DNA from: Roseovarius sp. MMSF_3350
GTDB lineage: Bacteria; Pseudomonadota; Alphaproteobacteria; Rhodobacterales; Rhodobacteraceae
DNA: 64,000 nucleotides
NCBI RefSeq assembly: GCF_030733425.1
Contig: NZ_JASHIZ010000004.1
Coordinates: forward strand, 124,001-188,000
Direction of reading: 5' to 3'
The notes below the pieces were generated by a model. That model was not told where the DNA came from. It saw only the letters and a list, made by a program, of their open reading frames with translations, and did no database searches. Both the position numbers and the translations under genes were made by a program. Below, one piece after another: positions 1 to 64,000 of the stretch (within the stretch, counting starts at the first letter, position 1; each line of letters starts with the position of its first letter).

Positions 1-3000
1 TCCAAAGACTCTAGAAGTGACACCGTGCGCTCGGGACGAATATCCCAGTGTGCCAGACCTTCCAAAGTCGGCTGAAGGCCCTCGATCACGGAACTGAGCT
101 CGGTTTCTGTCGGTCGGTCCTGGTGTTTTCCGGCCTTAACGGTCTCGCCATAGGCCTCGCGCAGCAGCCGCGTCACTTCTGGCTGATCCCGGATGATTTC
201 TTGTCGATCGCCTGTCTCGCGGACCGCCAACAGCCGGGGTGGCAAATAGGACGCCTCGACCAACGAGGGCGATCGCCCACCTAGGGCAATGATTGTCATC
301 GGTGTCTTGCCGGCGAGAAGACACAGCTCAGCGCCCCAAAGGCTTTGAGGCTTAATGCGCTCCATAGACTGGAGGAGATCGTCTGGCAGCTTGCGCCGCA
401 TGTCTTCAACCAGATCGTAGAGGTTGTTTCGGCGAAGCGGCCGCGGTTTCTTGTGCTGCTCCAGGATCAGGTCTGTCAGATCGCCGGCAGAGAATTCCAG
501 ATACTCGTCTGCGAGATCTGAAGCACCGACCCCCGAAAGCAGAGCGATAGACTCGATGCGATCACGGCCTTTTTTGTCAGACGACAGGACGAGCCCAGGC
601 AGATCGAAGGTGGTGTAAGTGATCTTGGAATGCGGGCTGTCGATGCGGTCGATTCGCCCCAGGCCCTGGAGCATGCTCTTGATGTCCGAAGTAACGCCGA
701 CGATGCCCAGGGCGCGTGCGCGCTGGAGGTTGATGCCTTCCGCCATTTGAAAGGTCATGAACATGGCTCGGCGACTGTCGTCGGACGTCTTCTTGCCGTC
801 GAGAGCCAAGTATTCTTGGGCTTCTGCACCATTTCGAGCGACGGTAATGCCGGTACCAGGTCCCAGTTTGTGATTGGCAGCCACAAGGATCACATCGGGT
901 TTTGGGCCCTTGCGGGAAGACAGAAGGCGCGCGTAGACCTCCAGAACGCCAATCCGTTCAGAAAGGAAAATCACTTGCCGATGCTGATTCAGCATCTCCG
1001 CCATATGTTCGGCGCGCTGCTCATCGATCGCATCAAGTTCCGGGCTCTGCAGCAATTCACCGATACGGTCGCAAATCGGCGTCGTCGAGCGTTTGTCGAG
1101 AGGGAGCTCGCCGCTCTTCGGTGTAATAGTGATCGTTGCGGTCTTCCCACCGCGGCTTTCACGTTCTGAGCGCCTAAGGCTCTCGCCAATCGACGTGCGG
1201 CCGCGCGCATCTGCATCTGCGGCCCGCCTGCGTTCCCAATCTTCCCGGGCGAAGGTGATTGACGACCTCAAGATCGCCAGAAAGTTCCGAATGTGGATCC
1301 GCGCCTTGTCATGAAAGCGGACTTCCGTATGACCTGCTCGTTTTGGGTCGGCAGATACAAGGGTTGTACCTGTCGAGATGCTCTCAGCCAGTCTTCTGAT
1401 TTCGTCGAGGATGGCCGATTGTGCGGGCGTGAGTTCAGCGTCTATCCGGATGCTTTCGATCTCAGGGTACGCGTAGATGTCTGGTCCGCGTTTCTTGGAC
1501 TCTCCGACGCAATGGCGCTGACGCCGAACCACATAGGGTGCCAATGCATCCGCCATGTCGGCTTGGATTTCGCGCGGATCGAGCCGCTTGCCCGCAAGTC
1601 GTTCTTCTGCGTCTTCGATTGGTTGGGCGAGGTCTGCTTCGGACAGGAACATGTCTTCCATGCCAGACCGCTGACGATCCTCGAAGTTCTGCTTAAGAGT
1701 GCGGAGAGCATTCAACTCTGATGCTCTCTCGCGTCCTCGCTTGAGGTTGTCGTTGATCCTCGCTGTGATTTCGGGGGGCACATAGATCGAGGCGCGTCGT
1801 TCATGAAAGGCGAGCAATCCATCTAGGCCCTGGTTCCCCATCAGGGTCGCTGACAGGCACGAAGTCCAGATCGCAGGGCTTTGTTCGAAGACGAGGGAAC
1901 GTCTCGACGGGGCGAGATAGCGGGAGTTCAATCGATGACTCTCGTCCACGATCATGGAAGCGGAAGATCGGACGCCTCGGTTGATCTCCTCAAGTTCCTC
2001 GGCCTCTTCGCCTTTGCTGCGTGAAAGATGGCTGTGCTTGATGAGATTGAGGTTTGCTGGCTTGCTCTTGTCCCAATTGCGAAAGACGCTGGCCGGAATG
2101 ATGCCGAGCGCGCCATTGCGCGTTTGGTCAGGACGTTCATTCCCATGTCTGAGAACGACGCTCGAGTGCATCGTCGGCAAGACAGTCGCCAAGTGCTTTC
2201 CGATGTCGGTCTTTCCTGCACCTGTCGGTGCTTCGACAAATGCAAACCCGTGTTCGTAGGCTGTCCCCGAGGCTTCGTAGACGAGATCGGTCTGAAACGG
2301 CAGCGGCGGTCGCCCAGCGGCGCCGTCACCGCTAACACGCCAGGGCGAAAAGGATGTCATTTCGTGAACCGTTCGGGCGAGAGCTTCTTCGGCGCTCACG
2401 GGTCGCAGAAGGGCACGCAAGATCTCAAGAGCCTGTTCGGTCCAGTCGGTGCCAAGCGTCCAGAAGTCTTCAGCGACCGCAAGACGCGATGTGGCAAGAT
2501 CGGGGAAAGCTTGAAGATCGTCGACGTACTCGAGGTTGCGTCTAAGGCCGCCGACCGAGAAGTTGGCGCTGCCGGCGAGCGCGCCTGCGTCACTGATGAA
2601 GAGCTTCGCGTGAAGCATCGCGTGGGTGCGCCCGAACCGCTCCCGAGCTAAATCACTATCGAAGATACGAAGCGAGATCGCTCCCGATGCGATCGCATCG
2701 TAAGCAAGGACAGCCCGCAACTCGTCGAGTGAGCGTAGCGAAAGCCCTCGCGTTTCAAGGAAATAGTCCCGGGCCTCTTCCGAGAGCCCGCGTCCGCTTC
2801 CTTCGAGGCGGCCTTGGTTGTCGGTATTCGTTCCAAATATGATCCGGATCGTTTCAGGGGGCTCAGATACAATGCTGGGCCGAACACGAAGGATGATCGA
2901 CATCGCGGACAAAAAGTCCTGATATCCGGTCACGACGAGAGCGTTTGGTCCGTTCAGATTGCGCTCAACGAGTTCTCGGACAGATCGTTCCCCATTAGTC

Positions 3001-3140
3001 GCCCAGACCAGTTTATGGTCGGTGGCGCTTTCGGCCGAGGGCGTTGGCTCAACATCGACGTCCACAGCCTCTTGCTCGCGTTCCTTGGAACCACGAAACA
3101 AAAACCTTGATATGAAACTGTCTGCTCGCTCGCGCGCCAT
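1..3140 (-). CDS. PLD-nuclease/SF2 helicase fusion protein (partial, 3' end off window)
   Basis: The frame is open from ATG 3140 to the left edge (1,046 codons, no stop), with GAGGTGA just upstream of the ATG. Residues 1-260 include a phospholipase D-type motif HxKxxxxD (H177, K179, D184) followed by GSANFS, as in NgoFVII/DrmC-type nucleases. A superfamily 2 helicase core follows: Walker A APTGAGKT (K310), DESH box (D399-H402), an SAT motif in SCLSATLMG, and a motif VI QGLGRIDR at 825-832. PLD-helicase architectures are known among restriction and anti-phage proteins such as the DISARM components, where the two parts are separate. Only one HKD motif is seen, so a dimer may be needed for cleavage. 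It lies downstream of the recombinase/ParB operon on the same strand. A defence role is inferred; a role in element maintenance is the alternative. Confidence 0.75.
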   Translation of the reverse strand, partial: MARERADSFISRFLFRGSKEREQEAVDVDVEPTPSAESATDHKLVWATNGERSVRELVERNLNGPNALVVTGYQDFLSAMSIILRVRPSIVSEPPETIRIIFGTNTDNQGRLEGSGRGLSEEARDYFLETRGLSLRSLDELRAVLAYDAIASGAISLRIFDSDLARERFGRTHAMLHAKLFISDAGALAGSANFSVGGLRRNLEYVDDLQAFPDLATSRLAVAEDFWTLGTDWTEQALEILRALLRPVSAEEALARTVHEMTSFSPWRVSGDGAAGRPPLPFQTDLVYEASGTAYEHGFAFVEAPTGAGKTDIGKHLATVLPTMHSSVVLRHGNERPDQTRNGALGIIPASVFRNWDKSKPANLNLIKHSHLSRSKGEEAEELEEINRGVRSSASMIVDESHRLNSRYLAPSRRSLVFEQSPAIWTSCLSATLMGNQGLDGLLAFHERRASIYVPPEITARINDNLKRGRERASELNALRTLKQNFEDRQRSGMEDMFLSEADLAQPIEDAEERLAGKRLDPREIQADMADALAPYVVRRQRHCVGESKKRGPDIYAYPEIESIRIDAELTPAQSAILDEIRRLAESISTGTTLVSADPKRAGHTEVRFHDKARIHIRNFLAILRSSITFAREDWERRRAADADARGRTSIGESLRRSERESRGGKTATITITPKSGELPLDKRSTTPICDRIGELLQSPELDAIDEQRAEHMAEMLNQHRQVIFLSERIGVLEVYARLLSSRKGPKPDVILVAANHKLGPGTGITVARNGAEAQEYLALDGKKTSDDSRRAMFMTFQMAEGINLQRARALGIVGVTSDIKSMLQGLGRIDRIDSPHSKITYTTFDLPGLVLSSDKKGRDRIESIALLSGVGASDLADEYLEFSAGDLTDLILEQHKKPRPLRRNNLYDLVEDMRRKLPDDLLQSMERIKPQSLWGAELCLLAGKTPMTIIALGGRSPSLVEASYLPPRLLAVRETGDRQEIIRDQPEVTRLLREAYGETVKAGKHQDRPTETELSSVIEGLQPTLEGLAHWDIRPERTVSLLESL

Positions 3141-3460
3141 TCCGGTCACCTCGCAAGCAGTCTAGCGGTTCAAATGATTCCTCCAACCCATTGAATTCGG
3201 AACAATTCGCACACGGTAGGAAAGATTGATGAGCCGGAACGTCTTTCCTTCGGGTCAGTCGCTCCGGCTCCCATGCGAGGTAATTCTCGCGAGTCTGGCC
3301 GAGTGGATAATCTCGGCGTGGTGGGCCCCGCACGGGATCGCCGCCATCCCCACCGCCGCACTTGATCCGCCCCACCGTGCGGCGTCTCCTACGGTCCCCG
3401 CGCTTCTATGGGTCCGGGTCCCCGAATGCAGCCCAGCCGAAATTGACCGAACTGCTCGGA
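3141..3460. other. Intergenic gap before the nuclease-helicase gene
   Basis: About 320 bases without a convincing gene on either strand; the short open frames here have no family-like sequence. An inverted repeat, CGCCGCAC (3354-3361) and GTGCGGCG (3377-3384), with a 15-nt loop, could form a hairpin between the ParB-like gene and the helicase gene, either as a terminator without a U-tract or as a protein site. The helicase promoter probably lies here on the minus strand, but I cannot point to clear -35/-10 boxes. Confidence 0.4.
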
Positions 3461-4360
3461 TTAGGAGGCCAGGGCCTCCGTCTCCGTGATCTTTTCGAAC
3501 TCAGGCAGAAACTCGGGATGATACATCTCTAGATACCGCGTGACGCGTGCATTGGTGATGAGCTTGGAGACGTAGCCACGCGCGAGAACCAGATCGAGGT
3601 GATCACTGCCGTATGTGTCCTCGACCAGGCGCAACTCTCGTTCCAAATTCGCGGACTCGCGCTCCATCAGCTCGAGTTGCTGGCGGGAGATCCCTTTCAC
3701 AGCTTTCGGCTTCTCCGGATCTTTCAACTGGCTGGCGGGCGTCGCAGCCAAAAGTGAACGGGCGTAATTGACGGTGTATTTGTTCATCGTCACCATCAAT
3801 TCTGCAGCCTCGATCTGACGCATCGGCTTCATCTTTTTGAGAACGCGGAATCCAGTGAGAGACACTTGCTTGTCCTTCAGGAGTTCAGCTGCCTCTGGAC
3901 AGATCCCATCCAAAAGCCTCTTCTTTTCTTGCAGAGATTTGACATTCACGTTGAGCGCCCGGGCCAGCCGCTCTTCAGGCACGCCGCGTTCGAGCGCCTT
4001 CAGGATCATCTTGTGTTCCTGAATGGTGGCAAGGCGGCTGATGCGCTTGTTGTAGGTGAAGGCTTCGTCGTCTGACGATACCTGACACGGCGCATTCTGC
4101 TCGCCGAGGTCGGTCAAGATCGCAAGTCGCACGTGCCCATCGAGCAGCATGAATTTCTCGGGATCGGATTGGTCGCGGACGACGACCAGTGGCTCGACAA
4201 GCCCGACTTCCTTGATGGAAGCGACGACCTGGCGGTATTTCACCGTGTCCTTGGTTTCTTTCCGAACGGCGTAAAGCGGGCAGATCTGCTCAAGCGGCAG
4301 CTGAATGAGATCTTTCTCAAACGCCATGTTGATCGATTTGGAGCGTCCGGATCGTGCCAT
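3461..4360 (-). CDS. ParB/RepB-like protein, second of the recombinase operon
   Basis: A 299-aa protein of the plasmid-partition RepB/ParB superfamily. The N-terminal half carries the ParB fold, with the nucleotide-binding box degenerated to DGHVR (74-78) where chromosomal ParB has GERR. The ENxxR motif is not recognisable; KRISRLATIQEH stands in its place. A helix-turn-helix-like stretch follows at about 120-150, and the C-terminal half (190-299) is helical and charged. The ATG overlaps the TGA of the upstream ParB-like gene by one base (TGATG), so translation is probably coupled. No ParA ATPase is visible nearby, so classical plasmid partition is unlikely. I infer a recombination- or island-associated DNA-binding role. 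Confidence 0.75.
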   Translation of the reverse strand: MARSGRSKSINMAFEKDLIQLPLEQICPLYAVRKETKDTVKYRQVVASIKEVGLVEPLVVVRDQSDPEKFMLLDGHVRLAILTDLGEQNAPCQVSSDDEAFTYNKRISRLATIQEHKMILKALERGVPEERLARALNVNVKSLQEKKRLLDGICPEAAELLKDKQVSLTGFRVLKKMKPMRQIEAAELMVTMNKYTVNYARSLLAATPASQLKDPEKPKAVKGISRQQLELMERESANLERELRLVEDTYGSDHLDLVLARGYVSKLITNARVTRYLEMYHPEFLPEFEKITETEALAS

Positions 4361-5250
4361 CAGAGGTCTCCCGTTCGAGCGGCCAGGCGGTCAGAGAGGT
4401 TCTTTGGAATCGTCGCCAATCCTTCGGCCCTGAGCAGGGTGACAAAGTTTTCGTCATTCAGGAGTTTGCGAAGGGCCTCCGTGATGAACATCAGCTCGTT
4501 GCGCGTTGCTGTCGCTTTTCGGAGCAGCACCTGCTTCTTTTCAACGTCGTTCTGATAGGTGCGGATCAAGCTTTCGACCGACAGCGTTCGTCTCTTCTTT
4601 CGGTCTGCGCTCGGTTGTCCTTTCCCGTATTGCTGACGGGCCTCGACTAGGCGTTTCGCGGCCATCAGTCGGCCTCCGCGCAGCTGGTTGTTCTCATAGG
4701 CCTGGCGCAGGACGTCCTGCACTTCCGTATCTTTTGCCTCAGCGATATCAACGGCAACGCTGACGGGAAGCTTTCCGCTCTCAACGGCTCTGAGCAGTCT
4801 GTGCTCACCGCTCTCGAGGAGCCGAAGGACACCGCGGACATACTTGAGAGAGAGCTGGGTCTTGCGCGCGATCTCCGGGCCAGAATAGCCGCGCTCCTTC
4901 AAGCCTTTGATATCGCGCAGAAGGTCGAGCGCCCGATGCTGTCGGCGTGCCAGGTTCTCCACGAGGCTCATCACCAGGCAGTCTTCGCTGCTGGCGTCGA
5001 TGACGATCGCCGGGATTTCTGATTGGCCAAGCTCCTGGAAAGCCTCCAGCCGCCCTTGGCCACAGACCAGATCGTATCGCAAGCCATCCTCGCTCTGTCG
5101 CGCGGCAACGGTGATCGGCCGTTTCAACCCGAGCTCGGCGATGTTGTCGACGATCTCTCTGAAAGCCTTTCGGTTCCTCACGCGCGGGTTTACCACGGTG
5201 ATGCGATCCATCGGGATCAATTCGGCGGCTTGGGGTTGCGCGTCAGCCAT
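4360..5250 (-). CDS. ParB/RepB-like protein, first of the recombinase operon
   Basis: A 296-aa ParB-superfamily protein, closer to canonical ParB than its downstream partner. It has a nucleotide-binding box VCGQGRLEAF (G64-R67), an ENLARRQHRALD motif at 98-109 matching the ENxxR region, and an HTH at about 121-145 (GYSGPEIARKTQLSLKYVRG). The C-terminal part resembles RepB C-terminal regions. It starts at ATG 5250, one base into the recombinase stop codon, and its own stop overlaps the next ParB-like start. The family often binds CTP and spreads on DNA; whether GQGR still binds CTP cannot be told from sequence. Two dissimilar ParB-like proteins behind a recombinase suggest a heteromeric complex. 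Confidence 0.8.
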   Translation of the reverse strand: MADAQPQAAELIPMDRITVVNPRVRNRKAFREIVDNIAELGLKRPITVAARQSEDGLRYDLVCGQGRLEAFQELGQSEIPAIVIDASSEDCLVMSLVENLARRQHRALDLLRDIKGLKERGYSGPEIARKTQLSLKYVRGVLRLLESGEHRLLRAVESGKLPVSVAVDIAEAKDTEVQDVLRQAYENNQLRGGRLMAAKRLVEARQQYGKGQPSADRKKRRTLSVESLIRTYQNDVEKKQVLLRKATATRNELMFITEALRKLLNDENFVTLLRAEGLATIPKNLSDRLAARTGDL

Positions 5251-6791
5251 CAGGCCACCTGCGGTACTGGGACGTGAACCGCCATGTCGAACAACCGGTC
5301 CAGCGTCTCAAAACGATAGGCATCGAGCGACAAGCCGTTGTGCTCGGCCAGGCGGATGCGGGGGAGGGTCATGTCGAGGCTCGGGAGCAGGTAGTAATCG
5401 AGCGGCCGTTGGTTGGGTCGGTCCATACGCACGGCAATCGTAATGTCAGGCTTTAGGCTCATGTCGAAGCGGATATTCCACCGCAGAGAGCCCGCATTGG
5501 TTTCACTGCATCGGACGATGACCAGGGAGGCAGTGAATTCGCCGTTGATGGTGAGCAGGTCTGTTCGGGGATGCCGTTCGACGCTGTCGCCCGAAGCTTC
5601 GATGCCGGCAATCGTCTCGGCGACAATGTCCGGGTGGAGCTCGCGCAAGCGCCGATTAATTTCGATGTACCTGTAGTCTCGATCTGGCTTGAACCCGACC
5701 AACTGGTAGGCGCGGAGCAGGCTTCCAAAACGGGATCGATAAGCGCTGCTTGAGGGGAGCGCTTCGGCTTCGTCTATGACGAGACCAGACAGAAAGCCCT
5801 CGGCCTCGAACACCTCTTTCAATCCCTCGAGCATTTCGTCGTCGGTGAGCTTGGTCGATCGCGCGCTGATGATGGCGTTGGCGGCTGCAAACAGATCCCG
5901 ATCAACGATCCCCTCGAAGGCGCCCTCGGCGCGAACCCAGATGTCGGGATCGTTTTGGACCCGTCGCTTCTTCAGTTTGAAGGAGCTCCGGTTCCAGACG
6001 TTGTTGCCGATGTATTTCTCGTTGACCAGGATTTGATGGACGGTCCCGCGGGTCCAGGCGCGGTCGAGGTCCGTTAGAATGCCGCGGATATTCAATGCCT
6101 CGGCGATTTCGGTCTCGGACTTTCGATCTACCACGAAGGCTTGGAAGATCTCTTGGACGATGCCGATCTCTTCGGCTGGGCCCGGGACAAGGGTGACACG
6201 ATCCGTCTGAATGCTTTTGTGCTCGCCACGCTCCAGAATGCCTTTCGCGACCCCATGCTCGTCGATCAGCATGCGCCGCAAGCCGAAGCCGGGCGGACCT
6301 CCCTGGCGATAGCCAAGTTCAATCAGGCGGCATTGGCCAGTGAAGACCTTCTGCGAAAGCTCGCGGCTGTACTCTCCCGCCATTGCGCGCTTGACGCCCT
6401 TGACGATCGTTGAGACCGGGCTGCCGTCGTTTTCGAACTGTTCGGCGCAGTAGATGACGGAGATGCCGGCGCGTTTGCAGATGTATTCGTAATAGGCGCT
6501 CTCGTCCGCATCCTGAAACCGGCCCCAGCGGCTGATGTCGTACACCAGCACGGCCTCGTAATCCGCGCGGCCGGATTGAATGTCATCGATGAGCTGCTTG
6601 AGCCCATCGCGGCCCTGGATCCTTAAGCCGCTCTTACCCTCGTCCGAATACGTGCGGACGATCTCGATCCCGCGCTGCTCAGCGTAATGCGCGATCGCGT
6701 CCGACTGGTTCTCGGTCGAATAGCGTTGGTGCTCGGTCGACATCCGGACGTATTGAGCGGCGCGCCGAGGCTGAGCTCCCCTTGGCGCCAT
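5250..6791 (-). CDS. Large serine recombinase
   Basis: A 513-aa serine recombinase that would cut and rejoin DNA at attachment sites. The N-terminal resolvase domain shows QYVRMSTEHQ with the catalytic serine at S18, and VYDISRWGRF (D85-F92), the conserved Arg-containing helix. A recombinase zinc-ribbon-type region follows (about 165-290, GGPPGFGLRR and the NEKYIGN segment). The C-terminal 220 aa are less conserved. ATG 6791 was chosen with GAAGG just upstream; a TTG at 6824 would add 11 residues. It is the first gene of a three-gene operon with the two ParB-like genes. The cysteine pairs usual in the zinc ribbon of phiC31-type integrases are not evident, so this is the shorter alphaproteobacterial type. 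The function (integrase, invertase or resolvase) is undetermined. Confidence 0.85.
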   Translation of the reverse strand: MAPRGAQPRRAAQYVRMSTEHQRYSTENQSDAIAHYAEQRGIEIVRTYSDEGKSGLRIQGRDGLKQLIDDIQSGRADYEAVLVYDISRWGRFQDADESAYYEYICKRAGISVIYCAEQFENDGSPVSTIVKGVKRAMAGEYSRELSQKVFTGQCRLIELGYRQGGPPGFGLRRMLIDEHGVAKGILERGEHKSIQTDRVTLVPGPAEEIGIVQEIFQAFVVDRKSETEIAEALNIRGILTDLDRAWTRGTVHQILVNEKYIGNNVWNRSSFKLKKRRVQNDPDIWVRAEGAFEGIVDRDLFAAANAIISARSTKLTDDEMLEGLKEVFEAEGFLSGLVIDEAEALPSSSAYRSRFGSLLRAYQLVGFKPDRDYRYIEINRRLRELHPDIVAETIAGIEASGDSVERHPRTDLLTINGEFTASLVIVRCSETNAGSLRWNIRFDMSLKPDITIAVRMDRPNQRPLDYYLLPSLDMTLPRIRLAEHNGLSLDAYRFETLDRLFDMAVHVPVPQVA

Positions 6792-6915
6792 TGCGCCTTC
6801 GTCATGTCCGTCCCTCCAGCTCAAGAACCGAGCCTTTCATTTTTGGCCTTCGACAAGTCACGGGAAATGCCTGTGATTCCATGGGGCCGAAGCATAGACG
6901 CGGAGGTTCGGAAAA

Positions 6916-7302
6916 ATGTTTCCTAAGATGGGCAAGACTTTTCCAGATAACGACGAACGGAAGGTCGATCGATTAAAATACCAAATGGCAATTGCAGCCG
7001 CGCTGAAGCGGGAACTCGGCGGATCTCATCGGGCGATCAAGATCGTGATGCGCTGGACGGGTGTCTCGGAGCGAACGGCCAAGAACTGGCTTGCGGGCTC
7101 CCACGGTCCGGCTGGAGAGCACCTGGTCGAACTCATGCGGAATTCGAACCAGGTGTTGGCAGCCGTGCTCTCACTGGCCGGGCGAGGCGAGTTGAAGATA
7201 GGGGCGGGACTTCACGAAACCCGCGAGACCCTCCTTCAGTTGCTTCAGGTCTTGGACGGCATTCTCGGAACTTCCGAGGCAGGGGCTGATGAAAACGAGT
7301 AG
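6916..7302 (+). CDS. Small DNA-binding (HTH) protein divergent from the recombinase
   Basis: A 128-aa protein preceded by GGAGG at 6902-6906, nine bases before the ATG. The segment at about 32-66 (GGSHRAIKIVMRWTGVSERT, then AKNWLAGSHGP) reads as a helix-turn-helix, with recognition-like helix SERTAKNWL. The remainder is helical and ends in an acidic tail. I know the pattern from small uncharacterised proteins on alphaproteobacterial mobile elements, but no function is established. It is divergent from the recombinase operon with only about 125 bases between starts, so it may regulate the recombinase promoter or act as a directionality factor; this is inferred from position only. Confidence 0.7.
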   Translation: MFPKMGKTFPDNDERKVDRLKYQMAIAAALKRELGGSHRAIKIVMRWTGVSERTAKNWLAGSHGPAGEHLVELMRNSNQVLAAVLSLAGRGELKIGAGLHETRETLLQLLQVLDGILGTSEAGADENE

Positions 7303-7612
7303 GCAGCGTTTCGCGCGAGGTGCGCGGCACTCCTGAGTAGAGCGACGTTCAGTTTGAAACCGCTGCGCTCGATCAAAATCGATAAAATTTAAAAAGTTAG
7401 AATGTCGCCCGGAGTTCGCCGCGTGTTCTCGCGTGCCGCTATTTTTGTAGAGACTGGTTCGCATTGGTCTCCCAGCACCGCCATCCACTCTTTTGACAGC
7501 AATAGAATCAAACCCTTAGGGGTCAGATTGTCAAACCTTCGGACTGGGTTTGACAATGTTCGTTCGCGTTTCCTTCTCTTCCAGCGCCTTCATCCCTTCC
7601 GTTGCTAGTCGC
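7303..7612. other. Intergenic region with inverted repeat, island side of prophage scar
   Basis: About 310 bases with no convincing coding frame. It is AT-richer than its surroundings (7374-7400 is mostly A/T). It contains a perfect 11-bp inverted repeat at 7527-7557, listed separately, and a related half-site TTTTGACAGCAAT around 7491. The truncated AlpA-like gene ends at its right edge. This may be where the recombinase-borne island meets older prophage DNA. Confidence 0.4.
7527..7557. repeat. Perfect inverted repeat ATTGTCAAACC / GGTTTGACAAT
   Basis: The 11-bp arms lie at 7527-7537 and 7547-7557 with a 9-nt loop. A partly matching copy, TTTTGACAGCAAT, lies about 50 bases to the left. There is no U-tract, so an operator or a recombinase/ParB binding site fits better than a terminator. 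Located between the small HTH gene and the prophage remnant. Function inferred. Confidence 0.55.
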
Positions 7613-7804
7613 TTACGGTCGGCTGCGGCGGTGTATCGGGCTGAGGATGCGGCTATAAATCCGTTTCGGGCCGGGCATGAAGCCGTCGGCCATCATTCTG
7701 TCAAAGGTATTGGGAGACACCCCGGCATAAGCAGCCGCTTCAACCCGCGACAGAAGTCGCGCGGTCGGAGCGGGCAACGCTCTATGTCGGGCCGCGGTGT
7801 GCAT
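7613..7804 (-). pseudogene. Truncated AlpA/excisionase-like HTH protein
   Basis: A 63-aa frame from ATG 7804 with GAGG nearby upstream. The middle, LLSRVEAAAYAGVSPNTFDR followed by MMADGFMPGPKRIYSR, is a MerR/AlpA-type winged-helix start that in rhodobacterial prophages usually continues with about 25 more residues and precedes an integrase gene. Here the sequence changes after YSR into ILSPIHRRSRP and stops, and no integrase follows. I therefore call it 3'-truncated, probably by a later insertion or deletion. It begins seven bases after the DUF2190 stop, so both came from one phage transcription unit. It might still bind DNA. Confidence 0.6.
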
Positions 7805-7811
7805 ATCAACC

Positions 7812-8036
7812 TCAGAACGTGCCGTTGAGCCGGACGTGCACCGATGCGGACGGGTTGCCAGCTTCAGAGACGGCGATGCCAATCTTGGTGTTGCCGCTGG
7901 CTGTGCTGCTAACGGCCCCATCTGAGGTACGGAAATAGACCGCATCGCCAACGGCTAATTCATCGGTTGAGACTTTCGGCATTTCGAAAACACCGGCCGT
8001 GACCAGCACCAGCGGCTCGCCTATCTCAGCGTTGCC
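7812..8036 (-). pseudogene. 3' fragment of DUF2190 phage capsid-cement protein
   Basis: 74 codons are recognisable: EPLVLVTAGVFEMPKV, then LAVGDAVYF, then TASGNTKIGIAVSEA and HVRLNGTF. This is the C-terminal part of the DUF2190 family (capsid cement/decoration proteins, usually about 105-115 aa). The first 30-40 residues are missing. Upstream of GNAEIGEP the frame enters the antisense-free body of the acyl-CoA dehydrogenase in a different reading frame, so there is no proper start. With the AlpA-like gene it marks a prophage remnant. Not expected to be functional. Confidence 0.7.
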
Positions 8037-8982
8037 AGGAGGCCATCGCAGTCTTGCCAGTGGCATCCATGACAGTCGCCTGCATCGCCAGCGCACGGGC
8101 AGCGGCCAGTTCTGTGGCGCTGTCGGCCAGCATCCATTGAAGCCCTTGGAATTCCGCAATCGCATGACCGCTGACCTGCCGTTCCTTGGCATAAGAAATC
8201 GCGGCTTTCAGCGCGGCGTCCGCGATACCCGTCGCCTGCGCGGCAACCTCGATCCGGCCATTGTCCAAAACCTTCATCGCGGTTCGGAAACCCGTGCCTT
8301 CGTCACCCAGACGGTTTTCTTCCGGCACCCAGCAATCAAAGCTGATTCCAAAAACATGCCCGCCTTTCAGGCCCATCGTCTTTTCATGCGGCGCGACGGA
8401 CACGCCTTCGGTTTTCTTCGTTTCAACGATAAAGGCGCTGACGCCCCGCGCGCCCGCATCAGGGTCGGTCTTGGCATAGACCACCATGAAATCCGCCGCC
8501 CCAGCGTTCGAGATGAAGCATTTAGACCCCTTGATCCGGTATCCAGCCCCTTCGCGCTTCGCCGTCGTGCGCATGTCGGCGGGGTTCGATCCGGCCTGCG
8601 GTTCAGTCAGTGCAAACGCGCCCAGCGACGTGCCCGCCGCGGCATCCGGCAGAATGCGCGCCTGCAGATCAGCATCGGCGCCCAACAACAGAGAGTCCGT
8701 AGCCAGAAAATGCGCTGTCAGCATCGACCCGGTTGAGCCACATGCGCCCGCAATCGCCTCGACCGCCGCATAAAGGGCGGGGCCGGACAACCCGATGCCG
8801 CCGTGATCTTCTGGCAGGTTCAGACCCAGCAATCCCATTTCGGCCATCGCGTTCAGATGGACGGTAGCAAACAACGCGTTCTCGTCGATCTCCGCAGCTC
8901 TTGGGGCCAGAACCTCGGTCGAAAACCGCTCGATCTGCGCGACCAGTACGCGTTCATCATCGCTCATCGGATAAGTGGTCAT
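8026..8982 (-). pseudogene. Acyl-CoA dehydrogenase, 3'-truncated at the island junction
   Basis: 318 aa against roughly 375-390 for the family. The N-terminal and middle domains are intact: LTEPQAGSNPAD and KGSKCFISNAG are the flavin-binding segments, and the start of the C-terminal helical domain is present (EFQGLQWMLADSATELAAAR). The frame ends KTAMAS then WQR-stop, where family members continue for about 60-70 residues including the catalytic glutamate. The sequence after KTAMAS belongs to the DUF2190 fragment. It overlaps the upstream CoA-transferase gene by ATGA at 8979-8982. Probably inactive; the lost 3' end may sit at the far side of the island. Confidence 0.85.
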
Positions 8983-10157
8983 GCGTTCTGCTCCTTGTTC
9001 AGAGTGTTCAAAATATCGTCAGCATCTGCGTTCAACGCAGGGGCCGATTTGCGCCCGCCGCGCCCTACGCCGCTGAAATGCACTGGCTGTTCAGGGACGT
9101 TCAAAATACCCAGATCAGGATGCGTGACCTCTGACGCCAGCCCGCGTTCAACAGCCTGCGGCGAGGCCCAGGCCTGTGCCACGGACTGAATGCTGGACGC
9201 CGGAATGCCCGCCGCTGACAGCAGATCAACCACCTCGTCCACAGGCAGTCCGCCCGCCCATCCGTCGATATACTCGGCCAAGGCAGGCTCGTTTTCACGG
9301 CGCAGCGTATCAGTGGTGAAGCGCGCATCCTGCGCCAGATCAGGCTGGCCGATCACCTCGCAGAAAGTCTCAAACAGCCGGTCGTTCAGAACCGCCAGCG
9401 CAAAATGCCCGTCGCTCGCCGGATAGGTCCCGAAGGGGGAGGACAGCGGATGGCGGTTGCCCGTGCGCACCGGGGCCTCGCCCCCCATCAGAGTGCGGCA
9501 GGCCAAAATCGGCATCATCGACACCAGGCCGTCAAACAGTGCCACATCCACATGACGCCCGTGCCCGGTGCGACAGCGTTCGAACAGGGCAACCATCGTC
9601 CCCCACGCGGCATACAGGCCACCCGACACATCGCCCAACGCCTCGCCCACCATTGTCGGCGCGCCATCGGGTTCGCCAGTCGCGTCCATCAGTCCGCTCA
9701 TGGCCTGAACTATTATGTCATAGGCGGGCTTTTTCGTATTTGGGCCGGTCTGACCAAACCCGGACACAGAGACATAGACCAGATGCGGAAACGCTTCTCT
9801 CAGAGCATCATAGCTCAGGCCCAGTTTCTCCATCACGCCGGGGCGAAAGTTTTCGATCAACACGTCACACTCCGCCAACAGCAACTTGACCGTCGCAATC
9901 GCATCGGGCGACTTCAGATCCAACGCGATCGAGCGCTTGCCTCGGTTGATGGCCTGAAACAACAGGCTTTCGCCATCCTTGAATGGGCCGATATGGCGGT
10001 AATCGTCGCCGTGGGCGGCTTCGACCTTGATCACATCCGCGCCCAAATCGGCCATCATCGCCGTGCAATAGGGGCCTGCCAGAACACGGGTGAAATCGAG
10101 CACCCTGACACCGCTCAGGGGGTGGGATGCTTTGGAGATGGGGGTCTGCGTGGGCAT
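8979..10157 (-). CDS. Family III CoA-transferase (CaiB/BaiF type)
   Basis: 392 aa when started at ATG 10157, which has GGAGG five bases upstream; an upstream start would add 14 residues without a better site. The N-terminus SGVRVLDFTRVLAGPYCTAM is the CaiB/BaiF signature, followed by ADVIKVEAAHGDDYR and an NRGKRSIALDLKS segment. Enzymes of this family move CoA between carboxylic acids. Substrates are not predictable, but coupling to an acyl-CoA dehydrogenase suggests activation of a branched or dicarboxylic acid before oxidation. With the dehydrogenase broken, the pathway is probably impaired. The divergent LysR regulator at 10238 is the likely controller. Confidence 0.85.
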   Translation of the reverse strand: MPTQTPISKASHPLSGVRVLDFTRVLAGPYCTAMMADLGADVIKVEAAHGDDYRHIGPFKDGESLLFQAINRGKRSIALDLKSPDAIATVKLLLAECDVLIENFRPGVMEKLGLSYDALREAFPHLVYVSVSGFGQTGPNTKKPAYDIIVQAMSGLMDATGEPDGAPTMVGEALGDVSGGLYAAWGTMVALFERCRTGHGRHVDVALFDGLVSMMPILACRTLMGGEAPVRTGNRHPLSSPFGTYPASDGHFALAVLNDRLFETFCEVIGQPDLAQDARFTTDTLRRENEPALAEYIDGWAGGLPVDEVVDLLSAAGIPASSIQSVAQAWASPQAVERGLASEVTHPDLGILNVPEQPVHFSGVGRGGRKSAPALNADADDILNTLNKEQNA

Positions 10158-10237
10158 ATGATCCTCCGGTATTGACCGGTTGAGCATAGGAGCAATCATG
10201 CTATAAGGAGAAATATAGGTTACTGATAGACCAATAA

Positions 10238-11158
10238 ATGCAGGCTATACCCATCAGCCTTCGCCAGATCGACTATGTCATCGCCGCCGCCGAGGCTGGC
10301 AGCACCGCCGCCGCCGCGCGGGTGCTGAATGTCTCGCAACCGTCGGTGTCGCTGGCGATTGCCAAAATCGAAGCTCACTTCGGCCGCCCACTATTCGCTC
10401 GCAGCGCAGGCCAAGGCATCGCGCCCACTGCCTTCGGGCTGCGAAAGCTCGGGGCCTTGCGCAGCCTGCGCGCGCAGGCGCAAACGGTGCTTGACCAAGA
10501 GAACAGCGGGGCAGACGAACTGAACCTTGGAGTCTTCTCGACCCTTGGCCCACGTTACGCACCTGCTCTTGTCAACGGATTTCAAAAGACCAATCCCACG
10601 GCAGCAATCAAGCTGCACGAAGGCGATCTTGATACTCTGACCCGATGGCTGGAAACCGGCCGCATCGACCTGGCACTTATCTATGATTTCGGTCTGCCTT
10701 CATCGCTTGATATCACGCCGCTGGCCGATGTACGCCCCTACGGGCTGGTTGCGCGCACCCATTCGCTGTCGGGGCGGCGGACCGTTGCTATGGCCGACTT
10801 GCTGACCGATCCCCTTATTCTGATGAGCCTGCCGCACAGCCGCGATTATTTCCTGACACTGGCTCAGATGAACGGGATCCGTCCCCGTATCGCGCATGAG
10901 ACCGGCTCGGTCGAGATGTTGCGCGCCATGGTCGCCAATCACATGGGCGTGGGACTTCTGGCCACCGATATCGCGCAGGACACAGCCTGCGACGGTCAGC
11001 CCGTCACCCGGTTGGAGTTGTCAGACCCACTCGTGCCCCACCGCATCGCGCTGGCGCGTGCACCGCATCCCCATACCGCGCCGCTCGTGGCGGCCTTTCA
11101 GGAGCATGTGGCCTTCGCCTTTAACTTGTCATCCAATGTGGCCACCCACGCGTTGTGA
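10238..11158 (+). CDS. LysR-family transcriptional regulator
   Basis: 306 aa. The N-terminal winged HTH (about 8-66) reads LRQIDYVIAAAEAGSTAAAA then LNVSQPSVSLAIAKIEAHFG, typical of LysR. The substrate-binding domain follows from about residue 90 (LNLGVFSTLGPRYAP). It is divergent from the CoA-transferase/acyl-CoA dehydrogenase pair with 80 bases between starts, the standard layout for a LysR protein controlling its neighbour. The inducer is unknown. Residues ALARAP close to the C-terminus are usual for the family. Confidence 0.88.
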   Translation: MQAIPISLRQIDYVIAAAEAGSTAAAARVLNVSQPSVSLAIAKIEAHFGRPLFARSAGQGIAPTAFGLRKLGALRSLRAQAQTVLDQENSGADELNLGVFSTLGPRYAPALVNGFQKTNPTAAIKLHEGDLDTLTRWLETGRIDLALIYDFGLPSSLDITPLADVRPYGLVARTHSLSGRRTVAMADLLTDPLILMSLPHSRDYFLTLAQMNGIRPRIAHETGSVEMLRAMVANHMGVGLLATDIAQDTACDGQPVTRLELSDPLVPHRIALARAPHPHTAPLVAAFQEHVAFAFNLSSNVATHAL

Positions 11159-11439
11159 TCACAGCCAAGCTCCGCCGAGCGTAGATCATCGCGTACGCAA
11201 AGGCCGCAACAACTCGATCGAAGGGCTACACCAACTGACGCGGCAACGACCGGGGCCCTGGTCGTGCAACCGCGGAGAAGCCAAAGAGCTAGGCGCAGGC
11301 GCGCAATGGCGAAAGAATTGTTTGCCTACGACGAGGTGCTATTTAAAGGCAACTAGGCTCATGCGAGAAAACCAGGGACAAGAGAGCAAGTGCTAGCCTT
11401 CAGATTTTCATCCCTCAGGGTTCGAGTTAACGTGCAGTC
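11159..11439. other. Intergenic gap
   Basis: 281 bases between the LysR gene and the MFS gene with no supported gene. The composition resembles degraded coding DNA; I see no hairpin with a U-tract and no clear promoter. Confidence 0.35.
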
Positions 11440-12738
11440 GTGATAAGAAGTTTGCTGCCATTGACAGCCCTGCTGATGGGCTCTGCTTTTCTTGTGTTCG
11501 CCGGTGGCGTTAACGGTTTGATTTTGCCGATCCGTGGCGAGGCTGAAGGTTTCACGGCTTCTTCTTTGGGCCTGCTGGGGACGGGATGGGCGGTTGGCTA
11601 TGTGGCCGGGTGCTTACGTACCCCCGTACTCGTAGCCCGGGTCGGGCATATCCGAGCGTTTGGGGCCATGTGTGCGATAGCAGCAATCGCGGTGCTCTTG
11701 TCGCTGATACTCATTACGCCCTGGATATGGATTCCCGTTAGAGCATTTTCCGGCTTCTGCTTTGCCGGTGCGGCAATGATCGTGGAAAGCTGGCTGAATG
11801 AAAGATCGGAAGCCAAGTCGCGAGGACGCGTCTTTGGTATCTACACGATGGTCAATCTCGCTTCGACGACCGCTGGCCAAATGGTGCTTACGCTCGGCGA
11901 TGCAACAGGCTTCTTGTTCTTCGTTCTTGCGGCAATGGTTTATTGTCTCGCCCTCTTGCCCACTGCGATCAGCGCGACCACGACGCCACGTCCGCTGACG
12001 CAGGTCTCACTTGATCTCCCAAAGCTTTGGCGAAACTCGCCGATCGCCGTGTTCGCAGTTCTGATGGTTGGGATATCAAATTCGGCGTTCGGTACGCTTG
12101 CCGCGGTTTACGCCGCGCGTATTGGACTATCGCTTGGCGACATTGCGCTCTTCGCGAGCATTCCTATCCTGGCGGGCGCCGCCAGCCAGATCCCTGTCGG
12201 TATCGCATCGGATCGCTTCGACCGTCGAAAGGTTCTGATAGCGTTGGCTATAGTCGCCATAGCAGCGGATTCGCTGTTTCTGTTTGCCGGTATTGCACAA
12301 GCGGCTACCGTGCTTGCCCTGTCGGCGCTCTTCGGGGCCACGGTGTTTGCAATGTATCCCGTCATCGTGGCGCATGCGAACGATCATGCGGACCCGGGTG
12401 CTTTCATTCAGGTTAGCGGAGGCCTGCTGCTTGTATACGGAATCGGTTCGATTATTGGTCCGGCAGGCGCAGGGGTCCTGATGACGTCGTTCGGAGAGGC
12501 GATGTTATTTTCCGTGACCGGGGCCGCGCATGTGTTTCTTGTACTGTATGCTCTGCTGAGAATCCGGGTTGCCCCTCCGGTTGCGCCCGCCAACAAGGGC
12601 GTGTTTCAAGCCGCGCCACTCGCCCGTGCCTCGACACCCGAAACTGCGGCGTTTGCCACCGATCAGACCGCCATGGATCCCGATCAGGGAACTGCGCAAT
12701 CAGAGGCCAATGGAACGGTCCGCGAGGGGCGGGAATGA
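11440..12738 (+). CDS. MFS transporter, YcaD-like (UMF2) type
   Basis: 432 aa with twelve hydrophobic segments; the start is GTG 11440. The sequence after TM4, IVESWLNERSEAKSRGRVFGIYTMVN, matches the conserved region of the YcaD/UMF2 branch of the major facilitator superfamily, and SDRFDRRKVLI is the central-loop MFS motif. The C-terminal 50 residues are hydrophilic, rich in Ala, Thr, Glu and Gln, probably a cytoplasmic tail. The substrate is unknown. It stands alone with long gaps on both sides, and its codon use looks less GC-rich than core neighbours, so horizontal origin is possible. Confidence 0.8.
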   Translation: MIRSLLPLTALLMGSAFLVFAGGVNGLILPIRGEAEGFTASSLGLLGTGWAVGYVAGCLRTPVLVARVGHIRAFGAMCAIAAIAVLLSLILITPWIWIPVRAFSGFCFAGAAMIVESWLNERSEAKSRGRVFGIYTMVNLASTTAGQMVLTLGDATGFLFFVLAAMVYCLALLPTAISATTTPRPLTQVSLDLPKLWRNSPIAVFAVLMVGISNSAFGTLAAVYAARIGLSLGDIALFASIPILAGAASQIPVGIASDRFDRRKVLIALAIVAIAADSLFLFAGIAQAATVLALSALFGATVFAMYPVIVAHANDHADPGAFIQVSGGLLLVYGIGSIIGPAGAGVLMTSFGEAMLFSVTGAAHVFLVLYALLRIRVAPPVAPANKGVFQAAPLARASTPETAAFATDQTAMDPDQGTAQSEANGTVREGRE

Positions 12739-12857
12739 AATTCACAAAGCTATCGAAAACTCTAGCTCACCCACTTAAGGTGTGCCCTTCGTCCTCAAAC
12801 GGCTTGGCAGGCTCTACAACGTAGACTTTGCCTTGCATCGCCCCTCGCAAGCTCCCG

Positions 12858-14933
12858 TCAGAGCGCCTTGCACAGGCGCAGGGCATCGTAGATGGCCGCG
12901 TGCGTGTTCCGGGAAGCGACGGCGTCGCCGATGCGGAAAAGCTGGAAAGCGCCTTCCGGATTGCGGGATAATTTTTGGGGACGTCCTTCGATCAGCGCGT
13001 CATAGTCGACCTCCCCCAGGTTGACGGATTCTGGTCGCAGGTCGAAATAGAGATCATCAAGCGGCCGCGTGCCATGGTTGACGACAACCTGGTCCACACG
13101 CCGTTCGCGGGTTACGCCGCCATAGTCGCTGTCGATGGTGGCGAGTAGCCCGTTACCTTCACGTCGCACGGCCTTGAGCTTCCACGTCACGGTAAAAGTT
13201 ACATCCCGCTTTTGCAGCTGCCGCATGGCGGGGGTCAACGACATGCCCATGACCTCTGGCGAAAAACTCCTGTCGCGCGTCATGATCTCGACAGTCGCAC
13301 CTGTGGCAGCGATCTTTTCAGCTGCCTGCAGGGCGGCAAAGTCGCCGGCCTCGTCATAGATGAGAACGTTCGTGCCAGCCTCTGTATCTCCGGCGAGGAT
13401 ATCCCAGGTGGACACCACAAACTCCTCTCCGCCGCCAGAAACCTCCGTATGGGCAAGCCCGCCGGTGGCGACAATCATCACATCCGGCCCGTGGGCAAGT
13501 ACAGTGGTGCCATTTGCGAAAGAATTGAAGTGGAACGTGACCCCCATTCGTTCGCATTCCTCAAAGCGCCATTGCACGACTTGGATCATCTCCTTGCGCC
13601 GATCGGTCTGTGCTGTCAGGCGGATTTGCCCCCCGGGATCGTTTGCCGCTTCGTGCACGATGACCTCGTGCCCGCGTGCCGCCGCCACGCGCGCGGCTTC
13701 GAGGCCCGCAGGCCCAGCGCCTATGATCACGATCCGTCTGCAATCAGAAGCTTTCGCAATCTCGTGCGGTTGCTCGGTTTCACGTCCCGTGGCCGGATTG
13801 TGCAGGCAGAGCGCCATACCGCCCTGATAGATCCGGTCGAGGCAATAGTTTGCCCCTACACAGGGACGAATGCGATGCTCTTCGCCGCGCATGACCTTGG
13901 CGATGATATGCGGGTCTGCGATATGGGCCCGGGTCATGCCCACCATGTCCAGCTTGCCGGACGCAATGGCATGTCGGGCCGTCGCAACGTCCTGAATCTT
14001 TGCGGCGTGAAAAGTCGGTATCTGCGCTTCTGCGCGAATCTCTCCGGCAAAATCGAGATGCGGCGATGAACGCATACCCTGAACGGGTATGACGTCGGTC
14101 AAAGCCGCATCGGTAGCAACGTGCCCCCGGATCACGTTCAGGAAATCCACCATACCGCAGGATTTGAGCCGTTTGGTGATCTCGATGCCGTCCGTACGCG
14201 AGATCCCGCCGGGCTTGTCTTCATCCGCCACGTACCGCAGTCCGACGATAAAGCTCTCGCCGACGCGCGCCCGGATGGCTTTCAGCACGTCCATCGCGAA
14301 CCGCAGGCGATCGTCGAACCCATTCGCGCCATACGGTCCCTCCAGCTGATTCAGCTGTGGCGACCAGAACGCATCCATCAGGTGGCCATAGGCCTCCAAT
14401 TCGATCCCGTCCAGGCCCGCGGCCTGCATCCGCTCGGCGGCGTCGGCGTAATCCTCGATGATGCGGACGATATCCCAGTCTTCCATTTTCTTCGGGTAGG
14501 CCCTGTGTGCCGGTTCCCTTGTATGCCCAGGGGAGAGGCTGGGCAGCCAGTCACCCTTGTCCCACCGCGTGCGCCAGCCCAAATGCGTGAGCTGGATCAT
14601 CACGGCGCATCCGTGCTCGTGGCAGTCATCGGTGAGTGCCTTCATGTGGGGCACGACCTCGTCACGATACGCGAGAATATTGTTGAAGGCTGGCGGACTG
14701 TCGCGCGACACCACCGCCGACCCCGCCGTCATTGTCAGCGCCACACCGCCTCGGGCGCGCTCCACGTGGTACGCACGGTAGCGCTCTGTAGGCATCCCGT
14801 CATCGGGGTAGGCCGGTTCGTGGCTGGTAATCATCAGCCTGTTCTTCAAAGTCAGGTGCTTGAGCTGGAAGGGCTGGAGAAGGGGATCGCTGATCAAGGC
14901 TGGCTCCTGTGCAGACAGTCTAACATTCCGCAT
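12858..14933 (-). CDS. Old-yellow-enzyme-type flavin/Fe-S oxidoreductase, N-methylproline demethylase-like
   Basis: 691 aa from ATG 14933 (a GTG at 14942 would add three residues). The N-terminal 350 residues form an FMN TIM barrel of the old yellow enzyme family. A Cys cluster for Fe-S follows (C358, C364, C376). The C-terminal half is an FAD/NAD(P)-binding module with VIIGAGPAGLEAARVAA. The overall layout is that of trimethylamine dehydrogenase, dienoyl-CoA reductase and N-methylproline demethylase; segments such as SHEPAYPDDGMP and CVGANYC-LDRIYQGG resemble the last as I remember it. It would remove N-methyl groups in stachydrine/proline-betaine catabolism, but the substrate is an inference. 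The second cysteine of the usual CxxCxxC is Ala. Divergent from a TetR regulator. Confidence 0.75.
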   Translation of the reverse strand: MRNVRLSAQEPALISDPLLQPFQLKHLTLKNRLMITSHEPAYPDDGMPTERYRAYHVERARGGVALTMTAGSAVVSRDSPPAFNNILAYRDEVVPHMKALTDDCHEHGCAVMIQLTHLGWRTRWDKGDWLPSLSPGHTREPAHRAYPKKMEDWDIVRIIEDYADAAERMQAAGLDGIELEAYGHLMDAFWSPQLNQLEGPYGANGFDDRLRFAMDVLKAIRARVGESFIVGLRYVADEDKPGGISRTDGIEITKRLKSCGMVDFLNVIRGHVATDAALTDVIPVQGMRSSPHLDFAGEIRAEAQIPTFHAAKIQDVATARHAIASGKLDMVGMTRAHIADPHIIAKVMRGEEHRIRPCVGANYCLDRIYQGGMALCLHNPATGRETEQPHEIAKASDCRRIVIIGAGPAGLEAARVAAARGHEVIVHEAANDPGGQIRLTAQTDRRKEMIQVVQWRFEECERMGVTFHFNSFANGTTVLAHGPDVMIVATGGLAHTEVSGGGEEFVVSTWDILAGDTEAGTNVLIYDEAGDFAALQAAEKIAATGATVEIMTRDRSFSPEVMGMSLTPAMRQLQKRDVTFTVTWKLKAVRREGNGLLATIDSDYGGVTRERRVDQVVVNHGTRPLDDLYFDLRPESVNLGEVDYDALIEGRPQKLSRNPEGAFQLFRIGDAVASRNTHAAIYDALRLCKAL

Positions 14934-14936
14934 AAT

Positions 14937-14969
14937 GTTCACTCATGTCAAGTTGCGGTTCAGTGATGT
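14937..14969. promoter_or_regulatory. Direct repeat, candidate TetR operator
   Basis: GTTCACTCATGT at 14937-14948 and GTTCAGTGATGT at 14958-14969 match at 10 of 12 positions and are spaced 21 bp, two helical turns, so both copies face the same side of the DNA. They sit between the flavoenzyme start and the TetR gene, where an autoregulatory operator would be expected. The assignment is inferred from position. Confidence 0.4.
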
Positions 14970-15014
14970 ATATTTTCCTTGAGTGCGGATGGGGCGGGCC
15001 TTAAGTTTCTCCAC

Positions 15015-15692
15015 ATGAGCGTGAACGACATCACGGGGGGTGCGCCCGGCAAGGCAACGGGCTGGCGCGGATCACGGGAGCTATGGCTGGCGGCGGCCAA
15101 GCAGGCCTTTGTCGAGACGGGGCTGGATGCGGTCAAGATCCAACCGCTCGCAACGCGCCTCAATATTGCCCGCACAAGTTTCTACTGGTTCTTCAAGAAC
15201 CGCCACGACCTGCTCGACGCTTTGCTGGAACATTGGGAGGCCAAGAATACCGGCGCCTTCCGCGACGCTGCCGACGCATATGCAGAAACAATCACCGAGG
15301 CCGTTCTGAACCTGATCGTGGTGTTTCACGACGACGCCCTGTTCGAGCCGCAGCTTGACTTCGCCATCCGCGGTTGGGCGCACCAGTCGGAAGAGGTGAT
15401 GGCCCGCGTGAACGCGGCCGACGAGGCGCGGCTTCAGGCGATCCGACAAATGTTCGACCGGTTCGGCTATGACCCGTCCGAAGCCGATGTGCGGGCGCGA
15501 ACGGTCTACCTGACGCAAATCGGGTATATCTCGATGCAGGTGCAGGAAGAGCCCTCGGTCCGCATGATGCGGGTCCCCGGCTACGTCAAGACGTTCTGCG
15601 GCGCGGAACCCGAAGCAAACGAACTGGACAGGTTCCACGCACGGCTTGGCGTATCTCCGGCAGGCGAAGGGCCAGAACCGTTAAGGGAATAG
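15015..15692 (+). CDS. TetR/AcrR-family transcriptional regulator
   Basis: 225 aa from ATG 15015; an in-frame TTG at 14979 would add 12 residues, and neither has a strong ribosome site. The N-terminal HTH spans roughly 20-65: LWLAAAKQAFVETGLDAVKI, then LATRLNIARTSFYWFFKNR, the TetR pattern. The rest is a helical ligand domain with a Trp/aromatic-rich centre (LDFAIRGWAHQ). It is divergent from the N-methylproline-demethylase-like gene, and a direct repeat lies between them, so local repression of both is likely. The ligand is unknown. Confidence 0.85.
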   Translation: MSVNDITGGAPGKATGWRGSRELWLAAAKQAFVETGLDAVKIQPLATRLNIARTSFYWFFKNRHDLLDALLEHWEAKNTGAFRDAADAYAETITEAVLNLIVVFHDDALFEPQLDFAIRGWAHQSEEVMARVNAADEARLQAIRQMFDRFGYDPSEADVRARTVYLTQIGYISMQVQEEPSVRMMRVPGYVKTFCGAEPEANELDRFHARLGVSPAGEGPEPLRE

Positions 15693-15795
15693 ACGCCTCA
15701 GCGATCGATCGCCGCAAAACGGTGGAGTATCGTGATTTGCCGCATGTCAGTGAATTGGAATAGGCTCGCAGGAAAGGAACCGAGAGGACGCAAGC

Positions 15796-16158
15796 ATGAA
15801 ACAGATCAAAACAGATGACCGCCGGGTTGCGAATATCCGGGACGAGACCGCATTCGTACCGTTCGATCCCGTCACGGAACCCGGCACCTCGATCCTCAAG
15901 CTGAACCGGGACATGCCGCGGGACGTTGGGTTCTATATCTACAAAATGGAGCCTGGCGCGCAGTCGACCCCGCACCGCCATGGCGGTGCAGAGGAATTCG
16001 TGATGCTGGAGGGCGAACTGATCGATAATGATGGCACAGTCTATCGCCAGGGTGATGTCGTCTGGCTGGCGCCGGGAACCGAGCATGTCTCTCACACCGA
16101 GACGGGATGCCTGATCGCCGTTTTCGCGGAAAGCATGGAAAGTCCGCCGGCCGGATAA
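15796..16158 (+). CDS. Small cupin-domain protein
   Basis: 120 aa with GAGAGGA upstream of the ATG. A single cupin barrel: motif 1 is TPHRHGGAEEFVMLEGEL, with the two His and Glu of the metal site, and motif 2 is GDVVWLAPGTEHVSHTE. Such small cupins can be binding proteins, isomerases or oxygenases; nothing here selects one. It ends 15 bases from the convergent RND pump gene. It could be cotranscribed with the TetR gene upstream (about 100 bases apart), but a separate promoter is as likely. Confidence 0.8.
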   Translation: MKQIKTDDRRVANIRDETAFVPFDPVTEPGTSILKLNRDMPRDVGFYIYKMEPGAQSTPHRHGGAEEFVMLEGELIDNDGTVYRQGDVVWLAPGTEHVSHTETGCLIAVFAESMESPPAG

Positions 16159-16172
16159 GCCCGTACCGGCGC

Positions 16173-19100
16173 CTACATCGCGGCACGGGTTTCCGAAAGC
16201 TCTCGGTCCAGACGTTTTTCGAGGGTCCCCTGGGGCCGTGTGAACCGTGCAAGCAGGTCGTAGAGAACCGGCGTTACAACCAGCATCAGCACCGCCGACA
16301 GCGACAGCCCCGCCACGATTACCGTCCCGATCGCCTGGCGGCTTTCGGCGCCGGCACCGGTGGCCATGACAAGGGGCAGGGCGCCAAGGATGGTCGAGAT
16401 CACGGTCATGACGATGGGGCGAAGGCGCAGCGTGGCGGCGCGGATGACCGCCGCGCGGGTTTCAAGCCCCTCATTGCGCAACTGATTGGCAAATTCCACG
16501 ATCAGGATGCCGTTCTTGGCCACTAGTCCGACCAGCAGGATGATTCCGATCTGGCTGTAGACATTGAGCGTCAGCCCGCCAAACGCCATTGCATAAATCG
16601 CCCCGGCGATTCCCGCAGGGACGGTCAGCATGATGGTGACCGGATGCACGAAACTCTCGAACTGGGCCGCCAAAACAAGAAAAACAATGAGCAGCGACAG
16701 CACAAGCACGAAGCCGACGCCGGCAGACGTATCCTTGAAAGTTCGCGACTGGCCTTCGTATCCCAGCTTGGCTTCGACTGGCAGGATATCCCGCGCCGCC
16801 GTCTCGATCGTATCGAGAACGGTGCCAAGCTGCGCGCCGGGTTCAAGTGCGCCCGAGAGCTGAACCGACGGCAGGCGGTCGAAGCGCCGAAGGCTGGGGG
16901 CGGCGGCATTCTCGCGCAGATCAACCAGCGCCCCGAGCGGTACGAGCGTCTCGCCATCGCCCGCTCGCACGAAGATATTGTCGATATCCGACGGTGTGTT
17001 GCGGTCGGACTCCTCGGCTTGCAGAATTACGGGATACTCGCGCCCACGGCTGACGAAACCCGTCACCTCGCGCGAGGCCAGCAGCGTCTGCAACGTACCC
17101 GCAATGGTTTCGACCGATATGCCAAGGTCGTCCGCGCGTGCCCGGTCGATGGTGATGTCAAGCTGTGGAAGATTCTGGTCGAAGTCGATCTCGGGATTGA
17201 CCAGCCCCGGGATGGTTTCGGCCTGAGCTTGCAGCAACTCCGCCCATTCCTTGACGCTTTCGAAATCGGGGCCGCCCACCACGACGCGTACCGGGGTGGA
17301 GTTGCCGCGCAGGCCAAGGCCCGCCGGCGTCACGGGAAAGCCGCGGGCGATGGTCACGTCACCCATCCGGGGAGCGATCTGGCCGACCACATCCGAGACG
17401 GACAGGTCGCGGTCTTCCCAGGGGGCAAGTCGAAACACAACGAAGGACCGCCAGGCGCGGTTACCCCAGCCGGTAAATGTAAATACGGTCTCGATCACGC
17501 CGGACTGGCGCAACGGCTCGAGGATGTCCTCGACCTGCCGGGCGGCGATATCGGTATGTTCCGCTGTGCTGCCCTGCGGTGCCGTGAGCGGGACGAACCC
17601 CACGCCGCGATCCTCTCGCGGGGCCAATTCGCGCGGTAGGCCGTCATAGAACAGCGCGGCGCCGCCGGTTACCGTCAGCGCCACGGCCAGCACCACGAGC
17701 GGCGCCTGCACCGCGCGCTTCAGCAGGGCTTCGTACTTGCGTTGCGCCCAGCCCAAGCTCTCGGCGTCGTCGGCGGAAACCCCGTCGCGCTGGCGCAGCA
17801 CCTTCGAGGCGAGGGCGGGGCAGGCGGTCAGGGCGACAAAGGTCGAGATTCCCACCGTGCCCGCCATGACCCAGCCGAACTCGACAAAAAGCCGCCCAAC
17901 CTGTCCCGGCATGAACGACAGCGGCACGAAGACCGCCATCAGCGTCAGCGACGTGGCGATGACGGCAAAGGTCACCTGACGCGCCCCGCGGTAACTGGCA
18001 GCAAGCGGGCTTTCCCCCATTTCAATACGTCTCTGAATGTTTTCCAGCACTACGATGGCGTCGTCGACCACGAGACCGATCGCCAGGAGCAACGCTAGCA
18101 GCGTCAGCGTGTTGAGGGAAAATCCCCAAGCCGAAATCAGGATGAAGCAGCCGACCAGCGAGACCGGTATGGCAACGAAGGGGATCAACGTGGCGCGCGG
18201 GCTGCGCAGGAAGACGAGGATCACCAGAACCACCAAGGCCAGCGAGATACTGAGCGCGATCACCACCTCGCGAATCGAGGCGCCGACAAACAGCGCGTCG
18301 TCCGACCCCACGATAAGCGTCATACCCTGGGGCAGGGTGGGCGTGATCGCCTCGATCTCGGCGCGTACGGCCTGGGAAATGGCCAGGGTATTCGACTTGC
18401 TCTGGCGCAGGATGGCGATACCCACCGCGTCGGTTCCGTCGGTGCGCACGATGGTGCTGTCATCGGCCACGCCCGGCTCCACCCGCGCGACGTCGCCCAG
18501 CCGCACTGGAAAGCCTGCCACGCGGTCCAGCACAACCTCACGGAAATCCTCGATACTGCTCAGGCGGGAGTTCAGGCGGACGGTCAGTTGCCGGTCCTGC
18601 GATTTGACCTCGCCGGCCGGCAGCTCGAGGTTGTTGCGCAGCAGCGCAGCTTCGACATCGGCCACCGTCAGCTTGCGCGCGGCCAGCGCACGGCGATCAA
18701 GCCAGATGCGCACCGCGAAAGGCCGCTCGCCATAGATATTGAGATCGGCCACACCATCCACGGTGGCGATGCGGTCGGCGATGAAGCGGTCGATGTAGTC
18801 GGTGATCTCGGCTGTGGTCATCCGATCCGAGGTCACGGCCAGCCGCATGACCGGATCTGCATCGGCGTCGGACTTCACCACCCTAGGTTCATCCGCCTCT
18901 TCCGGAAGTTGCCCGGTCACCCGCCCGACGGCGTTGCGCACGTCATTGGCCGCGTTGTCCAGATCGCGCGTGGTTTCGAATTCCAGCGTGATCCGGCTAC
19001 GGCCCTGACGCGATTCCGAACTGATCGAGCGCAGGCCGGTGATGGCGGCGACCGCACCCTCCAGCGTTTCGGTGATGTCGGTGTCAATCACTTCCGGCGC

Positions 19101-19262
19101 AGCGCCGCGATACTCGGTCGTGATCGTCACGACGGCATTGTCGACATCGGGCAATTCGCGCACCGGAATGTCCTGCACCGCTGCGAGGCCAAAAACCAAG
19201 ATCAACAGACTGGCCACCGCCGCCAGCACCGGCCGCCGGACGGCGGTGTCGGACAGGGTCAC
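16173..19262 (-). CDS. RND efflux transporter, HAE1 family (inner-membrane pump)
   Basis: 1029 aa, the usual length for a hydrophobe/amphiphile RND pump. The N-terminal TM1 (VRRPVLAAVASLLILVFGLA) is followed by a large periplasmic loop. TM4 carries LAIGLVVDDAIVVLENIQRR with the paired Asp residues of the proton relay. A second periplasmic loop and TM8-12 follow. It uses proton-motive force to export drugs, solutes or lipophilic compounds through a tripartite complex. The start ATG 19262 overlaps the adaptor stop by four bases, so the adaptor is translated first and coupled. No outer-membrane TolC gene is adjacent, so the pump must use one encoded elsewhere. Confidence 0.92.
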   Translation of the reverse strand: MTLSDTAVRRPVLAAVASLLILVFGLAAVQDIPVRELPDVDNAVVTITTEYRGAAPEVIDTDITETLEGAVAAITGLRSISSESRQGRSRITLEFETTRDLDNAANDVRNAVGRVTGQLPEEADEPRVVKSDADADPVMRLAVTSDRMTTAEITDYIDRFIADRIATVDGVADLNIYGERPFAVRIWLDRRALAARKLTVADVEAALLRNNLELPAGEVKSQDRQLTVRLNSRLSSIEDFREVVLDRVAGFPVRLGDVARVEPGVADDSTIVRTDGTDAVGIAILRQSKSNTLAISQAVRAEIEAITPTLPQGMTLIVGSDDALFVGASIREVVIALSISLALVVLVILVFLRSPRATLIPFVAIPVSLVGCFILISAWGFSLNTLTLLALLLAIGLVVDDAIVVLENIQRRIEMGESPLAASYRGARQVTFAVIATSLTLMAVFVPLSFMPGQVGRLFVEFGWVMAGTVGISTFVALTACPALASKVLRQRDGVSADDAESLGWAQRKYEALLKRAVQAPLVVLAVALTVTGGAALFYDGLPRELAPREDRGVGFVPLTAPQGSTAEHTDIAARQVEDILEPLRQSGVIETVFTFTGWGNRAWRSFVVFRLAPWEDRDLSVSDVVGQIAPRMGDVTIARGFPVTPAGLGLRGNSTPVRVVVGGPDFESVKEWAELLQAQAETIPGLVNPEIDFDQNLPQLDITIDRARADDLGISVETIAGTLQTLLASREVTGFVSRGREYPVILQAEESDRNTPSDIDNIFVRAGDGETLVPLGALVDLRENAAAPSLRRFDRLPSVQLSGALEPGAQLGTVLDTIETAARDILPVEAKLGYEGQSRTFKDTSAGVGFVLVLSLLIVFLVLAAQFESFVHPVTIMLTVPAGIAGAIYAMAFGGLTLNVYSQIGIILLVGLVAKNGILIVEFANQLRNEGLETRAAVIRAATLRLRPIVMTVISTILGALPLVMATGAGAESRQAIGTVIVAGLSLSAVLMLVVTPVLYDLLARFTRPQGTLEKRLDRELSETRAAM

Positions 19263-20350
19263 GTATCGCCCTCCGACCGTTCAGAGGCAGGCTCGGTCGA
19301 TTTCACCGTCACCTCAGCGCCATCGCGCAGACGGCCAAGACCGCGGATGGCCACTTCCTCGCCCGCATCCAGACCGGCGAGAACGGCGACCTTTCCGTCC
19401 TGCCGCGCGCCGGTGCGCACGGGCTTTCGTGTGGCCATGCCGTCGGCAATCGCAAAGACATAGGTCTCGGCGGCCTGGAAAACGATGGCTTCTTCCGGCA
19501 CCACCAACGCGTCGCTTTCCGAAAGCGTCAGTGTCAGCGACATGAACATGCCCGCAGGAAGAATGCCTTCGGGGTTGGGGATCAGCGCACGCGCCCGAAA
19601 CGCGCGCGACACCGGGTCGATCCGACTGTCCACCGCGTCGATCTGGCCCTCGAAGACACGACCTTCGAAAGCCACGCTCTGCGCCTCGACCGGCATGCCG
19701 CGCCGCACTTTTGCGAACAGGGTCTCGGGCAGCGAGAATTCAAGTTCCACCTCGCTGAGGTCATCCAGTCGCGTAATCATGTCGTTGCTTGTAACGCGCG
19801 CACCCCGGTCCACCTCCGCCAGCCCCAGCACACCGGCAAAGGGGGCGAGTATGGTTCGCTGGTCAAGCCGCTGCTGGGCGCGGTCCAGCTGCGCCTCGGC
19901 TTCTGCCAGCCGCGCGACCGCTTCCTCCTGAGTGGCCTGGCTGACCGCGTTGGTGCTGCGCAGTTGCTCGATGCGTTCAAGCACCTGTCGCCGCTCGACC
20001 AGGCGCGCCTTGGCTTCAGCAAGATCGGCGCGCTCTATCGCGTCGTCCAGCCGAACCAGGACGGCGCCTTCCTCGACTTGAGCACCCGGCGTGATGGCCA
20101 GTTCCACGATGCGCCCGTCCGTCTCGGGTACGATCTGCACCGACGTGGCGGCGCGGGTCGTTCCCACGGCCTCCACCGTCTGGTAAATGCGCTCGCTTTC
20201 CGCCCGCGCCGTCTCGATTTTGACGAGGTCGGACCCGCGTGCCTCTGCCGCTTCTGCCGGCGGGGCGAGATAGGTGTCGTATCCCCAGTAAACGCCATAA
20301 CCGATCGCGCCCAGAAGGCAGATCAGCAATAGCTGTTTGAATACGGACAT
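19259..20350 (-). CDS. Periplasmic adaptor (membrane-fusion protein) of the RND pump
   Basis: 363 aa from ATG 20350, chosen because GGAG lies six bases upstream and because TM/signal anchor VFKQLLLICLLGAIGYGVYW begins right after it; longer in-frame starts have no ribosome site. A lipoyl-like segment (VPETDGRIVELAITPGAQVEEG), a coiled-coil hairpin (about 115-160, rich in Glu/Arg/Ala), the second lipoyl half (TILAPFAGVLGLAEVDRGA) and a beta-barrel region follow. It links the inner-membrane pump to an outer-membrane channel. First gene of a two-gene operon. Confidence 0.9.
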   Translation of the reverse strand: MSVFKQLLLICLLGAIGYGVYWGYDTYLAPPAEAAEARGSDLVKIETARAESERIYQTVEAVGTTRAATSVQIVPETDGRIVELAITPGAQVEEGAVLVRLDDAIERADLAEAKARLVERRQVLERIEQLRSTNAVSQATQEEAVARLAEAEAQLDRAQQRLDQRTILAPFAGVLGLAEVDRGARVTSNDMITRLDDLSEVELEFSLPETLFAKVRRGMPVEAQSVAFEGRVFEGQIDAVDSRIDPVSRAFRARALIPNPEGILPAGMFMSLTLTLSESDALVVPEEAIVFQAAETYVFAIADGMATRKPVRTGARQDGKVAVLAGLDAGEEVAIRGLGRLRDGAEVTVKSTEPASERSEGDT

Positions 20351-20401
20351 GCGGCGCTCCATCTTCCCGTTCCGCGGTGACAATACCGCTTCGGGCAGGC
20401 T

Positions 20402-20424
20402 GGTGCAGGTTAAATTAACCTCAC
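20402..20424. promoter_or_regulatory. Palindrome upstream of RND operon, candidate operator
   Basis: The centre GGTTAAATTAACC (20408-20420) is a perfect 13-bp palindrome; with one unpaired base the symmetry extends to GGTG...CACC on the flanks. It lies about 55 bases before the adaptor start, a typical repressor position. No regulator gene for the pump is adjacent, so the binding protein is unknown. Confidence 0.4.
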
Positions 20425-20657
20425 CGAATAGCAAGCTTATGCGGCCCCGATGGACATAACGCGGCAAGGATCGAGCAATTGATGGCCTTCACATGTCCGT
20501 GAGCCACGTTCGGTACGAGACTGCATGTATTCAAGTCTTGAAGCTTAAGCGATGATACCGGACAATTGGCGTGTTATAAAGTGCTGGCTCACATCGCCGG
20601 TCCAGCCAGGGGCGCGGGGGCCCAACGCACGGCCAATGGATGAACGGACAACGGCGC

Positions 20658-21263
20658 ATGAACAGGATACTGCTGGCCGACGACCACGCCCTCGTCCTTG
20701 AGACAATCGCGTATTTCCTGACCCGCCAGGCCGGCTTTCAGGTGGAACGGGCCACGTCGCTTTCCGAGGCGCTGAAGGTCAATGCGGAGAAAGGACCGTT
20801 CAACCTGATTGTGCTCGACTACACCATGCCGGGGATGGATGCATTGACAGGGTTGACGCGGATGCGGGCCCAGTCGGGCTGTCCGGTTGCAATCCTGTCG
20901 GGTACCGCGCCGCCGGATATCGCGCGTCGCGCGTTGCGGGCGGGCGCAGCGGGATTTCTGCCCAAGACGCTCACCCCTGAGCAGCTTGTGCAGGCCATTG
21001 GATCTATGCTGGACGGAGAGACCTATCTTCCGGTCAATTTTCTTACTGAACCGCCGCCAGGCGCAACCGCGACTCATCTCACGCCACGTGAACAAATGGT
21101 CCTGCATGGCGTTGCGGAAGGTAAACTGAACCGCGAGATTGCGCGCGACCTCGATATCCAGGAGGTGACCGTGAAGCTGCACGTCAAGACGCTGTCACGC
21201 AAGCTCGGCGCAAGGAACCGCACCCACGCCGCGATGCTTGCCCGGGACATGAGCCTGGTTTGA
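20658..21263 (+). CDS. NarL/FixJ-type response regulator with LuxR HTH
   Basis: 201 aa from ATG 20658 (MNRILLADDH, the usual distance to the acidic pair); an ATG at 20640 would add six residues. The receiver domain has D8/D9, the phosphorylatable Asp D54 in IVLDYTMPGMD, and Lys in FLPKTLT. The C-terminal LuxR HTH spans about 137-199 (LTPREQMVLHGVAEGKLNRE, EVTVKLHVKTLSRKLGARNR). No histidine kinase is adjacent, so it is an orphan regulator. It is divergent from the RND operon with about 290 bases between, which would allow control of the pump, but no evidence here shows it. Confidence 0.88.
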   Translation: MNRILLADDHALVLETIAYFLTRQAGFQVERATSLSEALKVNAEKGPFNLIVLDYTMPGMDALTGLTRMRAQSGCPVAILSGTAPPDIARRALRAGAAGFLPKTLTPEQLVQAIGSMLDGETYLPVNFLTEPPPGATATHLTPREQMVLHGVAEGKLNREIARDLDIQEVTVKLHVKTLSRKLGARNRTHAAMLARDMSLV

Positions 21264-21527
21264 TCCGTTCAGCCCTACAGCTCAAGTTCCTGCAGACGCC
21301 CGTTTCTAGACACGGGCCTATGCCTGTCATCGACACTTTTTGATTATGAAATCGCGCGATCGCGCTCGCCCTTGGCGTGAAGAATGACCAGTAACAGCTC
21401 TACGGGATTGAAACCGTGCTGATCGACGGCGCGTCCTTCGACTTGGTAACACGACCATGACAGGGTTGTGAGCCTCATGGAACTGCATTCGATTTTCTTG
21501 TGAAAGCCCGGAAAAACGAGGGCAAAG

Positions 21528-21617
21528 TGGCGGAGAGACAGGGATTCGAACCCTGGGACCCCGTGAAGGGTCAACGGTTTTCGAGACCGCCCCGTTCGAC
21601 CACTCCGGCACCTCTCC
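21528..21617 (-). tRNA. tRNA-Ser, anticodon CGA
   Basis: 90 nt including an encoded CCA (TGG on the plus strand at 21528-21530). The acceptor stem GGAGAGG pairs with TCTCTCC, the D-arm reads GCCGGAGTGGTCGAACG, the anticodon loop is CTCGAAA, there is a long class II variable arm (TTGACCCTTCACGGGGTCC), and the T-arm has GGTTCGAATCC. Reads the UCG codon. The folding was done by eye. Confidence 0.95.
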
Positions 21618-21732
21618 GCGGGGGTCTGGAGGGTGCGTTTAATCGCCTTTGATCGGGGTGACAAGGGGTTTGCCTTGTTTCGTCTAGGATTTTGCCTAGG
21701 TTGAGGGAAACAATGCCACGTCAGGAGGTATC

Positions 21733-22575
21733 GTGACCCAGACGCGCCCATTTCGCCCCCTTGTTTTCCTGGCCGTATGCGCAATCGCGCTGCTGGCCGC
21801 GCTTCAGACCCGCGCCGCAGATCGCGAGCGGCTCGACGCGTTTCTCGAAGTAACCGGGTTTGGTGTTGCACTCGACTCCATCGCGCTCGCCGCCGGGGAC
21901 GCGCCCGCGATGCTGGGAATGCAAACCAGCGACTTCGGCTCGGACTGGTCGCGCGTGTCCGAGGACGTATTCGACACCGAATTGATGCAGAAGATGGCGC
22001 TCGACATCCTGTCCGAAACGCTCAGCGAAGAGCATCTGACCCACGCTGCGGAATTCTATGCCTCGCCGCTGGGGCAACGCTTGGTGGAAGCAGAGAACGC
22101 CTCGCACATGGTCGAGGACGATGAGGCCAAGCAACAGGAAGGCCGTGCTCTGGTGGCCGAGGGCGTCGAGCAGGGGGATGAGCGCATCGAGACACTGCAA
22201 AACCTGAATGAAGCCGTGGACTCCGACGGCAACTCGGTGCGCGCGGTGCAGGAGATACAGGTGCGCTTCCTGATGGCGGCATCGAACGCCGGCATCCTTG
22301 ACCGCCAGCTTGACGAGGGCGCGCTTCGCGCCGCGATGAAAGCCGGCGAAGAGGAGATGCGGATGACGATGAAAGCCGGCGCGCTGGCCAATGCTGCCTA
22401 TACTTACCAGGACTTTACGGACGAGGAATTGCAGGCATATCTGGAAGCGCTCGAGCATCCCGACATGCAGACCGTCTACCAGCTTATGAATGCCGTTCAG
22501 TATGAGATCATGGCCAATCGCTTCGAGGAACTGGCCTCGCGCATGGCCGAAATGCATCCGGGCCAGGAGCTTTGA
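21733..22575 (+). CDS. DUF2059 secreted protein, first of tandem pair
   Basis: 280 aa. A signal peptide is visible (FLAVCAIALLAALQTRAAD). The body is acidic and helical, with repeated short segments such as ETLSEEHLTHAAEFYASPLG, where the pattern of a small residue plus PLGQ/R is typical of DUF2059 proteins. Role unknown; predicted periplasmic. It lies seven bases before the second DUF2059 gene, so the two are an operon. The start has AGGAGG in the bases just before the initiation codon (GTG at 21733). Confidence 0.75.
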   Translation: MTQTRPFRPLVFLAVCAIALLAALQTRAADRERLDAFLEVTGFGVALDSIALAAGDAPAMLGMQTSDFGSDWSRVSEDVFDTELMQKMALDILSETLSEEHLTHAAEFYASPLGQRLVEAENASHMVEDDEAKQQEGRALVAEGVEQGDERIETLQNLNEAVDSDGNSVRAVQEIQVRFLMAASNAGILDRQLDEGALRAAMKAGEEEMRMTMKAGALANAAYTYQDFTDEELQAYLEALEHPDMQTVYQLMNAVQYEIMANRFEELASRMAEMHPGQEL

Positions 22576-22581
22576 ACTGAC

Positions 22582-23412
22582 ATGCAAATCGCGAAGAATC
22601 TTGCAACTGCCTGCGCGCTGTCCGCGGTGCTGCTGACGCCTGGCGCCGCTTCCGCGCAGGACAGCGACCGGGAGCGCCTGATCGACTTGATGCGGATCGG
22701 CGACACCGTCGCGGTCATGCGGCAGGAAGGGCTGCGCTATGGCGCCGAGATAGGCGCGGAAATGCTGCCCGACATCCCCAAAGGCGACTGGGAACGTACC
22801 ATCTCGCGCATCTATGACGTAGAAAAGATGGAAGCGGTTATAACGCAGGGTTTTGAGGCTGCGCTAGAAGGTCAGGAACTTGGTCCGCTGGTGACCTTCT
22901 TCGAAAGCGGTCTGGGAGAACAGATCGTCGAGCTCGAAATCTCGGCCCGCGAAGCGTTTCTGGACGAGGAAACCGAGGTGGCCGCGATGGACGCCTACGA
23001 GACAGCCCGCGGCGATGAAACCGAACTCTACCGGCAGGTCGAGACCATCATCGCGGACAGTGACTTGGTGGAATACAACGTAATGGGCGCGATGAACGCC
23101 AACCTCATGTTCTATCGCGGCCTAGCGGATGGCGGGGCGATTGATCTGGGCGAATCCGACATGCTGGCCGATGTCTGGGCCCAGGAACCGGACATCCGCG
23201 CGGAATCCGAGGCTTGGCTGGGGTCGTTTTTGATGATGGCCTATCGCCCGCTGGAAGCAGAAGAGCTCGAAACCTATGCCGAACTCTACCGCACGCCAGA
23301 GGGAAGGGTCCTCAACACCGCAGTATTCAATGCCTATGACCGGATGTACGACGAAATCTCGTATCTTCTGGGTCAGGCAGTGGCGGAACAAATGCGCAGC
23401 GAAGAGTTGTGA
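22582..23412 (+). CDS. DUF2059 secreted protein, second of tandem pair
   Basis: 276 aa with a signal peptide ending GAASAQD. The sequence LGPLVTFFESGLGEQIVELE and the later ELETYAELYRTPEGRVL show the same motif spacing as the upstream protein, so the pair probably arose by duplication followed by strong divergence. Predicted periplasmic, no known activity. It precedes rplU but is separated from it by a 217-base leader with its own promoter. Confidence 0.75.
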   Translation: MQIAKNLATACALSAVLLTPGAASAQDSDRERLIDLMRIGDTVAVMRQEGLRYGAEIGAEMLPDIPKGDWERTISRIYDVEKMEAVITQGFEAALEGQELGPLVTFFESGLGEQIVELEISAREAFLDEETEVAAMDAYETARGDETELYRQVETIIADSDLVEYNVMGAMNANLMFYRGLADGGAIDLGESDMLADVWAQEPDIRAESEAWLGSFLMMAYRPLEAEELETYAELYRTPEGRVLNTAVFNAYDRMYDEISYLLGQAVAEQMRSEEL

Positions 23413-23475
23413 TCCGCCCAAGCGGGGCGAAACCGACGGTTCACTGAAAAAACCGCGGTTTCGCAGGCGCAAGGC

Positions 23476-23504
23476 TTGACTTTAAAGGGCACCCCGAGGA
23501 TAAG
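23476..23504 (+). promoter_or_regulatory. Sigma-70-type promoter for rplU-rpmA
   Basis: TTGACT at 23476-23481 and GATAAG at 23499-23504 with a 17-bp spacer. It places a transcription start about 120 bases before rplU, leaving a long leader that contains a possible attenuator. Confidence 0.5.
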
Positions 23505-23509
23505 CGACC

Positions 23510-23546
23510 ATCCCGGCGGGGCGACTCGTACGGGATTTGTTTTTTT
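23510..23546 (+). terminator. Hairpin with U-tract in the rplU leader, candidate attenuator
   Basis: ATCCCG (23510-23515) can pair with CGGGAT (23531-23536), 15-nt loop, followed by TTGTTTTTTT. It lies just downstream of the predicted promoter and upstream of rplU, so it would stop most leader transcripts unless antiterminated. The stem is only six base pairs, so strength is uncertain. Confidence 0.4.
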
Positions 23547-23629
23547 GACGCCGTAAGGCGCGCCGTTCGAGGCACCAAACGCCGGTTGATCCCGGGGCCA
23601 CAGAACGCGGATGAGAAAAGGAAAGACAC

Positions 23630-24367
23630 ATGTTTGCGGTTCTGAAGACCGGTGGCAAACAGTACAAGGTTCAGTCGGGCGATATGCTCCGGGTAGAAAA
23701 ACTTGCTGCCGACGCCGGTGAAAAAGTTCAGTTCAACGAGATCCTGATGCTGGGCGGCGACTCGCCGGTCATCGGTGCTCCGCTGGTCGACGGCGCGGCC
23801 GTGCAGGCCGAGGTGGTGGACCAGATCAAGGGTGACAAGGTCATCAACTTCGTCAAGCGTCGCCGTAAGCACGGCTCGCAGCGGACCCGCGGCCACCGTC
23901 AGCAACTGACGCTTCTGCGCGTGACCGAGATCCTCGAGAAGGGCGCCGACAAGTCGGGCGTGAAGGCCGCCGTTGGCGCAAGCGCACTGGCCGCCGGCAT
24001 GGGCAAGACCCGTTACGCCGACAACAAGGCCGAGCAAGCCGAGATGGCCAAGCGCGTGAAAAACGACGAAGCCAAGGAAAAGAGCGTCGCCAAGAAAGCC
24101 GAACCCAAAGCCGAGAAGAAGGCCGAGGAAAAGAAGGCCGCTCCGAAGAAAGCCGCGAAGGCCGAAGGTGGCGACGACCTGAAGGAGCTGTCCGGCGTTG
24201 GCCCGGCGCTTGAAAAGAAACTGCACGAGGCAGGCGTGACCACGTTTGCCCAGATCGCGGCTTGGACCGCCGATGACATCGCCGAGATGGACGAGAAACT
24301 GTCCTTCAAGGGTCGCATCGAGCGTGAAGGCTGGGTCGAACAGGCCAAAGAACTGGCCAAAGGCTAA
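23630..24367 (+). CDS. rplU: Ribosomal protein bL21 with C-terminal extension
   Basis: 245 aa, more than twice the usual 103. Residues 1-103 are a normal bL21 ([40 protein letters not shown]) that binds 23S rRNA. A Lys/Ala/Glu-rich linker spans about 115-180, then a helix-hairpin-helix-like module ([20 protein letters not shown], about 182-245) resembling those at the ends of other alphaproteobacterial ribosomal and DNA-binding proteins. The stretch [20 protein letters not shown] is very basic. Ribosome site GGAAAG before ATG 23630. It is followed 11 bases later by rpmA, the universal rplU-rpmA operon. Confidence 0.95.
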
Positions 24368-24378
24368 GGAGAGACGAT

Positions 24379-24648
24379 ATGGCACACAAGAAAGCAGGCG
24401 GTTCATCCAGAAACGGTCGCGACTCGATCGGCCGTCGTCTTGGCGTCAAGAAATACGGCGGCGAGGCCGTGATTCCGGGCAATATCCTGGTGCGTCAGCG
24501 CGGCAACAAGTTCTGGCCGGGCGACGGCGTGGGGCAGGGCAAGGATCACACCCTCTTTGCGACCGTCGAAGGCTCGGTGCATTTCCGCAAGGGCCTCAAG
24601 GGCCGTACCTTTATTTCGGTTCTCCCGGTGGCGGAGGCCGCAGAGTAA
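24379..24648 (+). CDS. rpmA: Ribosomal protein bL27
   Basis: 89 aa, standard length. Starts [20 protein letters not shown], the conserved flexible N-terminal arm that reaches the peptidyl-transferase centre, followed by [25 protein letters not shown] precedes the ATG. Second gene of the rplU operon, which then ends in a hairpin at 24676-24706. Confidence 0.97.
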
Positions 24649-24675
24649 GCCGAACCTTCAAGGCATGATATACAA

Positions 24676-24706
24676 GGGGGATCGGCACACCGCCGGTCCC
24701 CTTTTC
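24676..24706 (+). terminator. Rho-independent terminator after rpmA
   Basis: GGGGATCGGC and GCCGGTCCCC pair over ten positions with one G-T wobble, loop ACACC, followed by TTTT. Placed 28 bases after the rpmA stop. Confidence 0.75.
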
Positions 24707-24723
24707 ATTTCCGGAGGCACGTT

Positions 24724-25329
24724 ATGAGCGTGGCCGTCACTTCCTTTCTGGTCTTCGGGGCGTCGCAGGTCGGCACGCCGGGGCCCGCCAACATGGCGCT
24801 TCTGGCGACGGGGGCGCGGTTCGGGTTTCGCGCTGCGTTGCCCTTTGTGGCGGGGGTGGTCATCGGCAAGCAATTCGTGATCTGGCCCGTAGGGTTCGGC
24901 CTGATGGAACTGGCCGACCGCGCGCCTTACGTGTTCGATATTCTGAAATGGGTCTCGGCGGCCTATATCTGCTGGCTTGCATGGAAGGTCGCGCATCTGC
25001 GCCTCGGTCCGGCCGACGCGCAGACGGCCGCGCCCGGCTTTCTGGCCGGGCTGATCGTGCATCCGCTCAACCCCAAGGCCTGGGCGATGATCGTCGCCGG
25101 ATTCACCAATTTCGTCGATGCCGGCACGCCCGCCTTGCAGGCCACGCTGACCATCTCCATCTGCCTTCTGAGCCTGCAATTGTTACTGCACCCGATCTGG
25201 ACACTAGGAGGAGACCGGATCGCGCGCACCGTGGCGGGAACGCCGGCCGAGCCGCACCTGATGCGCGCCCTGGCCGCGCTGACCGTCGCATCCGTCCTGT
25301 TCGTGCTTTTCGGAGGAGACAGCACATGA
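24724..25329 (+). CDS. LysE-family amino-acid exporter
   Basis: 201 aa with about six hydrophobic segments. The N-terminus carries TPGPANMALLATGARFGFRA, matching the LysE/RhtB signature (PGP near TM1). Such inner-membrane proteins export amino acids or their analogues. An upstream GGAGG is at the right distance. The stop codon overlaps the start of the acetyltransferase gene (ATGA), so translation is coupled. The substrate is not predictable. Confidence 0.85.
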   Translation: MSVAVTSFLVFGASQVGTPGPANMALLATGARFGFRAALPFVAGVVIGKQFVIWPVGFGLMELADRAPYVFDILKWVSAAYICWLAWKVAHLRLGPADAQTAAPGFLAGLIVHPLNPKAWAMIVAGFTNFVDAGTPALQATLTISICLLSLQLLLHPIWTLGGDRIARTVAGTPAEPHLMRALAALTVASVLFVLFGGDST

Positions 25330-25871
25330 AGCTTGAGACCATCGCAACCGACACCCTCTTGGAAACCGAACGGTTCGACCTGCGGCCCATCCGCGAATCC
25401 GATGCGGGCCTGATTTCGCTTTATGCCGGCGACGAGCGGGTGGCCCGGTTCACCACGTCCATTCCGCATCCCCTTCCGCCGGGCACGGCCGAGGCCTTCA
25501 TCGCCCGCGTCATGGACCCAGAGCATCCCGAGGATGTCTGGGTCATGGATGGCACGCGCATTGGCGGCGGCGAGGTCATGGGCCTGATCGGGATGGAGCG
25601 GATGGACAGGGCCCAATCCGAGATCGGCTATTGGGTCGCTCCGGCCTATTGGAACAGCGGCATCGCCTCTGCCGCGGTCCGGGCGATCCTGTCGGCCAAT
25701 CCCCAAGAAGCGCAGACTGTCTTCGCCAGCGCTTTCCAGGACAACGCGGCCTCGGCTCGGGTGTTGACGAACTGTGGTTTTACTTATCTTGGCGATGCCG
25801 AAAGCTTTTCTGTCGCGCGTAAGGCCAATGTCCCGACGTGGACCTACAGCCGGGCGATGAAGGATGGCTGA
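25326..25871 (+). CDS. GNAT-family N-acetyltransferase (RimJ/RimL type)
   Basis: 181 aa. LLETERFDLRPIRESDAGLI at the N-terminus and SEIGYWVAPAYWNSGIASAA in the middle are the GNAT strands and acetyl-CoA loop, and NAASARVLTNCGFTYLGDAE is the C-terminal strand of the RimJ/RimL branch. It would transfer acetyl groups to an amino acid, amine or protein N-terminus. ATG 25326 overlaps the exporter stop by four bases and gives the natural family start; the longer frame upstream is the exporter in another frame. Confidence 0.85.
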   Translation: MKLETIATDTLLETERFDLRPIRESDAGLISLYAGDERVARFTTSIPHPLPPGTAEAFIARVMDPEHPEDVWVMDGTRIGGGEVMGLIGMERMDRAQSEIGYWVAPAYWNSGIASAAVRAILSANPQEAQTVFASAFQDNAASARVLTNCGFTYLGDAESFSVARKANVPTWTYSRAMKDG

Positions 25872-25982
25872 AACGCGGACCGCCGCGCATGTGGCGGGGT
25901 CCACTCAATTCGTACCCTCCGGCGCACTCGGGCTTGAGCCGGACCGCTTTTGGTTCTACGGACGGTCCCTGACGCCATCTGA

Positions 25983-28123
<2,141 letters not shown>

Positions 28124-28164
28124 CCGAACCACTGCTAGGTTCAGCTGATCGAACAGGTGCCCCG

Positions 28165-29430
28165 ATGAAAGATTTCGAGAACATCCCCGCGCTCATGGCC
28201 GAGATCGGCCAACGCGCCAAGGACGCCGCAGCGGTGCTTGCCACCGCCACGGCAGAGGCCAAGCACCGTGCGCTGACCGCCGCGGCAGATGCGGTGTGGA
28301 ACCACCGCGCCGATATCCTCGAGGCCAATGCCAAGGACCTTGAATTCGGTCGCGACAAGAGCTTGTCCGATGCGATGATGGACCGGCTGATGCTAGACGA
28401 AGATCGTATTAAGGGGATTTGCGACGGGTTGCGCGCCGTTGCCGCCCAGGAGGATCCGGTGGGCGAGGTGATCGACGAATGGGACCGCCCGAACGGTCTG
28501 CATATCCGCCGCGTTCGCACGCCGCTTGGCGTGATCGGGGTGATCTACGAAAGCCGGCCCAACGTGACGGCGGATGCGGGCGCGCTCTGCCTCAAATCAG
28601 GCAACGCGGTGATCCTGCGCGGCGGCTCGGAAAGCTTCCACTCCTCTAGCGCCATCCATCGCTGCCTCAAGGCCGGGCTGGCCGAGGCCGATCTGCCCGA
28701 GGATGCGATCCAGCTTGTCCCGACCCGGGACCGCGCGGCGGTGCAGGCGATGTTGACGATGACCGGCACGATCGACGTGATCGTGCCGCGCGGGGGCAAG
28801 GGGCTTGTGGGCCTCGTTCAGCGCGAGGCGCGTGTGCCCGTATTCGCGCATCTCGAAGGCATCGTGCATATCTACATCGACAAGCACGCCGACCCCGAAA
28901 AGGCGCTGCGTGTCGTGATGAACGCCAAGACCCGCCGCACCGGCATCTGCGGCGCCGCCGAGTGCTTGCTGGTCCATCAGGATGCCGCCGACACGATCGG
29001 CCAGGGCGTGATCCGTGCCCTGCTGGACAAGGGCGTCGAAGTCCGTGCCGATGCCGCCCTTCAATCGGTGCCGGGTACGGTTTCGGCCACGGAAGGCGAC
29101 TGGGGGTTCGAGTTCCTGGCGATGGTCATGGCCGCGAAGCAGGTGAAAGACGTCTCAGAAGCCATTGCGCACATTCGCAAATTTGGCTCACACCATACCG
29201 ACTGTATCATTACCGAGGATGATGCGACCGCGGATCGATTCTTTGCCGAACTGGACAGCGCGATCCTGATGCGTAACGCATCGACCCAGTTTGCCGATGG
29301 CGGAGAATTCGGCATGGGCGCCGAGATCGGTATTGCCACCGGCAAGATGCATGCACGAGGCCCGGTCGGTGCGACCCAGCTGACCAGTTTCAAGTATCTC
29401 GTGGAAGGCGACGGCGCTACCCGCGCCTGA
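28165..29430 (+). CDS. proA: Gamma-glutamyl phosphate reductase
   Basis: 421 aa from ATG 28165 ([20 protein letters not shown], close to the family's normal start); an ATG at 28120 overlapping the proB stop would add 15 residues. It reduces gamma-glutamyl phosphate with NADPH to the semialdehyde. [19 protein letters not shown] and the catalytic cysteine in [15 protein letters not shown] are clear. It ends convergent to chpT, overlapping its 3' end by 14 bases (29417-29430). Confidence 0.95.
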
Positions 29431-30028
29431 GCCGCACCTCCGCCGCGTCCTCGGAAAGCGATGCCGAGCAATCCAGTCGCGCCTCCCACGCGGCCGCAGG
29501 CAGGATGACGAATTGCACATGCGCGGGCGCGGGAAGTGCAGTGCCTTGCGTGCCGTTCAGCATGTCCCACAGCTTTGCATCCGCATTCAGACGCTTGCCT
29601 TCGGCCCTGACTAGCCAGCCTTCGTCCGAACGTGTCATGGTGATACGGCCGCCATAGGGCACCGCTTGCTCTGCGCAGAGAAGCGCAAGCATCACCGCGC
29701 GCACTTCCGCCCGAGCGTAGTGGCCCGCGGGGAAGGGCTCGATCTCGGTCCGGTCATCCGCGTGCAGGTCCCTCAGGATCGCGTTGACCTCTTCCGCGCC
29801 GGTTTCCTGCTCCTTGCTGGCCATACCAAAGGCGAGGCGGAAGAAACGGATACGTGCATTGGCATGGGCCACGCTTTCGGTCACCAGCGAGAGCTCCGGC
29901 GAGTCCGCGGCCACACCCGATATTTCCAGCAGTTCGATGCCGTTGCTCACCGCGCCGATCGGGCTGATCAGGTCGTGACAGATACGAGACCCTATCAATG
30001 CGGCAATGGCATTGGTATCGTTCGCCAT
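29417..30028 (-). CDS. chpT: Histidine phosphotransferase ChpT
   Basis: 203 aa from ATG 30028, with AAGGAAA upstream; a longer start at 30076 would overlap the divergent DUF3553 gene. The N-terminal helix [20 protein letters not shown] has the phosphorylated histidine (H18) of ChpT, and the C-terminal half resembles a degenerate kinase ATPase domain. It passes phosphate from CckA to CtrA and CpdR. cckA is also in this window (52461). It overlaps proA convergently by 14 bases. Confidence 0.85.
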
Positions 30029-30056
30029 ATCGTTTCCTTTTCCGTGGATCCCGCCG

Positions 30057-30239
30057 ATGTCCGACATGAACAGCATTCTCGAACCCGGTATGCTCGTGGT
30101 CCACCCGGATCAGCCCGAATGGGGTACCGGACAGGTCCAGTCGAATATCGGTGGGAAGATCACCGTGAATTTTCAGGATGCCGGAAAGGTGGTGATTGAT
30201 GGCTCCCGTGTTGAGTTGCTGCCGGTGACTGAACCATGA
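30057..30239 (+). CDS. DUF3553 protein
   Basis: 60 aa (a second ATG three codons later is also possible). The segment LEPGMLVVHPDQPEWGTGQV followed by QSNIGGKITVNFQDAGK is the DUF3553 pattern, a single small beta-rich domain like those attached to UvrD-type helicases (a CarD/SH3-like fold is plausible). No activity is established. It is divergent from chpT, with starts 28 bases apart. Confidence 0.75.
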   Translation: MSDMNSILEPGMLVVHPDQPEWGTGQVQSNIGGKITVNFQDAGKVVIDGSRVELLPVTEP

Positions 30240-30387
30240 CCGGAGTTACCAAAACGTTAACACGCGCGGTTGCATCCGCAAGCCTTTTGGCTCGTGCGCG
30301 CCAGGCGCGGCGTCATAGCCGCTAGAGGTTGCAGCGCAAGACCGAAAGGCTTTACAACCCGCTCAGCCAACCTGAACGGACCCTTCG

Positions 30388-31155
30388 ATGTATTCGCGCG
30401 ACGTGCAGTTCACCGTAAGACTCGCCCGCACCGCGGCGGACCTGCATGCGGCGCAGCGCCTGCGCTACGATGTCTTCGTAGCTGAACTCGGCGGCGATGG
30501 CCCGCTCGTCGACCACGATGCGCGCCTGGAGCGGGACCGGTTCGATCCCTATTTCGATCATCTGCTTCTTGTCGACGAATCCCGCGGCGGCGAGATCGTC
30601 GGTGTCTACCGCGTCTTGCGTGACGACCAGGCAACCGAGGCCGGCCAGTTCTACTCCGAGGACGAATACGACATCTCGATCCTCAAATCCTCCGGTCGGC
30701 GCATCATGGAACTGGGCCGGTCGTGTCTGGCCGAAGGCTATCGCGGCGGCCCGGCCATGTATCACTTGTGGAACGGCCTTGCCCGTTATGTCGCGGACCA
30801 CGGCATCGAGATCCTTTTCGGCGTCGCAAGCTTTCACGGAACCGACCCCGGCACACTGGCCCAGCCACTTTCGCTGCTCCACCACCGCCACTTGGCGCCA
30901 GAACCCCTGCGGGTCCGGACGGTACACACCCGATACCAAACGATGAACCTTGTGCCCGAAGACCGCATCGACCGGCGTGCGGCAATGTTGCAGGTGCCTG
31001 CGTTGATCAAGGCCTACCTGCGGCTTGGCGGCTTCGTCGGGGACGGTGCCTTTATTGATCATACGTTCAACACGACCGATGTCTGCCTCGTGATGGACAC
31101 CGAGCAGCTGAACGCGCGGCAAAAGGCGATTTATTCCAGGGGCGCCGACCTGTGA
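30388..31155 (+). CDS. olsB: L-ornithine N(alpha)-acyltransferase
   Basis: 255 aa, the usual length of OlsB. The first step of ornithine-lipid synthesis: a 3-hydroxyacyl group is moved from acyl carrier protein to ornithine. The GNAT-like core includes QRLRYDVFVAELGGDG, IMELGRSCLAEGYRGG and PALIKAYLRLGGFVGDGAFI. It overlaps olsA by GTGA. Ornithine lipids replace phospholipids under phosphate limitation in many alphaproteobacteria; no Pho box is evident upstream, but I have not scanned exhaustively. Confidence 0.9.
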   Translation: MYSRDVQFTVRLARTAADLHAAQRLRYDVFVAELGGDGPLVDHDARLERDRFDPYFDHLLLVDESRGGEIVGVYRVLRDDQATEAGQFYSEDEYDISILKSSGRRIMELGRSCLAEGYRGGPAMYHLWNGLARYVADHGIEILFGVASFHGTDPGTLAQPLSLLHHRHLAPEPLRVRTVHTRYQTMNLVPEDRIDRRAAMLQVPALIKAYLRLGGFVGDGAFIDHTFNTTDVCLVMDTEQLNARQKAIYSRGADL

Positions 31156-31985
31156 GCGGCACCTGGCACTCAGAGCGTCCCGCCAGACTGGCCCGCGTCA
31201 CGGGCGTGGGCTGTCTGGTGCTGGTCCTGCGCCTTGTCGTGCTGCTGGCGATCATCGTGCCGGGTGTCCTCGTGGTGTTTGTCCTGCGGCTTGCCGAACC
31301 GATCTTCTTCGGTCGCGATCGCCCGCTCACCGCGCGACTTCAACGCTGGGCCATCTGGACCGGGCTGCACGTGATCGGGTTGCGCTACCGGCGCGAGGGG
31401 TCGCCGATGCGGACCCACGGCGCGGTGGTGGCGAACCACGCCTCGTGGCTGGATATCTTCGCTCTCGGGGCAGGGCAGGCGATTACCTTCGTGTCCAAGG
31501 CCGAGGTGGCCGGCTGGCCCGGCATCGGTTTTCTCGCGCGGATCGTCGGTACGGTCTTCATCAGTCGCGACCCTCGGCAGGCCGGCCTGCAGCGCAACCA
31601 GCTGAAAGCAGAGCTTGATGCCGGTCGAAAGCTTTTGTTTTTTCCAGAAGGCACCTCGACCGACGGTATGCGCGTGCTGCCGTTCAAGTCGAGCCTCTTT
31701 GCCGCGTTCTCCGAACTGGAAGCGGGGCTGCGGATTCAGCCGGTCACGGTTGTCTACATCGCGCCAGACGGGACGGAAGAGCCGCGTTTCTACGGTTGGT
31801 GGGGCGACATGGATCTCGGGCCCCACATGTTACAGGTTCTGTCGCGGTTTCCGCAGGGCGGCGTGCGCGTGATCTATCACGAACCGATCAGTGTCAGCGA
31901 CTATCCCGATCGTAAGGCGCTGTCGCGTGCGCTCGAGGCTAAAGTGCGCAGCGCGATGCCGCCCGAAGTCGCTTTGCCGGGCTGA
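31152..31985 (+). CDS. olsA: Lyso-ornithine lipid O-acyltransferase
   Basis: 277 aa, GTG start overlapping the olsB stop (GTGA). One N-terminal TM segment (LVLVLRLVVLLAIIVPGVLV) is followed by the acyltransferase motifs: NHASWLD (HX4D at 96-101) and FPEGTSTDG. It adds the second acyl chain to lyso-ornithine lipid at the inner membrane. The pair olsB-olsA forms the full ornithine-lipid pathway. Confidence 0.9.
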   Translation: MSGTWHSERPARLARVTGVGCLVLVLRLVVLLAIIVPGVLVVFVLRLAEPIFFGRDRPLTARLQRWAIWTGLHVIGLRYRREGSPMRTHGAVVANHASWLDIFALGAGQAITFVSKAEVAGWPGIGFLARIVGTVFISRDPRQAGLQRNQLKAELDAGRKLLFFPEGTSTDGMRVLPFKSSLFAAFSELEAGLRIQPVTVVYIAPDGTEEPRFYGWWGDMDLGPHMLQVLSRFPQGGVRVIYHEPISVSDYPDRKALSRALEAKVRSAMPPEVALPG

Positions 31986-32005
31986 GACTGCCGCGCAGTC
32001 CCGCC

Positions 32006-32626
32006 TCAGCGCATGGCCGCGATCAATTCACCCAAGGCGGCGCTCGGGTCATCTTGGCGCCAGATTTCGTCACCGATCCCGAAAAAATCGGTCATGGAGC
32101 AAAGCTGCGACACCGTGGCAGCATCAAGCGCACCCTCGGCGACAACCGGCACCTCGATCACCTGTGACCACCAGTCGAACAGTTCCGCCTCGGCCTGCGA
32201 CCCGTCGCCAAGGGCTGAGACGCCAGCGGGGCCGAAGCTGACGTAATCGGCGCCGGCCTCGCCCGCGCTCATCCCGTCATGGCGCGAGGTGCCGCAGAAC
32301 GCGCCGACGATGGCGTCCGGCCCCAACTCCTTGCGCGCCTTGCGAACGGTACGGGACCCGTCGGTAAGGTGCACGCCATCCAGCCCCAGCCGTTCCGCCA
32401 GAACGAAATGCGTATCGATCACGATGGCGACGTCCTGCCCGTGTGCGACCTCGCGGCAGGTGTCGGCGGCGCGGCATAACGCGGCCTCGTCATGGGTCGA
32501 TAGCGCCAGCCGCACGCAGGCAATCTCGTGGTCCCGCAGAACACGGTCCAACATGGCGGGAAAACGCGCCAGTTCGATCTCGGGCGGGGTGATCAGGTAG
32601 ATTTGCGGCTGCTCGGGGTCTGCCAT
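32006..32626 (-). CDS. ThiE-like (thiamine phosphate synthase superfamily) protein
   Basis: 206 aa TIM-barrel protein of the ThiE/TenI family: LGLDGVHLTDG, GAFCGTSRHDGMSAGEAGADYV. The canonical YxxxGPxFxTxTK segment, which holds pyrimidine and phosphate, is altered here to YVSFGPAGVSALGDG. This suggests a TenI-like or otherwise non-synthase role, or an unusual synthase. It stands alone with no thiamine genes or TPP riboswitch nearby. A divergent rRNA/tRNA methyltransferase gene follows. Confidence 0.75.
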   Translation of the reverse strand: MADPEQPQIYLITPPEIELARFPAMLDRVLRDHEIACVRLALSTHDEAALCRAADTCREVAHGQDVAIVIDTHFVLAERLGLDGVHLTDGSRTVRKARKELGPDAIVGAFCGTSRHDGMSAGEAGADYVSFGPAGVSALGDGSQAEAELFDWWSQVIEVPVVAEGALDAATVSQLCSMTDFFGIGDEIWRQDDPSAALGELIAAMR

Positions 32627-32753
32627 GGTCTTGTCGTCCTGTTTTTGCCCCTATAACCGGGATTTGCGAACGCGTCCATGGGACGCAAACGCGGTCTTTT
32701 GCGCTTTCCCGCGCGGCAAAGCTGGATTATGGCGGGCGCGTTGGAGGAACAGC

Positions 32754-33497
32754 ATGGCAAGCGAAAACTCACAGCCGCGCATTGTGCTTGTGCGCCCGCA
32801 GATGGGCGAAAACATCGGCGCCGCCGCGCGCGCGATGTGGAACTTCGGCCTTGACCGCATGGTCGTCGTGGCCCCGCGCGATGGTTGGCCCAACCCCAAG
32901 GCGGTGGCCATGGCCAGCGGCGCGGGTCGGCTGCTGGACGACGCGCGCCTGGTCCCCGACCTGCCGGCGGCGGTCGAGGAGGACAGTTTCGTGATGGCCA
33001 CAACCGCCCGCGTTCGGGGCCTCACCAAGCCCATCTTCAGCCCCGAGGAGGCCATGGCAGAGGCCGCCAGGCGCCTTGCGCGCGGCGAGCGTGTCTCGGT
33101 GCTGTTCGGTCCGGAACGAGCCGGGCTGGAAAATGAGGATGTGGCCCGCGCCAACGCAATCATCAGCGTGCCGGTGAATCCCGAATTCCCAAGCCTGAAC
33201 CTTGCGCAATGCGTGCTCTTGTGCGGCTACGAGTGGCGCCGCGCCTCGCAGGCGGTCGAGGACGCCCGCGTCGATATGGCCGGCACCGAATGGGCCAACC
33301 AGAAAGAGATCGAGGCGCTGTCCTTGCATTACGAGGAACGCCTTGAAGACGCCGGCTTTTTCTTTCCCGAGGCCAAGGCCCCTGGCATGAAGATCAACCT
33401 GCGCAACATGTGGAGTCGGATGCCCCTGACGCGGGCCGACGTGCAGACGCTGCATGGCGTACTGCGGCAAATGGTGCGCTGGAAGGAGCGCGGTTGA
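32754..33497 (+). CDS. SPOUT RNA methyltransferase, TrmJ/TrmH group
   Basis: 247 aa from ATG 32754, with GGAGG seven bases upstream. SPOUT motifs: VRPQMGENIGAAARAMWNFG (motif 1), VLFGPERAGLENEDV (motif 2) and PVNPEFPSLNLAQCVLLCGY (motif 3, the SAM knot). TrmJ proteins 2'-O-methylate the tRNA wobble-adjacent position 32. The C-terminal arm (about 180-247) is longer than the minimal TrmH fold and fits TrmJ. It is followed by ctaA. Confidence 0.85.
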   Translation: MASENSQPRIVLVRPQMGENIGAAARAMWNFGLDRMVVVAPRDGWPNPKAVAMASGAGRLLDDARLVPDLPAAVEEDSFVMATTARVRGLTKPIFSPEEAMAEAARRLARGERVSVLFGPERAGLENEDVARANAIISVPVNPEFPSLNLAQCVLLCGYEWRRASQAVEDARVDMAGTEWANQKEIEALSLHYEERLEDAGFFFPEAKAPGMKINLRNMWSRMPLTRADVQTLHGVLRQMVRWKERG

Positions 33498-33546
33498 AGC
33501 GCCGCGCGGAGCGGATTAACGTCACGCCAAAGTCAGAGGGCGGAAC

Positions 33547-34686
33547 ATGAGCGAAAAACGCAGCATTTTCCAGGAAGTGTCCGACACCGACACACCGCGG
33601 CAGACGCCGCAGGGCGGGATGATCGACGCGGGCCGCCGCGGCGCACGCGGCGCCGTGCGTCTGTGGCTGATGCTGCTCTTCGCGCTCGTGGTCGTGATGA
33701 TCGCCGTGGGCGGCCTCACACGCCTGACCGACAGCGGCCTTTCGATTACCGAGTGGAAGCCGGTGACCGGCGCGCTGCCTCCGATGGACGCCGCCGCATG
33801 GGATTCCGAGTTCGAGAAATACCGCGCCATTCCCGAATACCAGTTGCAGAACAAGGGGATGACCCTTGCCGAGTTCAAGGTGATCTACTGGTGGGAATGG
33901 GGCCACCGCCAGCTTGGCCGCGTGATCGGCCTGGTCTGGGCCCTGGGCTTTCTGGGCTTTCTTTTGCTGCGCAAGATCCCGCCCGGCTGGACGGGCCGCC
34001 TTCTCTTACTGGGGGGTCTTGGCGGTCTGCAGGGCGCGATCGGCTGGTGGATGGTCAGTTCGGGGCTAACGGGGCAGATGCTGGACGTGGCAAGCTACAG
34101 ACTGGCCGTGCATCTTGGTCTGGCTTTCGTGATCCTGGGCTTCATCGCGTGGTACGTGATGTGCCTTGGACGGGAAGAGCGCGAGCTGATGCAGGCCAGG
34201 CGCAGCCGCGAGGGCAAGCTTTTCGGCCTGTCCACCGGCTGGCTGCATTTTGCCTTTCTGCAAATCCTGATCGGCGCGCTTGTCGCGGGCATCGATGCCG
34301 GACGCACCTTTACCGACTGGCCACTCATGGCAGGAGGGTTCCTGCCCGTCGATTTCTGGATGCCGGAGCTTGGCATCAGAAATTTCTTTGAGAACCCCGG
34401 AATGGTTCAGTTCATCCACCGCATGACTGGCTATCTTCTGCTGATCTTCGGCATCGTCGTATGGCTACGTGGGCGCCGGTCTGCTCATCCGCTGACCCGG
34501 GGCGCGTTCAATTTCGCCTTCCTCGCGCTTTGCCTGCAGGTCGTGCTGGGGATCATGACGGTGCTGTATATCGCGCCCTGGCAACTTGCCATCGCGCACC
34601 AGTTGCTGGCCGTGATCCTCTGGGTCCTGATCCTCAGGGCGCGGTTTCTCAGCCAGTATCCCATCGTACGGTCGGTGCGCGGATGA
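33547..34686 (+). CDS. ctaA: Heme A synthase (COX15/CtaA type)
   Basis: 379 aa with eight hydrophobic helices. It oxidises heme O to heme A for cytochrome oxidase. VGGLTRLTDSGLSITEWKPV, YWWEWGHRQLGRVIG and FIHRMTGYLL are diagnostic, and the histidines in EWGHRQ and FIHR are heme ligands. The length and the long N-terminal cytoplasmic stretch are normal for alphaproteobacterial type 2 CtaA. The stop overlaps the next start by ATGA. Confidence 0.92.
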   Translation: MSEKRSIFQEVSDTDTPRQTPQGGMIDAGRRGARGAVRLWLMLLFALVVVMIAVGGLTRLTDSGLSITEWKPVTGALPPMDAAAWDSEFEKYRAIPEYQLQNKGMTLAEFKVIYWWEWGHRQLGRVIGLVWALGFLGFLLLRKIPPGWTGRLLLLGGLGGLQGAIGWWMVSSGLTGQMLDVASYRLAVHLGLAFVILGFIAWYVMCLGREERELMQARRSREGKLFGLSTGWLHFAFLQILIGALVAGIDAGRTFTDWPLMAGGFLPVDFWMPELGIRNFFENPGMVQFIHRMTGYLLLIFGIVVWLRGRRSAHPLTRGAFNFAFLALCLQVVLGIMTVLYIAPWQLAIAHQLLAVILWVLILRARFLSQYPIVRSVRG

Positions 34687-36161
34687 CCCTGCTTACCGCA
34701 TTCGACGCGCTCATGGCCTATGAGCGGGAAACCCAGGCGCTGGCCCGCATCGCCGGGCGGCTGAGCTGGGACCAGGAAACCGTGATGCCCCGCGGCTCTG
34801 CCGGGCAGCGTGCCGAGGAAAGCGGTGCGATGGAAAGCGTGCTGCACGGCAGGCGTACCAACCCGCGGATCGGAGACTGGCTGGAGCAGGCCGAGCCGCC
34901 GGATGCCGACGGTGCCGCGCAACTGCGCCTGATCCGCCGCAGCTATGACCGATCGGTCAAGGTGCCGGCCGATCTTGCCGCCGCCCTGGCCCGTTTGACC
35001 AGCCGGTCGCAGGGCATCTGGGCCGCCGCACGCGCCAATGACGACGTGGGCGCCTTTCTTCCCACGCTGGCCGAGGTGGTCAAGCTCAAGCGCGAAGAAG
35101 CCGCGGCGCTGGCGGACGGGGGCGACCTCTACGATGCGCTGGTCGACGATTTCGAGCCGAACGGCAAGGCCGCCGAATTCGCCGCGATCTTCGAAGAAAT
35201 GCGCCCGGGCCTCGTGTCACTGCGCGAACGTGCGCTGAGGGCGCCGCCGGTGACGCCGCTCTCGGCCCGATTCGACGTGGAGACCCAGATGGCGCTTGGC
35301 CGCGAACTGGCCGAAACCTTCGGTTATGACCTGACCCGGGGCCGGATCGACCGCGCGGTGCATCCGTTCTCCAGCGGCTCGGGCGAGGACGTCCGCATTA
35401 CCACCCGCACGGCCGAGGATGATCCGTTCAACTGCCTCTACTCGACGATCCACGAGGTCGGCCACGCCTGCTATGAACAGGGCATCGACCCCAAATTCCT
35501 TCTGACGCCGGCAGGGCAGGGGGTATCCATGGGCGTGCATGAAAGCCAAAGCCGGATCTACGAGAACCAGCTTGGCCGCAGCCGCGCCTTCTGTGGCTAT
35601 CTATACGGGCGGATGCGCGACCTGTTCGGCGATTTCGGCGTGCCGGACGAGGGCGCGTTCTATGCGCTCGTGAACCGTGTGCACCGGGGCTATATCCGCA
35701 CCGAAGCCGACGAAGTGCAGTACAACCTGCACATCATGCTGCGGTTCGATCTGGAACGCGCGCTGTTCGCCAACGATCTTCAGGTAGGTGATCTCGAAGC
35801 GGCCTGGAACGACCGGTTTCGGGCGGATTTCGGCTATGACGTCAACCGCCCGGCGAACGGCGTGCTTCAGGATGTACACTGGTCCGTGGGTCTATTCGGG
35901 TATTTCCCGACCTACAGCCTTGGCAATGTCTATGCCGGTTGCCTGCACGAAGCAATGCGTCAGGATTTGCCCGATCTTGATGACCAGTTGGCCCAGGGCG
36001 ACCTCTCTGCCGCGACGGGCTGGCTGCGCGAGCGCGTGCAACGCCATGGCGGGCGTCACGAGCCGAAAGAGGTCATCACCCTGGCCTGTGGCACCGCGCC
36101 CACCGCTGCGCCGCTCATGGCCTACCTCGAAACCAAGTTCGGCGTGCTCAGCGGCGGCTGA
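34683..36161 (+). CDS. Carboxypeptidase M32 (Taq-type)
   Basis: 492 aa from ATG 34683, which overlaps the ctaA stop by four bases. This Zn metallopeptidase shows HEVGH (257-261) in TIHEVGHACYEQG, as well as GRIDRAVHPFSSG and ESQSRIYENQLGRS, the M32 signatures. It removes C-terminal residues from peptides with broad specificity. The coupling to ctaA appears to be simple gene packing. It ends five bases from the convergent SDR gene. Confidence 0.92.
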   Translation: MTLLTAFDALMAYERETQALARIAGRLSWDQETVMPRGSAGQRAEESGAMESVLHGRRTNPRIGDWLEQAEPPDADGAAQLRLIRRSYDRSVKVPADLAAALARLTSRSQGIWAAARANDDVGAFLPTLAEVVKLKREEAAALADGGDLYDALVDDFEPNGKAAEFAAIFEEMRPGLVSLRERALRAPPVTPLSARFDVETQMALGRELAETFGYDLTRGRIDRAVHPFSSGSGEDVRITTRTAEDDPFNCLYSTIHEVGHACYEQGIDPKFLLTPAGQGVSMGVHESQSRIYENQLGRSRAFCGYLYGRMRDLFGDFGVPDEGAFYALVNRVHRGYIRTEADEVQYNLHIMLRFDLERALFANDLQVGDLEAAWNDRFRADFGYDVNRPANGVLQDVHWSVGLFGYFPTYSLGNVYAGCLHEAMRQDLPDLDDQLAQGDLSAATGWLRERVQRHGGRHEPKEVITLACGTAPTAAPLMAYLETKFGVLSGG

Positions 36162-36165
36162 AGCC

Positions 36166-36921
36166 TCACTGCATGCGCAGCGCGCCGTCGAGGCGGATGA
36201 CCTCGCCGTTCAGGTAATCGCATTCGACGATGAACCGCGCCAGCGCGGCGTATTCGTCCGGGTCGCCCAGCCGCTTGGGAAAGGTAACGTCCTGCGCCAG
36301 ACCCTCCTGCACCTCCTGCGGCAGGCCCTTCAGCATCGGCGTTGCAAAGATGCCCGGCGCAATCGCCATGACCCGGATGCCGTCGCGGCTCAGGTCCCGC
36401 GCCATGGGCACCGAGAGGCCCACGATACCGCCCTTGGAGGCGGCATAGGCGGTCTGGCCCTTTTGTCCTTCGAAGGCGGCGATGGACGCGGTGTTGATGA
36501 TCACCCCGCGCGTGCCATCCGGGGCGGCGGCGTTCTGCGCGATTTCTTCGGCGGCAATCCGGGCGACGTTGAAGCTCCCGATGAGGTTGATGTCGATGGT
36601 GCGGCGGAACCCGTCAAGGCTGTGGGGGCCGTCGCGCCCAAGCGTCTTCTCTCCGGTCGCGATGCCCGCGCAATTGACGGCAGCGGTGATCTTACCCATG
36701 GCGTCCTTCGCAGCAGCTATAGCAGCGAGGACCGAGTCCTCGTCGGTGACGTCCGTTTCGGCGAAACCGGCCCCGATCTCGGCGGCCACGGCGGCACCGC
36801 GCTCCGCGTCGCGGTCTAGCAGAGTAACCTTGGCCCCATGCGCGCGAAAGTGCCGTGCCGTCGCTTCTCCCAGCCCCGAGGCGCCCCCGGTGATGATTGC
36901 GGCGGTGTCTGAGATTTGCAT
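36166..36921 (-). CDS. Short-chain dehydrogenase, 3-hydroxyacyl-CoA dehydrogenase type 2-like
   Basis: 251 aa from ATG 36921 with GGAGG four bases upstream. The Rossmann motif TGGASGLG (11-18), the NAG motif (VNCAGIATGEKT) and the catalytic YAASK are present. The segment NTASIAAFEGQKGQTAYAAS is typical of the type II 3-hydroxyacyl-CoA dehydrogenases (HSD17B10-like). It would oxidise 3-hydroxyacyl-CoA with NAD in fatty or branched-chain catabolism. The substrate is inferred from the family. Confidence 0.85.
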   Translation of the reverse strand: MQISDTAAIITGGASGLGEATARHFRAHGAKVTLLDRDAERGAAVAAEIGAGFAETDVTDEDSVLAAIAAAKDAMGKITAAVNCAGIATGEKTLGRDGPHSLDGFRRTIDINLIGSFNVARIAAEEIAQNAAAPDGTRGVIINTASIAAFEGQKGQTAYAASKGGIVGLSVPMARDLSRDGIRVMAIAPGIFATPMLKGLPQEVQEGLAQDVTFPKRLGDPDEYAALARFIVECDYLNGEVIRLDGALRMQ

Positions 36922-36979
36922 GAAGCCTCCGGAGGTTTGAAATGAACAAGTGTTCAGATATTCCAGAAGGAGCGCCCTG

Positions 36980-38044
36980 TCAAAGCCTGCGCCGGACCAG
37001 CTTGGAAGTGAGGCCAAGGCCCACAACGGTGAGCAGGATGCGAAAGACGTGGTGCAGCGTCACGAAGGCCGGGTTCGCGGAGAGGCTGAGTGCTACCAGC
37101 GACATCTCGGTCACGCCGCCGGGCGCGAAACTGATCAGCAGAACGTCGAACGGTTGCTCCAGGATCTGCATCAGCGCCAGGGCGAACACGATGGACAGTC
37201 CCAGCATCCCACCGACACAGAGCAAGGTCAGCCCGAAGCCGCGCAGGACCAGTCCGCCGGACAGCCCCGAGAATCGCATGCCAAGCGCCGTACCGACGAC
37301 GATCTGCGCCACGTTGATCAGCCATTGCGGCACATCGACGTGGTAAATGCCGGTCAGCGACAGGATCGCCGCCACTGAAAGGGGCCCGGTCAATTGCTTT
37401 GCCGGCAAGCGCAGCAGATGCCCGAGGCCAAGTCCCGCCGCGCCCGCACAGGCGATCACCGGAAAGGCCGACCACGGCACGTCGCCCCGAGCCAGCGTGA
37501 CACCCGCCGAACTGCCGACCGGGTGACCGACCCAGAGCGACAGGCCGATGGGCAGGAGCGTGACCACCGCGATGATCCGCAGGAACTGTTGCAGCGTCAG
37601 GCGGGCCGGGTCCGCACCGGCCTCTTCGCCGAGCGCTATCGATTCGAACAACCCGCCGGGCGCAGCGCCGTAGAACGCGGTAGGCCGGTCATACCCGCCG
37701 ATGAACCGCAAGACGGTGTAGCCATAGGCATGGGCGACGACGACGAACAGTGTCAGCGCAGTGAAACTGACCGCCAGGCGCGAGGATTGTCCGAAAAGTT
37801 CGGGCGTGACCTGCGCGCCGATCATCAGGCCGATGACCGAAATGAATACCAGACGCAGCATGGGGGGGAAACGGTAACCATCCGGTAAACGGGCCGACGC
37901 GGTTGTCGCCACGATACCGGATGCGACCAGAGGTCCGATCAGGAACGGAAGCGGTATCGAAGCCGCTTGTGCACCGAAGGCCGCGGCGCAAGCCAGGCCC
38001 AGCAGCGCAAGTGTGGTCAGAATGGATCCCATGCGCCCCTTCAA
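36980..38044 (-). CDS. AbrB-family (AmoA-like) inner-membrane protein
   Basis: 354 aa with about nine hydrophobic segments. The two similar halves (PPMLRLVFISVIGLMIGAQV; INVAQIVVGTALGMRFSGLS) and the motif SFAPGGVTEMSLVALSL are those of the PF05145 family, called AbrB or ammonia-monooxygenase-like in databases although neither function is shown. A transport function is presumed. It is separated from the SDR by 58 bases and from the IorB gene by about 50, all on the minus strand. Confidence 0.8.
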   Translation of the reverse strand: MKGRMGSILTTLALLGLACAAAFGAQAASIPLPFLIGPLVASGIVATTASARLPDGYRFPPMLRLVFISVIGLMIGAQVTPELFGQSSRLAVSFTALTLFVVVAHAYGYTVLRFIGGYDRPTAFYGAAPGGLFESIALGEEAGADPARLTLQQFLRIIAVVTLLPIGLSLWVGHPVGSSAGVTLARGDVPWSAFPVIACAGAAGLGLGHLLRLPAKQLTGPLSVAAILSLTGIYHVDVPQWLINVAQIVVGTALGMRFSGLSGGLVLRGFGLTLLCVGGMLGLSIVFALALMQILEQPFDVLLISFAPGGVTEMSLVALSLSANPAFVTLHHVFRILLTVVGLGLTSKLVRRRL

Positions 38045-38095
38045 CCACCCCGCGCGGGGAACGGCAAGGCGGCGCCGCGCCCGGCGCGCCTTGAC

Positions 38096-40339
38096 CTACG
38101 CAAACTCCACGAATTTCGAGAACGGCATCTCGCGCAGCCGCGTCCCCGTGGCCGCGAAAATGGCTGCCGCTAGGGCAGGGGCGGCAGGCGGCACCGGCGG
38201 CTCGCCAACGCCAAGCACCTTGTCGCCATTCTCCAACCCGCGCACTTCAATCGTCGGGGCCTGGTACAACCGAAGCCCTTGGAACGCGTCGAAATTGGTC
38301 TGCTCGGCGCGGCCGTCGGCATAAGTCAGTTCGCAGTTAATCGCATGACCCAAGCCAAAAATGACACCGCCCGCCACCTGGTTCTCGAAGTTCAGGGGAT
38401 CGACCACGGTGCCGACCTCTGCCGCGGCCCAGGCCCGCGTCAGCTTCAGTCCGGCTTGGGTGGTCTCGACCTCGATCACCTCGGCGCACGGCACGCCAAA
38501 GGACTTGGTGAAGGCGACACCGCGCCCCACGCCATCGTCCGGGTTCGGCCCGGACCAGTCGCTCATCTCGGCCACGGCGTCCAGCACGGCCCGGGCCAGC
38601 GCGTCATCGCACAGCCGCAGACGCTCTTCCATCGGGTCGGCCCCGGCGGCGTGGATCAACTCGTCCAGCCCGGCATTGTAGAAAAACCCGTTCGTCGACG
38701 CGCCCACCGAGCGCCAGGACGAAATTGGCGCCAGCGGCGGCGCGCGGTAACCTGTCACCCGGTGGTGCGGCACGGCAAAAGGCTGCTCGAAGGCGCCGGC
38801 CACGATCTGGCTGTCGGGGCCGGGCACGCTCAGCCCCTGGCGCCCCATTTGCGAGACGATGACCGACGGCATGGCGATGCCAAGGTCATAGGCCTCGACC
38901 CGACCCTCGCGCACGGTGCCGCGCATCCGCGCCATGGCGATCTGGCGGGGAAATTCGTGAGTCATGTCCTCTTCGCGGGAATAGGTCAGCTTGACCGGCG
39001 TGCCTTTCATCTGCATGGCGATCTCGGCGGCGTGGCGCACCACCATGTCCTCCAGCCGGTGCCCGAAACTGCCGCCGATCATCTGTACGTGCAGGGTGAT
39101 GTTGTCCTCCGGTACGCCGGTCATGCCCGACACGTTGGTCAGGACATTGCGCGGGATCTGCGTGCCGGTCCATATCTCGACGGCATCATTGTCGACGCGC
39201 ACGGTGGCGTTGACCGGCTCCAGCGGGGCATGGGCCAGGTAGGGTGCGCGATACTCGGCCTCTATGACATCACCCGCGCCAAGGGCCGCGTCCACGTCGC
39301 CGTCGTCGCGTTTGCGGCTGTCCTGCGCGTCTTCGGTGAAACTGTCCGATAGCGCCTGCCAATGCGCCTCCATCGTTCGCGGCAACGGCCCCTCCGGCCA
39401 GCTTGCCACGATGGCCTTGGCCCCTTCCATCGCCCGCCAGGTGTTATCGGCCACGATGCCCAGGCCGCCGGTGATCTCGACCACCGACTGCACGCCGCGA
39501 ATCTTAAACGCCTCGGCGGTGTCATAGCTGCCAAGCGCCCCGCCAAGCGCAGGGTTCAGAAGTACGGTCGCGTAAACCATACCGGGCAGGTTCACGTCGA
39601 TTCCGTAGTCCTGCGTGCCAGTGGACTTGGGAACCATGTCCAGTCGCGGCGTGGGCTTGCCGATCAGCCGCCATTCCGACGCGGGCCGCAGGGCGACGTC
39701 CGTCACCGGATCCAAATCAGCTGCCACAGTGGCCAGCTCGGTATAGGGCAGGGTGGTGCCGCCCGGCAGGATCACCGCCCCGTCGCGTGTGGTCAGCTCG
39801 CTTGCGGCGATACCTGCCTGCGCGGCGGCGGCAGCTTTCAGTGTCTCGCGGGCCGATGCCCCCGCCGCGCGCAGCTTGTCGAACCCGTCGGGCGTGGTGG
39901 TCGAGCCGCCGGTGATCTGTAGCCCCAGGAACTTCGCCCCGGCAGACACGACCGAGCCCGCCAACTCTTCTGCGACGCCGCCACCGGGTGCGAGAAAGGC
40001 CGCCGCCTCATCCGCGAGCGCCCGGTTCCAATAGGCGACATCCGGCGGGCCGGGATCGACCGTGATCTGATCGAGCGTCACGTCCAGTTCCTCGGCCAGC
40101 AGCATCGCCTGCACCTGGTAGGCGCCCTGGCCCTTGTCGGCGCGGGGCGTGATGAGGGTGATCCCGTCGGGACGGATCAGCACATAGGGGGTCAGCGCCG
40201 CCTCGCCTTCGTTCAGCTCGCTCAGAAGCGGATTGCGATACGGCGTCTTGTAACGCCACACGCCGAAGGCCACACCGCCCGCTGCCGCAACCGCCCCCAC
40301 AAGGAAACTGCGCCGCGCGATCTTTCCGACCCGGCTCAT
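38096..40339 (-). CDS. Molybdopterin-binding subunit of xanthine-dehydrogenase-family oxidoreductase (IorB-like)
   Basis: 747 aa. A twin-arginine signal is visible (MSRVGKIARRSFLVGAVAAA, R9-R10), so it is exported folded with its partner. Molybdenum cofactor motifs include SFGHRLEDMVVRHAAEIAMQ and GVGRGVAFTKSFGVPCAEV. The tandem arrangement matches isoquinoline 1-oxidoreductase beta subunits and aldehyde dehydrogenases of the same group. It starts one base after the 2Fe-2S subunit stop. The substrate is unknown (N-heterocycle or aldehyde), and no XdhC-like maturation factor is nearby. Confidence 0.85.
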   Translation of the reverse strand: MSRVGKIARRSFLVGAVAAAGGVAFGVWRYKTPYRNPLLSELNEGEAALTPYVLIRPDGITLITPRADKGQGAYQVQAMLLAEELDVTLDQITVDPGPPDVAYWNRALADEAAAFLAPGGGVAEELAGSVVSAGAKFLGLQITGGSTTTPDGFDKLRAAGASARETLKAAAAAQAGIAASELTTRDGAVILPGGTTLPYTELATVAADLDPVTDVALRPASEWRLIGKPTPRLDMVPKSTGTQDYGIDVNLPGMVYATVLLNPALGGALGSYDTAEAFKIRGVQSVVEITGGLGIVADNTWRAMEGAKAIVASWPEGPLPRTMEAHWQALSDSFTEDAQDSRKRDDGDVDAALGAGDVIEAEYRAPYLAHAPLEPVNATVRVDNDAVEIWTGTQIPRNVLTNVSGMTGVPEDNITLHVQMIGGSFGHRLEDMVVRHAAEIAMQMKGTPVKLTYSREEDMTHEFPRQIAMARMRGTVREGRVEAYDLGIAMPSVIVSQMGRQGLSVPGPDSQIVAGAFEQPFAVPHHRVTGYRAPPLAPISSWRSVGASTNGFFYNAGLDELIHAAGADPMEERLRLCDDALARAVLDAVAEMSDWSGPNPDDGVGRGVAFTKSFGVPCAEVIEVETTQAGLKLTRAWAAAEVGTVVDPLNFENQVAGGVIFGLGHAINCELTYADGRAEQTNFDAFQGLRLYQAPTIEVRGLENGDKVLGVGEPPVPPAAPALAAAIFAATGTRLREMPFSKFVEFA

Positions 40340-40340
40340 G

Positions 40341-40799
40341 TCACGCCTCCTTCAACTTGGCGGCGGCGGCCTTCACGGCGGCGCGGATGCGTGGATATGT
40401 GCCGCACCGGCACAGGTTGCCCGACATGGCGTCGTCGATATCCTCGTCCGAAGGATCGGGCATTTCCGACAACAGCGCCGCGGCCTGCATGATCTGCCCC
40501 GACTGGCAATAGCCGCATTGCGCGACCTGCGTTTCGATCCATGCCTGCTGCACGGCATGGCGCGCCTCGGGGGTGCCCAGGCCGTGAATGGTGGTCACCG
40601 GCCCCCACACGTCGCCGGCGGCAACCTGGCAGGACCGCGTCGCCTCGCCGTCGATATGTACCGTGCAGGCGCCGCATTGCGCGATCCCGCAGCCGTATTT
40701 GACCCCCGTCTTGCCCAGGATGTCGCGCAGTACCCACAGAAGGGGCATGTCATCCTCGACCTCGATCTCGTGGGCCGTGCCGTCGATTGTCAGCTGCAT
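40341..40799 (-). CDS. [2Fe-2S] subunit of xanthine-dehydrogenase-family oxidoreductase (IorA-like)
   Basis: 152 aa from ATG 40799 with GGGAGG upstream; the longer open frame upstream is not supported. Plant-type 2Fe-2S cluster: C37, C42, C45 and C57 ([14 protein letters not shown]). The second cluster uses C95, C98, C130 and C132 ([17 protein letters not shown]). It passes electrons from the molybdenum subunit encoded immediately downstream. It lacks its own Tat signal, so it probably travels with the large subunit. Confidence 0.9.
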
Positions 40800-40944
40800 G
40801 GTGCCTCCCGGCGCATTCCGCGTTTGCCGCAAGGATAAACTGCACGGTTCAATTGTCGAGAAGAACGCCACGTGATCGGCGTACTGATATGCGCCTGCGC
40901 AAGGTCGCGCAGCCAAATCGTCAATCACGGTCTATTAGGGGAAG

Positions 40945-41021
40945 TGGCGGACCGAGGAGGATTCGAACCCCCGACCCCCTGATTCGTAGTCAGGTACTCT
41001 ATCCAGCTGAGCTATCGGTCC
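40945..41021 (-). tRNA. tRNA-Arg, anticodon ACG
   Basis: 77 nt with encoded CCA. The acceptor GGACCGA pairs with TCGGTCC, the anticodon stem CCTGA/TCAGG closes the loop CTACGAA, and the T-arm has GGTTCGAATCC. Anticodon ACG becomes ICG and reads CGU/C/A. Folding by eye. Confidence 0.95.
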
Positions 41022-41094
41022 GTGAGGTCGAGCATCTAGACCCATGCGCCGGCCAATGCAAGGGGGTCACACGGGATTTTCCGAGGAAATTCCC

Positions 41095-42489
41095 TCAGCC
41101 CTTGCTCAGCTCGCCGCGGGGCAGGGTAACGCAGAATACCGTTCCGGTCTCGCCCGTGCTTTCAAGTTCGAGCGTGCCACCATGGCCTCGGATCAGCTCG
41201 GCGGCAATCGACAGGCCGAGGCCCGTTCCGCCCTTCGTCGCTCCGCCCTGGAACGGCTGGAACAGATGGTCGCGGGCCTTGGCCGGCAACCCCGGCCCGG
41301 TATCTGAGACACGGATGAACCACGCATCGGCAGTCTCCTTCCCGGCAATGGCGATCTCGCCGGGGTTCCCACTATTGACGATGGCCTGCCGCGCGTTGCG
41401 TACCAGGTTGGCGATGACGCGGTAGAGCTGTTCGTGGTCGGCGCGTACGATCAGGCCGTTGGGAATGTCCTCGGCAAAACTCACATCGGCGTCGCCTACG
41501 GCCAGACGCTCGCTTTCGATCACGTCCGAGACCACGTCGATCAGCGCGAACCGGCCCAGGGTCGGTGGCTGTTCCTCTGCCTTGCCATAGGCCAGCGTGG
41601 ATTCGCACAAGTGCACTGCGCGGGCAATGGAGCTGACAAGCTTGGGCGCCATGCGCTTGACCGCCGGGTCCTCGCTCATCTCGATTCGGTCGGTGAACAG
41701 CTGAGCCGACGTCAGGATGTTGCGCAGGTCATGGCTGACCTTGGCCACAGCACCGCCGAGTTGCGCCAGCCGCTCGCGCTGGCGCAGGGACGAAGTCAGC
41801 TGGGTCTGAAGCGACAGCAACGCCTCCTCGGCCTGGCGGATCTCGGTGGTGGTGGAGCGGGGCGTGATCACCCGGTTGGCATCCTCGGGCGCCTCGGCAT
41901 AGCGGGTCATGTGGCGCGCCACGCTGGCGATGGGTCGGACCAGAAAGCCGCGCACCGCGAAATAAAGCAGGGCGGCGGTGACGACCGAGATCATCGCGGA
42001 CAGGAACAGGATCCGCAGGCCGTAATCCAGCATCGCGGCGCGCAGATCGTCCGTCAGCAACGTGACCTCGATCAGCAGCCCGCCCATCTGCGAAGGATCG
42101 CCAATCACCCGGATCATCTCGGGCTGGGGCGTGGCCAGCCGGTTCACGGCATCTCCGATCAGTTCGAGCGGCGTCACATCGCGCAGATCGTACGTGTCGA
42201 CGATGGGCGAGGGCATGGGCGCGGACAACATCAACTGTCGCGCCTCGTCGCGGCGCAACACGACGTTGAAGACGCCCGCGTTCTGCAGCAACTCTTCCTG
42301 AAGCTCATTCGAGATTTGATCATTCGCCAAGAGCGCGAGGGAGGCGATCTGAGCCCGCTGCAGCCGGTCCATCAGAAAGTCTTCGCGGAACCGGGCGATG
42401 GAGGGGAAAAAGATCAGGACCTCGGCCAGCATGACGAATACCACGGTCAGGATCAGAAACCGTCCCGAGAGTGATTTCAGAAACCCCAT
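41095..42489 (-). CDS. Membrane sensor histidine kinase
   Basis: 464 aa from ATG 42489. The N-terminal TM (LILTVVFVMLAEVLIFFPSI) and a second near 168-188 flank a periplasmic sensor loop. A HAMP-like linker (VRPIASVARHMTRYAEAP) precedes the H-box VAKVSHDLRNILTSAQLF (H253), the N-box NLVRNARQAI and G-boxes DTGPGLP and GGTGLGLSIA. No response regulator is adjacent. It is the last of three minus-strand genes after the TVP38 and flavin oxidoreductase genes, 25 bases after the oxidoreductase stop, so it may sense something linked to their activity. Confidence 0.88.
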   Translation of the reverse strand: MGFLKSLSGRFLILTVVFVMLAEVLIFFPSIARFREDFLMDRLQRAQIASLALLANDQISNELQEELLQNAGVFNVVLRRDEARQLMLSAPMPSPIVDTYDLRDVTPLELIGDAVNRLATPQPEMIRVIGDPSQMGGLLIEVTLLTDDLRAAMLDYGLRILFLSAMISVVTAALLYFAVRGFLVRPIASVARHMTRYAEAPEDANRVITPRSTTTEIRQAEEALLSLQTQLTSSLRQRERLAQLGGAVAKVSHDLRNILTSAQLFTDRIEMSEDPAVKRMAPKLVSSIARAVHLCESTLAYGKAEEQPPTLGRFALIDVVSDVIESERLAVGDADVSFAEDIPNGLIVRADHEQLYRVIANLVRNARQAIVNSGNPGEIAIAGKETADAWFIRVSDTGPGLPAKARDHLFQPFQGGATKGGTGLGLSIAAELIRGHGGTLELESTGETGTVFCVTLPRGELSKG

Positions 42490-42514
42490 TTTTCCCGTTC
42501 CGTCGCCTTGTCGT

Positions 42515-43933
42515 TTACGGCAGCCAGCGCTGCACCAGCCGCACGATCCGCTTGACCCAGTCGCTTTCGAACAGCCGCGGCGTGAAATACGCTCCCGCCG
42601 CTCGCTTGTTGATTTCGCCCAGCGTGGGATAAGGCGCAACCATGGCGCTGATATGCTTCATTTTCAAGTTGTTGGCGAGGGCCAATGCCCACGTGTGGAT
42701 AAGCTCGCCCGCCTGCGCACCGACGATGGTGGCGCCGACAGGGCGGCCGCGCACGACCATGACCTTGATGAACCCGGCCGTCTTGCGGGTAGCTATGGCG
42801 CGATCGTTGCCATCGTACTCGACACGGACAACTTCCAGCTTGGTCCCATGCGCCTTGCGGGCCTGTGCCTCGGTCAGGCCGACCTGCGCCAGTTCCGGGT
42901 CGGTATATGTGGTCCAAGGCAGGTGGCTGGTGTGCGCCTTGGCCGGCAGGCCCAGTACGGCGGAGCGGATCACGATACCCGCGTGATAATTCGCGACATG
43001 GGTGAATTGCAGGCCCCCGGCCACGTCGCCGATGGCATAGACCCTGGAATTGCTGGTCTTCAGCGCCGCATCGACCTTGATGCCGGCCTTGGTGGACTTG
43101 ATACCGGCCGCGTCGAGGTTCAGCCTCTCGATATTGGGTGTGCGGCCCACGGCCACCAGAAGGTGCGAGCCCTTGAGAACCTGTCCGTCGTCGAGTTCGA
43201 CCTCGATCGCACCGGCCTGGCCGCGGACCTTCGCCGCATGTGCGCCCTCTATGATCTCAAGCCCCTCGTCGCGCAGGTGATCCTTCACCAGGGCGGCGGC
43301 CTCGGGGTCGTCCTTGCCAAGCGCGTTGCCGCCTTGGATCAGCGTGACCTTGCAGCCCAGCCGCAGATGCGCCTGCGCCATTTCCATGCCGATGGGGCCG
43401 CCGCCGATTACCAGAAGGTGATCGGGCTTTTCACGCAGATCGAACAGGGTTTCATTGGTCTCGTAAGGGACGTTTTCCAGCCCCGGGATCGGCGGCACGA
43501 AGGGAGAGGAGCCGGTGGCGATGACGATCCGCCGGGCGCGGATCACCGTGTCGCCGGCCTTCACCTCGGTGGGCGAAATGAACTGGCCGTACTCCCGGAT
43601 GACCTTGACGCCGAGCCCTTCGAAACGCTCCTGGCTGTCATGCGGTGCGATGGTGGCGATCGCGTTTTTCACGTGGTCCTTGGCGGCGGCGTAATCCACC
43701 GCCGGCGCCACATTGGCCACACCGTATGGCGCGGCATGTGCCTGGCCGTGCGCGGCCTCGGCCGAGGCAATCAGCGCCTTGGACGGCACGCAGCCGAAGT
43801 TGAGACAGTCACCACCCATCTCGTTTGCTTCCAGCAGGACCACCTCGGCGCCCATCTGCGCCGCTCCCGAAGCGACGGAGAGCCCGCCCGAGCCGGCCCC
43901 GATGACGAGGATGTCAGTCTTGATATCGGCCAT
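42515..43933 (-). CDS. FAD-dependent disulfide oxidoreductase, mercuric-reductase-like
   Basis: 472 aa pyridine-nucleotide disulfide oxidoreductase. FAD motif IGAGSGGLSVASGAA; redox pair C43 and C48 in GGDCLNFGCVPSK; NAD motif VIGGGPIGMEMAQAH; second FAD motif AIGDVAGG. The N-terminal HMA domain and C-terminal CC pair of true mercuric reductases are absent, so mercury reduction is unlikely. The upstream TVP38 gene is three bases away; in other bacteria the two parts are sometimes fused. The natural substrate is unknown. Confidence 0.88.
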   Translation of the reverse strand: MADIKTDILVIGAGSGGLSVASGAAQMGAEVVLLEANEMGGDCLNFGCVPSKALIASAEAAHGQAHAAPYGVANVAPAVDYAAAKDHVKNAIATIAPHDSQERFEGLGVKVIREYGQFISPTEVKAGDTVIRARRIVIATGSSPFVPPIPGLENVPYETNETLFDLREKPDHLLVIGGGPIGMEMAQAHLRLGCKVTLIQGGNALGKDDPEAAALVKDHLRDEGLEIIEGAHAAKVRGQAGAIEVELDDGQVLKGSHLLVAVGRTPNIERLNLDAAGIKSTKAGIKVDAALKTSNSRVYAIGDVAGGLQFTHVANYHAGIVIRSAVLGLPAKAHTSHLPWTTYTDPELAQVGLTEAQARKAHGTKLEVVRVEYDGNDRAIATRKTAGFIKVMVVRGRPVGATIVGAQAGELIHTWALALANNLKMKHISAMVAPYPTLGEINKRAAGAYFTPRLFESDWVKRIVRLVQRWLP

Positions 43934-43936
43934 GTG

Positions 43937-44668
43937 TCAGATGCCTTTCCTGCCGCGCACGGTCTTGATGAGGATAGGTAGGGCGGCCAGCACGCAAAGC
44001 CCGAGAATGGGGCCGATCACCTGCGGCTCCCAGAGCAGGGACAGGTCCGGGCGTTCGCCCCGGTCGAACACCTCGCCCAGGCCGACGCCGATCCAGGTGA
44101 AGACGACGGCGCCGGGGATGATGCCAACCGCGGTCGTCCAGAGGAAATTGAAGAAGCGCACGCCCACGAGCGCGGGCAGCAGGTTGGCGACGAAAAACGG
44201 GACCACCGGCACGAGGCGCATCAGCAAAAGCACATTGATTTCATGCTCGTGCAATCCGTTCTTGAATTTCTTGAGCGTACCCTCCGAGGCGTCCATTCTC
44301 GCGGCCAGCGTCCGCCCCAGACCCCAGCGCGCAGCGAGGAAGATGGCCGAGGCGCCGATCACGGCGGCGGTCACGTTGAAAACCGTGCCAAGCGCCAGAC
44401 CGAAGAGGAACCCACCCGTGACCGAGGCAACGGCCGCGCCGGGCAGCGAGAAGGCGACGATGGCCACGTAGACCGTCATGAAAAGGCCCGCGAGCAGCAG
44501 ATAGTTTTCGTCCCGGAATGCCAGCAACGCCTCGCGATTGTCGGCCAGCGTATCGAAGGTCAGGTAGTCGCCCAGAGTGAAATAGCCCACCACTGCGGCC
44601 ACCAGGATCACGGCGAGGGGCGCGTGGCGGATATAGGCGGGGCGCTTGGTGTTCTCGGCTGTGTCCAT
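43937..44668 (-). CDS. TVP38/TMEM64 (SNARE-associated/DedA-like) membrane protein
   Basis: 243 aa with about six hydrophobic segments. The centre carries the family motif: FSLPGAAVASVTGGFLFGLA then GTVFNVTAAVIGASAIFLAA, followed by FKNGLHEHEINVLLLMRLVP. TVP38/DedA-like proteins are thought to move or scramble lipids or act in membrane homeostasis. First gene of the TVP38-oxidoreductase-histidine kinase operon. A redox or lipid function of the operon is inferred. Confidence 0.85.
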   Translation of the reverse strand: MDTAENTKRPAYIRHAPLAVILVAAVVGYFTLGDYLTFDTLADNREALLAFRDENYLLLAGLFMTVYVAIVAFSLPGAAVASVTGGFLFGLALGTVFNVTAAVIGASAIFLAARWGLGRTLAARMDASEGTLKKFKNGLHEHEINVLLLMRLVPVVPFFVANLLPALVGVRFFNFLWTTAVGIIPGAVVFTWIGVGLGEVFDRGERPDLSLLWEPQVIGPILGLCVLAALPILIKTVRGRKGI

Positions 44669-44856
44669 GTCGGAATCCGGGTCCGGTGTGATTGCGTGTC
44701 CTTCCTAGATGCGCCATCCGCAGGCACCGCGCCAGACACTTCACGCCGGGGTGATGCGGGGTGATGGGTTCGGGGCCTTTACGTCTGATTTCGACGGGGT
44801 TTGTAACAAAGCCAACCGTCCGGGCGGGGTTTTTGTTGCAAAAGCCAATCGGATGT

Positions 44857-44885
44857 TTGACTTGGGGCGCGCGCGCCCCTATAGA
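44857..44885 (+). promoter_or_regulatory. Sigma-70-type promoter for rpmH-rnpA-yidD
   Basis: TTGACT (44857-44862) and TATAGA (44880-44885) with a 17-bp spacer, an excellent match. The spacer contains a perfect 16-bp palindrome, GGGGCGCGCGCGCCCC (44864-44879). Transcription would start about 60 bases before rpmH. The palindrome may bind a regulator or stiffen or extrude the spacer. Confidence 0.75.
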
Positions 44886-44954
44886 CCGGGCTTCAATACG
44901 AATTCCGGCTTTCGCGATTCCTGAGCGAGGCCAAGAACACCGGAGAGCCGAGCG

Positions 44955-45089
44955 ATGAAACGCACGTATCAACCTTCGAACCTGGTCCGCAAGCGGCGCC
45001 ACGGTTTCCGCGCGCGCATGGCCACCAAGGCCGGCCGCAAGATCCTGAACGCGCGTCGTGCGCGTGGCCGCAAGTCGCTGAGCGCGTAA
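44955..45089 (+). CDS. rpmH: Ribosomal protein bL34
   Basis: 44 aa, full length: [20 protein letters not shown], then [20 protein letters not shown]. Recognised directly from the sequence; it is the highly conserved start of the rpmH-rnpA-yidD cluster, with a strong promoter upstream. No ribosome site stronger than GAGAG is needed. Confidence 0.97.
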
Positions 45090-45112
45090 GCGCCAGCCAG
45101 GACAAGACGGAC

Positions 45113-45505
45113 ATGACACCGCCGGAGGCCCTCGTGGATGACACGGGGAACACGCCCCCGGCGGTTTCCGTTTGTCTGGAGGTCCTCAGGAAACGCCCCG
45201 ATTTCCTGGCCGCCGCCAAGGGGCGCAGGCAGGCAATGAAGGGTCTCGTGCTGCAAATGCGGGACCGGCGGGATGATAGCGACAAAATCCGCGTCGGGTA
45301 TACCTGTTCCAAGAAGGTGGGCAATGCCGTCACCCGGAACCGGGCCAAGCGGCGCCTGCGCGAAGTGGCCCGCAAGGTGCTGACGAAAAACGGAAAACCC
45401 GGGCATGACTATGTGCTGATCGGGCGCGCCGGGACCACGGTGGAGCGCGATTTCCAAGGGCTGTGCGAGGATCTGCGGCGGGCGCTGGTCTCGGTCCATA
45501 AATGA
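45113..45505 (+). CDS. rnpA: Ribonuclease P protein component
   Basis: 130 aa. It assists RNase P RNA in processing tRNA 5' ends. The basic signature KVGNAVTRNRAKRRLREVAR and the C-terminal GRAGTTVERDFQGLCEDL are conserved. The N-terminal 30 residues differ from the usual LRRR-type start and may include an upstream-start artefact; ATG 45113 sits 24 bases after rpmH. It overlaps yidD by ATGA. Confidence 0.93.
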   Translation: MTPPEALVDDTGNTPPAVSVCLEVLRKRPDFLAAAKGRRQAMKGLVLQMRDRRDDSDKIRVGYTCSKKVGNAVTRNRAKRRLREVARKVLTKNGKPGHDYVLIGRAGTTVERDFQGLCEDLRRALVSVHK

Positions 45506-45750
45506 GCCTGCTCGCTCATATTCTGGCCTTGCCGGTGAAGGGTTACCGGCTGATCTTCAGCCCCTGGGTGGGGTTCAACTGTCGTTACCAGCCGACGTGC
45601 AGCCAATATGCCTTGGACGCCTTGCGCATGCATGGCGGTCTCAAGGGCGGGTGGCTGGCCGCGCGTCGGATTGCGCGGTGCAACCCCTGGGGCGGCTGTG
45701 GCTATGACCCGGTGCCGGGCAGTGAGGGCGCGCGCGATGAAGCGTCCTGA
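45502..45750 (+). CDS. yidD: Membrane protein insertion efficiency factor YidD
   Basis: 82 aa. Residues GYRLIFSPWVGFNCRYQPTC, then SQYALDALRMHGGLKGGWLA and RCNPWGGCGYDPVP, are the YidD signature with its cysteines. It helps membrane protein insertion with YidC. It overlaps rnpA by four bases and the sulfotransferase start by 14. yidC would normally follow, but here a sulfotransferase gene does. Confidence 0.95.
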   Translation: MSLLAHILALPVKGYRLIFSPWVGFNCRYQPTCSQYALDALRMHGGLKGGWLAARRIARCNPWGGCGYDPVPGSEGARDEAS

Positions 45751-46615
45751 GACACTGGCGCAGATGAACGCGGCGCTGGCACGGTTCGCCACGGAGCATG
45801 GCGTCGAGACGGGGCTGGCCTATCGCGCCGATTCCACCGACATCTTCATTTCTCCCTACAGCAAGTGCGGTACCACCTGGGTCAGCCAGATCGCCCACGG
45901 CCTGCGCTCGGGCGGCGACATGGATTTCGACGAGATTACCGACGTGGTGCCGTGGCTGGAACTGGCGCACGATATGGGCAGGGACGTTAACGCCTCGCAA
46001 CGCTACCGTCCGCGGCTCTTCAAGAGTCACCTGCCGTGGGGGGTGATTCCCGAGGGCGGGCGCTACATCGTGGTGCTGCGCGACCCGGTGGATGCGATGG
46101 TCTCGCTCTATCGGTTCTTCGACGGCTGGATGTTCGAGCGCGGCGCGATCTCTCTGGAGGATTTCGCGGAGTATTACCTGCACCGGATGGGGCGCGAGGA
46201 TTACTGGAGCCATGCGTCGTCCTGGTGGGACGTGCGCGACCGCGACGACGTGCTGCTGCTGGCCTATGAGCACATGAAGCGAGACTTGGTGAAGAGTGTC
46301 GCGCAAGTGGCGGATTTCATGGGAATATCCGATGAACGCAGGCGCGCCGTGGCGCAGGCGCAGGCGACGATGGATTTCATGAAGGCGCATGGCCGGCAGT
46401 TCGACGATCACCTTGTGCGGCAGGCCCGCGATGCGGCCTGTGGCCTGCCACCGGGCGGCGAAGCGAGCAAGGTGGACAGCGGGCAGGCCGGGGCCGGGCG
46501 GGCGCAGGTCAGCGATGCGATACGCGAGGCCTATGCCGGGAAATGGCGCGAGACGATGGGCGCGGCGCATGGTCTTGAGAGCTACGACGACCTGCAGACG
46601 GCGGTGAAGGGTTAA
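45737..46615 (+). CDS. Sulfotransferase
   Basis: 292 aa from ATG 45737. The PAPS 5'-phosphosulfate loop is SPYSKCGTTWVSQI at 39-52 and the 3'-phosphate loop is VVLRDPVDAMVSLYRFFDGW. The aryl/steroid-type sulfotransferase fold (Sulfotransfer_1) is clear. It transfers sulfate from PAPS to an unknown acceptor. It interrupts the usual yidD-yidC order and overlaps yidD by 14 bases, so it is cotranscribed with the rpmH operon. Confidence 0.85.
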   Translation: MKRPETLAQMNAALARFATEHGVETGLAYRADSTDIFISPYSKCGTTWVSQIAHGLRSGGDMDFDEITDVVPWLELAHDMGRDVNASQRYRPRLFKSHLPWGVIPEGGRYIVVLRDPVDAMVSLYRFFDGWMFERGAISLEDFAEYYLHRMGREDYWSHASSWWDVRDRDDVLLLAYEHMKRDLVKSVAQVADFMGISDERRRAVAQAQATMDFMKAHGRQFDDHLVRQARDAACGLPPGGEASKVDSGQAGAGRAQVSDAIREAYAGKWRETMGAAHGLESYDDLQTAVKG

Positions 46616-46682
46616 CGGGGCATTGAAGCACCGGGCGCGGAAACGGGGCGGTTAACCAACCCGATTCGGCAAAAATCGGCAT

Positions 46683-46715
46683 GTCGGTATCACGTCGGTA
46701 TTCGTGCGGTATTGC
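46683..46715. repeat. Three tandem 11-bp repeats
   Basis: GTCGGTATCAC, GTCGGTATTCG and TGCGGTATTGC follow one another with no gap. The core CGGTAT is shared by all three. The 11-bp period is about one helical turn. Function unknown. Confidence 0.5.
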
Positions 46716-46790
46716 GACGGTGCCCGGTTTCACGGTTCGGCGGATGACCAGGTCGTTCGGCGTAAACGCGTTTTAACCGCGGAGGTGGCA

Positions 46791-46811
46791 GGGTGGGTTT
46801 GAAACCCACCC
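46791..46811. repeat. Palindrome GGGTGGGTTT / AAACCCACCC, copy 1
   Basis: Ten-base arms separated by one base. A related element with arms GGTGGGT/ACCCACC and the same flank CTACGGG occurs at 49528-49551, so this is a small dispersed repeat of the genome. Both copies lie at gene ends. Confidence 0.6.
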
Positions 46812-46888
46812 TACGGGGCGCGGGCCGTAAACGCATCGCGGCGACGGGGTGGTCCCCGCCGCCGCGACCCGGTGAGTGGTGTCCCGTG

Positions 46889-48259
46889 TCAGCCCTTGGC
46901 GATGGGCGTGTCCTCGCGCGTGGGCACGTCAGGCTCCAGCCCCCAGCGCAGACCGTCGAGACCGGCGGCCATCTCGTCGTCGGTGTTGCGCAGGCCGATG
47001 GTCACCTTGAGGATCAGCGCGGTCACGAGGCCGGTCACCAGACCTGCGGCAAGGCAGACCACGATACCAATGAGCTGCATCACCAGGCTGATCTGGCCGT
47101 GCTGGAAGGCGTACTCCCCTTCCTCGAACCCGAAGTAGCCGCCGCGCGGCGTGCCGGCCTCGAGGATACCGACCATGATCAGGCCATAGCTGCCGGCGCC
47201 GAGAAAGAGCGGCAGCAGCTTGTGCTCGTCGAATTCGCGCTTCAGCGTGAATTCATAGACGATGTAGGAGATGACCGGCGCGCCCAGCGCGACCAGGAAC
47301 ATCTGGCCCGGCTGGTAGACGTCGAAGCCGCTGGCCCCCGCCACGTAGCCCGCCAGTGGTCCAAGCAGCAGGTAGGCGTATTTGCGGGTGGCATAGGCGA
47401 GGATCCCGCCGGTCACCGCGCCGCCAGCCCAGGACATGGCGTAGTTGTTCACGGCAAGGCCCACGCTGGTCTCGGCCATGGTGACGCTGACCGCCAGCGC
47501 CTCGGGGTCGAAGAAGAAGAGGCAGGAGACGATGACCATGGGCAGGCCCGCGAAGATGGTCAGCAGGCCCACCGCCGCCAGCCCGATGCTGGGCGCATGG
47601 TAGCCCGAGACAAGCGGGTGCGGCGCGAACATGCCGGGGCGCTTGCCCAACATGGGCACCAGCGCCAACGCCATGCCGGTGGGGAAGAGATAGACGAAGC
47701 CCACGCCGAAGAAGTCGTGGAAACCCGCGTTGGTGAGCGGGCCGACCGAGCCCCAGGTGTAGAAGCTGAGGATCGACGAGCCGATCGCGGCCACGACGCA
47801 GAGCACGTAATAGGCCGAGGCCCGGATCCGTTCCGACACCGCGAAATGGAACAGGATGTTCACGATCCCGGCAAAGACCGCGAGGAAGAACACGAATATC
47901 TGGAAGGTGTTCAGACCCGGGAACGTGGCCGGATCGGTGGTGGAGGCGTTGGCGTTCAGCATGCCGCCGAAGAGCCACCAGTCGCGCAAGCTGTCGCCCA
48001 TGGTGGCGCCTTCCATGATGTAGTACTGCGCCGCCCAGAAGCCGAAGCCGATGGCGAAATAGGTGGCGAAGCCGATGAAGAAGCCCATGACCTTTTCGAT
48101 GGTCGAATTGAACAGGCTTTTGCGCCGGGTGGTGCCGGCATCGATCATCAGCAAGCCGACGACGACGGTGATCGCGCCGACGGTGCCGGAAAGGTAGACG
48201 AGGTTCTGGACCAGGGAATTGAGCGTGACCTGGTCGGCCTGAATGGCTGCGAGATCCAT
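46889..48259 (-). CDS. Amt-family (ammonium transporter-like) membrane protein
   Basis: 456 aa from ATG 48259, with GGAGG eleven bases upstream; a start at 48337 would add 26 residues. About eleven TM helices with the Amt topology, including a Trp in FYTWG, a VPMLGKRPG loop and AVNNYAMSWAGGAVTGG. The first channel histidine (VVHINAG in canonical Amt) corresponds to FVYLFPTG, and the second (HGVGG) is also not recognisable. It may therefore conduct something else or use another mechanism. No GlnK gene is adjacent. Databases usually label such proteins ammonium transporters. Confidence 0.7.
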   Translation of the reverse strand: MDLAAIQADQVTLNSLVQNLVYLSGTVGAITVVVGLLMIDAGTTRRKSLFNSTIEKVMGFFIGFATYFAIGFGFWAAQYYIMEGATMGDSLRDWWLFGGMLNANASTTDPATFPGLNTFQIFVFFLAVFAGIVNILFHFAVSERIRASAYYVLCVVAAIGSSILSFYTWGSVGPLTNAGFHDFFGVGFVYLFPTGMALALVPMLGKRPGMFAPHPLVSGYHAPSIGLAAVGLLTIFAGLPMVIVSCLFFFDPEALAVSVTMAETSVGLAVNNYAMSWAGGAVTGGILAYATRKYAYLLLGPLAGYVAGASGFDVYQPGQMFLVALGAPVISYIVYEFTLKREFDEHKLLPLFLGAGSYGLIMVGILEAGTPRGGYFGFEEGEYAFQHGQISLVMQLIGIVVCLAAGLVTGLVTALILKVTIGLRNTDDEMAAGLDGLRWGLEPDVPTREDTPIAKG

Positions 48260-48496
48260 TTTGGGTGTGTCCTCCACTGTTGTTTGCGTTTCTGCGGCGG
48301 GGATGGCTGAATGAAGAGTGACCCAAAAATGAACCAAACATCATTTCGGCCTGCGCCTGTCTTTTTATTTTGATTAAGGATTGCGCAGAATCGGGCGCAA
48401 GTGAAGGAAATTCTGGCGAGACAGATTGAAATGAAGGAGATGTGCGCCGAAATGAGCGCCAGAAGTGGACCAATAGTGGACCTGCGCCAATTGCGC
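48260..48496. other. Intergenic region between Amt-like and agmatinase-like genes
   Basis: 237 bases, AT-richer around 48360-48385. The Amt-like gene promoter must lie here on the minus strand. I see no hairpin with U-tract and no convincing -35/-10 pair. Confidence 0.3.
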
Positions 48497-49450
48497 TCAG
48501 GCGAGGGCGTGGAAGATGAAGCCCAGAAGGTTCAGAAGCACCTGCGCCGCAAGGATCGAGGTGGAGCCGGTGGGGTCGTAATCCGGGGCGACCTCGACAA
48601 GGTCGATGCCCACGACCTCGTGTCTTCGCGCGACCTGCTGCAGGATCTCCAGCACGTCGTAATACAGAAACCCGCCGTGGCTGGGCGTGCCGGTGCCGGG
48701 CGCAATGGAGGGGCAGAATGCGTCGATGTCGATGGTAATGTAGATGCGGGCCCCGTCGGGAATGCGGTCGGCCGTCGCCTGCGGCCCCAGCTTCCGGACC
48801 TGCCGGACCGACAGGATGTCCGAGCCGCGCGCACGGGCATCGTCATAGCCTTCCTTGGCCGTCGAGCTGACGTTGCGGATGCCAAGCTGGGTGAGCCCGG
48901 TGACGTAGGGTTTCTCGGCGGCGCGGCGCATCGGGTTGCCGTGGCCGTAGCGCACGCCGTGGCGTTCGTCGACGAAATCCAGATGGGCGTCGATCTGCAG
49001 GATGTGAATGTCGCCCTGGTCGTCATAGGCGTTGACGCAGGGGATGTTGATGGAATGGTCGCCGCCGATGGTGACGGGCAGGGCGCCGGCGGCGAGGATG
49101 GCGCGGACGCCCGTTTCGATATTGGCGTGGGATTTCAGGGTGTCGGTATGGACGATGTCGGCATCTCCGATATCGACGATACTGACCGAACCGGGCAGGT
49201 AGGTGGCGTCGTCTTCGTGATCGTAGGCGCCGGCGTGACCGAAGGAGAAGAGCGTCGAAGCCTCGCGCACGCCGCGGGGGCCGAAGCGCGCGCCGGAGCG
49301 CCACTGGGTGCCGGCATCGAAGGGCGCGCCGAGAATTGCGACGTCGGCGTCGATCCGGCTCCAGTCGTTGACATAGGGGCGTTTGCCGAAGGTGGAGATG
49401 CCGACGAAGGGCAGGTCGAGCCGGCCGCTCTCGTATCCGTGTTTGCTCAT
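48497..49450 (-). CDS. Agmatinase/ureohydrolase family protein
   Basis: 317 aa from ATG 49450 with AAGGA upstream. Mn-binding motifs are GGDHSI, QIDAHLDFVDE and TIDIDAFCPSIAPGTGTPSHGG, the arginase/agmatinase signature. It hydrolyses a guanidino group to urea; agmatine, guanidinobutyrate or another guanidine are possible. The CLD of enteric SpeB is AFC here, though the metal aspartates (DID) are kept. It lies upstream of the Amt-like gene on the same strand, which would fit urea or ammonium release and uptake, but the gap is large. Confidence 0.85.
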   Translation of the reverse strand: MSKHGYESGRLDLPFVGISTFGKRPYVNDWSRIDADVAILGAPFDAGTQWRSGARFGPRGVREASTLFSFGHAGAYDHEDDATYLPGSVSIVDIGDADIVHTDTLKSHANIETGVRAILAAGALPVTIGGDHSINIPCVNAYDDQGDIHILQIDAHLDFVDERHGVRYGHGNPMRRAAEKPYVTGLTQLGIRNVSSTAKEGYDDARARGSDILSVRQVRKLGPQATADRIPDGARIYITIDIDAFCPSIAPGTGTPSHGGFLYYDVLEILQQVARRHEVVGIDLVEVAPDYDPTGSTSILAAQVLLNLLGFIFHALA

Positions 49451-49527
49451 GGGCGTGTCCTTTGGTTGCGCAAACGCTAGCGTGGGGCGGGACGCGATGG
49501 CAAGAGGAGCGACGGGGGATGGCGGAT

Positions 49528-49551
49528 GGTGGGTTGTCACCCACCCTACGG
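49528..49551. repeat. Palindrome GGTGGGT / ACCCACC, copy 2
   Basis: The 7-base arms (49528-49534 and 49539-49545) with a 4-base loop are followed by CTACGGG, identical to the flank of the copy at 46791. It sits between the divergent agmatinase-like gene and guaB. It probably belongs to a dispersed small repeat family of this genome. Confidence 0.55.
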
Positions 49552-49648
49552 GCATGGCGGGCGTCATCACGGGACGGGCCGCGCGCCCCGGTCACCTGCG
49601 CGCACCCCGTCAATCGGCCCTTTCCATTCCTGCCGACCCGTGCAATAG

Positions 49649-51133
<1,485 letters not shown>

Positions 51134-51178
51134 ACCGCGCATAATCAAGGTTCTGCACGGCGTTCTTGAGGTAAGGCC

Positions 51179-52342
51179 ATGACCCCGGCGGCACGGGTGC
51201 AGGCCGCGATCGAGGTGCTGGATGCGATGGCCGGCGGACAAGCGGCGGAGCAGGCGCTGACCCGCTGGGCGCGGGGCGCACGCTATGCCGGGTCCAAGGA
51301 CCGGGCGGCGGTGCGCGACCATGTATTTTCCGTGCTGCGCCGCAGGCGATCCTGCGCCGCGCTTGGCGGCGGCGAGACTGGCCGAGCGCTGATGTTGGGG
51401 CACGTGCGGGACGAGGGCCGCGACCCCGAGACGACCTTTACCGGGGAGGGCCATGCGCCCGCGCCCCTGACGGCGGAGGAGCGCTCGGCCGGCAGGCCCC
51501 CGGCGCCGGATGAGGCGCGGGACCTGCCGGACTGGCTTTGGTCGCGGTTCGAGGCGGATCTCGGGGCTGAGGCTACCGCCGCGGCCGCGGCCCTGCGGCA
51601 TCGGGCGCCGGTCTTCCTGCGCCACAACCCGCGCCTCAAGACCATCCCGGATGTGCTTGAAATGTTGTCGAAAGACGGGATCTCGGCTGAGCCTATGCCA
51701 GAGATCGACGGAGCGCTTCATGTCACGGAGGGTTCCCGACGCGTTGCTCAAGCAGAGGCATTCCGCGGGGGCCATGTGGAATTGCAGGATGCCAGCAGCC
51801 AGGCGGCCATGGCGGCCGTGCCGGTGCCCCCAGGCGCGCGGGTGCTGGATTTCTGCGCCGGCGGCGGCGGCAAGGTTCTGGCGCTGGCCGCGCGGCACGA
51901 GGGCACGTGGTTCGCCCATGACGCCGCGCCCGAGCGGATGCGCGACCTGCCTGCCCGGGCCGCGCGGGCGGGCGTGACGGTGACGTCCCTTGCGCCGGAG
52001 GCCGTGGCCGGGGCGGCGCCCTTCGACATCGTGCTGTGCGACGTGCCCTGTTCGGGCAGCGGCACCTGGCGGCGCACGCCAGAGGCCAAATGGGCCCTGA
52101 CGCCCGATCGGCTGGAGGCGCTTTGCGCCACGCAGCGCGACATTCTGGAACACGCGCAAGGGCTCGTGCGGCCCGGCGGCCTCCTAGTCTATACCACCTG
52201 TTCGGTCCTGTCCGTGGAGAACGAGGCGCAGGTGGCCGCGTTCGAGGCCGCGCATCCGGGGTGGAGGCGGGAAGGCTCGCGGCGCTGGCTGATCTCGGAC
52301 AGGGGCGACGGCTTCTATCTCGCCACGCTGCGCAGACCCTGA
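51179..52342 (+). CDS. RsmB/RsmF-type rRNA (cytosine-5) methyltransferase
   Basis: 387 aa; AGGTAAGG precedes the ATG. The N-terminal NusB-like helical region (AAIEVLDAMAGGQAAEQALTRWARG) is followed by the SAM-binding fold (GARVLDFCAGGGGK) and two catalytic cysteines, C291 in DVPCSGSGTWRR and C341 in YTTCSVL. It methylates C5 of a cytosine, probably in 16S rRNA. Shorter than enteric RsmB, as in alphaproteobacteria. Confidence 0.88.
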   Translation: MTPAARVQAAIEVLDAMAGGQAAEQALTRWARGARYAGSKDRAAVRDHVFSVLRRRRSCAALGGGETGRALMLGHVRDEGRDPETTFTGEGHAPAPLTAEERSAGRPPAPDEARDLPDWLWSRFEADLGAEATAAAAALRHRAPVFLRHNPRLKTIPDVLEMLSKDGISAEPMPEIDGALHVTEGSRRVAQAEAFRGGHVELQDASSQAAMAAVPVPPGARVLDFCAGGGGKVLALAARHEGTWFAHDAAPERMRDLPARAARAGVTVTSLAPEAVAGAAPFDIVLCDVPCSGSGTWRRTPEAKWALTPDRLEALCATQRDILEHAQGLVRPGGLLVYTTCSVLSVENEAQVAAFEAAHPGWRREGSRRWLISDRGDGFYLATLRRP

Positions 52343-52394
52343 AACACGACGCCTGTGCGGGCACAACAACCTAGACGTGTTCGCCCCTTCAGCG

Positions 52395-52409
52395 TTAATC
52401 TAACTTTAA
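52395..52409 (+). promoter_or_regulatory. CtrA-type box upstream of cckA
   Basis: TTAA (52395-52398) and TTAA (52406-52409) with a 7-bp spacer match the CtrA consensus TTAA-N7-TTAA. They lie 52 bases before the chosen cckA start. CtrA is activated through CckA and ChpT, so this could be a feedback site. Confidence 0.6.
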
Positions 52410-52460
52410 GGCCTGCCGCCTAAGACAGCGGCCAGTATTTTGTTTTTGGGGAGTTGCCGG

Positions 52461-54752
52461 TTGGCATTCACTACCGGAACCGTATTGCCGCTGCGTGACG
52501 CCGCGGCCCGGATCAGGCCGCGTTCCAGGGCGGTACTGGCGGCCGCCATCCTGTTCGGCGTGGCGGCCGTGTTCGTGCCCGACCCGACGCTTCGGCTCGC
52601 GGGCGTCTTCACCTCGGCGATCCTGCTGATGTCGGCGCTGTGGATCGGCATCGTGAACGCGGCGGAAGGGCGGTTTCGCAAATCCGTGGTCGACGCGGCG
52701 GCGGATTTCCTGGCCGAGGATGCGACACCCACCCTCCTGACCGGCCGCGACGGGGATATCCAGTACGCCAACCGCGCCGCGATGACGGCCTTTTCCGCCG
52801 ATGAGGCGACGACGCTCGCCGGGGCGCTGAATCACGCGATCGCGAATCCCGGCCCGATTCTCTATCGTCTGGAAAGCCGGGCCCAGTTGCGCGGCTCGGC
52901 GCAGGAGGACGTGGTGACAAGGGCCGGGCACCTGCGCATCGGCGTGCACCGCGCCGCCGCCGACCGCTATGTCTGGCGTATCGAGAAATCCGCCGACCGC
53001 CCCGCGCGCGAGGCCGACCCGGTACCGCTGCCGATGCTGACGGCGGGGCGGGGTGGGGCGGTCCTGTTCATGAACACCGCCGCGCGGCAACTGGTGGGCG
53101 AGCGCGTGCGCACCCTCGACCGCATCTTTCCGAAGATGCCGCTGCGGTCGGGCCAGATCAACGACATTACCACGGCCGAGGGGCTGACCGCCTGTCTCGT
53201 CGTCGAACTCGAGGGCGTGTCCGGACGGCGCGAGATCTTTCTGCTGCCCGGTGTCGCGCCCACCGAACGTCAGCCCGACGGCTGGGCATTCTTCGACGAA
53301 CTGCCGGTTCCGCTGCTGAAACTGGCGCGCTCGGGCGAGGTGCAGATCTCGAACCGCCCGGCGCGGGACCTGCTGGGGGTCGAGGGTTGTTGCGGCAAGA
53401 CGCTGTCGGACTTGATGGAGGGGCTTGGCCGGTCGATCCCCGACTGGCTGGAGGACGCGGCCCAGGGGCGCGGCGGGGTGCATTCGGAGTTTCTGCGGGT
53501 CAGGAGCGACGACCGCGAGACTTTCGTCCAGGTCACGCTCAACCGCGCGACGGAGGCGGGCGAGACGGTGCTGAGCGACGCGACCAAGCTGAAATCACTG
53601 GAAGAACAGTTCGCGCAGAGCCAGAAGATGCAGGCGATCGGCCAGCTGGCCGGCGGTGTGGCGCATGATTTCAACAACCTGCTGACGGCGATCGCGGGGC
53701 ATTGCGACCTGCTGCTGCTGCGCCACGACCAGGGCGACCCCGATTACGGCGACCTCATCCAGATCAACCAGAACGCCAACCGCGCCGCGGCGCTGGTCAG
53801 CCAGCTTCTGGCCTATTCGCGCAAGCAGACCCTGCGCCCCGAGGTGATGGACCTGCGCGACATGCTGTCGGATCTGACACATCTGTTGAACCGGCTGGTG
53901 GGCGAGCGGGTGATCCTGTCGCTCAGCCACGACCCGACCCTGTGGTCGATCCGCGCCGACAAGCGGCAGTTGGAACAGGTGCTGATGAACCTGGTGGTCA
54001 ACGCCCGCGACGCGATGCCCGAAGGCGGCGATATCCGCATCGCCACCGAGAACGTCACCTTCCGCGAGCCCCTGCGCCGCGACCGGGCCGTGGTGGCGCC
54101 GGGCCGTTATGTGCGCGTGACCGTCAGTGACGAGGGGGTGGGTATCGCCCCGGACAAGATCCAGAAGGTTTTCGAGCCGTTCTTCACAACCAAGCGGACG
54201 GGAGAGGGCACCGGTCTCGGCCTGTCGACGGCCTACGGGATCGTCAAGCAGACCGGCGGCTTCATCTTTGCCGACAGCGCGCCGGAAGAGGGCACAACCT
54301 TCCAGGTATTGCTGCCCGCGCATGAAAGCCTTGAGACGCAGGCAACCGAGGCGGCCGCGCCGGCGCACCTTCCCGCCAAGACGGATGGCGTGGTATTGCT
54401 GGTCGAGGACGAGGCACCGGTCCGGGCCTTTGCCAGCCGGGCGTTGGAATTGCGCGGCCTGACGGTGCTGGAAGCCGATTCGGCCGAAGCCGCGCTGGAA
54501 CTGCTGGAGGACCCGACGCTGGAGGTGGATGTCTTTGTATCCGACGTGGTGATGCCGGGGATCGACGGGCCGACCTGGGTGTTGCAGGCACTGGCCGACC
54601 GTCCGGAAACCCGCGTCGTGTTCATGTCGGGCTACGCCGAGGAGGCCTTTGGCGAGGTTCAGTCGCGCATCCCCGACTCGGGCTTCCTGCCCAAGCCGTT
54701 CTCCTTGACGGAACTGACAGAGATGGTGCAGCACAAGCTGAACCAGGGCTGA
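52461..54752 (+). CDS. cckA: Hybrid sensor kinase CckA
   Basis: 763 aa from TTG 52461, with GGGGAG seven bases upstream; a TTG at 52440 would add seven residues without a site. Two N-terminal TM segments ([35 protein letters not shown]) precede PAS-like domains. The kinase core has H402 in [30 protein letters not shown] and [11 protein letters not shown]. The C-terminal receiver has D695 ([12 protein letters not shown]). It autophosphorylates and passes phosphate to ChpT and then CtrA/CpdR. A CtrA-like box lies upstream. Convergent with the sulfotransferase. Confidence 0.92.
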
Positions 54753-54842
54753 GGGGGCCCGGCGCCGCCTGTCCTTACGTACCGCGATTTTCCGTCACCG
54801 GACCGATCTCGGGATATGGCGCGACCTCATCCGATGTTCGCG

Positions 54843-54887
54843 CTCGAAAATGCACATTTTCGAGAGCATTTCCGGCGCCGGAAATGC
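54843..54887. terminator. Two adjacent perfect palindromes between cckA and sulfotransferase
   Basis: First: arms CTCGAAAATG (54843-54852) and CATTTTCGAG (54855-54864), loop CA. Second, one base later: arms GCATTTCCGG (54866-54875) and CCGGAAATGC (54878-54887), loop CG. They lie between the convergent ends of cckA (54752) and the sulfotransferase (54910). They likely act as a bidirectional terminator pair; a different protein-binding role is possible. Confidence 0.5.
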
Positions 54888-54909
54888 GCCCATTGGCCCG
54901 CGACCCGAC

Positions 54910-55554
54910 TCAATGATGCGGCGGCAGGACCCCGTTGGCCAGAGGCGTGAAGGCGCCGTCCTGGGCGATCCCGTCGTAAAGCCGGTACTCGACGGCGAAC
55001 TTGCGACGATAGCGTTGCTCGACATCCGGATCGAGCGACAGCGCCATGGCGGGCGAGCTGTTCATCCGCCGGGTCTCGATCTCGATCTCGAGACGGTTGG
55101 CCAAAAATCGGCGAAGGCCGTCCTGGTCCTCGTAGCGAAAGAGATGGGTGACGGCGGTGCCGTTGTTCTGCGGCTCGAGAAATTTCGTCTGCGAGCCCAC
55201 CTGCGCGAAGGCGGCGCGCTTGCCCTTCATGTACTCGGTCACGAATTCGTCGAAGCTGATCCCGTGGGTGGAGTTGCGGGCCTGTTCCTGCCCTGGCCGC
55301 TGACGATAGCGATACCACGAGCCCAGCCAGTCGATCGGCTCGCGCATGACCGCCAGAATGTCGAATCCTTCGCCCATGAATTTCTCGATCGCGGGTCGGA
55401 AGAACCGGTTGTAGCGAAAGACAGGCGCGTGTTTCAGCTCGGGCGGCTGGCGTACGACCAAGGCCGCGCGGGGCGCAAGCGCGGCCTCGTAGGCCGTGGT
55501 GCCGGTTTTGGGAACCGACAGGAATACGAGCTTTTCGTTTGAAAACACCAACAT
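54910..55554 (-). CDS. Sulfotransferase family protein
   Basis: 214 aa from ATG 55554 (MLVFSNEKLVFLSVPKTGTT), the natural family start; the longer upstream frame is not supported. The P-loop for PAPS is SVPKTGTTAYEAAL (13-26), followed by ILAVMREPIDWLGSWYRYRQ, the 3'-phosphate region. The C-terminal half is charged (EQRYRRKFAVEYRLYD). Substrate unknown. It reads toward cckA with palindromic DNA between. The recA control region lies upstream on the other strand. Confidence 0.8.
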   Translation of the reverse strand: MLVFSNEKLVFLSVPKTGTTAYEAALAPRAALVVRQPPELKHAPVFRYNRFFRPAIEKFMGEGFDILAVMREPIDWLGSWYRYRQRPGQEQARNSTHGISFDEFVTEYMKGKRAAFAQVGSQTKFLEPQNNGTAVTHLFRYEDQDGLRRFLANRLEIEIETRRMNSSPAMALSLDPDVEQRYRRKFAVEYRLYDGIAQDGAFTPLANGVLPPHH

Positions 55555-55667
55555 GCAAGATTTCGCCCGTTTGCCTGCCCCCGGTAACCCCTCTTTAACC
55601 CATCGGTGCCACCATCGGAAAGGAACAAATTGATTGAAATGTTCTCCTTTTGTCTCCATAACTCGGA

Positions 55668-55682
55668 GAACAAGAGGTGAAC
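55668..55682 (+). promoter_or_regulatory. SOS box (LexA site) upstream of recA
   Basis: GAACAAGAGGTGAAC fits the alphaproteobacterial GAAC-N7-GAAC/GTTC-N7-GTTC SOS consensus. It lies about 76 bases before the recA ATG. Binding by LexA is known from the family; this copy is inferred from the sequence. Confidence 0.75.
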
Positions 55683-55757
55683 GAAAGCAGCGGACAGGCA
55701 TTGGGAAGTCAGCGATAGACGCCCTGTCTGGCGTGTGAAATAAGGGAAACCACAGGT

Positions 55758-56837
<1,080 letters not shown>

Positions 56838-56900
56838 CGAAACGGAGATGGCCAACTCCCGAAAGGGCCCGCACCGCCGACGGGTGGTGGAGAATATTCC

Positions 56901-56940
56901 GGGGAAGGGCCATCCGACGGGGTGCCCTTTCCTCTTTTTT
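56901..56940 (+). terminator. Terminator after recA
   Basis: AAGGGC (56905-56910) pairs with GCCCTT (56924-56929), 13-nt loop, followed by TCCTCTTTTTT. It lies about 65 bases after the recA stop. Confidence 0.6.
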
Positions 56941-57041
56941 GGGCGCACACGCGACCGTTGAACCATCGTCCTTCTGTGGACAGTCAAATGGCTTGGCGTT
57001 ACACGGGTTCGACGCAACTTTTGCCTTCGGACCAGACCCTC

Positions 57042-59732
57042 ATGCCCACGCTCAACGAGATCCGCTCGACCTTCCTCAGTTTCTTTGAACGCAACGGCCA
57101 CGAGGTGGTGCCGAGCAGCCCGCTGGTGCCGCGCAACGACCCGACGCTGATGTTCACCAATTCCGGGATGGTTCAGTTCAAGAACCTGTTCACCGGGGTT
57201 GAGAAACGCGACTATTCCCGCGCCACCACCAGCCAGAAATGCGTGCGGGCGGGGGGCAAGCACAATGACCTCGACAATGTCGGTTACACCGCGCGGCACC
57301 ACACGTTTTTCGAGATGCTGGGGAATTTCAGTTTCGGCGATTACTTCAAGTCCGAGGCGATCCCCTATGCCTGGGACCTGCTGACCAAGGATTTCGGGAT
57401 CGACAAGTCCAAGCTCTTGGTGACGGTCTATCACACCGATGACGAGGCGGCGGAGATCTGGAAGAAGCACGCGGGGCTGAGCGACGACCGGATCATCCGC
57501 ATCGCCACGGATGACAATTTCTGGTCGATGGGGGCGACGGGGCCTTGTGGACCGTGCACCGAGATCTTCTATGACCATGGCCCCGAGATCTGGGGCGGTC
57601 CTCCGGGCAGCCCGGAGGAGGATGGCGACCGGTTCATCGAGATCTGGAACCTCGTTTTCATGCAGAACGAGCGGTTCGAGGATGGCAGCCAGGTGGACCT
57701 GGACATGCAGTCGATCGACACCGGCATGGGGCTGGAACGGATCGGCGCGCTGTTGCAGGGCAAGCATGACAACTATGATACCGACCTGATGCGCAGTCTG
57801 ATCGAGGCGAGCGCGCATGTGACCGATGGTGCACCGGACGGGCCGGGCAACGTGCATCACCGGGTGATCGCGGACCATTTGCGTTCGACCTCGTTCCTGA
57901 TTGCCGACGGCGTGATGCCGTCGAACGAGGGGCGCGGTTACGTGCTGCGCCGGATCATGCGGCGGGCGATGCGGCATGCTCACCTCTTGGGCGCGCAGGA
58001 CCCGGTGATGTACCGGCTGGTGCCGAACCTGGTGGGGCTGATGGGACAGGCCTTCCCCGAGCTGGGCCGGGCGCAGCCGCTGATCGAGGAGACGCTGGAG
58101 CTGGAGGAAAAGCGGTTCAAGCAGACGCTGGACCGGGGTCTGCGCCTGCTGGACGACGAGCTGGGCAAGCTGGGCGATGGGGCCGCGCTGCCGGGCGAGG
58201 CGGCGTTCAAGCTCTATGACACCTACGGTTTTCCGCTGGACCTGACGCAGGACGCGCTGCGCGAGAAGGGCCGCGAGGTGGACGTGGCCGGGTTCGATGC
58301 GGCGATGGAAGAGCAGAAGTCCAAGGCCCGCGCGGCGTGGTCCGGCAGTGGCGAGGCGGCGGACGCGACCGTATGGTTCGACCTGGCCGAGACGCACAGC
58401 GCGACGGATTTCCTCGGGTACGACACCGAGACCGCGGAGGGCGTGGTGCAAGCGATCGTCGTCGATGGCGAGGCGGTGGACAAGCTGGGCGCGAACAAGG
58501 CGACCGGCTGGGTCGTGGTGAACCAGACGCCGTTCTATGCCGAAGCGGGCGGGCAGGTGGCCGACCACGGCTATCTGCGCAGCCTGGAAGGCGCGCGCGA
58601 GGCCGGAGAGGCGCGGTTTGCAGGGCATGTGAGCGATGTGCAGAAACGGGCCGGGGGCCTGTCGGCGCATTTCGTGACCGTCGAGGAGGGCGCATTGGAA
58701 GTGGGCGACCCGGTGAAGCTGGAGGTCGATCACCTCCGCCGCACGGCGATCCGGTCGAACCATTCGGCCACGCACCTGCTGCACGAGGCGCTGCGCAAGG
58801 CACTGGGCGATCACGTGGCGCAAAGGGGCAGCCTGAATGCGCCCGACCGGCTGCGGTTCGATTTCAGCCATGGCAAGGGCCTTACGCTGGAGGAAATCAA
58901 GCAGGTCGAGGAAGAGGTCAACGCCTATATCCGCCAGAACGGCAAGGTCGAGACCCGGATCATGACGCCCGACGATGCGCGGGAGATCGGGGCGCAGGCG
59001 CTGTTCGGCGAGAAATACGGCGACGAGGTGCGTGTGGTCTCAATGGGGTCCGAGGATGGCTCGGGCAAGGGCCTGGACAAGAATACCTATTCGATAGAGC
59101 TGTGCGGCGGCACCCATGTGCGGCAAACGGGCGATATCGGCCTGTTTGTCCTGGTGGGGGAAGGCGCGTCGAGTTCCGGCGTGCGCCGGATCGAGGCGCT
59201 GACCGGGCCGGAAGCGTTCCGGTACCTGAGCGAGCAGGATCACCGGATGGCGGAGCTGGCGCTGGAACTGAAAGCGCAACCGGGGGACGTTCTGGCCCGC
59301 GTGCGCGCGCTGATGGATGAGCGCAAGGCGCTGGCCAACGAGGTGACCCAGCTGAAGCGCGAGTTGGCGATGGGCGGCGGCGGTACTGCCGGACCCGAGG
59401 CCAAGGACGTGAACGGCGTGAAGTTCCTGGCCCAGGTGCTGTCGGGCGTGTCGGGGCGCGACCTGCCGCCGCTGATGGACGAGATGAAGACGCGGATCGG
59501 CTCGGGCGCGGTGCTGCTGATTGCCGATGCCGATGGCAAGGCCGCCGTGGCCGCGGGTGTGACGAAGGACTTGACCGAAAAGCTGTCGGCGGTCGATCTT
59601 GTCCGGGCAGCCGTGGCGGAGCTGGGCGGCAAGGGCGGCGGGGGCCGCCCGGACATGGCGCAGGGCGGAGCGGCGAGCACCGACAATGCCGAGGCCGCCA
59701 TCGCGGCGGCGGAACAGGTGTTGCAGGGCTGA
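57042..59732 (+). CDS. alaS: Alanyl-tRNA synthetase
   Basis: 896 aa from ATG 57042 ([20 protein letters not shown]), the family's start; a longer frame begins at 56922 but is not supported. The class II core includes [20 protein letters not shown]. The editing domain has HSATH (H574, H578) and CGGTH (C688-H692). The C-terminal oligomerisation region is present. It charges tRNA-Ala and removes mischarged Ser and Gly. No T-box is expected in this group and none was seen. Confidence 0.96.
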
Positions 59733-59756
59733 GGCCCGGGTGAGAAGGGGAACGAC

Positions 59757-60041
59757 ATGGCGGCCTACCTGATTGCGCGGATCAACGTGACCGATCCCGA
59801 GGATTACAAGGCCTATGCCACCCAGACCGTGGCGCTGGCCGAGCAATTCGGCGGGCGGTTCCTGGCCAAGGGCGGGACCCAGACGCAAGTCGAGGGGATC
59901 GGCCCCGAGCGGCACGTGATCATCGAGTTCCCCGACCACCAGGCGGCGCTGGACTGGTACAATTCGGATGCGTATCAGCGCATCCTGCCGATTGCGACCT
60001 CGTCGAGCGAGCGCGATATCGTCATCGTAAACGGAGTTTGA
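59757..60041 (+). CDS. DUF1330 protein, first of pair
   Basis: 94 aa. AYLIARINVTDPEDYKAYAT and ALDWYNSDAYQRILPIATSS form the dimeric ferredoxin-like fold of the DUF1330 family; GAGAAGGGGAACG precedes the ATG. No reaction is known. It is 10 bases before a second DUF1330 gene, probably from duplication, and the MOSC gene follows. Confidence 0.85.
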   Translation: MAAYLIARINVTDPEDYKAYATQTVALAEQFGGRFLAKGGTQTQVEGIGPERHVIIEFPDHQAALDWYNSDAYQRILPIATSSSERDIVIVNGV

Positions 60042-60051
60042 GGAGAACGAG

Positions 60052-60339
60052 ATGCCAGCACTTTGGATTGCCCATGTGACCGTGTCCGACGAGGAGGCCT
60101 ATGGCCGCTATGCCAAGCTGGCTGGTCCGGCGATCGAGGCGCATGGCGGGCATTTCATCGCCCGCGGCGCGCGGTACGTGCAGCTGGAAGGCAACGACCG
60201 GGCGCGCAACGTGGTGGCGAAGTTCCCGACGCTGGAGGCGGCGGAGGAATGCTATCGCTCGGACGCCTATCAAGAGGCGCTGGACCATGCGCGGAACGCC
60301 TCGGACCGTGACCTGGTGATCGTGGAAACCTCGGAATAG
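60052..60339 (+). CDS. DUF1330 protein, second of pair
   Basis: 95 aa. LWIAHVTVSDEEAYGRYAKL and CYRSDAYQEALDHARNASDR match the neighbouring DUF1330 gene. GAGGAGAACGAG precedes the ATG. The last base of its stop codon is the first base of the MOSC gene's GTG, so the three genes form a tight operon. Role unknown. Confidence 0.85.
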   Translation: MPALWIAHVTVSDEEAYGRYAKLAGPAIEAHGGHFIARGARYVQLEGNDRARNVVAKFPTLEAAEECYRSDAYQEALDHARNASDRDLVIVETSE

Positions 60340-60830
60340 TGAAAGGCCAGCTGGCCGAGATCATGGCGCGGCACGCGGGCGAGGGCCGCGTGGCGTGGAT
60401 CGGGCTGCGGCCGAAACGGTTGGCCGATCCGGTCTCGGTCGAGGCCGCGGAATTGGCCGGAACGGGCCTTGAAGGCGACCACGCACGCGCCGGCAAACGC
60501 GCGCTGACGCTGATCCAGGCGGAACATCTGCCGGTGATCGGCGCGCTGGCCGGGATCGGGGAGGTGGCGCCCGACTTGCTGCGGCGCAACGTCGTGGTGT
60601 CCGGCATCAACCTGACTGCGCTGCGCAATCAACCGATTCAGATTGGACAGGCCCTGGTCGAGATCACCGCGCCCTGTGCACCCTGTTCGCGGATGGAAAC
60701 AGCACTTGGGGCTGGCGGGTACAACGCGATGCGTGGTCACGGTGGATGGTGCGCCAAGGTTCTGACACCCGGGCGGATCGCGGTGGGCGATAGCGTCGCA
60801 CGGGCTGGACCCCGGGACGGGGCAAACTAG
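60339..60830 (+). CDS. MOSC-domain protein
   Basis: 163 aa, GTG start overlapping the previous stop by one base. The MOSC signature is GTGLEGDHARAGKRALTLIQ, followed by NVVVSGINLTALRNQPIQIG and the cysteines of CAPCSRME. MOSC domains bind sulfur carriers or molybdenum cofactor, and some act in N-hydroxylamine reduction. No molybdenum genes are next to it. It is followed by a histidine phosphatase. Confidence 0.85.
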   Translation: MKGQLAEIMARHAGEGRVAWIGLRPKRLADPVSVEAAELAGTGLEGDHARAGKRALTLIQAEHLPVIGALAGIGEVAPDLLRRNVVVSGINLTALRNQPIQIGQALVEITAPCAPCSRMETALGAGGYNAMRGHGGWCAKVLTPGRIAVGDSVARAGPRDGAN

Positions 60831-60859
60831 GCTTTCCGTCGATCTGAACGGAGGTGCCG

Positions 60860-61405
60860 ATGCGACTGATTTCCCTGATCCTGATGCTGATCCTGCCCGG
60901 TGCCGTGGCGGCGCAGGACTGGAGCCTGCTGAAAGAGCCGGGCACGGTGGCGCTGATGCGCCATGCGTTGGCGCCCGGTGTCGGGGACCCAGCGAATTTC
61001 GATCTGGAAGATTGCAGCACGCAACGGGTGCTGGACGACCGGGGCCGGGAACAGGCCCGGCGGATCGGCGCGGCGATGCGCGAGGCGGGTGTTCAGTTCG
61101 ATGCCGTATGGACCAGCCAATGGTGCCGCTGCACCGAGACGGCGGAGCTTCTCGACATGGGCACGCCCGAGGAATTCCCCGCGCTCAATTCGCATTTCGC
61201 GGGGCAGGGCGACCCGGACGGTCAGGCGGCAGAAGTCATGGCGCGGATCGCCGATATGCCCGCCAAGGCGCGGCTTTTGTTGGTGACGCACCAGGTAAAC
61301 GTGTCGAAACTGGCCGGCACCGGCACCACCTCGGGCGAGATTGTCGTCGCGAGGCGCACCGGCGCCGGGCTGGAGGTTGTCGGGCGGATCGCGGTCGCGC
61401 CCTGA
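60860..61405 (+). CDS. Secreted histidine phosphatase family protein
   Basis: 181 aa from ATG 60860, GGAGG five bases upstream (a GTG at 60854 is an alternative). A signal peptide is visible (LISLILMLILPGAVAAQ). The catalytic RH motif is VALMRHALAPG, which replaces the usual RHG; a second His is in LLLVTHQVNVS. Broad-specificity phosphohydrolases of this superfamily act on small phosphates. It ends convergent to the LysM gene. Confidence 0.82.
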   Translation: MRLISLILMLILPGAVAAQDWSLLKEPGTVALMRHALAPGVGDPANFDLEDCSTQRVLDDRGREQARRIGAAMREAGVQFDAVWTSQWCRCTETAELLDMGTPEEFPALNSHFAGQGDPDGQAAEVMARIADMPAKARLLLVTHQVNVSKLAGTGTTSGEIVVARRTGAGLEVVGRIAVAP

Positions 61406-61413
61406 GGGCCGGC

Positions 61414-62685
61414 TTACACGCCGCAGCGCAGGAACACCGCGCCATCGCCGGAAATGTCGACGCCGCCCAGGGTTACATCCCGGTCGCCCGAAATGACAGC
61501 GATCTTGCCTTCGCCCCGGTTCTCGATCGGGAAGGCGCGATAGGGCTGGTCGAAGACCGCTGATGCGCCGTTATCGTTGAGCTTCACGCGTCCGGTACGT
61601 GGCGCGCCGTCAAGGCTGGTTTCGATGGTCAGACGGCCCTGCTGGCCCGTGATGTCAAAATCGGGCCGGGCGCAGTTGCCGGCCATGCGGACCCACGGGC
61701 CCTCGACCGCCTCGGCGTTCAGGTCGGCGGTATCATCGGGCAGGTTGCCCGGCGCGCGGACCTCTTCGTAACTGTCGACCGCGACGGTGCCGACGCCCTG
61801 TTGGCAGAACGACATCTCGGCGCGGGTGCCACGCACCTCGGCATATTCACCGGGGGTGAATTCCATGTCGCCGGTCAGGGACCATACGTCGCCGTCGGGC
61901 GTGGTCAGCGTGGCGCATTCGACGCCCTGCCGCACGCGGCCCTCGAGCGAGACCTGGTCGCCATCGCCGTCGCTGGAGTCTTGCGACACCACGTCGAAGG
62001 CGCGGGATTTGAGCGTCACGCCGCGGTCGGTATCGACGACGAAGATCAGATTGTCACCGGGCGAGGCCCAGTCGGGCAGCGTGACGGACGTGGAGATTTC
62101 GCCGTCCGCGGCGACCTGCGCCTGGTCGACGGCGCGCCATTCCGAGGCCATGCGACCGACGCCGATGGTCACGTAATCCGCGGGACGCAAGTTGCTGGCA
62201 TTCACGCGAACGTCGCTGCCGGGCGGGCCGGCCAGGGGCTGCACGCGCACCGAGGCCGACGGCTCGGACGCATCGGGAAGGTCGAGCGCGTCGCCCACGG
62301 CCATGGCCAGCGGATCGAGATCGGGGTTCTCGTTCAGCAGTTCCACGACGGAAATACCCAGGGCCTGTGCGATGGAGAAGGCGGTGTCGCCTTCGCGCAC
62401 CTCGTAGGTGTTCCGGTCGGGCGCGGGGGTGTTGCTGCCGCCGGTATTCGTGTCGGACGCGGCAAGCGTGATCGCTTCGCCCACCGGCAGGTCGCGCGGG
62501 TCGAGGCCGGGGTTGAGATCCATGATCAGGCTCAGTGGCACGCGGCAGCTTTGCGAGACCCGGTAAAGGGTGTCTCCGGATTGGAGCCGATAGGAATCGC
62601 CACAGCGGCTTTGGGCCTCGGCGGCGGGCGCGAGGGCCAGGCTGGCCGCGGCGGTGGTGGTGGTGAGCATGAGAGTGCGGAGCAT
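61414..62685 (-). CDS. Secreted LysM-domain protein
   Basis: 423 aa from ATG 62685 with AAGGAGG upstream (a longer start at 62733 is unsupported). A signal peptide is followed by two LysM domains, about 30-70 (YRLQSGDTLYRVSQSCRVP) and about 93-135 (YEVREGDTAFSIAQALGISV). The remainder (145-423) is a beta-rich region of unknown function with several cysteines. LysM binds peptidoglycan, so it is a periplasmic or cell-wall protein. Confidence 0.85.
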   Translation of the reverse strand: MLRTLMLTTTTAAASLALAPAAEAQSRCGDSYRLQSGDTLYRVSQSCRVPLSLIMDLNPGLDPRDLPVGEAITLAASDTNTGGSNTPAPDRNTYEVREGDTAFSIAQALGISVVELLNENPDLDPLAMAVGDALDLPDASEPSASVRVQPLAGPPGSDVRVNASNLRPADYVTIGVGRMASEWRAVDQAQVAADGEISTSVTLPDWASPGDNLIFVVDTDRGVTLKSRAFDVVSQDSSDGDGDQVSLEGRVRQGVECATLTTPDGDVWSLTGDMEFTPGEYAEVRGTRAEMSFCQQGVGTVAVDSYEEVRAPGNLPDDTADLNAEAVEGPWVRMAGNCARPDFDITGQQGRLTIETSLDGAPRTGRVKLNDNGASAVFDQPYRAFPIENRGEGKIAVISGDRDVTLGGVDISGDGAVFLRCGV

Positions 62686-62781
62686 CAAAGCCTCCTTTCG
62701 GAATTTGCGTTGGTCCGTTTCGGAAAAACGCAAGGAGGCGGGGTGATGTTCCTTCTTCCGCGCGGCGCGGGGCGGATAGGG

Positions 62782-63135
62782 TCACTCCAGGTCGGTCTGG
62801 ATCCATTCAGGGGAAAGGTGGATGTCGGTCGACACCAGCCGCCCGGGCCCGAGGTTGACGAAGGTGTGCGGCACTTCGGCGGGGGCCAGCAGGACGTCGC
62901 CGGCCTCGGCATCGATCACCTGGTCGCCGATGGTATAGCGGGCACGGCCTTCGCGGACGATGAAGACCTCGTCATACGGATGGGTATGCAGCTTCGGCCC
63001 CGAGCCCGGCTCTTCGAACTCGGCGAAGAGAACCGTCACGTTTGTGCCCAGATCGCGGCCCTCGAAATGACCCGCCCAGCTGTCGGCGTTCTTGGCCCAG
63101 TCGGCGCGGGTCAGTTTGAGGGGTTTATCGGCCAT
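62782..63135 (-). CDS. Small cupin-domain protein
   Basis: 117 aa. The cupin motif 1 is PKLHTHPYDEVFIVREGRAR with His-x-His and Glu, and motif 2 is GDVLLAPAEVPHTFVNLG. Three bases separate its start from the typA stop, so it belongs to the typA transcript. Function unknown. The LysM gene follows about 100 bases further on. Confidence 0.82.
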   Translation of the reverse strand: MADKPLKLTRADWAKNADSWAGHFEGRDLGTNVTVLFAEFEEPGSGPKLHTHPYDEVFIVREGRARYTIGDQVIDAEAGDVLLAPAEVPHTFVNLGPGRLVSTDIHLSPEWIQTDLE

Positions 63136-63138
63136 GCG

Positions 63139-64000
63139 TTACGCCGTCTTGGCGGCGCGTTTGCGCTCGTGCGGGTCAAGGTGGCGTTTGCGCAGGCGCA
63201 GGGCGTTGGGCGTGACCTCGACCAGTTCGTCGTCGTCGATATAGGCGATCGCCTCTTCCAGCGACATCTGGACATGCGGCGTCAGGCGCACGGCCTCGTC
63301 GGTGCCGGACGCGCGGACGTTGGTCAGCTTCTTGCCCTTCAGCGGGTTCACTTCCAGGTCGTTCTCGCGGCTGTGCTCTCCGATGATCATGCCCTGATAG
63401 ATCTTTTCCTGCGGGCCGATGAACATGCGGCCGCGATCCTCGAGGTTCCACAGGGCGTAAGCCACGGCCTCGCCCGATTCCATCGAGATGAGCACGCCGG
63501 CGCGGCGGCCGGGGATGGGGCCCTTGTGCGGCGCCCAGCCGTGGAAGACGCGGTTCAGCACGCCGGTGCCGCGCGTGTCGGTCAGGAACTCGCCGTGATA
63601 GCCGATGAGGCCGCGCGACGGGACCAGCGCGATGATGCGTGTCTTGCCGGCGCCGGCGGGTTTCATTTCGGTCATTTCGCCCTTGCGGGCGCCGGTCAGT
63701 TTCTCGATCACGGCGCCGGAATGGTCGTCATCGACGTCGATGGTGACTTCCTCGATGGGTTCGAGCTGTTCGCCATTCTCGCCTTCGCGCATCAGGACGC
63801 GGGGGCGGGAAATGCTGAGTTCAAAGCCTTCGCGGCGCATGTTCTCGATCAGGACGCCCATCTGCAATTCGCCGCGGCCCGCCACGTCGAACGCTTCGCC
63901 GCCGGGCGTGTCGGTGACCTTGATGGCGACGTTGGTTTCGGCCTCTTTCATCAGGCGCTCGCGGATGACGCGGGATTGCACCTTCTTGCCGTCTCGGCCC
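63139..64000 (-). CDS. typA: TypA/BipA ribosome-associated GTPase (partial, 5' end off window)
   Basis: The C-terminal 287 residues or so are present and the N-terminal GTPase domain lies beyond the right edge. The frame continues unbroken to the last base. Recognisable parts: GGEAFDVAGRGELQMGVLIE, VPSRGLIGYHGEFLTDTRGT, SMESGEAVAYALWNLEDRGR and the C-terminal TPNALRLRKRHLDPHERKRA. TypA is a translational GTPase needed under stress and cold. It probably heads an operon with the small cupin gene. Confidence 0.95.
   Translation of the reverse strand, partial: GRDGKKVQSRVIRERLMKEAETNVAIKVTDTPGGEAFDVAGRGELQMGVLIENMRREGFELSISRPRVLMREGENGEQLEPIEEVTIDVDDDHSGAVIEKLTGARKGEMTEMKPAGAGKTRIIALVPSRGLIGYHGEFLTDTRGTGVLNRVFHGWAPHKGPIPGRRAGVLISMESGEAVAYALWNLEDRGRMFIGPQEKIYQGMIIGEHSRENDLEVNPLKGKKLTNVRASGTDEAVRLTPHVQMSLEEAIAYIDDDELVEVTPNALRLRKRHLDPHERKRAAKTA

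Follow-up and report, generated by a model that had tools for sequence, protein, structure and literature searches.

SauUSI-like type IV restriction enzymes are laid out as PLD-SF2-coupler-SRA in the passages of PMC7913695 that concern them, which also describe CglI and NgoAVII as a PLD-B3 R subunit with a helicase H subunit. A Type-2 BREX-related helicase is presented, in the part of PMC12839542 devoted to it, as an HKD-endoDNase fused to Swi2/Snf2, within a system that has an N6-MTase, DUF499 and DUF3780. In TIGR-Tas loci the ParB-like gene tasParB lies near a non-coding RNA array, according to the relevant portion of PMC12045711.

The window (the whole 64,000-nucleotide stretch analysed, C35:124001-188000, from a marine Roseovarius) encodes a large protein. 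Our best reading is that it represents a new family of restriction effectors that combine PLD and SF2 parts in one chain, with a SauUSI-like layout. For the locus as a whole, we think it likely that a single-chain defence nuclease is carried as cargo behind a Rec-ParBa-ParBb module trailed by a conserved structured RNA. Searches of open-licence literature, judged by title and start of abstract, brought up no paper on this pairing of module and RNA or on this PLD-helicase family. Features of the locus, in window coordinates, are:

1..3140, minus strand: PLD-SF2 helicase protein, 1161 aa from ATG 3140; a further 346 bp, with the stop codon, lie left of the window
2529..2612, minus strand: PLD catalytic motif HAKLFISDAGALAGSANFSVGGLRRNLE, residues 177-204; conserved in homologues, PLD fold match
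2208..2228, minus strand: Walker A PTGAGKT, residues 305-311; conserved in homologues
1935..1946, minus strand: DESH box, residues 399-402; conserved in homologues
645..668, minus strand: helicase motif VI QGLGRIDR, residues 825-832; conserved in homologues
3231..3290, minus strand: two further hairpin-like inverted repeats (3290-3275, 3270-3231), between the RNA element and the nuclease-helicase gene
3298..3317, minus strand: hairpin ending the RNA element (GCCGAG-loop-CTCGGC); no terminator consensus match
3315..3423, minus strand: candidate structured RNA element, ~108 nt (core, model R1), 37 nt after the ParBb stop
3461..4360, minus strand: ParBb; ParB_N weak, RepB C-terminal domain PF07506
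4360..5250, minus strand: ParBa; ParB_N and RepB C-terminal domain
5250..6824, minus strand: Rec, serine recombinase; Resolvase and Recombinase domains
6916..7302, plus strand: divergent 128-aa ORF accompanying the module; no Pfam match, HTH-like by eye

The nuclease-helicase and its family

A preliminary description of the locus saw one large frame running off the window on its left side. Reading the left flank bore this out, those 346 bp including the stop codon. The residue numbers given earlier (H177, K179, D184, K310, DESH 399-402, QGLGRIDR 825-832) agree with a start at ATG 3140; GTG 3149 is an alternative start, giving 1164 codons instead of 1161. The four motifs first noticed in this one chain are more than a chance find: HxK...GS[AS]NFS...NxE, G[AS]GKT, DESH and QGLGRIDRI all occur in 19/19 full-length homologues, at identities down to 33-34% (the count omits the broken or partial copies L027, L028, L031, L038, L040, L041 and L042). 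The Asp of the proposed 'HKD' motif, D184, is not conserved: other members have E, P, G or R there, which leaves H, K, GSxNFS and E as the kept PLD set.

Among 14 family members, profiles matched were DrmC (14/14), DEAD (13/14), PLDc_2 (11/14) and ResIII (9/14). The helicase had been called SNF2-type; its SF2 nature is supported and the SNF2 assignment is weakly shown, DEAD and ResIII being the commonest helicase matches. Fusion of a PLD nuclease to this SF2 helicase, also proposed earlier, finds support in the motifs, in weak matches of the PLD region of the window protein to the PLDc_2, DrmC and DpdK profiles (the last two the best), and in a fold comparison. The model of the N-terminal 270 residues used there was of low confidence (mean pLDDT 43.8, pTM 0.45); all 50 of the fold matches listed (Z 3.3-6.5), which include the restriction enzymes NgoAVII-R (4rct) and BfiI (2c1l), are PLD-superfamily proteins, going by their titles. 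At this low confidence, the N-terminal domain is predicted to have a PLD fold. A full-length model of the L024 copy, built with 10 sequences, had a mean pLDDT of 39, and when the A1 profile was run against the sequences of solved structures nothing credible came up (best E 0.052).

The searches made found the family in Rhodobacterales and on one viral contig only. At class level a homologue was present in 1/385 genomes (E ≤ 1e-15), the window's own; at phylum level there were 2/349 (E ≤ 1e-8), the second (G007) from the same taxonomic family. None appeared in 50,697 phage records, and further viral-contig searches gave no second contig. No model in the family and defence libraries used matches these proteins well. 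The locus brings in a family of putative defence effectors, PLD-helicases in a single chain, to which such libraries respond weakly.

Eight of ten hand-chosen large neighbouring ORFs match defence models at E ≤ 1e-6: DruE3 (L025, L023), ZorC/ZorD (L027), SngC (L019), type I R and M (L044) and LmuB (L036). The other two had no defence-model match. McrBC lies near the PLD-helicase gene in L022, and L032 has a PLD-ResIII-DUF3427 gene that matches PDB 7clg at 1.2e-85. A SauUSI-like gene directly precedes the PLD-helicase gene in part of clade 2; no DUF3427 gene was found in G000, G288 or G256. Clade 1 has no fixed partner, and comparison of homologous loci for one points to none, so the earlier wording, a 'single-gene or two-gene' system, fits.

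The defence-gene neighbours argue for the suggested anti-phage or restriction role, and the putative nuclease-helicase probably destroys invading virus DNA. Gene integrity, motif conservation and the company of defence genes are direct observations here, with the PLD fold seen at low confidence; dimerisation, DNA as the substrate, the rule of target choice and an anti-phage effect are inferred. By analogy with SauUSI, ATP-driven movement would follow target recognition and allow a PLD dimer to cut the invading DNA. The N-terminal PLD domain probably dimerises to form the active site(s), the SF2 ATPase would move on duplex DNA, and the C-terminal part (~300 aa) probably selects the target.

The element behind ParBb

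The element that follows ParBb is best read as a conserved structured RNA without an Rfam 15 match. A search of window positions 1-8100 against Rfam 15 at E up to 5 gave five matches, all far below cut-off and none over the element, and four further-scanned loci of the element gave no match. Covariation is marked: 97.5% of cells are paired, with 39 two-sided cells against 15 ± 2.5 in shuffled alignments (0/500 shuffles), and 46 rows fitted to the model have 69 against 19.7 ± 3.5. Two-sided changes affect up to 13/31 pairs, and 14 held-out copies yield the same main helices on their own. Single-sequence folding energies of 8 copies lie within those of shuffles (z -1.48 to 0.99). G-U occurs in 139 cells and A-C in 14, an asymmetry indicating that it is chiefly the ParBb-sense strand that folds. 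A consensus search at 3000-3600 found neither a sigma-70 promoter nor a T-run terminator. The inverted repeats at 3290-3275 and 3270-3231 are kept, with some changes, in 7 aligned clade-1 sequences.

The element follows ParBb in 30/30 order-level loci examined, and ParBb precedes it in 12/12 class-level matches found by the element alone. It is missing from 8/10 plasmid modules examined, and the third ParBb match of G146 (C33, 43% identity; order level) has no match to it. In five cases (L135, L137, L153, L158, L160) a copy has no ParBb match nearby, for which reason we dropped a strict ParBb-RNA linkage. The searches found the element in 12 families of a single class, counting its own, and with weaker matches in two genomes of other classes. 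In L024 a pair of copies encloses cargo, and in G778 a pair encloses DGR genes; a general role as a DGR part was also dropped, a relative of the reverse transcriptase there being found only in L137.

A leader of the nuclease gene is an unlikely identity for the element, since other cargo follows it elsewhere, in either direction. We abandoned that idea on finding that, of the downstream ORFs with 200 aa or more, the first is convergent in 8/9 loci (L075-L083); it runs in the same direction in others, e.g. L085, L086 and L089. Most likely the element acts with the module itself, either as a transcript of the 3' end of ParBb or as a recombination or partition site whose single strand folds.

We regard it as possible, if somewhat doubtful, that the element is not RNA but a DNA site, for recombination or as a centromere, that folds as a single strand. 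Such a site would suit the position at the boundary of module and variable cargo, the flanking pairs in L024 and G778, the five copies away from ParBb, and the 18/35 IMG/VR copies located no more than 2.3 kb from the end of a contig. Against it, the G-U/A-C asymmetry is unexpected for a duplex cruciform, although single-stranded DNA is still compatible with it. A short coding region (peptide ...KRGDRRRRRTVGRI...) is scarcely credible: variation peaks at one codon phase (19/36 columns vs 11/37 and 8/36) and most copies give a similar translated peptide, but no conserved start codon is visible by eye, a stop stands just before the peptide in 3/33 translations shown, internal indels are of 1, 2 and 5 nt, and there are the two-sided changes noted above.

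A carrier module with changing cargo

The preliminary description could not name the pairing of the nuclease-helicase with a recombinase/dual-ParB operon. The order of this module (Rec, two RepB-C ParB genes, divergent small ORF) is present in G000 and in 20/20 fetched loci; Rec, ParBa and ParBb are present in 10/10 plasmid loci and the divergent ORF in 7/10. All 20 fetched loci have other cargo and no nuclease-helicase gene, from which we interpret the pairing as a cargo relation. This explains the odd combination: a general carrier module, behind which the cargo changes. One of the 20, L082, carries an ORF of 302 aa in which 50 residues match the PLD region. Island ends were sought by direct repeats, with no match longer than 30 bp.

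With a recombinase, two partition-type proteins and a candidate RNA in one unit, the module offers a concrete, testable case for how genes may be gained and swapped in defence islands. A more specific proposal, which we consider unlikely, is an RNA-assisted recombination machine made up of Rec, the two ParB-like proteins and the structured RNA, which would turn the position immediately after the RNA into a hotspot for cargo. Tn7-like transposons, prophages and defence genes, this nuclease-helicase among them, would come and go at that place, and the RNA would serve Rec or ParB as a cofactor or an address.

It is quite improbable that the nuclease-helicase serves the mobile element as an RNA-directed or repair enzyme, forming one functional unit with Rec and the two ParB proteins. 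The gene does lie behind the module, on the same strand and in the same order, in 4/8 full-length clade-1 copies (G000, L022, L023, L024), and L027 retains traces of the module and L020 the structured RNA element alone. However, other cargo takes its place in the 20 fetched loci, L021 and the loci examined in clades 2 and 3 have the gene with no module trace, and the gap from ParBb to GTG 3149 is 311 bp and holds hairpins. With the module common without the gene and the gene found without the module, the earlier notion of an 'element-guarding' nuclease, as one unit with the recombinase/dual-ParB genes, finds no support.

Comparison with known defence systems

DISARM had been named for comparison with the window protein. 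As its family DISARM does not fit, the DrmC equivalog scoring 22 bits against a cut-off of 133, and it is very unlikely that the protein is a member of this or some other known multi-gene system, replacing two subunits. DrmC and DpdK are its best PLD-region matches, and a DrmD-like SNF2 gene lies two genes off (L002 3894-7460). Yet those matches span ~30-80 residues and reach 22 of 133 and 18 of 100 bits, far under the NCBIfam cut-offs, and the DrmD-like gene is on the opposite strand and clusters with no ORF of other PLD-helicase loci. We rejected membership on the single fused 1161-aa chain, with no separate drmC in a drm operon, and on neighbours that vary between loci. MkoC of Mokosh type II is an SF1 (COG1112-like) helicase fused to PLD. 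Membership of that system was rejected as well, no MkoC being among the matches and Pfam giving SF2-type domains.

By their model names, PADLOC PLD_Helicase and NCBIfam NF042964, the latter labelled anti-phage, likewise join PLD and helicase in one protein. The PADLOC model is reached by 4/14 family members (best 1.4e-4); NF042964 (phospholipase D-like anti-phage protein; cut-off 1100 bits) has no match to the window protein at E ≤ 0.01.

The Type-2 BREX-related helicase, as outlined in its source, is similar in having an HKD nuclease N-terminal to an SF2 helicase in one chain. Of the partners named there, N6-MTase, DUF499 and DUF3780, none was seen in the minority of neighbours scanned here, and the window family shows no fixed partners among the neighbours looked at. 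CglI and NgoAVII, in the account cited above, share the combination of PLD nuclease and ATP-dependent motor, and NgoAVII-R is among the fold matches; they differ in having two subunits where there is one chain here, and B3 and Z1 domains are absent from the Pfam matches of the 14 members. The candidate RNA invites comparison with TIGR-Tas, as portrayed in its source: a ParB-like gene is close to a candidate non-coding RNA here too, whereas our element has a single constant fold and no variable guide.

SauUSI, as characterised in the passages cited, differs at the C-terminus, where the 14 members have no match to DUF3427 (PF11907), SRA or other target-recognition domains at E ≤ 0.05, a level at which a divergent fold may be present. 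A profile-profile comparison with a SauUSI-like alignment covered 47 columns around the DEAH box only (probability 6.5) and was unconvincing. SauUSI-like enzymes are further marked by ATP-dependent cleavage of DNA with modified cytosine. In layout the two agree: the window protein, like SauUSI, is a single chain with an N-terminal PLD domain that has a single HxK, followed by an SF2 ATPase and a C-terminal remainder.

The nuclease-helicase and its company

The open frame that had been noticed at the left edge of the window is real. The window itself is C35:124001–188000 of our own genome. It runs on the minus strand and extends 346 bp past the window, stop codon included, giving the PLD-helicase 1164 codons from a GTG at 3149 or 1161 from the ATG at 3140, the start that the original residue numbering matches. 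Its reported combination of four motifs in one protein is common to all 19 full-length homologues, a count that excludes the broken or partial copies at loci L027, L028, L031, L038, L040, L041 and L042 (fetched loci, genomes and contigs are numbered with L, G and C). Positions without any variation in a 14-row alignment include, in the PLD motif, H, K, GSANFS, N and E, and in the helicase part the lysine of Walker A, DESH, SAT and QGLGRIDRID; L044, outside that alignment, has the variant GSSNFS. The aspartate that had been read as completing an HKD motif varies among homologues (D, E, P, G or R).

Matches of the window protein were weak, both to domain libraries (ResIII, 0.0018; PLDc_2, 0.012) and to defence models (DrmC, 6e-5; DpdK, 9e-5), and its score against the DISARM DrmC equivalog was 22 of 133 bits. 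Over 14 members, DEAD was matched by 13, PLDc_2 by 11, ResIII by 9 and Helicase_C by 4 (E ≤ 0.05), and one DrmC model by all 14 (E ≤ 0.01). The full-length structure model was unusable. Residues 1–270 were predicted at low confidence (mean pLDDT 43.8, pTM 0.45), and this model matched 101 chains at Z ≥ 2. The best 50 matches listed, one per entry, had Z of 3.3–6.5 and rmsd of 3.7–6.9, mostly over model residues ∼45–250. From their titles and the nature of those folds, we take all 50 to belong to the PLD superfamily (TrmB-type, FAM83, NgoAVII-R, PLD3/4, Nuc, NucT, BfiI, Zucchini, TDP1 and PPK1 folds). A middling Z by itself says little, by the tool's own caution; the weight rests on the agreement on a single superfamily. 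Since all listed matches share it, the model suggests, at low confidence, a nuclease-type fold over residues 150–260, the region on which the preliminary description had staked its nuclease assignment.

An order-level search (E ≤ 1e-20) found matches in 12 of 292 genomes, our own included, and in 10 of 112 genera; those in G062, G071 and G146 were fragments. The class search returned our own genome alone (1/385) and the phylum search our own and G007 (2/349), with nothing outside the family in either. Named relatives include Ruegeria, Roseobacter, Shimia, Seohaeicola, Defluviimonas, Phycocomes and Rubricella, among others. Copies are plasmid-borne in Neotabrizicola, Pseudosulfitobacter and, as a fragment, Roseinatronobacter, and a single viral contig, L044, carries one that is 56% identical. 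On a tree, 19 members fell into three groups (clades 1–3, with 8, 7 and 4 rows), and support was weak for the split of clade 1 from clade 2. Two different members occur in each of G090 and G007, the second of G007 having two stops.

Defence models matched, at E ≤ 1e-6, 8 of 10 large neighbouring ORFs of our own choosing; the two without a match were an 813-aa gene (L021) and an 825-aa gene (L023). System names are those of the matching models.

Among the clade-1 neighbours of the PLD-helicase
L025, L023: Druantia III DruE
L027: Zorya I ZorC/ZorD
L019: Shango SngC
L022: McrBC

At L044 the PLD-helicase comes after type I RM genes. Near it in our own genome are two genes, one for a sacsin ATPase that resembles TmtA and one for a DrmD-like SNF2 protein that also has a HEPN_Swt1 domain. 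To the left of the window (L002 3894–10638) the DrmD-like gene is directly followed by the TmtA-like gene, convergent with the PLD-helicase; this pair is possibly a two-gene defence system. Two genes of the island, for an exonuclease and a large helicase-type protein (L003 17318–20000, L002 1–1699), have relatives at L024 19675–23486, near the Ruegeria conchae PLD-helicase, the exonucleases being 92% identical over the part compared.

The island measures ∼40 kb. Its left end (L003 1–3401 and L130 91796–92998) holds, judging translations by eye, another serine-recombinase-like gene, small ORFs and a ParB-like methyltransferase. Window 7613–8982 is probably the right edge. An acyl-CoA dehydrogenase frame there is missing the C-terminal end, its PF00441 match stopping at 82 of 150. 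Beside it, inspection by eye suggested an excisionase-like ORF and a phage-like fragment.

A recombinase/dual-ParB module with changing cargo

Upstream of the PLD-helicase are the serine recombinase Rec, ParBa and ParBb (the two ParBs with RepB C-terminal domains), as well as an ORF of 128 aa in divergent orientation. Four of the eight full-length clade-1 copies of the PLD-helicase have the module intact next to them. Of the module region L020 has kept the RNA described below alone and L021 nothing; part of the hairpin region downstream survives in L025, L019 offers just 230 bp of upstream sequence to inspect, and L027, whose PLD-helicase is broken, retains module fragments.

A search with ParBb found relatives in 40 of 292 genomes of the order. 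All 20 fetched ParBb loci have the three module proteins plus the divergent ORF, and in all 20 the PLD-helicase is absent from the ∼13 kb behind the module; a 302-aa ORF in L082 resembles the PLD region over 50 residues. Cargo of other kinds includes, at L090, a Mokosh-like helicase and, at L084, phage tail genes. We also read modules in 10 plasmid records, two of them without annotation.

Neighbours of plasmid modules
Agrobacterium C58: AbiEii and Fic genes
Rhizobium AB2/73: type I R gene
Methylibium (and Aminobacter, by our reading): phosphorothioation-linked genes
Roseomonas, Sphingobium: restriction endonuclease genes
Variovorax: metabolic genes
Marinibacterium: conjugation genes

The module is thus a general carrier with changing cargo, not a fixed partner of the PLD-helicase, which accounts for a recombinase/dual-ParB pairing that the preliminary description could not name. 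Rec would move or maintain the element and the ParBs would bind DNA.

Just behind the module and RNA of L079 (5323–11085) is a convergent set of TnsA-like, Mu/TnsB-type, TniB and TniQ genes. This set was identified in L079 only; gene sets of like size are present in L077, L078, L082 and L083.

A structured RNA behind ParBb

The most surprising item is the module's structured RNA, which is absent from Rfam 15; an Rfam search gave no match over the element.

Window 3423–3315, minus strand: structured RNA, ∼108 nt, 37 nt past the ParBb stop and before the PLD-helicase

The element is 76–90% identical between our genome and nine other loci; ParBb DNA, compared for seven of the nine, is 59–67% identical. 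Across 32 distinct rows, 97.5% of cells pair in the predicted 31-pair structure, and pairing was 23–43% when structures were slid along the alignment. Two-sided changes numbered 39 cells against 15 ± 2.5 in shuffled alignments (0 of 500), and two-sided pairs 6 against 4.2 ± 1.0 (37 of 500). With 46 distinct rows the changes rose to 69 cells against 19.7 ± 3.5, in an alignment fitted to the model, and 36 further distinct rows, likewise fitted, gave 13 two-sided pairs. Fourteen copies outside model building, aligned with MAFFT and folded alone, showed the same main helices and 6 two-sided pairs. G-U cells outnumber A-C cells by 139 to 14, so the folding strand is the ParBb-sense strand. Counting against an RNA fold, single-sequence folding energies are not low and the element's variation has some codon-like phase.

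The element follows ParBb in 30 of 30 returned order loci, our own included, with L056 truncated at a contig end. Two of 13 lower-ranked ParBb matches were examined, both in G146: the one on C18 has the element, and the one on C33 (43% identity) had no RNA hit. Searching with the RNA model found 11 of 240 class genomes, our own included, and all 12 non-own hits were just behind a ParBb match, limited in L117 and L124 to the C-terminal ∼60 residues. The phylum search found 4 of 200 genomes; of its four non-own hits, L134 and L136 are behind ParBb, L137 comes after a reverse transcriptase accompanied by a DGR-type template repeat, and L135 is preceded by neither. A DNA pattern search of IMG/VR found 35 contigs with the element. 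ParBb is on 25; in seven the upstream sequence is <500 nt, cut short in six by the contig boundary and in L165 by the limit of the stretch examined; and the remaining three (L153, L158, L160) carry genes other than ParBb or no genes. Among the 10 plasmid modules read, two have the RNA (Sphingobium and Marinibacterium only); the whole plasmid collection has the element in 10 records, by DNA search, versus a ParBb match in 89. Given its presence in some plasmid modules only and the copies without ParBb, the RNA accompanies a subset of modules, tied to ParBb mostly, not strictly.

L024 has a second, diverged copy (14762–14869) that comes after both the PLD-helicase and a PIN-domain gene; no ParB gene immediately precedes it. 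Outside the class, two copies ∼6 kb apart (G778:C93 457–560 and 6546–6648; L175 and L137) flank the DGR reverse transcriptase and template repeat. The RNA might work with Rec or a ParB, or mark the site behind which cargo swaps. Prophages may insert behind the module. In IMG/VR (L138–L172), 18 of 35 RNA copies are ≤2.3 kb from a contig end, and 8 of 35 contigs are 44–48 kb long.

Comparison with SauUSI

In four clade-2 loci (L032–L035) a DUF3427 gene lies 33–57 nt upstream of the PLD-helicase on the same strand; in L034 it is broken into two ORFs. At a fifth locus, L029, the DUF3427 gene sits at the opposite end of the record, which is labelled linear. The remaining two clade-2 rows, L026 and L044, had no DUF3427 gene within the stretches examined, nor was one found in three clade-1 genomes (our own, G288 and G256). 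The L032 gene has the domain order PLD-ResIII-DUF3427 and matches PDB 7clg (1.2e-85), an entry titled 'Putative helicase' that we take to be SauUSI. The 953 residues of that entry are consistent with SauUSI in PMC7913695. Part of clade 2 thus has two PLD-helicases in tandem, the upstream one SauUSI-like.

By analogy with SauUSI, the C-terminal ∼300 residues of our protein, to which no fold is assigned, would choose the target, the SF2 motor would then translocate, driven by ATP, and a PLD dimer would cut. PMC7913695 describes a SauUSI dimer held together by its nuclease domains and an ATPase switched on by target recognition. Direct support for the PLD-helicase is limited to an intact gene, its motifs, its class of fold and the genes around it. 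The protein is a new family within the known single-chain PLD-helicase type.
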